Positions 1-36,865 of a DNA stretch of 36,865 bases are shown here, piece by piece. Numbering within the stretch: the stretch's first letter is position 1; every line of letters begins with the position of its first letter. The translations under genes were made by a program, and so were the position numbers. Location: NCBI RefSeq assembly GCF_000620065.1, contig NZ_JHVI01000030.1, positions 1 through 36,865 on the forward strand, in the 5' to 3' direction. Below the pieces are notes generated by a model. That model worked only from the letters and a program-made list of their open reading frames with translations. It was not told the origin of the DNA and made no database searches. Source of the DNA: Meiothermus cerbereus DSM 11376 (GTDB lineage Bacteria; Deinococcota; Deinococci; Deinococcales; Thermaceae).

Positions 1-286
1 CGCCTCGTCCCGCAGCCGCTGTACCCTGACCTGGATAAACCCCCAGCTACTGCGTACCTGGCTGGTGCGTTGTCCCACCCTCCTCCACCCCTTCGGTAGC
101 TCCAGGGGGGGAAGGCGCCTGGGTCTCTTCCACCAGGCCTTGCATCAGCGTCCTGAGGAGTTCCGGGTTATGTCGCAGCATGGCCCGTTCGATGTCCGCC
201 AGTCCACTCCCCGCTTCCAGGCTTAGTTCCAGGTCTTCCATGTACCGCTCAAAGGCTTGGCGTGCTTTCGTTTTCCAGTCTTTCAT
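1..286 (-). pseudogene. Probable transposase N-terminal fragment, frame-broken, runs off left edge
   Basis: A 79-codon open frame (286 to 47) begins with ATG after a weak AAGG and encodes a charged helical segment (MKDWKTKARQAFERYMEDLE, then NPELLRTLMQGLVEE). After a run of seven C on the coding strand (plus-strand G run at about 105-111) this frame gives a low-complexity tail and stops. The neighbouring frame instead continues as a plausible protein, LPKGWRRVGQRTS then GFIQVRVQRLRDEA, to the window edge. Removing one C would join the two parts. The composition resembles the N-terminus of bacterial transposases (ISKra4-like is my best guess, from memory of the family only). It may be a dead gene, a sequencing indel, or a gene read by slippage on the C run. 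The catalytic part is outside the window, so function is not established. Confidence 0.4.
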
Positions 287-571
287 GCCTTATTCTGGCA
301 TACGGATTTTTAGAGATGCACCCTTTAGTCACTTAGTCATTGATAGAGCAGTCTTCATGTAACTTGAACCCCAAGCACCCATAAGCCGCACGCAGTCCAC
401 ACCCAGTACGTAAGATGCGTCTGGGATAAGCTAGCCACGTTGAGGCGGTGGCATAGCGCCCCCTGTAGGTTGGCTGCGCTCAGGCTTTGGCTAACGCCAC
501 TTTCAAACAGACATGCCACAGACAAGCGTGTCACCCCGCTTTGCGGCGAAGAGAGCATATCACCTTGGTGA

Positions 572-585
572 GACAAGCGCTTGTC
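572..585. promoter_or_regulatory. Perfect 14-bp palindrome, possible operator
   Basis: GACAAGCGCTTGTC is perfectly self-complementary. It is nested in a wider imperfect repeat: ACCTTG at 562-567 and CAAGGT at 585-590. The half-site AGACAAGCG occurs again at 520-528, giving two sites 51 bp apart (centres about five helical turns). This is typical of a dimeric repressor or activator site, but it lies about 220 nt before rfbC and no regulator gene is adjacent. The bound protein is unknown. Confidence 0.4.
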
Positions 586-662
586 AAGGTAAACAACTGC
601 ACTTGCGGTCTGTCCCGAAGGGGATCGGAAACTTCTCATTTTCGTACAAAGGCCAAAATAAC

Positions 663-689
663 GAAGACCACAATAAGATATTGGTCTTC
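663..689. terminator. Hairpin with short T-rich tail, possible terminator
   Basis: GAAGACCA (663-670) and TGGTCTTC (682-689) form an 8-bp perfect stem around an 11-nt AT-rich loop. It is followed on plus by TTTC only, so as a terminator it would be weak. It could insulate rfbC from transcription coming from the left. Confidence 0.3.
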
Positions 690-771
690 TTTCGGCGAAG
701 TGGATCATTCCATGGTAGAGGCCTACGAGCAAGGGCCCCTTGTTACACCGGTCTTTCTCGAGACTGCCCTG

Positions 772-777
772 TATATT
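772..777 (+). promoter_or_regulatory. -10-like box TATATT before rfbC
   Basis: TATATT lies 23 nt before the rfbC ATG, which would give a short leader containing the Shine-Dalgarno GGGAG (787-791). No good -35 box sits at 16-18 nt, so the assignment rests on the -10 and the position only. Confidence 0.35.
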
Positions 778-800
778 GATTGTGCTGGGAGTGTCGAACC

Positions 801-1379
801 ATGCCGTTCAAGTTTGAAACCCTATCTATCCCGGATGTAGTCCTGGTCGAAGCCCGCGCCTTCCCCGACGAGCGCGGCTTTTTCATGGAGACTTTCAAGC
901 AGTCGGAGTTTGTGCGCGGGGGCATCCGGCGCAACTTTGTGCAGGACAACTTCTCCTACTCCCACAAAGGCACTGTGCGCGGTTTGCACTATCAGCTAAA
1001 CCCAGCGGCGCAGGGCAAATTGGTGGCCTGTCTACATGGAGAGATTTACGACGTGGCGGTAGACCTGCGCAAGGGTTCCCCTACCTATGGCCAGTGGGTT
1101 GGTGTAATTCTGAGCGCCGAGAACCGCCGCATGCTTTGGGTACCGGAAGGGTTTGCCCACGGTTTTCAGGCGCTGAGCGAAGGTGTCATGGTTTGGTACA
1201 AGGTTACCGCCGAGTACAACCCTGCCACCGAGCGTGGCCTGCGCTGGGATGACCCGGCATTGGGCATCGACTGGCCGCTGAGAGGCGAGGCTCTGCTCTC
1301 GCCCAAGGACGTGGTTCTACCCACCCTGGCCGAGCTTAGCGAGGCCGACAACAACTTTGTTTACGAGGTGCAGATGTGA
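801..1379 (+). CDS. rfbC: dTDP-4-dehydrorhamnose 3,5-epimerase
   Basis: 192 residues, the usual length for RmlC. It epimerises C3 and C5 of dTDP-4-keto-6-deoxyglucose in the cytoplasm, the third step of dTDP-L-rhamnose synthesis. The sequence has the cupin-type RmlC pattern: DERGFFMETF near the N-terminus, FVQDNFSYSHKGTVRGLHYQ with the substrate-contacting Arg/His, then GEIYDVAVDLRKGSPTYGQW and WVPEGFAHGFQ. The ATG at 801 was preferred over upstream alternatives because homology starts there and GGGAG lies 9 nt before it. The gene overlaps the next by 4 nt (GTGA), so the two are translationally coupled. Family assignment is firm. Confidence 0.96.
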   Translation: MPFKFETLSIPDVVLVEARAFPDERGFFMETFKQSEFVRGGIRRNFVQDNFSYSHKGTVRGLHYQLNPAAQGKLVACLHGEIYDVAVDLRKGSPTYGQWVGVILSAENRRMLWVPEGFAHGFQALSEGVMVWYKVTAEYNPATERGLRWDDPALGIDWPLRGEALLSPKDVVLPTLAELSEADNNFVYEVQM

Positions 1380-2395
1380 AAACGGTTTTGCTGACTGGGG
1401 CGGGGGGTTATATCGGCAGCGTGCTGGCCGAGATGCTGCTCGAGGCGGGCTATGCGGTGCGGGCGCTGGACCGGTATTTCTTTGGCCCCACCCTAAAGCA
1501 CCTCCAAGCCAACCCCGCCCTCGAGCTGGTCAAGGCCGATGTGCGCGACTTCAACCCAAAGCTACTGGAGGGCATCTGGGGTGTGATTGACCTGGCTGCC
1601 CTCTCCAACGACCCCGCTGGCGAACTCGACCCCGAAGTCACCCTGGCCATCAACCACCGGGGGCGGGCGCGGGTGGCCCAGCTCGCCAAGGAGTGCGGCG
1701 TAGAGCGCTATGTGCTGGCCTCGAGCTGTAGCATCTACGGCTTCCAGGACGGCGTTCTGGACGAGACCTCCCCCACCAACCCCCTCACCACCTACGCCGA
1801 GGCCAACCTGAAGGCCGAGCAGTCCAACCTGCCGCTGGCCGACGAGCACTTTTGCGCAACCGCCCTGCGCCAGGCCACCGTGTATGGGCTTTCGCCCAGG
1901 ATGCGCTTCGACCTGGCCATCAACGGCATGACCTTGGGTTTGTGGCGTGATGGCAAAATCCCGCTGCTGCGGGACGGCAGCCAGTGGCGGCCCTTCGTGC
2001 ATGTGCGGGACACCTCGAGGGCCTTCCTGGCGGTGCTGCAAGCCCCAAGGGAGCTGGTCAACGGGCAGGTCTTCAACGTGGGCGCCGACGAGCAGAACTA
2101 CCAGATTCTGCCCCTGGCCCAGCAGATCGCCCAGGCCCTGGGCAAACCTTTCGATTTCGAGTGGTACGGCCTGCCCGATCATCGTTCGTACCGGGTAAGC
2201 TTTGCCAAAATCAAAAAGACCCTGGGCTTCACCCCCCAGTTCACCCCCGCCGATGCCGCGCGGGAGATTGCCGCAGCCCTCGAGGCCGGTGGGGTGGTAG
2301 CGGACGACCGCACCATCACCCTCAAGTGGTACAAGAACCTGCTGGAGTGGCACCGGCTCATCCGCGAGGTGGAGCTAGATGGGCGCATCCTCTAG
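1376..2395 (+). CDS. NAD-dependent epimerase/dehydratase (extended SDR), catalytic Lys replaced by Asn
   Basis: 339 residues. The N-terminus has the extended-SDR dinucleotide site TGAGGYIGS and an acidic residue after the second strand (ALDRYF). SSCSIYGFQ and the YAEANLKAE segment mark the active site. The canonical Tyr-x3-Lys pair would need Lys where this protein has Asn (YAEAN); the Glu of the usual YxxxKxxxE pattern is kept. The phrase LRQATVYGLSPRMRFDLAIN is typical of a subgroup of nucleotide-sugar epimerases, and the Asn may be a subgroup trait rather than a defect. It starts at GTG inside the rfbC stop and overlaps rfbD by 17 nt, so it belongs to the rhamnose operon. It is not a convincing RfbB (dTDP-glucose 4,6-dehydratase). 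Substrate unknown; a nucleotide-activated sugar is likely. Confidence 0.85.
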   Translation: MKTVLLTGAGGYIGSVLAEMLLEAGYAVRALDRYFFGPTLKHLQANPALELVKADVRDFNPKLLEGIWGVIDLAALSNDPAGELDPEVTLAINHRGRARVAQLAKECGVERYVLASSCSIYGFQDGVLDETSPTNPLTTYAEANLKAEQSNLPLADEHFCATALRQATVYGLSPRMRFDLAINGMTLGLWRDGKIPLLRDGSQWRPFVHVRDTSRAFLAVLQAPRELVNGQVFNVGADEQNYQILPLAQQIAQALGKPFDFEWYGLPDHRSYRVSFAKIKKTLGFTPQFTPADAAREIAAALEAGGVVADDRTITLKWYKNLLEWHRLIREVELDGRIL

Positions 2396-3251
2396 AGTCG
2401 CGGTGATTGGGGCCAGCGGGCAGCTGGGCAGCGACCTGGTGCGGGTGCTCGCCCAGCGCTACGAGGTGGTGGGCTTTACCCACGCCGGGCTCGAGGTCAG
2501 CGACCCCACCTCGGTGGAAGCGGCCCTGGGTGGGCAGCCGTGGTTTGCCATCGTCAACACCGCGGCTTTTCACAAGGTCGAGCTGTGTGAGGCTGAGCCC
2601 GAGCGCAGTTTCCAGGTGAACGCCCTGGGCGCCCTGCACACGGCCAAAGCTGCTCAGAAAAGCGGGGCCCGCTACGTCTACATCAGCACCGACTACGTTT
2701 TCGATGGGGCCAAGGGGGCCCCCTACCTGGAGTCCGACCCGCCCAGCCCGCTCAACGTCTACGGGGCTTCCAAGGTTGCCGGAGAACACCTGAGCCGCCT
2801 GGCCTCCGAGCGGTGGCTGGTGCTGCGCATCGCCAGCGTCTTTGGGCGGGCCGGGGCCAGCGGGAAGGGGGGCAACTTCATCGAGACCATCCTGCAAAAA
2901 GCCCGCGCGGGCCAACCCTTGCGGGTAGTAAACGACCAGTTGATGAGCCCCAGCTACACCCTGGATGTGGCCCGGCTGCTGCTGGATTTGCTGGAAAAGG
3001 ACGCACAGGGTGTGGTGCACGCGACCAACGCGGGGGTCTGCTCGTGGTTTGAGCTGGCCCAGGAAGCCCTCCAGCGCTGCGGCCTGGAAGCGGCGATCGA
3101 GCCCATTCCCTCCAGCAGCCTGGCATCGCCCGTCCGCCGACCGGCATTTTCGGCCCTCGAGAGTGAGCGGCTCTCGCGCTGGGGCCTTCAGATGCGGCCC
3201 TGGCAGGAAGCGCTGGAAGCCTACCTAAGGGAAAAGGGGCATCTGGCCTGA
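2379..3251 (+). CDS. rfbD: dTDP-4-dehydrorhamnose reductase
   Basis: 290 residues, normal for RmlD. It reduces dTDP-4-keto-L-rhamnose with NAD(P)H, the last step of dTDP-L-rhamnose synthesis. Seen in the sequence: GASGQLGSDL nucleotide motif near residue 10, NTAAFHKVELCE, STDYVFDG, and the catalytic YGASK (Tyr-x3-Lys intact, unlike the gene before it), followed by the family's C-terminal PxR region (SPVRRPAFSALES). The ATG at 2379 lies within the 3' end of the preceding epimerase (17-nt overlap), implying coupled translation in the rfbC operon. Confidence 0.95.
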   Translation: MGASSRVAVIGASGQLGSDLVRVLAQRYEVVGFTHAGLEVSDPTSVEAALGGQPWFAIVNTAAFHKVELCEAEPERSFQVNALGALHTAKAAQKSGARYVYISTDYVFDGAKGAPYLESDPPSPLNVYGASKVAGEHLSRLASERWLVLRIASVFGRAGASGKGGNFIETILQKARAGQPLRVVNDQLMSPSYTLDVARLLLDLLEKDAQGVVHATNAGVCSWFELAQEALQRCGLEAAIEPIPSSSLASPVRRPAFSALESERLSRWGLQMRPWQEALEAYLREKGHLA

Positions 3252-3283
3252 ATCCTCATACCAACCGGACGGTACAGTTCGAG

Positions 3284-3289
3284 TAGCCT
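3284..3289 (+). promoter_or_regulatory. -10 box TAGCCT for a leaderless glycosyltransferase mRNA
   Basis: TAGCCT lies exactly 7 nt before the ATG at 3297, the TANNNT-N7-start layout seen at many genes of this window. No -35 was found. This favours 3297 over the ATG at 3294, and suggests the glycosyltransferase has its own start in addition to read-through from rfbD. Confidence 0.4.
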
Positions 3290-3296
3290 GGGCATG

Positions 3297-4121
3297 ATGC
3301 AAGCGCTTACGATTGTGGTGGTCTCCCATAACGCCCGCGCGGTGCTGCAGGAATGTCTGCAGCGGGTTCAAAGGCACTATGCCGGGGCCGAGGTGATTGT
3401 GGTGGATTCGGGCTCGAGCGATGGCAGTGCTGCACTGGTGCAGACTCAGTTCCCTCAGTTCCGGCTCATCTCCAGCGAGAACCGCGGCTACCCCGCTGCG
3501 GTCAACCAGGGGCTGGCCGCTGGTAGCAGGCCCTACCTGGTGCAGATGAACAGCGATGTTTACCTGAACGCGGGCGACCTCGAGGCCCTCCTGCAAGCCG
3601 CGCAGGCCCACCCCAAAGCCGCCCTGATCGGCCCCACCCTCATCACCCCCAGCGGGCAGTACCAGTCCTTTGGCCCCTTTTATGCCCCCAACTACTGGTT
3701 CCTGCACGCCCCGCGCAGGGTGCGCTGGGTCTCGGGCGCCCTGACCCTGATGCCGCGCCGGGCCTACGAGGCCATCGGCGGGATGGACGAGCGGTTTTTC
3801 TTCTACAACGACGACCTGGAGTGGTGCACCCGTGCCCGGCGCAAGGGCTGGCAGGTGCTGCTGGTACCCCGCCGGGTGCTGCACTTAGGCGGCAGCTCCA
3901 CCCCCAAAGACCCCCGCTTTATCGCCGAGGGCTACCGGGGCGGCCTGCTCTTCACGCGCGACTACTACCCCAGCCTGCACGGCCTGCACCAAAAAGCGGT
4001 CTGGCTCGAGGCCCACCTGCGCCTGCACCTCGACCCCAGCCCGCTGCGGCGTGAAGGCTACCGGCAGATTCTCAAGATGCTGAAGGAGGGGAACCTCGAG
4101 GTCTCACTCCTTACCCCTTAG
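3297..4121 (+). CDS. Family 2 glycosyltransferase (rhamnosyltransferase-like)
   Basis: 274 residues from the ATG at 3297 (an ATG also at 3294). GT-A fold signature: LTIVVVSHNA, VIVVDSGSSDGS, GYPAAVNQGL, then NSDVY at the metal/nucleotide position, WVSGALTLMPRRAYEAIGG and FFFYNDDLEWCTRARRKGW. The pattern matches GT2 enzymes of the WbbL/rhamnosyltransferase type. No transmembrane segment is evident, so it acts at the cytoplasmic face. It follows rfbD by about 45 nt, so dTDP-rhamnose is the likely donor, but acceptor and donor are inferred from context. Its stop lies 3 nt from the stop of the convergent manC. Confidence 0.88.
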   Translation: MQALTIVVVSHNARAVLQECLQRVQRHYAGAEVIVVDSGSSDGSAALVQTQFPQFRLISSENRGYPAAVNQGLAAGSRPYLVQMNSDVYLNAGDLEALLQAAQAHPKAALIGPTLITPSGQYQSFGPFYAPNYWFLHAPRRVRWVSGALTLMPRRAYEAIGGMDERFFFYNDDLEWCTRARRKGWQVLLVPRRVLHLGGSSTPKDPRFIAEGYRGGLLFTRDYYPSLHGLHQKAVWLEAHLRLHLDPSPLRREGYRQILKMLKEGNLEVSLLTP

Positions 4122-4124
4122 CGG

Positions 4125-5522
4125 TCACACCAAGCTTTCCAGCCGCAAAACATCGTCTTCACCCAGGTACTCGCCTGTTTGCACCTCGATCAAAAGCAGT
4201 TCTAGCAAGCCCGGGTTATAGAGCTGGTGAGCTACCCCAGCCAGCGCACCCACCGACTCACCGGGCCTGATTATGCGCACCTGGCCGTCCAGCCAGACCT
4301 GGCCGGTACCGCGCAAAACCGTCCAGTGTTCGCTGCGGTGATGGTGCAGGTGGTTGGTAAGGGCCTGACCCGGCTTGAGGGCCACCCGGCGAATCTTAAA
4401 TCCGCTGGCCTCTTCCAGGGTGACGTAGTTGCCCCAGGGCCGCTGGATGGTGCGGTGTCGTCGGACAGAGGCGTGGTTGTTGTGGGCAAGCTGCTCTACA
4501 ACTTTTTTGACTTGCTGCACGCTATCGCGCCGGGCTACCAGCAGGGCATCGCGGGTATCCACGATTACCAGGTCGCTGGCGCCAATGACCGCTACCACCC
4601 GGTCTTCGCTTTGCACAAAGGTGTTTTTGGTCTCCAAAAGCACCGCCTCGCCCAGCACCCGGTTGCCATCGGCATCCGGCGGCACCATCTGGGCTGCCGC
4701 ATCCCACGAACCCAGGTCGCTCCAGCCAAAATTGGCCGGTACCACAGCCACTTTTGGGGCTTTTTCCATCACGGCGTAGTCCACCGAGATGTCGGGTACC
4801 TGCGCGAAGAGGGCCCGATCCAGGTAGGTTCGCTCTCCTTTCTGGCTGGCTTGCCAGCAGGTCTGTATGGCCTGGTACAGCTGGGGTTGCAGGTGCTCTA
4901 GCGTCTGCAAATACACACCCGCTTTGAAGCAGAATATGCCGGCGTTCCAGTAGTAGCGCCCGCTGTTCAGGTAGGCCTCGGCCGTGGGCTGGTCGGGCTT
5001 TTCCACAAAACGCGAAACCTGGTAGACGCTCCCCTCCAGGGCCTCGCCCCGCTCGATGTAGCCAAAGCCGGTGGCCGGATAACTCGGCTGGATGCCAAAG
5101 GTGACCAGATAGCCCTGCTGGGCAGGGTGCTTGGCCTGGGCCACCGCTTGGGCAAACGCTTCCTCGTGCGAGATGAGCTGGTCGGCAGAAAGCACCAGCA
5201 TCAGCTCGTCGGGGTTGCGCTCAGCGATCCACAAGGCAGCCATGGCGATGGCCGGTGCGGTGTTGCGGCGCAGCGGCTCGATGATGTAGTAGGTCTGCAC
5301 CTCGGGCAGACCCAGGGCCTGATACTCACTTAGCGCGCTATAGTGATGCTCCTGGCCCGTCACCGTAAGCACCTCGCGTGCCCCGGCCTTCACGGCCCGC
5401 AGGAAGGCCTTTTGCAACAGGCTTTGGCCATCGGGAAGCTTCATGAAAGGCTTTGGATAAAGTTCCCTGGAAACCGGCCACAGCCGAGTTCCTGCGCCAC
5501 CTGCGAGAACTACAGCAATCAT
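4125..5522 (-). CDS. manC: Mannose-1-phosphate guanylyltransferase / mannose-6-phosphate isomerase (bifunctional type)
   Basis: 465 residues, the length of bifunctional ManC/AlgA/XanB proteins. The N-terminal nucleotidyltransferase has VVLAGGAGTRLWPVSRELYP, SADQLI and FVEKPD; it makes GDP-mannose from GTP and mannose-1-phosphate. The C-terminal cupin (about residues 355-460) has RPWGNY, HLHHHRSEHWTVLRGTG and VQTGEYLGEDDVLR, the type II phosphomannose isomerase pattern, which would supply mannose-6-phosphate from fructose-6-phosphate. A phosphomannomutase is also needed; the nearby pgm is a glucose-type enzyme. ATG at 5522 with AGGAGAT just before it; the Shine-Dalgarno overlaps the stop codon of rfbA, so both form one operon. 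Confidence 0.94.
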   Translation of the reverse strand: MIAVVLAGGAGTRLWPVSRELYPKPFMKLPDGQSLLQKAFLRAVKAGAREVLTVTGQEHHYSALSEYQALGLPEVQTYYIIEPLRRNTAPAIAMAALWIAERNPDELMLVLSADQLISHEEAFAQAVAQAKHPAQQGYLVTFGIQPSYPATGFGYIERGEALEGSVYQVSRFVEKPDQPTAEAYLNSGRYYWNAGIFCFKAGVYLQTLEHLQPQLYQAIQTCWQASQKGERTYLDRALFAQVPDISVDYAVMEKAPKVAVVPANFGWSDLGSWDAAAQMVPPDADGNRVLGEAVLLETKNTFVQSEDRVVAVIGASDLVIVDTRDALLVARRDSVQQVKKVVEQLAHNNHASVRRHRTIQRPWGNYVTLEEASGFKIRRVALKPGQALTNHLHHHRSEHWTVLRGTGQVWLDGQVRIIRPGESVGALAGVAHQLYNPGLLELLLIEVQTGEYLGEDDVLRLESLV

Positions 5523-5531
5523 CCCTATCTC

Positions 5532-6605
5532 CTAAAGCCTCACCCGGCTGCGATCCCCCAGCACCAGCTCTAGGGTGTGGCGGCGCGTATGGCCCTGCCC
5601 ATCCACCACCACCCCCTGACCCAGAATGCTGCTGTCCAGGCGGTAGGGCAGCGCGTGCACCTGGGCCTCGTCCATCAGAATGGAGTACTCAACCTCGCTG
5701 GCAATCACCCGAGCCCCCTTACCTATAGCGGTGTAGGGTCCGATAAAGCTATCCTCAATCAGGGCCCCGGCCCCCACATACGCCGGGCCACGCACGGTGC
5801 TGCGCACCAGGCGGGCTCCGGGCTCTATCACCACCTCGCCTACCACCTGGGCCTCCTCGAGCACCCCCTCGACGCGGCGAACCACCGATGTGAGCGCCAG
5901 CCGGTTGGCATCCAGCAGGTCTTCGGGCTTGCCGGTGTCTTTCCACCAACCCCGCACCTGGTGGGCCACCACCCGCAAACCCGCGTCCACCAGGCCCTGG
6001 ATGGCCTCGGTGATCTCGTACTCTCCCCGGCTCGAGGGCTTGAGGCGCTGGATGATGGGGTGGATCTTTGGGCTAAACAGGTACACCCCCACCAGGGCCA
6101 GGTTGGAGGGGGGCTCCTTGGGCTTCTCCAAGAGCTGCGCCACCTGTCCGGCCTGGTCGAGCACCACCACCCCAAAGGCCCGGGGGTCTTCTACCGGGGT
6201 TAGCAAAACGATGGCCTCAGGGCGGGTCTGGCGGTACTCCTCCACCAGGTGCTGGATGCCCCCCGAGAGCAGGTTGTCGCCCAGGTAGAGCACAAAGGGG
6301 CTGTCTGCCAGGAAGTCCTGGGCGGTTCTGACCGCATGGGCGATGCCCAGCGGTGCTTCCTGCACGATGTAGGTAAGCTTCACCCCCCAGTGCGAGCCAT
6401 CGCCCAGGGCCGAGCGAACCTCGTCGCCGGTTTCGGGGCTTAGGATCACGCCAATATCGCGGATGCCGGCCTGCAGCAGGTCTTCCAGCGCATAAAACAG
6501 GTTGGGCTTGCCCCCAATCGGAATTAGCTGCTTGGCGCGGGTGTAGGTAAGAGGGCGAAGGCGGGTGCCTTTGCCGCCAGCAAGTAACAGTCCCTTGAAC
6601 TCCAT
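5532..6605 (-). CDS. rfbA: Glucose-1-phosphate thymidylyltransferase, long form
   Basis: 357 residues. It makes dTDP-glucose from dTTP and glucose-1-phosphate, the first step of dTDP-rhamnose synthesis. The N-terminal 240 residues carry LLLAGGKGTRLRPLTYTRAK, LGDNLL and LLEKPKEPPSN, as well as GWWKDTGKPEDLL. The last about 110 residues are a left-handed beta-helix extension (repeats such as VIEPGARLVRSTVRGPAYVG), which marks the long RmlA subclass also found in actinobacteria, archaea and antibiotic gene clusters. It starts at ATG 6605, with a TAAACT box 10 nt upstream and no Shine-Dalgarno, and runs into manC with a 9-nt gap. Note that rfbB is absent from the window. Confidence 0.94.
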   Translation of the reverse strand: MEFKGLLLAGGKGTRLRPLTYTRAKQLIPIGGKPNLFYALEDLLQAGIRDIGVILSPETGDEVRSALGDGSHWGVKLTYIVQEAPLGIAHAVRTAQDFLADSPFVLYLGDNLLSGGIQHLVEEYRQTRPEAIVLLTPVEDPRAFGVVVLDQAGQVAQLLEKPKEPPSNLALVGVYLFSPKIHPIIQRLKPSSRGEYEITEAIQGLVDAGLRVVAHQVRGWWKDTGKPEDLLDANRLALTSVVRRVEGVLEEAQVVGEVVIEPGARLVRSTVRGPAYVGAGALIEDSFIGPYTAIGKGARVIASEVEYSILMDEAQVHALPYRLDSSILGQGVVVDGQGHTRRHTLELVLGDRSRVRL

Positions 6606-6841
6606 AGCGGCCTATAGTTTATCCCATTGCGCCAACTTACCAGGCTATACCCATAACGTCTGGCCAAGCCCTTTGCTTGGATCAGGAGGGCGTGTTGCGG
6701 CCAGGGCGTTTGAGGATCTTACCGTAGCGCTTTTGTGTGCGGTACCCCTAGGTACATGACAAAAGCCTCAGAAACCTCCAAGGTCTGGTAAAATCCAATG
6801 AGCCCCACAAATCTCAAACAAGGCATATGGAGGGCAAAAAT
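6606..6841. promoter_or_regulatory. Divergent promoter region between rfbA and the aldolase-like gene
   Basis: 236 nt. On minus, TAAACT (6616-6621) sits 10 nt before the rfbA ATG. On plus, TAAAAT (6789-6794) is 47 nt before the start at 6842 and would give a leader with a strong GGAGGG. No matching -35 box is convincing for either. No gene or repeat was recognised. Confidence 0.35.
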
Positions 6842-7948
6842 ATGGTGCAGTCCAGAGACAACACCAATCCCACCCTGGAGCAGTCGCCACCGAGCTTTGT
6901 TGTGGTCGGCCAGCCCACCGCAGGCCTCCGCTTCCTGGCCGAAGCCCTACCTCCGGTAATGATGGCCGCCGGCTACCACTTTGAACCCGAGGCCGAAGCG
7001 CCCAGAGCGGTGCTCAACTTCATCCAGGCCGAAAAACCCACCCCTTACCGGCGCAAGGCCCAGGCCACCATGGTGGTCTCGTTTCTGGAGCTGCCGCAAT
7101 TGCCCGCCCAACCCATTACGGCACTATATCCCTATCTGGTACGGGCCCTATCCAACATGCTGGTGGTGTACGTACCGGGGCAGGGGGCGTATTTTTTGAC
7201 CCTCGAGCTCGGTCAGTACCACGAACCCGAAGGCCCCCGCTTTGCCGAGCGGCTATTCGAACGCATCCACCCCATCGCTTCTTCGGTGCTGGTGGTGAAT
7301 AACCGCTTTGAAGCCGACCTCGAGCCCGAGCTCTGGCAGGGTGACGAGCTCACCGAGGAACTACGCCAGGCCGGGCGTCGTCTGGCCGAGTGGAATCTGC
7401 TCCCAGCGGCTTTTCCCATCGAAGAAATTCTGCCGCCCGAAGACCTTCGTCACGTCAAACGGCTCTATGGCATCGGGGGGCTTTCGTATGGCAACCTCTC
7501 GGTGCGTAAGGACGAGCGGCGCTTCTGGATGTCGGCCAGCGGGGTGGACAAGGCCAACCTGCGGGAGATTGGACGCGACATTTTGCTGGTCACCGACTAC
7601 GATCCTATCCAGAATTCCATGCGGCTCTCGGTTCCGCCGGGCCTCGAGCCGCGTCGGGTCAGCGTGGATGCCATCGAGCACTGGATGATCTACCGCGAGC
7701 ACCCCCAGGTGGGGGCCATCATCCACGTGCACGCCTGGATGGAAAACATCAGCTCAACCCAGTTCAATTACCCCTGCGGCACCTACGAGCTGGCATGCGC
7801 GGTGGCCGAGAAGGTACGCCAGGCCCCCGACCCCAGCCGGGCGGTGGTGGGCCTCAAAAACCACGGTCTGACCATTACCGGGCCCAGCCTGGAAGACATT
7901 TTTGAGCGCATCGAGGGCCGCCTTTTGCGTCAGGTGCCCATGACCTAG
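6842..7948 (+). CDS. Class II aldolase/adducin-domain protein with a novel N-terminal domain
   Basis: 368 residues. The ATG at 6842 was chosen over one at 6827 because GGAGGG (6829-6834) lies 7 nt before it. Residues about 1-175 (FVVVGQPTAGLRFLAEALPP onward) match no family I recognise. Residues about 185-368 are a class II aldolase fold: LYGIGGLSYGNLSVR, HVHAW supplying two metal-binding histidines, and LKNHGLTITG supplying the third. Aligned on the His and Tyr of the preceding helix, the usual catalytic Glu falls on an Asp (SVDAIEHWMIY). Family members are fuculose/ribulose-phosphate aldolases or methylthioribulose-phosphate dehydratase, but the fusion makes substrate unpredictable. Transcribed away from rfbA; its 3' end overlaps the convergent next gene by 4 nt. 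Confidence 0.8.
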   Translation: MVQSRDNTNPTLEQSPPSFVVVGQPTAGLRFLAEALPPVMMAAGYHFEPEAEAPRAVLNFIQAEKPTPYRRKAQATMVVSFLELPQLPAQPITALYPYLVRALSNMLVVYVPGQGAYFLTLELGQYHEPEGPRFAERLFERIHPIASSVLVVNNRFEADLEPELWQGDELTEELRQAGRRLAEWNLLPAAFPIEEILPPEDLRHVKRLYGIGGLSYGNLSVRKDERRFWMSASGVDKANLREIGRDILLVTDYDPIQNSMRLSVPPGLEPRRVSVDAIEHWMIYREHPQVGAIIHVHAWMENISSTQFNYPCGTYELACAVAEKVRQAPDPSRAVVGLKNHGLTITGPSLEDIFERIEGRLLRQVPMT

Positions 7949-8631
7949 AGGTCGGCCACCCTGGCCGCCTGGTACGCCTCCACCCGTTCACGCAGGCGCC
8001 TTGCTCGCTTTAGCAAAGGTTCGGCCTGGCCGGCGAGCTGGGCCTGGAATTCCAGCGCCACCACCTTGCCGGGGGTAAAGGCCCGTCCGTCGGGGTTGGG
8101 AAACAGGCTGTTCAAAAGCTCAAAGTCTGGGTCGGAGCGCCAGTCCGCCTCTTTTTTGAGCCGGTCGAGGTAGCCCCACTGAAAGCGCTCCTCACTGAGC
8201 TGACCAGCAATGTAACCATCCAGCAAATCCAGGTAGGCCTGCAGCCCCACCACAGCGGGGTTGCGTATAGGTTTGCCAATGTGAACCGGCAGCGAGGCCA
8301 GCAGGAGGGGCTCGAGGTGCTCGGGGTTGATGTTCCAGTTGTCCAGGTCGAAAAGGGGCCGGGCCTGGTGGAAGAGGATGAACTGCGGGCTCTGATGCTT
8401 GATGCCGGTGCGGGCCTCGAGGTGGTTGGAGGCCGGGCGATCCTCAGGAATACGGATGATGCCAAGGGCCACGTCCGGGCGGGGCTTTAGGCATTGCTGC
8501 ACATACTGCATGGCCTCCAGGGTCTTGTCGCTGGTGCTGGCCTTGAAGATGGCGGCCAGCTCGTAGCGCTCCAGAAAAGCGTCCACATCCTGGGGCATTC
8601 TCAGGGGGAAGACTCGTTCGTGCAGGCTCAT
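7945..8631 (-). CDS. Bacilliredoxin-like (YtxJ/BrxC, DUF2847) protein lacking the active-site Cys, with C-terminal extension
   Basis: 228 residues. Residues about 1-110 resemble the monothiol bacilliredoxin family BrxC/YtxJ: FLERYELAAIFKAST at the site where that family has a TCPIS-type motif, and the diagnostic TGIKHQSPQFILF. Here the motif reads TSDKT, so the redox cysteine is replaced by Ser. The remaining about 115 residues are mostly helical with a basic C-terminus and are not recognised. BrxC removes bacillithiol from proteins; without the Cys this one may bind rather than reduce. Start ATG 8631, with TATCGT (8640-8645) 8 nt upstream and no Shine-Dalgarno, suggesting a leaderless mRNA. 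Family call is moderate; function unknown. Confidence 0.65.
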   Translation of the reverse strand: MSLHERVFPLRMPQDVDAFLERYELAAIFKASTSDKTLEAMQYVQQCLKPRPDVALGIIRIPEDRPASNHLEARTGIKHQSPQFILFHQARPLFDLDNWNINPEHLEPLLLASLPVHIGKPIRNPAVVGLQAYLDLLDGYIAGQLSEERFQWGYLDRLKKEADWRSDPDFELLNSLFPNPDGRAFTPGKVVALEFQAQLAGQAEPLLKRARRLRERVEAYQAARVADL

Positions 8632-8691
8632 TCTGCTCTACGATACGCCAACCCAGCGGCTGGCTGCCGTAAGGCAGGTTTCGGTTTGAGC

Positions 8692-9423
8692 TCATGCCCC
8701 ACCCGAGATGAGGGCTTCCATGCCCTCCACCGCGCCCAGGCGCAAGGTGCAGTCAGCCCAGCCAGACAGTGGGGTAGGGTTGGGGTTAACTTCGATCAGG
8801 TAAGCCCCCTTCCTGCTGGCCAGACGGCCCAGGCTGGCAGCGGGCTCGACCTCGGCGCTGGTGCCAATCACCAGGGCTACCTCGGCCTCGGCAAAGGCCC
8901 GCTCGGCTTGCTGGTAAGCACCCTGCGGCAGCAGCTCGCCAAACCAGACCACATCCGGGCGGCCCCTATGGCCGCAACCAGGGCAGTATGGCGGGGGCGC
9001 AAACTGGGCCGGGTCGGGAAGCAAAAACCGCTGTTCGCAGCGCTCGCAACGCCCCCTGGCAATGTTTCCGTGTAGCTCAACTAGACGGGTTGATCCTGCC
9101 CGACCGTGCAGGCCATCCACGTTTTGCGTCACCAGTAAAAAACCCTCCCCGACCCGCTGCTCCAGCGCGGCCAGCAGGATATGGGCCGGGTTGGGCTGGG
9201 CTTCCATCACCCGCTGGTAGCGCCAGGCATACCACTCCCAGACTTTTTGGGGGTTGCGGGCGTAGGCCCAGGGGGTGGCGTATTCTTCGATATCGAAGTC
9301 CTTCCACAGCCCCGCGGCATCGCGAAAGGTGGGAATACCCGAGGGCTGGGAGATGCCCGCCCCGGTGAGCACCGCAACCCGGCGGGCAGTCAACAAGCGC
9401 TTGCGGGCAGTATCCAGGTTCAT
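8692..9423 (-). CDS. cobB: NAD-dependent protein deacylase, sirtuin (CobB type)
   Basis: 243 residues from ATG 9423, where homology begins; an upstream in-frame extension has no support. Sirtuin motifs in order: TGAGIS (20-25) and GIPTFR, TQNVD (99-103), catalytic His at 118 (LVELHGN), four zinc cysteines at 126, 129, 147 and 150, VVWFGE and GTSAEVEPA. Tyr65 and Arg68 (YAWR) match the Tyr-x2-Arg pair that lets class III sirtuins (SIRT5, E. coli CobB) remove succinyl or malonyl groups, so desuccinylase activity is likely. TACACT (9430-9435, minus) is 6 nt before the ATG, indicating a leaderless transcript. Divergent from the NAD(P)HX repair gene, 57 nt apart: two NAD-linked functions back to back. 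Confidence 0.94.
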   Translation of the reverse strand: MNLDTARKRLLTARRVAVLTGAGISQPSGIPTFRDAAGLWKDFDIEEYATPWAYARNPQKVWEWYAWRYQRVMEAQPNPAHILLAALEQRVGEGFLLVTQNVDGLHGRAGSTRLVELHGNIARGRCERCEQRFLLPDPAQFAPPPYCPGCGHRGRPDVVWFGELLPQGAYQQAERAFAEAEVALVIGTSAEVEPAASLGRLASRKGAYLIEVNPNPTPLSGWADCTLRLGAVEGMEALISGGA

Positions 9424-9480
9424 GGGAACAGTGTACGGGAGGGGCCAGGCTTCGTAGAATACAGCCAGCCTGTAGCGAAC
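9424..9480. promoter_or_regulatory. 57-nt divergent promoter between cobB and nnrE/nnrD
   Basis: Minus: TACACT at 9430-9435, 6 nt before the cobB ATG. Plus: TAGAAT at 9455-9460, 20 nt before the ATG at 9481. Neither has a good -35. The two promoters overlap, so the genes may be coordinately controlled. Confidence 0.4.
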
Positions 9481-10959
9481 ATGCGACTCTATAGCGCCCA
9501 AGCCATGCGCGAAGCCGACCAGCGGGCCACTGCCCTGGGTTATCCCAGCCTGGTCTTAATGGATACCGCCGGAAGACGAACCGCCAAACGGCTTTTGCAG
9601 CACTATGTGGGGCGCAAGATTGCCGTGCTTTGCGGCAAGGGCAACAACGGCGGCGATGGTCTGGTGGCCGCCCGCTGGCTGGCCTACTGGGGGCACCCGG
9701 TGGCCGTGTATGCCGCCGAGGGCCAGGAAGGGGACGCGGCCACCATGCGAGCGGCCCTACAGGCCCACGGCCTGGCCATAGCCCCCCTCTCGTCCTGGGA
9801 GCCCGAGAACCACACCGTGGTGCTGGACGCGCTCTTCGGTACGGGCTTGCGGGGGCCGCTGGAGGGCTTTTATAAAGCGCTGGTCGAGAAGGTTAACCGG
9901 TCTGGCCTACCGGTGGTGGCAATAGACCTTCCTTCGGGGCTGCCCTACCAGCCCCACATTCGCGCCGACCTGACCGTGGCCCTGGGCGGCCTCAAGCCTG
10001 AGCACCTGTTTTACCCCCACCGCTCGGCCTGCGGTCGGATTGTGCTGGATTCTATTGGAATGCCTCCCCGGGCGCTGGACAACCCTGAGCTACCCGAGCT
10101 GCTCTGCCAGGCAAGCATGCGCCCTTTGTTGCCTATCCGGCCTGGCAACGCCCATAAAGGCGCGGTAGGGCGGGTGCTGGTGGTGGGGGGGCATCGCAGC
10201 TATACCGGCGCGCCCAGCCTGGCAGCCCTGGGGGCCTACCGCAGCGGGGCGGGGCTGGTCACGGTGGCCTACCCTGCCGACTGCCAGGTTAACCCGCCCC
10301 TGGAGGCGGTCAGGCTGCCCCTATTGGAGTGGAACACCACCCACCTGCAAACCACCAGGGCCGAGGCGGTAGCGGTGGGTATGGGCGCTGGCGAGGGGGG
10401 CATGGAGGCCGCGCTGGCCGCGCTGGGGCTGCAAAAGCCTACAGTGCTGGACGCCGACGCGCTACAGGATAAGGTTTTGCAGGCCTACCGCAAAGCCGGC
10501 CTCCCCACCGTGCTAACCCCCCACCCCGGCGAGGCCAGCCGCCTGCTGGGCCTTCCCAGCGAACAGATTGCCCACTCTCCCCTCGAGGCTGCCCAAGCCC
10601 TGGCAAGGCGCTACCCTGGGCTGGTGGTGGTGCTCAAAGGAGGCCCCACCGTGCTGGCCTGTCTACCACCCCAAACACCCACCTCCCAGCCCCTACTCGC
10701 CGTCAACAGCACCGGCAACCCCAGCATGGCCACCGGTGGGATGGGCGATGTGCTGGCGGGGGTTATCGCCGCCTTGCTGGCAGCAGGACTTTCGGCTTGG
10801 GAGGCCGCCCGCCTGGGGGTTTATGTGCACGGGCTGGCCGGGGACCGCGTCAGCAGAACCGGACTGCTGGCCCACGAGGTGGCCGAGGCCATACCCGAAG
10901 CCCTGAAGCAGCTAGGCTCCGGCGTGGTCAGAGACTTCTGGGAGCCTGGGTTTTATTGA
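9481..10959 (+). CDS. nnr: Bifunctional NAD(P)H-hydrate epimerase / ADP-dependent NAD(P)H-hydrate dehydratase
   Basis: 492 residues from ATG 9481 (MRLYSAQAMREAD, the typical opening of the epimerase). The N-terminal half (about 1-210) has LCGKGNNGGDGLVAARWL, DALFGTGL and IDLPSGL: the epimerase that interconverts R and S forms of hydrated NAD(P)H. The C-terminal half (about 220-490) has KGAVGRVLVVGGHRSYTGAP, LDADAL, TPHPGEASRLLG, VVLKGG and STGNPSMATGGMGDVLAG: the ADP-dependent dehydratase that restores NAD(P)H. This fusion is the usual bacterial arrangement (YjeF/Nnr). It stops inside the 3' end of the convergent membrane-protein gene (32-nt overlap). Confidence 0.95.
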   Translation: MRLYSAQAMREADQRATALGYPSLVLMDTAGRRTAKRLLQHYVGRKIAVLCGKGNNGGDGLVAARWLAYWGHPVAVYAAEGQEGDAATMRAALQAHGLAIAPLSSWEPENHTVVLDALFGTGLRGPLEGFYKALVEKVNRSGLPVVAIDLPSGLPYQPHIRADLTVALGGLKPEHLFYPHRSACGRIVLDSIGMPPRALDNPELPELLCQASMRPLLPIRPGNAHKGAVGRVLVVGGHRSYTGAPSLAALGAYRSGAGLVTVAYPADCQVNPPLEAVRLPLLEWNTTHLQTTRAEAVAVGMGAGEGGMEAALAALGLQKPTVLDADALQDKVLQAYRKAGLPTVLTPHPGEASRLLGLPSEQIAHSPLEAAQALARRYPGLVVVLKGGPTVLACLPPQTPTSQPLLAVNSTGNPSMATGGMGDVLAGVIAALLAAGLSAWEAARLGVYVHGLAGDRVSRTGLLAHEVAEAIPEALKQLGSGVVRDFWEPGFY

Positions 10960-11641
10960 CGCCCAGCAGCAGCACGCTCATCGCCAGCATCCACAAAATA
11001 TCGTAGGTAACGATGGACCACTGGGCGGGCGGTACACCCCCCAGAAGGTAGACCACTCGAGCCAGACTACCCAGCACCAGCGCCCACACCACCCCCTGCA
11101 AATAGCGCCCAATGCGCCCCCCAGCCAGCATGGAGGTTTGCTGGACAAAAAGCAGGGTCAGGTAAAAAGCCGCCCCGGCATAAATCAGCTCGGTCACGCT
11201 CAGAGGACGAAGCAGGGTGCTAAGGGCCGAAAGCAATACCCCTCCCAGTCCAGCCACCAGGGCCAGGCGCTGCGAAAACCCCAGGGGATAAAAACCCTGG
11301 CCCTCCATGCGGAAAGGAAGCAGGCTACCCATTAGCAGCAAGAGGGCCACGCCCACCAGGTAGACGCCCTCGCGCACCTCCTGGGTGCTGAGGCCGGTGA
11401 CCACCTGGTAGGTAAACAGCAGGTCGCCCGCACCCAGAAACAACAAACCCACCGCCAGGCCAGACAGGGCTGCGCGCAAAATGACCGGCGAGCGGGCCGC
11501 AACCTGCCACAGCGCGTAGGCCCCAACAAAGTTGGACAGACTCACAGCCAGGTTGCGGGCATAGGAATCGCCCAGCAAACCCATCAACCAAACCAGCCAC
11601 AGTAGACCCAGCAGACCGTACATCATGAACCCCGCCATCAT
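10928..11641 (-). CDS. Multi-pass membrane protein of unknown function
   Basis: 237 residues from ATG 11641; ATG 11638 is equally possible and fits AAAAGG at 6 nt spacing better. About seven to eight hydrophobic helices are spread over the whole length (for example LLGLLWLVWLMGLLG, SGLAVGLLFLGAGDLLF, LVGVALLLLMGSLLPF, LVLGSLARVVYLLGG), with a short polar C-tail. It resembles the membrane sensor modules found in front of signalling domains, but no output domain follows. It lies 36 nt downstream of the PATAN-like gene, probably in one operon, which hints at a signalling role. Not recognised as a named family. Confidence 0.7.
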   Translation of the reverse strand: MMAGFMMYGLLGLLWLVWLMGLLGDSYARNLAVSLSNFVGAYALWQVAARSPVILRAALSGLAVGLLFLGAGDLLFTYQVVTGLSTQEVREGVYLVGVALLLLMGSLLPFRMEGQGFYPLGFSQRLALVAGLGGVLLSALSTLLRPLSVTELIYAGAAFYLTLLFVQQTSMLAGGRIGRYLQGVVWALVLGSLARVVYLLGGVPPAQWSIVTYDILWMLAMSVLLLGVNKTQAPRSL

Positions 11642-11677
11642 ACGCCTTTTGCCACAGCTGCGTGTCAAAGTAGCCCG

Positions 11678-12523
11678 CTACAAAGTGGGTCGCAGCAGGC
11701 GGTCGAAAAGGATGGCTGCGCCAGGCTCGAGGCTCTCAATCAGCCAGCGGCGCAGGTCTTTTTCAAGGGCAGTGGGGTCGTCGGCGGGGTAAATTTTGCG
11801 CAGGCGCTCGAGGGCCGACGGCGCGCCGCGCCCCATGTACTCCTTGAGTACCTCATGGGCGGCGTTCCACACCACGTTCAGCCGGATGCTCCGCTCTTGC
11901 TGGTCTTCCTGCCGGGCCAGCTCGAGCAGGTCGGGGGGGGCCTGGCTGGGGGCCTGCACCAGGTGCAGGTGCCCTTGAGGAAACTCTTGCGGCAGCTCTG
12001 AGGCAAAAAGACGCTTTCCACGGGCAAAAAACCAGACCCGCCCCACCAGGCCATCCTCGTGCACCAGCGCTCCAGTAAACTGTTCCTGCGTCAGCGAGTC
12101 CACCAGGTCTGCAACTACCACACCGCCGGCGGCCATCCCGCTCATGCGCAGCAAACCCTGGGTAAGGGCTACCAGCGGAGGCAGGTCATCGGGTTGAAGG
12201 GGGTAGAGCGAGAGCGTAGCCTGGCCCAGTTCACGCAGCAAGGCCCTATAGGCCACAGTACCGCTCAGGTGGCCGTAGGTCATCTGCCGCCAGGCCCCCA
12301 GGAGCTGGCCGCGATAGAAGGCCAGCCAGCCCCGCTCCTCCCCCGAAAATCGGGCCAGCGCGTAGCCGCAAAAGCCCTCCCCCTGCAACCGCTCGACCAA
12401 TTCGGCGGCCAGCAAGCCGCCCGGCACACCCTCGGCCAGGGGATCGCGCTTTGGCAGCGCGTCGAGCAGGCGGCCCATCAAAGCGGGCGAGATGTGCTCG
12501 AGCAAACCCCGGTTCTCACCCAC
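11678..12523 (-). CDS. Probable PATAN/DUF4388-related protein with two similar domains
   Basis: 281 residues from GTG 12523, chosen because AGGAGG lies 5 nt upstream; upstream alternatives lack this. Two segments look alike and resemble the PATAN pattern (helical start, then glycine-rich strands): ELVERLQGEGFCGYALARFS...GWLAFYRGQLLGAWRQ at about 40-80, and DLVDSLTQEQFTGALVHEDG...VWFFARGKRLFASE at about 140-180. The C-terminal 90 residues are helical and charged. PATAN domains occur in bacterial signalling proteins. The call is by eye from pattern similarity and from the clear DUF4388 gene at 13784; function unknown. It precedes the membrane-protein gene. Confidence 0.55.
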   Translation of the reverse strand: MGENRGLLEHISPALMGRLLDALPKRDPLAEGVPGGLLAAELVERLQGEGFCGYALARFSGEERGWLAFYRGQLLGAWRQMTYGHLSGTVAYRALLRELGQATLSLYPLQPDDLPPLVALTQGLLRMSGMAAGGVVVADLVDSLTQEQFTGALVHEDGLVGRVWFFARGKRLFASELPQEFPQGHLHLVQAPSQAPPDLLELARQEDQQERSIRLNVVWNAAHEVLKEYMGRGAPSALERLRKIYPADDPTALEKDLRRWLIESLEPGAAILFDRLLRPTL

Positions 12524-12911
12524 AGCCCCTCCTACCCTCCAACCCAGGCTTGCACAAAAGCCGTGAGCCCCAGCCAAACACCGCTGCCACGGGCTGCCAT
12601 CCGAGCGCCCAAAGCCTCATTGATGCCCGGCTGGCTTTTAAGAAAACAGGGCCGCACAAAGATGGTCTCGTTGTACCATCCAGCCTGGACATTGCAAGAC
12701 GTGCCCACTATTGACCCAAGGCTTTCTGGCTTGCAAAACCGTGGCCCAAAGCATATCGGTTCCAGAGCTGGCAAGCGCTATACCCTATCATTAGCTTGTA
12801 GTATAGCCTGCTTCCGCTGTTTTTGCCGCCGATGCAGGGCAAAAAGGGTATCTCTGTGAAGCCGGTATAAGGGTATGATGGCTAAGACTACCGCCCTCAA
12901 GCGGGAGAGAT
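12524..12911. other. Gene-free region between divergent PATAN-like gene and thrB
   Basis: 388 nt without a convincing gene. AT content rises toward thrB. Several -10-like boxes lie near thrB (TAGTAT 12799, TATAAG 12866, TATGAT 12874), but none has a good -35 and I cannot choose. The Shine-Dalgarno AGGAGG of the leftward gene is at the left end. Short frames with scattered stops may be old gene remains. Confidence 0.5.
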
Positions 12912-13814
12912 ATGTCTGGCGAAACCGTGCACGTTCTAGTTCCAGCCACCCTGGCCAACCTGGGTTCCGGCTTCGATGCGCTGGGGGTCGCGCTCGACCT
13001 GTACCTCGAGGTTCACGCCACCCCGGCCCCTACTAACCAGCTGCACTACAGCGGCCAGGGGCATGTTCCCAATACCCCCGACAACCTCATCCATCAGGGC
13101 TACCGGGCAGCCTGGCAGGCCCTGGGCGAGGCCCACCCCCCGGCCCTGTCGGTCTGGGCCCATAATCCCATCCCGCTGGCGCGTGGCATGGGCAGCAGCT
13201 CGGCGGCCCTAGTGGCCGGGGCAGCCCTGGCCGACCTGCTATCGGGTCATCAGCTGGGGAAGGATGGAATTTTCCGGGTAACCGCAGCCATCGAGGGACA
13301 CCCTGACAATGTGGCGCCGGCGGTTTATGGGGGTTTTGTGGCCGCGCTGGCCGACCCACCCCTGGCCTTGCCGCTGCCTTCGCCCAGGGGGCTGCGCTTT
13401 GTGCTGGGCGTGCCGGCCTACGAGGTGCCCACGCCGCTGGCCCGGGCCGCTTTGCCCCAAACCATTCCCCACGCCGATGCGGTTTTTAACCTGGCCCGCA
13501 GCGCCCTCTGGCCGGCGGCCCTCTACGCTGGACGGCTGGATGCTTTGCGAGAGGCCGCTAAAGACCGGCTGCACCAGCCCTACCGGGCCCATCTGATGCC
13601 GGGCCTCGAGGCGGCGCTCGAGCGGGTCTACGCCGCAGGTGCCCTGGCGGCTTTTGTGGGAGGCGCAGGCCCTACCCTGGCCGCCCTGAGCGAAACCCCG
13701 CACATCGAGGCCATCCGGCTGGCCATGCAAGATTATGTGGGGCAGGGTTTCACACTGGTGCTGGGTCTGGGAGAAGGTTTGCGATGGAAGGCAGCTTCGA
13801 CACTATCCCGCTAA
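12912..13814 (+). CDS. thrB: Homoserine kinase
   Basis: 300 residues, normal for ThrB, a GHMP-family kinase that phosphorylates homoserine on the way to threonine. Motif 1: VLVPATLANLGSGFDALG. Motif 2, the phosphate-binding loop: PLARGMGSSSAALVAG near residue 90-105. Then EGHPDNVAPAVYGG and, near the C-terminus, FVGGAGPTLAAL (motif 3). ATG 12912 is preceded by GGGAGAG. Other threonine genes are not adjacent. The last 31 nt overlap the DUF4388 gene, so that gene is translated from within thrB. Confidence 0.95.
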   Translation: MSGETVHVLVPATLANLGSGFDALGVALDLYLEVHATPAPTNQLHYSGQGHVPNTPDNLIHQGYRAAWQALGEAHPPALSVWAHNPIPLARGMGSSSAALVAGAALADLLSGHQLGKDGIFRVTAAIEGHPDNVAPAVYGGFVAALADPPLALPLPSPRGLRFVLGVPAYEVPTPLARAALPQTIPHADAVFNLARSALWPAALYAGRLDALREAAKDRLHQPYRAHLMPGLEAALERVYAAGALAAFVGGAGPTLAALSETPHIEAIRLAMQDYVGQGFTLVLGLGEGLRWKAASTLSR

Positions 13815-14536
13815 GCGATGTGCTCCAGATGATCCACGCCAACAGTGGAACGGGCATCCTGCACCTTCAGTCCAATCGGCTCCCGCTAAAGTTGCAATTC
13901 ATGCTGGGTGAGGTGGTGGGAGGAAGCATCCTGGACTGGGAAGGCTTCGAAGCAATTGCCTCCTTTCCGCTCCACCCGGAGCAGGGCCATTTCAGGTTCG
14001 AAGCAGGCCGGGTTCAAGGGGTTCCGCTGATGTCGTTTAAGGCTTTTTTGGGCGAGTGGGCCCGCATGAACGACCAGTGGGCCCGCTTCCGCAGTGTGCT
14101 AGACTCCCCCAGCCGGGTACTGGAAACACCTCGAGCGGTGGAGCCTTACGCGGTTTTTGTGGGGGGCAAAAGTGTTCGGGCCGCTGCTAAGAGCTGGGGG
14201 GTTCCGCTGATCATTGCTGCAGAACGAGCCTGGCGAGGGCTGCGGGAAGGCGACCTCAGCAAGCTGCGCAAGTATGCCTGGTTTGCCCTGCGCATCCGCC
14301 ACCCCTCGGCCCGGCGCACCCAGGCGGGCATCCGCAATCCCAAAGACCTGACCGTGCTGCTCGATGGCAGCCGCAACCTAGGTGAACTCATCCAGAGCGG
14401 CCTGCCCATTGCTCAGGTTCGCACCTACCTGATTGAGCGCATTACCAGCGGGGAACTCGAGCCCCCCGGTAGGGGCTGGATATTGCGCGACCTGTTGTGG
14501 GAGCTCGAGGCCGAGCAGCTTGCCAACCCCGCTTGA
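13784..14536 (+). CDS. DUF4388 (PATAN-type) domain protein
   Basis: 250 residues. The first about 80 residues match DUF4388: MEGSFDTIPLSDVLQMIHAN, SGTGILHLQS, LKLQFMLGEVVGGSILDWEG, and HFRFEAGRV. DUF4388 proteins are found in two-component and motility-linked signalling in many bacteria. The middle has a small basic segment, and the C-terminus (RNLGELIQSGLPIAQVRTYL and on) looks like a helical or winged-helix region. ATG 13784 has GGAGAAGG just upstream, inside thrB (31-nt overlap), so it is translationally coupled to thrB for no obvious metabolic reason. Partner and function unknown. Confidence 0.75.
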   Translation: MEGSFDTIPLSDVLQMIHANSGTGILHLQSNRLPLKLQFMLGEVVGGSILDWEGFEAIASFPLHPEQGHFRFEAGRVQGVPLMSFKAFLGEWARMNDQWARFRSVLDSPSRVLETPRAVEPYAVFVGGKSVRAAAKSWGVPLIIAAERAWRGLREGDLSKLRKYAWFALRIRHPSARRTQAGIRNPKDLTVLLDGSRNLGELIQSGLPIAQVRTYLIERITSGELEPPGRGWILRDLLWELEAEQLANPA

Positions 14537-14575
14537 AGCAGCCCGCACGTCCTGGGTGTTGACCAGCGCTGGTTG

Positions 14576-16234
14576 CTATCCGACCCCGGCCTGGCGAAAA
14601 GCCTCACCCACCAGAGCCCTGGCCTCGGCCAACACGCGCTCGAGGTGCTCCGGCCCCTTGAAGCTTTCGGCGTAAATCTTGTACACGTCCTCGGTGCCCG
14701 AAGGCCGGGCAGCAAACCAGGCGTTCTCGGTGACCACCTTGAGCCCCCCGATGGGCTCGTTGTTGCCGGGTGCGCGGGTTAGCTTGGCTAGGATGGGTTC
14801 ACCAGCCAGATAGGTGGCCGTGACCATCTCGGGCGAAAGGTTGGAAAGGGCTTTTTTCTGGGCGCTGTTCGCTTCCGCATCCATACGACTGTAGGCCGAG
14901 GAACCAAACCTCGCTTCCAGATCGCGGTAGTGCTGGCTGGGCGATTTACCCGTCTTGGCCAGAATCTCGGCGCCCAGCAGGCCCAGAATGATGCCGTCTT
15001 TGTCGGTGCTCCAGGCCGAGCCGTCCATACGCAAAAAGGAGGCCCCGGCGCTCTCCTCGCCCGCAAAACCCAGGGTTCCCTGCAAAAGCCCGTCCACAAA
15101 ATACTTGAAGCCCACCGGCACCTCCACCAGCCGCCGGCCCAGGTGCTTTGCCACCCGGTCAATCATGCTGCTGCTGACCAGTGTCTTCCCCACCCCCAGG
15201 CTGGCCTGCCACTGGGGGCGGTTCTGGTACAGGTAGTGGACACAGACCGCCAGGTAGTGGTTGGGGTTCATCAGGCCGTCCGGGGTCACGATGCCGTGCC
15301 GGTCGGCGTCAGGGTCGTTGCCGATGGCCACATCGAAGCGGTCCTTTAGGCCAATGAGTGAGGCCATGGCATAGGGCGAGGAGCAGTCCATGCGGATTTT
15401 GCCGTCTTTGTCTACGGTCATGAAGGAAAAACTGGGGTCAATTCGTTCGTTGACAATGGTCAGGTTGAGCCCATAGTGTTCGGCGATACGCTGCCAGACC
15501 GCCAGCGAAGCGCCGCCCAGTGGATCCACGCCAATCTGCACCCCCGCCGCCTTGATGGCCTCCATATCGAGGATGCTGCCCAGTTGGCTTACGTAGGGCG
15601 TAACAAAGTCGAACTCCTCCACTGCCAAAAGCGCCTTGCTAAGGGGCCAGCGCTTCACCTCGATAAGACCGTCCCGCAATATCTGGTTGGCCCGCTCCTG
15701 AATCACTTTGGTTACGCGGGTATCGGCAGGCCCGCCATTTGGGGGGTTGTACTTGAAGCCCCCGTCCTGGGGGGGGTTGTGGCTGGGGGTAATTACGATA
15801 CCGTCGGCCAGGTTACTGCTGCGATGTCGGTTGTGCTCCCGGTTGTGCTCGAGGATGGCGTGCGAGATGAGAGGGGTGGGGGTATAGCCCCGCCCTTTTT
15901 CGACCCGTACATCCACCCCATTGGCCGCCAGCACCTCCACCGCCGTGATCCAGGCCGCCTCGGAGAGCGCATGCGTATCCATGCCCATAAAAAGCGGCCC
16001 GGTAATGCCCTGCTCGGCGCGGTACTCCGCTACTGCCTGGGCCACCGCCAGGATGTGGGCCTCGTTGAAGGTTCCCGCCAGGGAAGTGCCCCGGTGGCCG
16101 CTGGTGCCAAAAGCCACCTGCTGGGCTGGGTTTTGTGGGTCGGGCCGCAGGGCGTAGTAGCTGCTTACTAGCCGGGGAATGTTGACCAGAATGCTGTGGG
16201 GTGCAGGTTTGCCGGCCAGGGGATGTAGGCTCAT
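14576..16234 (-). CDS. pgm: Phosphoglucomutase (alpha-D-glucose phosphate-specific)
   Basis: 552 residues, the length of the Pgm subfamily typified by E. coli Pgm. It interconverts glucose-1-phosphate and glucose-6-phosphate. Seen: FGTSGHRG near residue 45, [20 protein letters not shown] with the phosphoserine at about residue 148, metal loop [22 protein letters not shown], and phosphate-binding [16 protein letters not shown] at the end. ATG 16234 was chosen since AAGGAG lies 5 nt upstream, too close to serve the GTG at 16240. It supplies glucose-1-phosphate for RfbA about 8 kb away. Confidence 0.96.
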
Positions 16235-16253
16235 AACCACTCCTTCTGCCAGG

Positions 16254-16283
16254 AGTCTATTGCAGGGGGCAATGGTTGGGCAA
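16254..16283 (-). promoter_or_regulatory. Promoter of pgm
   Basis: On minus, TTGCCC (16278-16283) and TAGACT (16254-16259) are separated by 18 nt, 4/6 and 4/6 matches to the sigma-70 consensus. The start site would lie about 15 nt before the ATG and leave the Shine-Dalgarno in the leader. Confidence 0.4.
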
Positions 16284-16302
16284 ATGGCGGGCTCGAGCGC
16301 AG

Positions 16303-17523
16303 CTAGGCCTGCGCTACTTCTTTTCCTTTGTGCAGCGCCTCAATCTGATCCACCACATACTCGGCAAAGGGCATTGCAGCCGTCCAGGCTGGCGAGATGG
16401 CGTTCAGCACGTGCAGCCCCTGAGGGTTGCCCTCGAGCAAGAAGTCCATCACCAGCTTCTTGTCCTGGTGGTCGTAGAGCTGGGCGCGGATGCCCGGTCG
16501 GCCCCAGGTTTGGTAGTTCTCCAGCCGAACATCTTCCAGCAGCGCCGAAGCCTGCCTGACCAGATAGGCCCTGGAGTACTTTTTGATCTCTTCTAAGGCC
16601 AGGCTGCGGAAGTTAAAGTCGTTGCGGAAGAACAAAATAGCCTCGTCCCGCAATATCGAGAGAGCCTCGGCAGCATCGAAGCCCTTCAGGCCTTCGTAGT
16701 TTTCCCGCCAGAAGGCCGGAATGGCGGTAGGGCCAATTTTGGCTTTGCCATCCACCGTAACGGTAAAGTGGACGCCCAGAAATGTGTTGCGCAGGTCGGG
16801 CACCGGGTAGATGTTGGTTCGGAGGGCCCCCACGGGTTCAGAGCCATACACATACAGCCCCTTGAAGGGCAGGATACGGTAGCGCAGCCCCAGGCCAAAG
16901 TCGTGGGCTACCCGGTCGGCGTAGAGGCCGGCGGCGTTGACCACAAAGCCCGGGCTGTAGACCTCCTGAGGGGTGAGGACGTCCTGGCCGCGCCGACCCT
17001 GGTAGGGGCTATCCAGGTGAATCTCGATGCCCCGGGCCTGGCACTCCGCGGCGATGGCGGCCATGCAGGCCTTGGGATCTACGGTAGCGGTATTGGGCGA
17101 CCACAGGGCCAGCTCGGTGGACTTGACCCGAGGCTCGATTTTTTTGGCCTCCTCGAGGGTAATCAGATAGGTCTCCACCCCGTTCAGGTCGCCACGGCGC
17201 TTAAGCTCGCGCAGGCCCTCCACTTCCTGCTGGTTTTTGGCCACCACCAGCTTGCCGCAGCGGTTGATCTTGAGGCCCCGCTCCTCCACAAACTGCTTCC
17301 AGCGGGCGTTGCCCTCGCGGGTGAAGCGGGCCTTGAGGGAGTCGGCGGTGTAGTAAAACCCCGCGTGCAGCACACCGGAGTTGCGCCCCGAGCCGTGCTG
17401 GGCCAGCTCTTTCTCTTTTTCCAGCACCACCACGCTGGCCCTGGCATCTCGCTTTTTGATTTCCAGGGCAATCGTCAGGCCCACAATGCCCCCACCGATG
17501 ATCAGGTAATCGCAGGTTTTCAT
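16303..17523 (-). CDS. lhgO: L-2-hydroxyglutarate oxidase/dehydrogenase family FAD protein
   Basis: 406 residues from ATG 17523. That start lies exactly 7 nt after TAAAAT (17531-17536, minus), a near-consensus -10; an in-frame ATG at 17532 overlaps that box. N-terminal FAD site: [20 protein letters not shown], and [26 protein letters not shown], then [11 protein letters not shown] and the C-terminal [10 protein letters not shown]. These are typical of LhgO/YgaF, which oxidise L-2-hydroxyglutarate to 2-oxoglutarate at the membrane, passing electrons to quinone. Length fits. Monocistronic or weakly linked to mscS (53 nt). Confidence 0.9.
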
Positions 17524-17575
17524 CCCACTCATTTTATGCCCGCCCAGGTTGGGCCCATGTGCAGGTGCGGTTGCC

Positions 17576-18628
17576 CTAGGCTTTTACGATGCGCCGGGTG
17601 GGGTAGGGAATGGCGATACCTTCGGCATCGAGCCTCAGCTTGATGCGGCGGCGGAACTCCCGCCCCACAGCCCACTGCTCTTTGGGCTTGGTGTTGAAGA
17701 GCACCCGAATCAGGATGCCCGACTCGGCGAGCTGCTGGATGCCCAGGGTTTCAGGGGGCTGGTCGGTGAACCTATCGCGCCACTCGGGGTCGTGGTAGAA
17801 GGCCTCGGCCTCCGAGCGCACCACCTCGAGGGCCTTGTCTATAGGCGTTTCGTAGGCCACCGAGACGTCCACCACCGCGCGGGCCCAGTCGCGGCTCATC
17901 ACCGTGACCTGCTGGATGGTGGAGTTGGGGATAAAGTGCACCCGGCCTTCCAGATCGCGCAGTACCGTAATGCGCAGATTAAAGCGCTCCACCCCACCCG
18001 AGAGCTGCCCCACGGTGATCACGTCGCCCACCCCATACTGGTCTTCCAGCAGGATGAAAAAGCCGTTTAGCACGTCCCGAATAAGGTTCTGCGCCGCCAG
18101 CGAGACCCCCAGGCCCACCACCCCGGCCCCGGCCAGCAGGGCGGTTACGTTGAGGCCCAGGTTGGAAAGGGCAAACAAGAGCCCCAGCACCACAATCAGC
18201 ACCTGTAAGACCGACTCCAGCACGCTCTTGAGGGTCTGGGCCCGCACCTGCTCGCGGGTGAACTCGCCCGACCCCACCGGCACGCGCTGCAACAGGCGCG
18301 GCACCAGGCGCAAAGCCAGCGAGGTCGCGCCCAGGATGAGCAACACCGCTAGCCCGCGCTCGCCCAGCCAGCTCGAGAGGGTCTGGCCCCAGCTCTGGAA
18401 GGGCTCGAGCTCGACCCGCCACACCTGCGCCGCCAGCGAAGCCACCATCGCCGCAGTCAGCGCCCACCAGAGCGCGCCGGCCAGCCGCCAGTAGCGGTCG
18501 TCACGGGTGTCGGGGGTAAGCCGGGCCAGCCAGCCCGCCAGACCCGCCCCGGCCCGCCCTACCCAGAAGCCCAGAATCAGCAGGCCGATGCTGGTAAGTA
18601 TGCGAAGCCACAGGCTCGAGGTCTCCAT
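17576..18628 (-). CDS. Small-conductance mechanosensitive channel (MscS family)
   Basis: 350 residues. Four hydrophobic helices at about 8-30, 50-72, 90-110 and 135-160 precede the MscS pore and beta domain: AGAGVVGLGVSLAAQNLIRD (glycine/alanine-rich pore helix), GFFILLEDQYGVGDVI, and FIPNSTIQQVTVMSR. The C-terminal about 90 residues are the cytoplasmic alpha/beta cage. It opens under membrane tension to release solutes during osmotic downshock. One extra N-terminal helix relative to E. coli MscS. ATG 18628 has AGGAG 7 nt upstream, overlapping the end of plsX; the gap to plsX is 8 nt, so the two are co-transcribed. Confidence 0.92.
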   Translation of the reverse strand: METSSLWLRILTSIGLLILGFWVGRAGAGLAGWLARLTPDTRDDRYWRLAGALWWALTAAMVASLAAQVWRVELEPFQSWGQTLSSWLGERGLAVLLILGATSLALRLVPRLLQRVPVGSGEFTREQVRAQTLKSVLESVLQVLIVVLGLLFALSNLGLNVTALLAGAGVVGLGVSLAAQNLIRDVLNGFFILLEDQYGVGDVITVGQLSGGVERFNLRITVLRDLEGRVHFIPNSTIQQVTVMSRDWARAVVDVSVAYETPIDKALEVVRSEAEAFYHDPEWRDRFTDQPPETLGIQQLAESGILIRVLFNTKPKEQWAVGREFRRRIKLRLDAEGIAIPYPTRRIVKA

Positions 18629-18636
18629 AGCTGCTC

Positions 18637-19623
18637 CTACCTGGCCAGGAGGGAAATTCCCGCCCGTACCCGTTCCACCAGCCCCGCTTCCACCACGCCT
18701 TTAGCCTTGCGGATGGCGCTAAGAACTGCCCGCCCATCGGCAGAACCATGCCCGATAAAGACCGGGCCTTCCACCCCCAACAAGGGCATCGCACCGTACT
18801 CGGCGGGATCCATCTTGGCACGCAAACCCTGTAACGCACCACGCACCAGCAAGGCTCCAATTTTGGTCAGCCAGGAACCGCCGCTCAGGGCTTCCCGCAC
18901 CCATTTGAAGAGGGTACGGGCCTCGCCTTCGGCGAGCTTGAGCACCACGTTGCCGGTATAGCCGTCGGTCACCACGATATCGGTGGTGCCCTTGAAGATG
19001 TCGCGCCCTTCCACGTTGCCGAAGAAGTGGATGCCGGGGGTGGCCTTGAGCATGGGAAAGGTTTGCAGGGTGAGCTCGTTGCCTTTGTGCTCCTCCTCGC
19101 CAATCGAGAGCAGCCCTACGCTGGGGTCGGCTACCCCCTGAGCCTGGGCATAGGCCGTAGCCATCACGGCAAACTGCACCAGCCATTCGGGCTTGCAGTC
19201 TACGTTGGCCCCGCCATCGGCCAGGTAGGTGCGGCCCCGCTCGCTGGGCAGCTCGATCAGCAGGGTGGGCCGGTCTACCCCCTGTATGCGCCCCAGGTTG
19301 AACAGGGCCGAGGCCAGCGTAGCCCCGGTATGTCCCATGGCCACCACCGCCGAGGCCTCGCCCTGCTTGACCAGTTCCATGCACACGTTGATGGAGGCCC
19401 GGCGCTTCTTACGCACGTCGGTGGCGTGGTCTTGCATGGTGATGTACTCGGGAGCCTCGACAATGGGCAGATCGCCCCCCTGTTGTTGCAATTCTTGTTT
19501 CAGCACCGCGGTGGGGCCTACCAGAACCACGGGAATCCCCTGTTTGTGCGCCAAAAGAGCGCCTTCTACCGTAACTTTGGGGGCGTGGTCGCCCCCCATG
19601 GCATCTATGGCAATCGGTTTCAC
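18637..19623 (-). CDS. plsX: Phosphate acyltransferase PlsX
   Basis: 328 residues from GTG 19623, where homology starts (PIAIDAMGGDHAPKVTVEGA). PlsX turns acyl-ACP into acyl-phosphate for membrane phospholipid synthesis. Other family signatures: MGHTGATLASALF, NVDCKPEWL, and VTDGYTGNVVLKLAEG. The GTG is exactly 7 nt after TAGGCT (19631-19636, minus) and has no close Shine-Dalgarno, so a leaderless transcript is likely. It lies 25 nt after the P450 gene and 8 nt before mscS. In many bacteria plsX sits with fab genes; here it is separated from them. Confidence 0.95.
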   Translation of the reverse strand: MKPIAIDAMGGDHAPKVTVEGALLAHKQGIPVVLVGPTAVLKQELQQQGGDLPIVEAPEYITMQDHATDVRKKRRASINVCMELVKQGEASAVVAMGHTGATLASALFNLGRIQGVDRPTLLIELPSERGRTYLADGGANVDCKPEWLVQFAVMATAYAQAQGVADPSVGLLSIGEEEHKGNELTLQTFPMLKATPGIHFFGNVEGRDIFKGTTDIVVTDGYTGNVVLKLAEGEARTLFKWVREALSGGSWLTKIGALLVRGALQGLRAKMDPAEYGAMPLLGVEGPVFIGHGSADGRAVLSAIRKAKGVVEAGLVERVRAGISLLAR

Positions 19624-19648
19624 GGGTAATAGCCTAAGGCCAACCTCC

Positions 19649-20875
19649 CTACCACGCCACCGGCATGGCCTTGTGTCCGCGAATGACGAACCCCCCAGCG
19701 TACTCGATTTTATCGGTGGCCAGGTGAATCTGGGGCAGCCGCTTGAGCAGGGTCTGGAAGGAAGTCTGGAGCTCGAGCCGCGCCAGCGGGGCCCCGATGC
19801 AGTAGTGAATGCCCAGGCCAAAGGTCAGGTGGAGGTTATCGCGGCGGGTGAGCTCGAGGCGGTCGGGGTTGGCAAACCTGCGCGGGTCGCGGTTGCCCGA
19901 GGCATACATCAGCGCCACCTCCTGGCCCCGGCGCAGCGGAATACCTTTGTATTCGAAGTCTTCCAGCACCCAGCGCTCGAACATGGGCAGCGGGGTATCA
20001 TAGCGCAGCAGTTCCTCCACGGCCAGCTTGAAAAACTCGGGATGGTTTTTGGCCGCAGCCTCCTTGGCCTGCTCCATCTGCTGGGGGTTGCGGGCCAGGG
20101 CCAGAAAGCCCGCGGTGGTGCCGTTGACGGTGGCCTCGTGGCCGGCGTTCAAGAGCAGAATGCAGTTGGCCACCAGCTCATCGGGGGTGAGCTTGTCCCC
20201 CTGCTCCTCCACCTGTACCAGGGCCGAGATCAGGTCGTCGCCCGGCCTTTTACGGCGCTCGTCGGCGAGCCCCTTGATGTAAGCCGAAAACTCCACCACC
20301 GCCTGGTTGGCCTCTTTGGCCTGTTCTTCGGTGAAACCCAGCTCGTACAGTTTGACAATCTTGGCCGACCAGGGGCGCAGGTAGCGGCGATCCTCCTCGG
20401 GAACCCCCAGCAGCTCGGCAATCACCGTGACCGGCAGCGGCTCGGCGTAGTCTTTGAGCAGATCCATCTGGCCCAGATCCTCGGCCCGATCCAGCAGACC
20501 GTTGACGATGGCCTGGATTTTCCCGCGCAGCCCCTCCACCCGGGCCGGGGTAAAGGCTTTCATCATCAGGCTTTTGAGGCGGGTGTGCTTGGGTGGCTCG
20601 TTGTCGAGCATGTGGTTTTCCTGGAAGTGATCGAAGTCGCGCGTCAGCGGGTTGGGCGGGGGCCAGCCCAGCTCGTCGCGGGAGAGGACGTGGGTAATCG
20701 AGCGCCCCAGGCGTTTGTCGCGCAAGAGGTGGGCGATGTCCTCGTAGCGCAAAAAGAAAATCTTGTTCCAGACCTCGTCGTAGAAGACCGGCAGGTTTTC
20801 CCGCAGGTGGGCCAGGGTGGGGTAGGGGTCGTAGATGAAGGCGGGGTCGTTGATGTTGAGGTGGTAGCTTTGCAT
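19649..20875 (-). CDS. Cytochrome P450
   Basis: 408 residues from ATG 20875, a bacterial soluble class I P450 without a membrane anchor. I-helix oxygen motif: LLNAGHEATVNG at about 240 (Ala-Gly-His-Glu-Ala-Thr). K-helix Glu-x2-Arg: VEELLRYDTPLPMFERW. Heme loop: FGLGIHYCIGAPLARLE, with the axial Cys at about residue 359. N-terminal HENHMLDNEPPKHTRLKSL-type helix C region is present (His-x3-Arg contact, HTRLK). Substrate unknown; a ferredoxin and reductase would be needed and are not adjacent. Start is fixed by TATCCT 7 nt upstream. plsX follows after 25 nt. Confidence 0.94.
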   Translation of the reverse strand: MQSYHLNINDPAFIYDPYPTLAHLRENLPVFYDEVWNKIFFLRYEDIAHLLRDKRLGRSITHVLSRDELGWPPPNPLTRDFDHFQENHMLDNEPPKHTRLKSLMMKAFTPARVEGLRGKIQAIVNGLLDRAEDLGQMDLLKDYAEPLPVTVIAELLGVPEEDRRYLRPWSAKIVKLYELGFTEEQAKEANQAVVEFSAYIKGLADERRKRPGDDLISALVQVEEQGDKLTPDELVANCILLLNAGHEATVNGTTAGFLALARNPQQMEQAKEAAAKNHPEFFKLAVEELLRYDTPLPMFERWVLEDFEYKGIPLRRGQEVALMYASGNRDPRRFANPDRLELTRRDNLHLTFGLGIHYCIGAPLARLELQTSFQTLLKRLPQIHLATDKIEYAGGFVIRGHKAMPVAW

Positions 20876-21185
20876 CAAGAAAAGGATAATCCCCCTTGCC
20901 TATACGGGTAAGGGGGTGAAGCTGTTCCTTGCAGGCCAGCCTTATCTAATATGAACCTCGCCCGAATCGTTCCGTTAGGGATTGTCTGAGTACCCTGGTT
21001 TTTCGAGCTGGTGCTATCCGCGCTTCAGGCGGGGGCCCCAGAAGAAGAACAAATCAAAGACATATAACCGATTCTTAAGGCCATTTTGTTAGACCGTCGC
21101 CCGCAAGCTGGCTTTAGACTGCTTTCTCAGCACAAGGTACGCTTAGGCCATTGCAGCGGTGCCCAAGTTTGGCCTGGGTTGAAGG
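20876..21185. other. Intergenic stretch between P450 and trxA, possible decayed gene
   Basis: 310 nt. The left part is the P450 promoter. From ATG 20951 a plus frame reads MNLARIVPLGIV, then a stop, then VPWFFELVLSALQAGAPEEE, then a second stop, then PILKAILLDRRPQAGFRLLS to a stop at 21197, all in one frame. This could be a dead gene or chance. No recognised family. No terminator with a T run was found after trxA. Confidence 0.35.
20883..20916 (-). promoter_or_regulatory. P450 promoter with hairpin-forming operator
   Basis: On minus, -10 TATCCT (20883-20888) is 7 nt from the ATG at 20875. The -35 would be TTACCC (20906-20911), 17 nt upstream, a 3/6 match. A near-perfect inverted repeat occupies 20891-20916: CCCCCTTGCC on the left arm and GGTAAGGGGG on the right arm, one G-U-type mismatch, 6-nt centre. 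It covers the whole spacer and the -35, so a dimeric regulator bound here would block RNA polymerase. Confidence 0.5.
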
Positions 21186-21518
21186 CTAGGCGCTGACCGA
21201 GACGTGCTTGTTCAGGCGCGCCACAAAGTTGCTCTTGGGGGCCGCACCCACCATCACCTCGACCGGCTGGCCGTTTTTGAACAGGATGATGGTAGGGATG
21301 CTCATCACCCGGAACTTCATGGCGGTCTGGGGGTTGGCATCCACGTCGAGCTTGGCCACGGTTACCTTGCCTGCGTATTCTTTGGCCAGCTCTTCCATGA
21401 CCGGGGCTACCATGCGGCAGGGACCGCACCACTCGGCCCAGAAATCCACCAGCACATACTGATTTTCCTTGAGGATGGCGTCAAAATTAGCGTCGTTTAC
21501 TTCGATGGGTTTGGACAT
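21186..21518 (-). CDS. trxA: Thioredoxin
   Basis: 110 residues, a single thioredoxin fold. Redox site WCGPC (30-34), buried Asp (VDFWAEW), cis-Pro loop MSIPTIILFKNG. It keeps cytoplasmic protein disulfides reduced, with NADPH-thioredoxin reductase as electron source (not in the window). ATG 21518 has GAGGT 8 nt upstream. TAAAGT (21569-21574, minus) is a possible -10, giving a leader of about 45 nt that contains a strong hairpin. Confidence 0.97.
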   Translation of the reverse strand: MSKPIEVNDANFDAILKENQYVLVDFWAEWCGPCRMVAPVMEELAKEYAGKVTVAKLDVDANPQTAMKFRVMSIPTIILFKNGQPVEVMVGAAPKSNFVARLNKHVSVSA

Positions 21519-21536
21519 AGTTGTTTACCTCACACA

Positions 21537-21562
21537 CCTGGGCCTGGGCTCAGGCCCCCAGG
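21537..21562 (-). promoter_or_regulatory. GC-rich hairpin in the trxA leader
   Basis: CCTGGG (21537-21542) pairs with CCCAGG (21557-21562), and inside it CCTG (21543-21546) pairs with CAGG (21551-21554) around a GGCT loop, leaving CC unpaired. It ends about 10 nt before the Shine-Dalgarno of trxA and could influence translation or mRNA stability. Purely structural inference. Confidence 0.3.
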
Positions 21563-21604
21563 CTCCACACTTTAGCACGCCTGGTAGAACCCAGGGAAAG
21601 CCGA

Positions 21605-21610
21605 TACACT
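21605..21610 (+). promoter_or_regulatory. -10 box TACACT for the DUF309 gene
   Basis: TACACT is exactly 7 nt before the GTG at 21618, with no Shine-Dalgarno, the leaderless pattern of this window. No good -35. Confidence 0.4.
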
Positions 21611-21617
21611 TTTTATA

Positions 21618-21971
21618 GTGCAAGCCCTTCATCTACTGGATACTCCAGAGTACCTCGAGGCCATTGCACTGTGGCATCAAGGCCAGTTCTGGGAGGTACA
21701 CGAAGCCCTCGAGCCCCTCTGGCGCAGGCTTTCCGGGCCCGAGCGCGAGCTGACCCACGGCATCATCCTGCTGGCCGCAGCCCTGCACAAAGCCCGCAGC
21801 AGCCAAAGCGGCGGCTGGCGCAATTTCCACAAAGCCCTGGGGCACCTAAAAAACCTTCCGGCCACCTACCAGGGCATCCGGGTCAGCGCGCTGATTGAGG
21901 AGACCCGCCAGGCCCTGCAAGCAGGACCCGGAAAGATCCCGCCTTTCCCTCTGTTATCCACGCTAGATTAG
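21618..21971 (+). CDS. DUF309 domain protein
   Basis: 117 residues, GTG start. Small all-helical protein with the DUF309 signature: HQGQFWEVHEALEPLWRR (Phe-Glu-x-His-Glu type motif, here FWEVHEALE) and GIILLAAALHKA. DUF309 proteins form a four-helix fold of unknown function found in many bacteria and archaea; the conserved His and Glu suggest a metal or catalytic site. Divergent from trxA (about 100 nt apart) and convergent with the Rieske gene (32-nt gap). No functional link can be read from the context. Confidence 0.85.
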   Translation: MQALHLLDTPEYLEAIALWHQGQFWEVHEALEPLWRRLSGPERELTHGIILLAAALHKARSSQSGGWRNFHKALGHLKNLPATYQGIRVSALIEETRQALQAGPGKIPPFPLLSTLD

Positions 21972-22003
21972 CCAACAGACCTGCAGAAGGTGTACAAAAG
22001 TTG

Positions 22004-22438
22004 TCAGGAATCCTGCCACCCCACCGCCCAGACCACCCCCTCGAGCAGCTCGAGCCTAATGGCCCGCAGGGGTTGGCTGGCCGGCCCGGCCAGCAGCGAG
22101 CCATCGGCTCTGAAACGGCTGCCGTGACAGCCGCACTCGATGTTCTGCTGCCGGTCGGGCAGTGGTACGGTGCAGCCCTGGTGGGTGCAGAGGCGGGAGT
22201 AGGCGGTGAGGTAGACCTGCTCGCCGGCTTTGAAGATGCGCGGGCTGGCCTCCTTGGGGGGTGGAACCCGCACCAGAAGGCAGGGCTGGTTGGCAAAGCG
22301 GAACTCGAGGTCGGCCCACACTTCAGGGAGCTGGCGCAGCTCGCCGATCCGCACCGCCGCCGGACTTTGCTGACCTCGAGCACCTCCTAGCATCAAAAGG
22401 CCGCCCACAAGGGCCCTGGTCGCATCACGCCTATTCAT
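22004..22438 (-). CDS. Exported Rieske [2Fe-2S] protein
   Basis: 144 residues. The N-terminus MNRRDATRALVGGLLMLGGA is a twin-arginine-like signal (RRDATR then hydrophobic). The Rieske cluster is bound by Cys84-x-His86 (CTHQGC) and Cys102-x2-His105 (CGCHGSRF); Cys89 and Cys104 fit the extra disulfide of high-potential Rieske proteins of bc1-type complexes. It lies outside the membrane and carries electrons, but no cytochrome b gene is adjacent, so its partner is unknown. ATG 22438 with AGGAG 6 nt upstream. It follows the alkaline phosphatase on the same strand, separated by a hairpin. Confidence 0.92.
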   Translation of the reverse strand: MNRRDATRALVGGLLMLGGARGQQSPAAVRIGELRQLPEVWADLEFRFANQPCLLVRVPPPKEASPRIFKAGEQVYLTAYSRLCTHQGCTVPLPDRQQNIECGCHGSRFRADGSLLAGPASQPLRAIRLELLEGVVWAVGWQDS

Positions 22439-22456
22439 AGCTGGCTCCTATAAGCT

Positions 22457-22483
22457 AGGGCAGGAGGTGGCTCCTCCTGCCCT
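22457..22483 (-). terminator. Strong hairpin between alkaline phosphatase and Rieske genes
   Basis: AGGGCAGGAGG (22457-22467) and CCTCCTGCCCT (22473-22483) form an 11-bp perfect stem with a TGGCT loop. It begins 12 nt after the phosphatase stop codon and ends 7 nt before the Shine-Dalgarno of the Rieske gene. There is no T run, so it may act as an attenuator or an mRNA 3'-end stabiliser rather than a classic terminator. Confidence 0.5.
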
Positions 22484-22495
22484 CGGGAAACGCGC

Positions 22496-24007
22496 TTACA
22501 CCAGCGCCAGGGCATCCTCGGGGTGCTTCCAGGGTTGCTCGGCCCGGCTCTTGAGGACCTCGAGGGCCTCCTGCTCGCTCATGACCGGGTTCTGGAAGCG
22601 GATGCCCAAAGCCCGGGTCATCAGGGTGAAGTTGTAGGTGTTGTCAATCAGACCGATCCGCGCTGCGGCCACACCCCGCCCATACACCCCAAACACAGTG
22701 GGGCTGGCGGTGTGCTGGCCCGAGTTCCAGCCGATGTTGGGCAGGTCGGGCTTGTTGGCATCGGTCTGGCGCATCACCCAGGAGAGGGTGTTGGCGGGCT
22801 GGACGCTGTAGCGCACGGTGTCGGGCAGATAGACCCGCTTGGTGATGGCGTCCACCACGACCTGGGCCTGCTCAGGCTTGAGGGCCACGCCCTTCACCGT
22901 GCGGAAGAGCTCCACCACCTGCTCGGGGCTGGGGTTGTTGCCCAGGCGGGCCAGCATAAACTCGAAGGTGCCCTTCTGGTTGGCAAGCAGCAGCACACCC
23001 GCGCTGCCCTCCAAGTACGAGCGGCCCGTACCATACAGCGCGGGGGCCCCGCAGACGTGGTCGGAACCGATGATGAGCAGGGTGTCGGGGTTCTGGTCTA
23101 CGAAGTTCATCACCACTTCCAGGGCTTCGTCGGCGGCCAGAATGTCCCACAGGGTGGCGGCGGGGTCGTTGAGGTGGTTGGCGTGGTCAATGCGGGCGGC
23201 CTCGACCTGAAGCACAAACCCCTTGGAGTGGGCGGCCAGGCGCGGGAGGGCGGCGCGGGTCATCTGGGCCAGGCTGGGCACGTCTACGCCCTGGAAGCGC
23301 CGGTCGGCCTCGTAGGGCACGTGGCTGCTGCTGAACACGCCCAAGAGCTTGGAGGCGTTGGAGGCCTCGAGCTCCCTGGGGTTTTTCACCACGCCATAGC
23401 CCTTGGCGGCAAAAGCGGCGTACATATCCTTCTTGTCGCGGCGCACCGCCGGGTCAAAGAAGCGGGTGCCCCCGCCCAGGTAGACCTCCGCGCCAAACTC
23501 CAGGTACTGCTCGGCAATCTGCTCCTCGGCGTTGCGGTCGGGGTTGGAGACCACGAAGCTGGCCGGGGTGGCGTGGGTGATGGTGGCGGTGGAGACCAGG
23601 CCCACCGCTTTGCCTTGCTGTTTGGCCAGAGCGAAGATGGGGGTCAGCTTGCGCCCGTCGGCGTGAATGGCCAGCCCTCCGTTGACCGTCTTGACCCCGG
23701 TGCTCCAGGCGTTGCCGGCTGCGCTGGACTCGGTGACGAAGCTGGTCAGGCTGTTGGTGTTCTGCAGCCCGCTCACACCCGTGGCCAGGAAGCGCTCGAG
23801 GGCCAGCGGCTTGCCCAGCACCCGCCTCGAGTAGAACTGCGCAATGGCGTAATCTTCCCAGCCCATCCCGTCGTAGACGAAGAAAATCAGGTTACGGGCC
23901 CGGGTCAGGATGCCCGGCTGGTTGGATAGGGCGCTCTGGGACTGGGCCGAGAGGGCCGCGGCTGCTCCTGCCATAACCCCTGCTTTGATCAAGTCTCTAC
24001 GTTTCAT
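22496..24007 (-). CDS. Tat-exported alkaline phosphatase (PhoA family)
   Basis: 503 residues. N-terminal twin-arginine signal MKRRDLIKAGVMAGAAAALS, so it is exported folded. Alkaline-phosphatase signatures: YDGMGWED (Asp46 metal ligand), VTESSAAGNAWSTG with nucleophile Ser94 (Glu replaces the Asp that precedes the Ser in E. coli PhoA), AARIDHANH, GSDHVCG, and NSGQHT with the last metal-binding His. It hydrolyses phosphate monoesters outside the cytoplasm. ATG 24007 has GGAGG 8 nt upstream. Likely phosphate-regulated, but no Pho-box was recognised. Confidence 0.94.
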   Translation of the reverse strand: MKRRDLIKAGVMAGAAAALSAQSQSALSNQPGILTRARNLIFFVYDGMGWEDYAIAQFYSRRVLGKPLALERFLATGVSGLQNTNSLTSFVTESSAAGNAWSTGVKTVNGGLAIHADGRKLTPIFALAKQQGKAVGLVSTATITHATPASFVVSNPDRNAEEQIAEQYLEFGAEVYLGGGTRFFDPAVRRDKKDMYAAFAAKGYGVVKNPRELEASNASKLLGVFSSSHVPYEADRRFQGVDVPSLAQMTRAALPRLAAHSKGFVLQVEAARIDHANHLNDPAATLWDILAADEALEVVMNFVDQNPDTLLIIGSDHVCGAPALYGTGRSYLEGSAGVLLLANQKGTFEFMLARLGNNPSPEQVVELFRTVKGVALKPEQAQVVVDAITKRVYLPDTVRYSVQPANTLSWVMRQTDANKPDLPNIGWNSGQHTASPTVFGVYGRGVAAARIGLIDNTYNFTLMTRALGIRFQNPVMSEQEALEVLKSRAEQPWKHPEDALALV

Positions 24008-24076
24008 CCCTTTACCTCCAGCTACTATGCTGGAGAGCAGATGTCAGGCTCAGGTCAAGGGGCAAGCGGGCTTGGG

Positions 24077-24904
24077 CTACACTCCGCAGCCCCACTCGAG
24101 CACCTTCACAAATTGCCGGCCATTCCAACGCCAGACCGTACTGCCCCACCCTTCGTGTACCCAATCCTCGGTGATGATTTCCATTCTGCCGTCGCCATCG
24201 AGGTCGAGGATGGCCCCGATACGGCGGGTGATCACGGTGGGCATGCCCTCGGTGCCGTCGAAGGGCTTCTCGAGGTGGGTCACGTCCAACACAAAAGTGC
24301 GCAGGTCGGTATCGCTCAACAGTTTGCGTACCATGATGAGACCGTAGTCGCCCACTTCGCTGGCATAGCTGCCCTCAATCCGCCCAGCATTGAGGGAAAA
24401 GCCGGGCTGGTTGGCGCTCAGGAGAACCTCGTCGCGCCCGTCGGCGTCTAAGTCCACCCGCAAAGCCTGGGTGATGTTGGGGGCTTTTTTGATCTTGCGA
24501 CGACTCAGCTCGGCAGCTACCGCCTGCAGGTGAGCAGGGGTGGGAGCAAACGAGACCACCCGGCGGGGCTGGGGGTTCCAGGGTGCAGCAATGGCATAGG
24601 CAGGGTACTGGATGGCGCGGCGCTCGAGCAGCACCAAGGGGGTTTCCCGGTTCCAGTCACAGATGTCAGGCGTTGTGAGCCCCCCCGCCCCCTGGGCCTG
24701 GTTGATGCGGCCCGCCGGGCCAAACACCTGGTAACGCCGGGCCTCGAGGCGGGTTAGCTGCTCGGCCTCGAGAAAACGCCCACCCTGAAACACACCCACT
24801 ACTACCGCGCTCTGTGCGTCGTTCAGGCGCAGCAGAACCGCCGCCTGAGGAGCCTGCGCCACCGACAAACCCAAAACCAACAGCACACTCCACCGTGTTT
24901 GCAT
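24077..24904 (-). CDS. Secreted protein with calcium-binding-type DxDxDG repeats
   Basis: 275 residues from ATG 24904, chosen because a clear signal peptide follows (MQTRWSVLLVLGLSVAQAPQ, cleaved near Ala) and TACCCT (24911-24916, minus) is 6 nt upstream. The mature protein has two loops of the Asp-x-Asp-x-Asp-Gly type, VDLDADGRDEVLL and LDLDGDGRMEIIT, as in FG-GAP/VCBS beta-propeller repeats where they bind calcium. Only part of a propeller would fit in this length. It is 69 nt from the alkaline phosphatase start on the same strand and could share its transcript. Not assigned to a named family. Confidence 0.7.
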   Translation of the reverse strand: MQTRWSVLLVLGLSVAQAPQAAVLLRLNDAQSAVVVGVFQGGRFLEAEQLTRLEARRYQVFGPAGRINQAQGAGGLTTPDICDWNRETPLVLLERRAIQYPAYAIAAPWNPQPRRVVSFAPTPAHLQAVAAELSRRKIKKAPNITQALRVDLDADGRDEVLLSANQPGFSLNAGRIEGSYASEVGDYGLIMVRKLLSDTDLRTFVLDVTHLEKPFDGTEGMPTVITRRIGAILDLDGDGRMEIITEDWVHEGWGSTVWRWNGRQFVKVLEWGCGV

Positions 24905-24990
24905 AAGGCCAGGGTAACAGAGGGACATCCCGGCGCGCGTGTTACCAGCCCCTGGTTCCACAAGACCCGACCAGACAAACCTGTACCTGC

Positions 24991-25019
24991 TTACCAGCAG
25001 CAGCCCAAAGCGATAGGCT
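24991..25019 (+). promoter_or_regulatory. Promoter of the asparaginase gene (leaderless)
   Basis: TTACCA (24991-24996, 4/6 of TTGACA), 17-nt spacer, TAGGCT (25014-25019), then 7 nt to ATG 25027. No Shine-Dalgarno. Confidence 0.5.
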
Positions 25020-25026
25020 ATGTGCG

Positions 25027-26028
25027 ATGGATGCTTACACCTACGCCTACCGCGGGGGCCTCATTGAGAACCGCCACAAGGTCTCGCTGGCTATTGTGGG
25101 GCCCCAGGGCAACCTGCTGGCCTATAGCGGCAACCCCCATCTGTCGGCTCACATGCGCTCCTCGGCCAAACCCTTTCAAGCCCTGGCCCTCTATCTGAGC
25201 GGGGCCATCGAGCGCTTTGGCATTACCCCCGCCGAGGTCGCGCTGACCTGCGCCTCCCACGATGGGCTGGAGCAGCACGTGACTATGGCCACCAACTACC
25301 TGCGCAAGATTGGGCTGGACGAGAGCTACCTGGCCTGTGGCATCCACCCGCCCTTCGACCTGGCCGCGCGCAAGGCCCTGCAGCAAGCCGGCCAGCCCGC
25401 CACCGTGCTGCACAACAACTGCTCGGGCAAACACACCGGTATGCTGGCCGCGGCGATGGCCCTGGGGGTCGAACCTAGGGGCTACGAGCAGCCCGAGCAC
25501 CCGGTGCAGCAGCTCAACCTGCAAACCCTGCGCGACCTGTCGGGACATCAACACATCCCCTATGGTGTGGATGGCTGTAGTGTGCCCACCTTTGTGCTGC
25601 CCTTAGCCCCGGCAGCCCGGATGTTTGCCCTGCTGGCGAAGCCCGAGGCCGCACCGGAAAAGTATCGAGAAGGCCTGGAAGCGGTTTTTCGGGCCATGCG
25701 CCAGCACCCCGAGCTGGTAGCCGGGCCCCGTAGCATCGACACTGTGCTGATGCAGACCGTTCCCCACCTGGCGGCCAAGCGCGGGGCCGACGGCTATTAC
25801 GGCATGGCCCTGCGTGAAACCCGCTGGGGCCCAATTGGAATCGCCCTCAAGGTGGAAAGCGGCTCCAACGAGGCCCGAGAGCCCATGGTAATTCGGTTGC
25901 TGGAGGTGCTCGAGGCCCTTTCGCCCGAGGTGGCGCTCGAATGGCGGCGGCCCATTGTGCGGAACGTGCGGAAGCTCGAGGTTGGGCATCTGGAGGCGAA
26001 GCTCGAGCTGCACTGGGTTGATGGCTAA
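25027..26028 (+). CDS. L-asparaginase, class 3 (ReAV / asparaginase_II family)
   Basis: 333 residues. Unrelated to E. coli-type asparaginases; it belongs to the Rhizobium etli thermolabile type. Conserved residues can be matched to those described for ReAV: Ser45 and Lys48 (RSSAKPF), Ser77 (CASHDG), Cys132 and Lys135 (NNCSGKHTGM), Asp182 and Cys184 (GVDGCSVPTF), which form the two Ser-Lys pairs and the zinc site. It hydrolyses asparagine to aspartate and ammonia in the cytoplasm. The ATG at 25027 fits the leaderless promoter better than an out-of-frame ATG at 25020. pyrF follows on the same strand after 45 nt, with its own -10 box. Confidence 0.93.
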   Translation: MDAYTYAYRGGLIENRHKVSLAIVGPQGNLLAYSGNPHLSAHMRSSAKPFQALALYLSGAIERFGITPAEVALTCASHDGLEQHVTMATNYLRKIGLDESYLACGIHPPFDLAARKALQQAGQPATVLHNNCSGKHTGMLAAAMALGVEPRGYEQPEHPVQQLNLQTLRDLSGHQHIPYGVDGCSVPTFVLPLAPAARMFALLAKPEAAPEKYREGLEAVFRAMRQHPELVAGPRSIDTVLMQTVPHLAAKRGADGYYGMALRETRWGPIGIALKVESGSNEAREPMVIRLLEVLEALSPEVALEWRRPIVRNVRKLEVGHLEAKLELHWVDG

Positions 26029-26060
26029 AAAAAGCCGTATGGACTTAGCCTGAAACAAGG

Positions 26061-26066
26061 TAGGCT
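26061..26066 (+). promoter_or_regulatory. -10 box TAGGCT for pyrF
   Basis: TAGGCT, identical to the box before the asparaginase and plsX, lies 7 nt before ATG 26074. It argues against the in-frame TTG at 26068. No good -35 at 16-18 nt. Confidence 0.45.
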
Positions 26067-26073
26067 CTTGGCT

Positions 26074-26910
26074 ATGGAGTTTGTCGAAGAGGTCGCACAA
26101 CGCCCCCCCCTGGTGCTGGGGGTAGACCCCCGGCCGGAGCTACACGGCCCAGAACCCCTGGCCCATATCCGCCGCTACACCCTCGAGCTCATGGAGGCCC
26201 TGGCCCCCAAGCTTGCTGCGGTGAAGTTTCAGGCGGCCTTCTTCGAGGCACTGGGGCCACAGGGTTTTGCCCTGATGCACGAGCTGCTGGTGGGGGCCCG
26301 GGTGCTCTCGCTGCCGGTGATTGTGGACGCCAAGCGGGGTGACATCGGCTCAACGGCGGAGGCCTACGCCCGGGCCTATCTGGAGGCTTACCCCGGCTCG
26401 GCCCTGACGGTAAACCCTTATTTGGGCAGCGATGCCCTGGAGCCCTTTTTCAAAGCAGCAAGGCAGTCTGGAGGGACGGTGTTCGTGCTGGTCAAAACCT
26501 CCAACCCCGGCTCGGGGCTCTTCCAGGACTTAAAGCTGGAGCAAGGCGGCAGGCTGTACATGGCGGTGGCGGATTACCTGGCCCAGCAGGCCGAGCAGCA
26601 GCGGGTGGGCGACTGGTCGCGCGTAGCGGCTGTGGTCGGCGCTACCTATCCCGCACAGGTTAGCGAGATACGCGCGCGTCTGCCCCACTCTTTGCTGCTG
26701 CTGCCTGGACTGGGAGCGCAGGGGGGGCAGGTGCTGCGGGGCCCGGGATTGCTCAATTCGGCCAGTCGGGCCCTATACTACCCCGGGGAGAAAGCAGACC
26801 TGGAAACTGCTATTCGCCGGTCTGAGGAGTACCTGCAAGCCCTTATACCAGATTCGGTTAGTTCGTCACCGAACGGTGACGAACTAACCCGACCGAAGGG
26901 AGTGCTCTAG
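26074..26910 (+). CDS. pyrF: Orotidine 5'-phosphate decarboxylase (type 2) with repeat-derived C-terminal tail
   Basis: 278 residues. It converts OMP to UMP, the last step of de novo pyrimidine synthesis. The catalytic block [16 protein letters not shown] holds the Lys and Asp charge network; LVKTSNPGS and VVGATYP belong to the long PyrF2 subfamily. The fold ends near [10 protein letters not shown]. The last about 19 residues ([19 protein letters not shown]) are encoded by a palindromic element that begins at 26845, so the native stop has been displaced. The tail is unlikely to matter for catalysis. Other pyr genes are not adjacent. Convergent with the large TPR gene. Confidence 0.94.
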
Positions 26911-26971
26911 GATTCAAAAAGATAGCCCCTTGATGTTTTTTGTTTGAAGAGTATCTTTTTGAATCCGGTAT
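26845..26971. repeat. 127-bp palindromic MITE/REP-like element
   Basis: Outer inverted repeats ATACCAGATTC (26845-26855) and GAATCCGGTAT (26961-26971) match at 10 of 11 positions. Inside are two hairpins: a 16-bp perfect stem with an AA loop (26856-26871 with 26874-26889; arms begin GGTTAGTTCGTCACCG), and a 15-bp perfect stem (26910-26924 with 26952-26966; GGATTCAAAAAGATA) around a 27-nt loop. It is AT-richer than its surroundings and carries no gene. The left half lies inside pyrF. Such a design suggests a non-autonomous transposon or an intergenic repeat. It may also separate the convergent pyrF and TPR transcripts. Another copy in this window was not found. Confidence 0.7.
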
Positions 26972-26990
26972 TACCACTTGAAAACCGGCC

Positions 26991-29924
26991 TCAACCACCT
27001 TTGAGCGCCCGTCTGAACATCTGCGGGGCGAACTCGGCGACCGCCCGCAAAAAGCCGGTAATGCCCCGGGCCCGGCCTGGGGTAATGTAGACCGGCACCC
27101 CCAGGTTTTCGGCTTCCAGACGCACCGGCTCGGAAAGATCGTGGCCCACATAGCTGCTGATGATCATCAGGCCGTGGGCCCGCTCGAGGCGGCTCTGGAT
27201 GCGCCGTATCACCTCCCGTCCGGCCGCGTAGGAGTCGGAGTCGAACCAGTCGAGCTCGAGGCCCTGATTTTGCAAAACAGGGGTCAGGCGGCTGCGGAGC
27301 TGGGTGTGGCCCCCCACCACGATCAGGTACTCCCCGTGGAAGCGGGGCAACCCCTCCCGCATCAGGCCCTCAGGCGTAGTGCCCGCCAGGGTATCGGGGC
27401 TACCCTCGAGGGTAGCCAGGGCCCTCGAGGTGGCCTTGAGCTCTTCCAGGTAGAGCTGCAAATCGGGGTCGGTGGGGTTTAAAAAGAGCAGGTTGCGCAG
27501 AATCTCCCGCGAAAGCTGAAGGTCTTTCTCCCAGTAATAGGCAATCTCCAGGGCCTTGCGCCAGGTTTGGGCGGCCTTCTGGTAGGCCCCGGTGCGCTCG
27601 TAGTGTTCGGCTAGGTCGTAAAGAACCTCGAGGGCCTCGGGGTTGCGGGCCAGCTCGGACAAAAGCAGCCCCTCGGCCCCCAGGGCCTGCCCCGCGTTAT
27701 AAAGCGCGGCCAGGTACTGCCCCCGCACGGTCTCGGCCTCCCGGCTCTGGGAAAAGCTGCGCGAGAGGCGGTAGGCCAGCTCGAGGTGCTCCAGGGGCGG
27801 CTCTGCAGTGCCCTCCAGGCTCTGGCTGAGCATGCGAAAGGCTTCCCAGGGGCCTTCGAGCTCTTCCACCAGCTTGAGCACCGGCTCAATCTGGCTAAAA
27901 GGCTGCAGACCCGCCTCGCGCACGCGGCCCAGAAACTCCCGCGCCAGCACCGGTTCACCGGCCTCTTTAGCTTCCAGGGCCAGCTCAAAAAGCTGGGTAA
28001 CCGGGTAGGCCCGGTGGGCGTGGGCCCGCTTGTGGTCGCCCAGCACCTCGAGCACCGGAAGGCCCAAAGCCCGCTTGGAGAGGGCCAGCAGGTGGTAGGC
28101 CAGACCGGCTGCCTCGCCCCTAGAAGCCCGTACGGCCCGCTCGAGGTAGCGCACCGCCTCGGTATGCCGCCCCTCCCGGTGGCGCAGCAGGCCCAGGGCC
28201 AAAAGCGCGGTGGCGTCCTCGGCCCGGGCCACCGCATCGGTCAGGTAGGGCTCTACCCCTTTCAAGTCGGCCAGGGGCACCTTGTCCAGCACCTCGGGGC
28301 CTCGCACCTTCAGACCTGCTAAGGCCAGTCCCAAGGCTCCATGTGCCTCCCCCAGCACATACAGGTGCTGGGCATAACGGGCCGCCCGGCCCCACAAACC
28401 CTGTTGCAAAGCGGCCTGCAAACCCAAGCGCAGCAGGCCCCGTGTCAGCAGTTCCGGCGAGAGATCCTCCACAAACTCCACACGGCGGCTGGCCTCGCTC
28501 CAGTCGCCCTCGCGGCACAAGCGCTGCACCCGCTCTTCGATGCGTTCCAAGGTGGTTTTAAGATAGATATCGGCCTCGGGCAGGCCGCATTCGTAAAGCT
28601 GGCGCAAGGCCTCCGACAGGCGCCCCAAACCCAGATACACCTTACCCAGGGCCAACTTGTACCGACCCCCACGACTCGAAAGCTCTTCCAGGCGCGGCAA
28701 GGCCCGCTGGTAGTCTTCCAGCTCGGCCCAGCACAGCACCCGCAAGTTTTCGGCTTCGGGGTGGTGGGCCAGGGCCAGCGCTGCATCGGCTTCGGCAAAG
28801 CGCGATAGGGCCAGCAAAGCCCGGCCCCGCAGGTAGGCCAGCTCGCCCGTGGTGCCCTCGGGTAGCCGTCGCAAAACCTCTGCATAAGCCCCTTCCTCGA
28901 GCAAGGCCCATATTTCCTCGCTCGAGGGCAAGGACAGCGGCTCACCTGGGTTTGGGGCATGGTCTATGGGAAGAGTCTGGGCTGGCCCTGGCTGCAGCAG
29001 GGCAACTGGCATACGGGCCGTAACCAGCGCATAATCGCCCTCCCCCACTACCTGCACCTGGTCAAACCCCAGCTGCCTTAGGGCCTGCTGGACGGCCTGC
29101 GGATTCTTGCCCAGAAAGGGCCCGTGCCCATAGGCCAGCAAGCCCCCCGGTTTGAGCAAACCCTCCAGGCCCCGCAGACGCTGCAACAGGTCGAAGCGCT
29201 GCAGGTATTCGGCCTCCTCGAGGGTCTCTGACAGGTCTCTCAGGTATCCCTCGGGCATGCAGGAAAGCAGCAGCACCACGTCCATGCTTGGCAGGCCCTG
29301 CTGGTCGGGAAACCAGCCCTGGTACCACTGCACACCCCCGCCGGTACGGGCCTGGCCCAGCTCCACGGCCTGCGCCACCCCTTCCAGGGCATGCCACTCC
29401 AGTTCGGGCCTGGCCTCGCGCAATAGCGATACCAGCGCCCCGGTAAAAGCCCCCACCTCCAGCACCCGCCCCTCCGCCGGCAGAAGCTGGGGCAGAACCC
29501 TTACATAAAACTCGATAAATGGCAGGTGCATGGCGTACACCAAAGCTTCCAGCCGTTCCCGCGGATGGCTCAGCACCGCTGAGTAAAAACTTCGCACCAC
29601 CTCCAGGTCGCCTCCCTCAGCCTCTAAATAGGCTTTCCAGGCGTCCAGGATGGGTTTTCGTCGGGCAGGGCTGCCAATGCGCTTGGCCAGCACCGCCTCA
29701 AAGCGACCTGGCGAAAGGGGGGCCGCCAGGTGAAACTGGGTACGAAAGTAGCGCTTGACCTGAGTGTCTACGGTATCCACCAACCACCTCAGCAAAGGGC
29801 TGCCGTTGGAGGGTATTGTGGCAAGTCTGGGCCTGGCTGTAAACCACCCCCCGGCTGGGGGAGCCTGTACCCCCAGCAGGTATAGCCCTGCCGGTAAGCC
29901 CTGGCAATGAACCAGCGTCTGCAT
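26991..29924 (-). CDS. Large fusion: methyltransferase domain, TPR-like repeats, DUF2325
   Basis: 977 residues. Residues about 1-100 are unassigned. About 150-305 look like a class I SAM methyltransferase: GRVLEVGAFTGALVSLL at the SAM loop, WHALEGVAQAVELG at the acidic second motif, DVVLLLSCMPEGY and LLKPGGLLAYGHG. About 335-860 are helical pairs of TPR type (for example YLRGRALLALSRFAEADAAL, ALYNAGQALGAEGLLLSELA, LYDLAEHYERTGAYQKAAQT). The last about 115 residues match DUF2325: GEYLIVVGGHTQLRSRLTPV, WFDSDSY, IISSYVGHDLSEP, GVPVYITPGRA. No signal or membrane helix. ATG 29924 lacks a clear Shine-Dalgarno, so the start is tentative; pxpBC ends 38 nt upstream. A scaffold or sensor that may methylate a partner is conceivable, but function is unknown. 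Confidence 0.75.
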   Translation of the reverse strand: MQTLVHCQGLPAGLYLLGVQAPPAGGWFTARPRLATIPSNGSPLLRWLVDTVDTQVKRYFRTQFHLAAPLSPGRFEAVLAKRIGSPARRKPILDAWKAYLEAEGGDLEVVRSFYSAVLSHPRERLEALVYAMHLPFIEFYVRVLPQLLPAEGRVLEVGAFTGALVSLLREARPELEWHALEGVAQAVELGQARTGGGVQWYQGWFPDQQGLPSMDVVLLLSCMPEGYLRDLSETLEEAEYLQRFDLLQRLRGLEGLLKPGGLLAYGHGPFLGKNPQAVQQALRQLGFDQVQVVGEGDYALVTARMPVALLQPGPAQTLPIDHAPNPGEPLSLPSSEEIWALLEEGAYAEVLRRLPEGTTGELAYLRGRALLALSRFAEADAALALAHHPEAENLRVLCWAELEDYQRALPRLEELSSRGGRYKLALGKVYLGLGRLSEALRQLYECGLPEADIYLKTTLERIEERVQRLCREGDWSEASRRVEFVEDLSPELLTRGLLRLGLQAALQQGLWGRAARYAQHLYVLGEAHGALGLALAGLKVRGPEVLDKVPLADLKGVEPYLTDAVARAEDATALLALGLLRHREGRHTEAVRYLERAVRASRGEAAGLAYHLLALSKRALGLPVLEVLGDHKRAHAHRAYPVTQLFELALEAKEAGEPVLAREFLGRVREAGLQPFSQIEPVLKLVEELEGPWEAFRMLSQSLEGTAEPPLEHLELAYRLSRSFSQSREAETVRGQYLAALYNAGQALGAEGLLLSELARNPEALEVLYDLAEHYERTGAYQKAAQTWRKALEIAYYWEKDLQLSREILRNLLFLNPTDPDLQLYLEELKATSRALATLEGSPDTLAGTTPEGLMREGLPRFHGEYLIVVGGHTQLRSRLTPVLQNQGLELDWFDSDSYAAGREVIRRIQSRLERAHGLMIISSYVGHDLSEPVRLEAENLGVPVYITPGRARGITGFLRAVAEFAPQMFRRALKGG

Positions 29925-29962
29925 CCCGAATCGCGGGGGAGCGGTTGTTTTCCAGCTCCAAG

Positions 29963-31462
29963 CTACCCATCTAAAGCCGGTACAAACCGCACCGTTTGCC
30001 CCAGACGTAGCTGGGCCAGCCAGGGTAAGTCGGCGGGGTGTACCAGGGCCGGCTTGGCATAGCCCCCAAGGCGGCCCCGGTCGTTGAGCAGCACGATGGG
30101 CTGGCCCTCGGTGGTAATCTGCACCGCCCCCAGCGGGGTGGCTTCGCTAATCAGCTCACCCCCTGGCACCTCGGGCCCCACCAGCCGCAGGCCCATCCGG
30201 TCGCCCGAGGCCAGCTCGTAAGGCCCCGAACACAAAGCTCGCATCGCCTCCGGGCTGTACTGGGGCCCTGGCAGCAGGCGAACCCGCCGCTGCCCCAGGG
30301 GGGGTAGCACAAGGCCAAAGCCCACTCGAGCCCCCTTGAGCTGCGCCACCCCCAGCACATCGCCGACCTGCAAGGGCCGCCCGATCAGGCCTCTGTGGTC
30401 GGTACTGGCGCTCCCAAAGAAGCGGGCACTCTCGAGGCCCCCCGCCAGAGCCAGGTAGCCCCGCACGCCGTCGGGGGCCGAGGCAAAGTGCAGCTTATCG
30501 CCCGTGCGCAAAGCAAAGGTCTGGGCCACCTCTACCGGCGTTCCGCCCACCAACGGCCGCATCCCGTAGCCCACAAAGGCCGCCACCAGCGGCCTTAGCG
30601 CGCTCAGCACGGGGCCCTTGAGGGTCAGTTCCAAGAGCGGCGCATCGGGGAGGTTGCCCACCAGTCGGTTGGCTAAGCTGGCCAGCCGACCATCCAGCGC
30701 CCCCGAGGCCGCCAGCCCCAAACGCCCGGACAAAGGCCGCCCACCGTCCATCACCAGATCCAGCAAGCCCGCCTCCTCCACCCGCAGCGCCGGATACCGT
30801 GGTGCATCCGGCAGCAAGGGCTTTACGGGAGGCACCTCCGGGGTTGGGCCTTCGCTGGGTACAAACCGCACCCGGTCGCCGGCTTCCAACAAAAACGCTG
30901 TCTCGCGGTGGGGGTTGTAGACCTGGGTGAGCGCAGTCCCAATCAGATGCCACCCTCCCGGCGAAGGCAGGGGATAAATCCCGGTCTGGCTGCCCGCAAT
31001 CGCCACCGAGTGGGCCGGCACCAGCGCGCGTGGGGTACCCCGGCGGGGCAGCCGCAGGCGCTCGGGCAGGGGCCCCAGGAAGGGAAAGCCTGGGGTGAAG
31101 CCGGTGGCGAAGACGCGGTAGGGGGTCTGGCTGTGCAGCCGCACCACCTCATCTACCGCAAGGCCGGTTTGTTCGGCCACCCAGGGCAGGTCGGGCCCGT
31201 CGTAGCGGACGGGCAGCTCGAGCTCCTTGCCAGTTGGCGCATCGGGCAGCGCTTGCAGGTGTTGGCGTACCCAGCGTTCGACCCGCGCCCGCGAGACCCG
31301 GTCGGCGTCGTACTCGAGGTAGAGCTTCACATAACCCGGCACCACGTCGGTCACACCCGGCAGCGGCTGGGCCAGCAGGGCCCGCACCAGGGCCAGCATC
31401 TGGGCGTTGGCTTCCAGGTCGAGCTGTTCGGAGAAGGGCAGGTAGAAGCCGGCTAGAGTCAT
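29963..31462 (-). CDS. pxpBC: 5-oxoprolinase subunits B and C, fused (PxpB-PxpC)
   Basis: 499 residues. The N-terminal about 200 residues are PxpB (KipI): GYVKLYLEYD, GFTPGFPFLG, PRALVPAHSVAIAG and PSPGGWHLIG. The rest is PxpC (KipA): LLDLVMDGGR, LELTLKGP, GYLALAGGLESARFFGSAST, GDRMGLRL and EATPLGAVQITTEGQPIVLL. Together with PxpA they hydrolyse 5-oxoproline to glutamate with ATP. In most bacteria B and C are separate genes. ATG 31462 lies 8 nt after TATCCT (31471-31476, minus), so it may also have its own leaderless start; pxpA ends 43 nt upstream. Confidence 0.93.
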   Translation of the reverse strand: MTLAGFYLPFSEQLDLEANAQMLALVRALLAQPLPGVTDVVPGYVKLYLEYDADRVSRARVERWVRQHLQALPDAPTGKELELPVRYDGPDLPWVAEQTGLAVDEVVRLHSQTPYRVFATGFTPGFPFLGPLPERLRLPRRGTPRALVPAHSVAIAGSQTGIYPLPSPGGWHLIGTALTQVYNPHRETAFLLEAGDRVRFVPSEGPTPEVPPVKPLLPDAPRYPALRVEEAGLLDLVMDGGRPLSGRLGLAASGALDGRLASLANRLVGNLPDAPLLELTLKGPVLSALRPLVAAFVGYGMRPLVGGTPVEVAQTFALRTGDKLHFASAPDGVRGYLALAGGLESARFFGSASTDHRGLIGRPLQVGDVLGVAQLKGARVGFGLVLPPLGQRRVRLLPGPQYSPEAMRALCSGPYELASGDRMGLRLVGPEVPGGELISEATPLGAVQITTEGQPIVLLNDRGRLGGYAKPALVHPADLPWLAQLRLGQTVRFVPALDG

Positions 31463-31470
31463 GGAAGGTC

Positions 31471-31476
31471 AGGATA
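31471..31476 (-). promoter_or_regulatory. -10 box TATCCT for pxpBC
   Basis: 8 nt before ATG 31462; no Shine-Dalgarno and no convincing -35. Suggests an internal promoter in the pxp operon. Confidence 0.35.
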
Positions 31477-31505
31477 CCTCGCCCGAACAGGCAGCGGGCC
31501 GTTGC

Positions 31506-32258
31506 TCAGTAGGTCGCTACGGTCACCCCCTCGGCCAGCAGCGCCTCCCGGACGGCCCGGGCAATCTCAACCGCGTTGGGGTTGTCGCCGTGGATGCACA
31601 GGGTCTGGGCGCGCACCTCGAGCCAGCCCCCATCCACGGCCTCTACCCGGCCATCCACCACCATCTGCACTGCCCGCCGGGCGGCCTCGGCAGGATCGTG
31701 AATCCAGGCGCCAGGCGTACCCCTGGGGGCCAGACGACCATCGGAGGTATAACCCCGCTCGGGGAAAGCCTCCGCAATGGTGCGGAGCCCCAAACGCTGG
31801 GCCTCCTGCTCCAGGGGGGTATGGGGCAGTACCACCAGCGGCACCTGGGGGTTGAAGTCCAAAGCCGCCTGGGCGATGGCCCGGGCCGTCTCGGGGTCTT
31901 TGGTGGCCCGGTTGTACAGGGCCCCGTGGGCCTTAATGTGGTGCAAGGGCAGGCCTGCCACCCTCAGAAAAGCGCTCAAGGCCCCCACCTGGTAGAGCAC
32001 GTCGGAGTAGACCTCATCGGGGGTGGCCGCCAGCTCCCGCCGCCCAAAACCCACCCGGTCGGGAAAGCCGGGGTGGGCTCCTACGGCAACGCCCGTGCTT
32101 TGGGCGAGCTCGAGGGTGCGCCGGATGGTCAGGGGGTCGCCCGCATGGAAGCCACAGGCCACATTGACCGAGCTGATGAGGGGGAACAGCTCCTCATCCC
32201 GTCCCAGTTTCCAGTTACCAAAGGACTCGCCCGCATCGGCGTTCAGGTCTATCTGCAT
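31506..32258 (-). CDS. pxpA: 5-oxoprolinase subunit A (LamB/YcsF family)
   Basis: 250 residues, the family length. Opening MQIDLNADAGESFGNW, then SVNVACGFHAGDP, GAHPGFPDRVGFGRRE, VKAHGALYN-type segment (IKAHGALYNRA) and EAFPERGYTSDGRLAPR are the standard LamB/YcsF signatures. It forms the 5-oxoprolinase complex with PxpB and PxpC, which scavenges the 5-oxoproline that forms from glutamine and glutamate, a process faster at high temperature. First gene of the pxp operon, with a sigma-70 promoter right before it and a leaderless start. Confidence 0.95.
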   Translation of the reverse strand: MQIDLNADAGESFGNWKLGRDEELFPLISSVNVACGFHAGDPLTIRRTLELAQSTGVAVGAHPGFPDRVGFGRRELAATPDEVYSDVLYQVGALSAFLRVAGLPLHHIKAHGALYNRATKDPETARAIAQAALDFNPQVPLVVLPHTPLEQEAQRLGLRTIAEAFPERGYTSDGRLAPRGTPGAWIHDPAEAARRAVQMVVDGRVEAVDGGWLEVRAQTLCIHGDNPNAVEIARAVREALLAEGVTVATY

Positions 32259-32266
32259 TAAGTATC

Positions 32267-32294
32267 ACGATATTTGGCTGGGTCTGATTGTCAA
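32267..32294 (-). promoter_or_regulatory. Promoter of pxpA (perfect -35)
   Basis: On minus, TTGACA (32289-32294), 16-nt spacer, TATCGT (32267-32272), then 8 nt to ATG 32258. The clearest -35 in the window, and the -10 matches the TANNNT leaderless pattern. Confidence 0.6.
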
Positions 32295-32308
32295 TGGTTC
32301 AACAGACA

Positions 32309-32362
32309 TACCACCAACACCGGCCCAAATCTGGCTGGGATTTGTAGGAAGCGGTGGTGGTA
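32309..32362 (-). terminator. Nested hairpin downstream of the DHS-like gene
   Basis: TACCACC (32309-32315) pairs with GGTGGTA (32356-32362), then ACCG (32319-32322) with CGGT (32352-32355), and inside, CAAATC (32326-32331) with GATTTG (32339-32344) around a TGGCTGG loop. It starts 8 nt after the DHS stop codon (32371) and ends before the pxpA -35. No T run. Probable 3'-end structure or terminator, possibly a small structured RNA. Confidence 0.4.
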
Positions 32363-32370
32363 GGTTGCGC

Positions 32371-33348
<978 letters not shown>

Positions 33349-33635
33349 AGGGTACCTCCATGCTCGCGGGGTGGGCGAATATGGCTCCCCCCTTCGGCCT
33401 TGGGTGTGCCGTGCGCCGGAGTACCGCAGGCCCCAAACGCCTGCTCAGCTCCGCCTGCAAGTGTACCCAAGTCCAGCACGAATTCAAGACCTCGAGCGGC
33501 CTGCTTATGCAAAACAGCCCAGGGGCCGCTGTGTACTTAGAGGATACCCGCGGCTGTTATCTATCCAAATAAAGCGGCTGCTATGGTAATCACCCTCACT
33601 TCACCCTGGGGCCTACCTGGCATAAGGTTTGACCT
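33349..33635. promoter_or_regulatory. Divergent region between DHS-like and globin genes, with two promoters
   Basis: 287 nt. Minus promoter for the DHS-like gene: TTGAAT (33482-33487), 16 nt, TACACT (33460-33465), giving a leader of about 105 nt. Plus promoter for the globin: TTCACC (33600-33605), 17 nt, TAAGGT (33623-33628), then 7 nt to GTG 33636. A direct repeat GCGGCTG(T/C)TAT occurs near 33551 and 33574. The long DHS leader could hold a regulatory structure, but I recognise none. Confidence 0.45.
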
Positions 33636-34055
33636 GTGAACGACCTTGCTTCCAGAGCCGATATCGCAGTAGTGGTCGATGCTTTTTATGCCAAAGCCAT
33701 CCAGGACGAACAAATCGGCTATTTGTTCGAGGGCCTGGACTTAATGAACCACCTGCCCGTCATCCACGACTTCTGGGAAAACATCTTATGGCGCACCGGC
33801 GCGTATAAGGGTGGCATGATGTACAAGCACCTGTTACTAAACGCCCGCAAGCCGCTTACGCTCGAGCACTTCGAGCGCTGGCTCGAGCTGTTCACCCAGA
33901 CTGTCGATGCACACTACAAGGGTCCCAATGCCAGCACCATGAAGCAACTGGCACATTCAATAGCCCGTACCATTTACGCTCGAGTTTCCCAGCAAAGTAG
34001 CGTCCCGATGGGCGTTCAGGATGCCCCTAGCGAAACCAGCGCAGGAGCAGGCTAA
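33636..34055 (+). CDS. Truncated haemoglobin, group III
   Basis: 139 residues from GTG 33636, which lies 7 nt after TAAGGT. Short globin with the group III pattern: VDAFYAKAIQDEQIGYLFEG, HLPVIHDFWENILWRTG, YKGGMMYKHLLLNARKPL and HFERWLELFTQTVDAHYKGP, TMKQLAHSIA. The His in MMYKHLLL fits the E-helix region, and the proximal His is in the HFERW helix. Such globins bind O2 or NO and are tied to microaerobic or nitrosative stress. About 20 C-terminal residues (QQSSVPMGVQDAPSETSAGA) are low-complexity and overlap the convergent DUF2905 gene by 29 nt. Confidence 0.88.
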   Translation: MNDLASRADIAVVVDAFYAKAIQDEQIGYLFEGLDLMNHLPVIHDFWENILWRTGAYKGGMMYKHLLLNARKPLTLEHFERWLELFTQTVDAHYKGPNASTMKQLAHSIARTIYARVSQQSSVPMGVQDAPSETSAGAG

Positions 34056-34248
34056 GCAGCAGGCTCAAGACCAGGCTAACCAGCAGCATGGAGGTGAGGG
34101 GAAAGTACAAGCGAAAACCCTCGCGCTCGATGCGAATGTCTCCAGGCAGGCGGCCAAACCAGCCCAGAAGCCCAGGGGCATACAGCCACGTCAGGCCCAG
34201 AACCACCAGCACCAGGCCCAACACCAGCAGCAAGCGCCCAACTTCCAT
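34027..34248 (-). CDS. DUF2905 small membrane protein
   Basis: 73 residues with two hydrophobic helices (about 5-28, LLLVLGLVLVVLGLTWLY; and 50-70, LTSMLLVSLVLSLLLSLLLR). The connecting loop RLPGDIRIEREGFRLYFP is the DUF2905 signature. Function unknown. It follows era with a 3-nt gap and is translationally coupled to it; the conserved position next to housekeeping genes may point to an envelope role but this is unproven. Confidence 0.85.
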   Translation of the reverse strand: MEVGRLLLVLGLVLVVLGLTWLYAPGLLGWFGRLPGDIRIEREGFRLYFPLTSMLLVSLVLSLLLSLLLRWFR

Positions 34249-34251
34249 GCT

Positions 34252-35166
34252 CTAATGATAGCCCAGTTCCCGCAGGGCTTCGGGATCCTTACGCCAGTTG
34301 GGGTAAACCTTGACCTGCAAATCCAGGTAGACCTTGCGCGATAAAAAGACCTCGAGCTGCTTGCGGGCCGCCGCCCCAATTTCCTTGAGCTTTCGCCCAC
34401 CCTCTCCAATCAGGATGGGCTTGTGGTTCTCGCGCTCGACGTAGATATTCACCTGGATGTAAAACATTCCCCCGCCCCCACCGGCGGGGGCGGGGCGCAG
34501 CTCGAATTCCTCGGTTTTGGTGGCAATGGTGTAAGGAAGCTCTTCCTTAAGGCGCTTCATGGCCTCTTCGCGCACAATCTCGGCAGCCCATTCCTCCGGG
34601 GTCTGGTCGCCTTTGGCGAAGTCGGGCGGGAAGAAAAAGGGGCCTTCCGGCAGAAGGGAGAGCACCTCGTCACGCAAGGCTTTGGCGTCGCGTTCGTTCT
34701 GGGCCGAAATCATGCGGGTTTCCAGGCCCGGCAGTAGCTCGGCATACGCTTGCATGGCCGACTCGGGGTACTTGGCCGCATCGGCCTTGTTGCCGACGAG
34801 AATAATGGGTATCTGCCCCTTCAGGGGGCGCAGGGCACGCGCCACCAGCTCGTCTTCGTGGGTAGGTGGATGCCGCAGATCTACCAGCCACAACACCAGG
34901 TTAACCTCGGCCAGGGCCTCGGTTATCTGGCGGATCATGTACTCGCTCAGGGCATCGGTGGCCTTGTGCCAGCCGGGGGTGTCCACAAACACAATCTGGC
35001 GGTTGCCCTCGGTGTGGATGCCGCGCACCCGTTTGCGGGTGGTCTGTGGCTTGGGGCTGATGGGGGCGATTTTTACGCCCAGCATAGAGTTGACCAGGGT
35101 AGACTTGCCCACATTGGGTTTGCCCACCACGGCTACAAATCCGGAATAGGTCGTTCCTTCATTCAC
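34252..35166 (-). CDS. era: GTPase Era
   Basis: 304 residues from GTG 35166, the usual Era length; the longer upstream frame lacks homology. GTPase motifs: GKPNVGKST (G1), TTRKRVRGI (G2), DTPGWH (G3), NKAD (G4), and a G5 ISAQN. C-terminal KH domain: [19 protein letters not shown]. Era binds the 3' end of 16S rRNA and guides 30S assembly. The -10 TATACT (35173-35178, minus) is 6 nt before the GTG, so the mRNA is probably leaderless. Followed by DUF2905. Confidence 0.96.
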
Positions 35167-35172
35167 GGTTCT

Positions 35173-35226
35173 AGTATAGGGGCAGGTCGGGAACAAACCC
35201 TCATGCGCTCCTTCATCAGCTATCCT
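35173..35226. promoter_or_regulatory. Divergent promoters of era and dprA
   Basis: Minus: TATACT at 35173-35178 (5/6 consensus), 6 nt from the era GTG. Plus: TATCCT at 35221-35226, 10 nt from the dprA ATG at 35237. No convincing -35 for either. Confidence 0.4.
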
Positions 35227-35236
35227 GATGCGAGCT

Positions 35237-36250
35237 ATGCCCGACCCTCTGGCACTTGCACTCACCCCCCAGATTGGCCCCAGGCGTTTACAGCAAGCCC
35301 TCGCCACCGACCTGAGTGTGGCCGCCATTGCCGATCTGCTGGGCTGCGAAATTGCCGCGGCCTATGCCAGAACGCTCGAGCAAGGCCTGGCCGAAAAAGA
35401 GCGCGAAAAAGCAGCCCGGCTGGGCCTGCGGCTGGTTGGCATGTGGGATTCCGATTATCCCCCAGTGTTGTGGCACCTCGAGAGCCCCCCAGCGGTGCTG
35501 TACCTGAAAGGGGAACTGCCGCCCAGCGAGCGCAACATCGGCATCGTAGGCACCCGCAAGGCCAGCCCCTGGGCCACCGCCTGGACACACAAGGTAGCCC
35601 GTGAGCTGGCCGAGGCCGGGGTGGGGATTATCTCGGGGCTGGCTTTGGGCATAGATGCCGCCTCGCACAAAGGCGCGCTGGAAGGGGGCGGCTACACCCT
35701 GGGGGTGCTGGGCAGTGCGATAGACCGCTTCTATCCACCCCAGAACCGGGCCCTGGCCGAACAGATGAACGTACTCTCGGAGTTTCCGCTGGGAACCCCC
35801 CCGCAGGCCGGGCTGTTCCCCCGGCGCAACCGGATTGTGGCGGCCTTGGCCAAAGCGGTGCTGGTGGTGGAGGCCGGAGAAAAGAGCGGGAGCCTGATTA
35901 CTGCGCGGTTTGCCGCCGAACTGGGCCGCGATGTGCTGGCCGTACCGGGCCGACCCGGCGATGCCTTTTCGCTGGGAAGCAACCGGCTGATTCAGGATGG
36001 GGCCGGGCTGGTGCTAAACACCGAGGATGTGCTGAATGCCTTGGGGGTGCTGGCCCCCAAGAAGCAGGCGGTGCAACTCGAGGGCAGCGAGGCCCAGGTG
36101 TACCGGGCTTTGCTCGAGCTCTCCGAAGCCCTGCCCGACGACCTGGCCCAGACCACTGGCCTCTCCACCGCCGAGACCCTTTCGGTGCTGATGATGCTCG
36201 AGCTAAAGGGTCTGGTGCAAAGCAGCGCCGGACGCTACAGCCCGCTGTAA
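35237..36250 (+). CDS. dprA: DNA processing protein DprA
   Basis: 337 residues from ATG 35237; an in-frame ATG at 35228 is too close to the -10 box. N-terminal helical segment (about 1-70, [14 protein letters not shown], a SAM-like helical region). Rossmann-like DprA core: [106 protein letters not shown]. The C-terminal about 60 residues are the winged-helix domain. It protects incoming single-stranded DNA and loads RecA during natural transformation, a trait typical of Thermaceae. Confidence 0.95.
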
Positions 36251-36341
36251 TTCCGGCCATCTCCTTATTCACCAAGCGCAAAGCTGACTTTCTGCAAGCT
36301 GCAAACTCAAGAGGATTTAACCTGCTCCAAACGGAGTTTTC
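36251..36341. other. Intergenic spacer after dprA
   Basis: About 90 nt. A short CTCC-AAAC-GGAG hairpin followed by TTTT at about 36327-36341 may be a weak terminator of dprA. Nothing else was seen. Confidence 0.3.
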
Positions 36342-36361
36342 AGAGACTGTCTTAAAACCGT
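36342..36361. repeat. Probable terminal inverted repeat of the IS5-family element
   Basis: GAGACTGTCTTAAAACCG directly follows the transposase stop and resembles IS5-family termini (GAGACTGT-type). The partner repeat is outside the window, so this is inferred from position and similarity. Confidence 0.5.
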
Positions 36362-36865
36362 CTAGGAAGCCAATCTTCTGACCATAAGTCGGATCATCGC
36401 CGTGTAGATAAAGGTTTCTGAGGTTTCGGGCAGGAACTCGTAGTCCCGATTGAGCCTACGATTGAAACTTAGCCAGGCAAAGGTGCGCTCCACTACCCAC
36501 CTCCTGGGGATGACCACAAAGCCACGATGCCCTCGGGTCTTCTTGAGTAGCTCCTCGGCTAAGTCATCAGGGATGGGTTTTTCATCGGGCCACCAGATAC
36601 CGCGAAAGTTGGCATCGGGTCGCTGCATGACCTGCACCGTCCAGCCTAAAGTTCGCCTGACCCACTCCTCGAACTGGCGCTTGTAGCCACCGTCAATAAA
36701 CAGATGACAGAAGTCTCTCTGGGTTGCCCAAGCCGCCTGTAGCACCACTTTCCCGCCTTCGGCATCGGTGATGTCAGCAGGCAGAACCTTGACTTTGAGC
36801 ACCAAACCCTGGGTATCCACCATCAAGTGCCTTTTGCGACCCTTGATTTTCTTGCCCCCGTCATA
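36362..36865 (-). mobile_element. IS5-family transposase, C-terminal part, runs off right edge
   Basis: The open frame continues to the right edge without a start: YDGGKKIKGRKRHLMVDTQG, LVLKVKVLPADITDAEGG, LFIDGGYKRQFEEW (second Asp of the DDE triad) and RRWVVERTFAWLSFNRRLN (the Glu) are typical of IS5-family DDE transposases of the IS427-like subgroup. The stop at 36362 is intact; no frameshift is seen in the visible part. About 168 residues are visible. It is probably a full-length recent insertion, since it is undegraded. Confidence 0.9.

Follow-up and report, generated by a model that had tools for sequence, protein, structure and literature searches.

The window, by which we mean the whole 36,865-nucleotide stretch of Meiothermus cerbereus DSM 11376 analysed here, encodes on its minus strand a protein that begins with a helical cap and continues with a SAM-dependent methyltransferase fold of class I, some 500 residues of TPR-type superhelix and, at the C-terminus, DUF2325. 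This fusion is real, and its gene is a single-copy core gene of the Thermaceae. The reading that we prefer, and to which we give slightly less than an even chance, is that of a cytosolic, Thermales-specific SAM-dependent methyltransferase, in which the TPR superhelix would hold the substrate and DUF2325 would tune the activity.

Extent and domain order of the protein

The first-pass annotation had described a 977-residue fusion of three modules. The minus-strand open reading frame at 26991-29924, as read from the window, does contain 977 codons, but this overstates the protein: its first ~48 codons are likely spurious, and the product would be ~929 aa long. This estimate is based on three observations, namely that homologues start near ORF residue 52 (43 loci, window copy included), that in close relatives in-frame TGA stops lie upstream of the conserved start, and that a GAGGTGG at 29790 precedes the GTG at 29780, an arrangement also found ahead of the homologous GTG in close relatives. 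The features of the gene are as follows.

26991-29780, minus strand: probable true CDS, opening with GTG at 29780 and coding for ~929 aa before the stop, placed from homologue starts, upstream stops and GAGGTGG
29781-29924, minus strand: probably spurious N-terminal extension, codons 1-48, not conserved and broken by stops in close relatives
29784-29790, minus strand: Shine-Dalgarno-like GAGGTGG, read from the sequence, ahead of the GTG
29484-29771, minus strand: N-terminal helical cap (ORF residues 52-147), modelled by AlphaFold2 as five helices, with invariance at 19 of its 96 positions
29007-29483, minus strand: predicted class I SAM-dependent methyltransferase domain, ORF residues 148-306, from strand order, VIA-align and the Pfam methyltransferase clan
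29439-29468, minus strand: motif I RVLEVGAFTG (predicted SAM loop), ORF residues 153-162, with E156, G158 and G162 invariant in 36 homologues
28923-29006, minus strand: variable linker, ORF residues 307-334, disordered in the AlphaFold2 model (central pLDDT ~40), 0 invariant positions
27402-28922, minus strand: alpha superhelix of TPR type spanning ORF residues 335-841, with 31 helices (about 15 repeats) in the AlphaFold2 model, from Pfam and Foldseek
26994-27350, minus strand: DUF2325 (PF10087), ORF residues 859-977, a four-strand Rossmann-like alpha/beta domain, from Pfam
27138-27158, minus strand: DUF2325 signature SSYVGHD, ORF residues 923-929, invariant in the Thermales family

Taken by itself, the window sequence is marginal. 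Against Pfam it scored 25 bits for DUF2325 (cut-off 33.6) and E = 0.05 for a methyltransferase, and its TPR scores were below the cut-offs. It is the evidence from the family of 36 homologues that settles the domain calls at the sequence level. Pfam searches on these homologues and the AlphaFold2 fold agree on the three modules within one protein and on their order, as the first reading had proposed. The family alignment served as input for the model (mean pLDDT 86, pTM 0.50); because of this pTM value, the relative placement of the domains is uncertain.

For the central region, TPR_2/TPR_16 matches were found in 33 of the 36 homologues, and the model contains tandem ~34-residue helix-turn-helix repeats, a feature of TPRs, in ~15 helix pairs. 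When the whole model was submitted to Foldseek, TPR matches dominated the list, with the TPR superhelices of OGT and SPINDLY on top. PF10087 matched the last ~115 residues in 36/36 homologues at E ≤ 0.001, and the 54 DUF2325 matches of the phylum (111 genomes) all sit inside the fusion protein, 26 genomes exceeding the curated cut-off. In the literature searched, no described protein with the order methyltransferase-TPR-DUF2325 was found, which agrees with the initial impression that none had been described.

Selective constraint was estimated from eight pairs of sequences. Most dN/dS values for the helical cap and for the methyltransferase, TPR and DUF2325 regions fell between 0.03 and 0.2, and constraint was relaxed in the linker (0.36-0.86 where measurable). 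The largest invariant fraction of all domains belonged to DUF2325 (52 of 119 positions in the 36 homologues). Given the low dN/dS and the invariant residues in the methyltransferase and DUF2325 domains, every module is probably functional.

The methyltransferase and DUF2325 domains

When the N-terminal 260 residues were scanned alone, up to 21 of the 36 homologues matched models of the Pfam methyltransferase clan, and residues 150-305 adopt a methyltransferase fold in the AlphaFold2 model, as had been claimed at the outset. The order b1-aA-b2-aB-b3-b4-aD-b5-aE-b6-b7 is complete, with a seven-strand Rossmann-like sheet and a b6-b7 hairpin. VIA-align gave Z scores of 13.9-15.2 to many SAM enzymes, including DhpI, METTL6 and BchU (model residues ~51-257); for DhpI, Z was ~15 with an rmsd of 3.0 over 182 residues. 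The family pattern of motif I is LEVG[AP][FY][TS]G, and residue 181, at the end of b2, is acidic (E/D) in 36/36 homologues. The SAM loop and the DUF2325 core had both been described as intact, and both are indeed conserved across the 36 homologues. Invariant residues were commoner in the loops of the SAM/substrate face (13/31) than elsewhere (23/128; Fisher p = 0.006), with loop boundaries that we chose ourselves from the AlphaFold2 model. Those of the substrate face include S221, P224, E225 and the YGHGPFLGK segment.

The best PDB profile match to this domain was the HemK/PrmC protein glutamine methyltransferase (6.5e-5). Membership of that family was rejected: the NPPY sequence after b4 is absent, and all homologues displayed have a LLLSxxPEG-type sequence there. 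DUF938 was rejected as well, with a single match among the 36 homologues (E = 0.005). DhpI, BchU and related small-molecule class I methyltransferases have the fold in common (Z ~15), but they are 16-18% identical to the domain and contain neither TPR nor DUF2325. Because at the profile level the domain resembles no single methyltransferase family closely (6.5e-5 for HemK), the substrate class cannot be read from the sequence.

The lack of a recognisable catalytic signature such as NPPY would be expected if the protein were a non-catalytic scaffold, in which TPR and DUF2325 assemble partners and the methyltransferase domain is either vestigial or there solely to sense SAM. It would also fit with the constraint on DUF2325 and TPR, which is at least as strong as that on the methyltransferase domain, where dN/dS reached 0.08-0.26 in several pairs, the highest values among the structured domains there. 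However, the SAM-contact positions, S221, P224-E225 and YGHGP...K273 are invariant in 36 homologues, down to ~50% identity. Since a vestigial domain would lose such SAM-contact and substrate-face residues, this version is disfavoured, and we consider the scaffold as a whole unlikely.

The DUF2325 of the fusion has an invariant signature of the type GGH...DWFDxD...SSYVGHD. It was compared with DUF2325 proteins outside the phylum, retrieved with approximate consensus-like probes, and only the real records returned were used as evidence. Alignment with nine such proteins from other phyla showed that the glycine turn after b1 and the invariant His after b3 are present, that the His of SSYVGHD is kept without exception in every DUF2325 class of the comparison, and that the GGHxxL and [YF]xxH-type motifs of other DUF2325 proteins are found in the Thermales version too. 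A profile search for a solved structure of DUF2325 found none. The isolated DUF2325 model (pLDDT 67) gave no Foldseek match at E ≤ 0.001, and with VIA-align it reached a best Z of 8.6, to generic Rossmann/CheY-like folds only.

Two other arrangements of DUF2325 emerged. Standalone proteins of ~100 aa (Cj1384 of Campylobacter jejuni, and plasmid-borne copies in Arcobacter, Nitratiruptor and Anoxybacillus) share the glycine turn after b1 and the [YF]xxH His with the fusion, but consist of a single domain, with neither methyltransferase nor TPR. A second class, found on Bacillota plasmids and in a phage, comprises apparently helical and coiled-coil proteins of ~480-540 aa which, like the fusion, carry DUF2325 at the C-terminus, most with a GGHxxL-type motif; neither the TPR nor the methyltransferase models of Pfam match their N-terminal part. 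Members of this class come from Jeotgalibacillus, Sporomusa, Aneurinibacillus, Enterococcus (on many plasmids) and C. difficile phage phiCDIF1296T. They score below the Pfam cut-off and are annotated merely as hypothetical, and the Jeotgalibacillus and phage proteins, in which the DUF2325 match is absent at E ≤ 0.01, were assigned through their GGH...H signature in the alignment.

The first-pass annotation had presented the fusion as the first contextual clue to DUF2325. This cannot be maintained in view of the long Bacillota/phage architecture and of the standalone genes: cj1384c adjoins katA and shows the strongest induction of any gene under photo-oxidative stress (PMC9426514), and another standalone gene is located near ferritin. 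The same genes would argue for a redox or stress response factor, in which DUF2325 has the main function, as suggested for Cj1384, and the methyltransferase-TPR part delivers it. Yet Cj1384 has seven cysteines (PMC9426514), whereas the C-terminal 115 residues are free of cysteine in all 36 Thermales homologues, and no oxidative-stress gene is conserved beside the fusion gene. We regard such a role as quite improbable.

Gene neighbourhood and descent

In the window, the fusion gene lies between the following neighbours.

29963-31462, minus strand: PxpB-PxpC fusion (5-oxoprolinase), upstream, above the cut-off of NCBIfam TIGR00370
26068-26910, plus strand: pyrF (orotidine-5'-phosphate decarboxylase), convergent, above the cut-off of NCBIfam TIGR02127

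Gene order was compared among genera, some neighbour names being assigned by eye. In Meiothermus the order is pxpA, pxpBC, fusion gene. In Thermus it is gdh genes, GNAT, 2-hydroxyacid dehydrogenase, a deoxyhypusine-synthase-like gene, fusion gene, mqnD, CRP regulator, bshC, and in an Oceanithermus-like genus gdh genes, GNAT, 2-hydroxyacid dehydrogenase, fusion gene, transketolase, with EF-P further on. The Thermus gene upstream of the fusion matches 1,9-bis(guanidino)-5-aza-nonane synthase; its counterpart in T. thermophilus HB8 is TTHA1570, the caldomycin synthase (PMC10981699). The gene downstream matches TTHA1568, MqnD, and TTHA1567 is a CRP-family regulator (PMC7662524). With these two flanks, we deduce by synteny that the HB8 orthologue is TTHA1569, between TTHA1570 and TTHA1568; no mention of TTHA1569 was found in the literature searched. 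The window also contains, at 32371-33348 on the minus strand, a gene of the deoxyhypusine-synthase family that scores below all NCBIfam cut-offs and groups with the caldomycin-synthase-like gene adjoining the fusion in Thermus. A transposase-like ORF (IS element, by eye; 36362-36865, minus strand) runs off the contig end.

These neighbours bear on another explanation, that the protein is a small-molecule methyltransferase of a neighbouring pathway (polyamine, menaquinone, bacillithiol or glutamate metabolism), using its TPR for oligomerisation or metabolon formation. The Thermus context of caldomycin synthase, mqnD, CRP regulator and bshC points that way, as do the nearest structures, most of which belong to small-molecule enzymes (DhpI, BchU and the Streptomyces C-methyltransferase SgMT among them). 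But the neighbours differ in Meiothermus (5-oxoprolinase) and in the Oceanithermus-like genus (transketolase, EF-P), leaving no stable pathway link, and a 500-residue TPR superhelix is unusual in such enzymes. We therefore hold this to be a minority possibility, with a low probability. As the neighbours vary among genera, context identifies neither a substrate nor a consistent pathway.

The fusion gene was detected in 49 of the 50 Thermaceae genomes, and in all 46 of good quality, as a single copy, a few copies being fragments or split by a frameshift. It also occurs in a second family, by inference Marinithermus/Oceanithermus-like, where seven genomes carry it at 50-60% identity. Seven genomes of one genus of this family are devoid of the gene, which sister genera carry. 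No full-length copy was seen elsewhere among the 111 phylum genomes, in a scan with a single-protein query, the reach of which is limited to close relatives. Identity declines with taxonomic distance, so that the sequences are consistent with vertical descent of the fusion gene. An origin from plasmids or phages was rejected: the plasmid search gave no match, and two viral-contig matches of 25 residues each were taken as chance.

Two copies are disrupted near or within DUF2325. In a finished 3.1 Mb genome of the genus Meiothermus, a one-base difference at a G run immediately ahead of this domain breaks the orthologue in two, while neighbouring species have it intact; in a single-contig Thermus-like genome, a frameshift falls in the PGRARG motif region of DUF2325, at the C-terminus. 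A programmed frameshift before DUF2325 was rejected, the one-base change being confined to one genome, where sequencing error or recent damage is likelier.

A role in anti-phage defence, for instance as a MADS-like protein, was suggested by a weak PADLOC match to mad2 (residues 148-294, E = 1.8e-4, 18.5 bits). This match is partial (147 residues) and covers the generic methyltransferase region only. Moreover, unlike patchy defence islands, the gene is a vertically distributed, single-copy core gene with housekeeping neighbours. Neither a full-length match nor defence-system neighbours were found, membership of MADS/mad2 was rejected, and a defence function appears highly improbable.

A possible mode of action

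In the Thermales-specific methyltransferase that we favour, the N-terminal class I domain would bind SAM and transfer its methyl group, as the fold and the invariant motifs suggest. By analogy with OGT and SPINDLY, whose TPR superhelix directs the catalytic domain fused to it, the superhelix of ~15 repeats may capture a client and present it to the active site. The most likely client would be a protein or a protein complex, although the TPR region could have a part in assembly instead of substrate binding. The C-terminal DUF2325 might bind a small ligand, and act as a regulatory switch or docking module. It may reasonably be inferred, as in the first reading, that the protein may be a sensor or modification enzyme assembled on TPRs.

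As in the fusion, OGT and SPINDLY combine a long TPR superhelix and a catalytic domain in one chain. Their catalytic domain, however, is a C-terminal glycosyltransferase, absent here, whereas that of the fusion is an N-terminal methyltransferase, and the analogy is one of working principle only. A bolder version, to which we grant only a small chance, would make the protein a bacterial counterpart of OGT/SPINDLY, the TPR superhelix recruiting many protein clients to the methyltransferase and DUF2325 serving as a ligand-sensing switch. If true, this would reveal a lineage-wide protein-methylation system in the Thermales, and give DUF2325 its first assigned function.

The protein is universal, single-copy, strongly constrained and unstudied in the Thermaceae, which include the model thermophile T. 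thermophilus, where the deduced TTHA1569 is flanked by characterised genes. This tractable host would allow a test of a new TPR-methyltransferase, and of a role for the widespread DUF2325.
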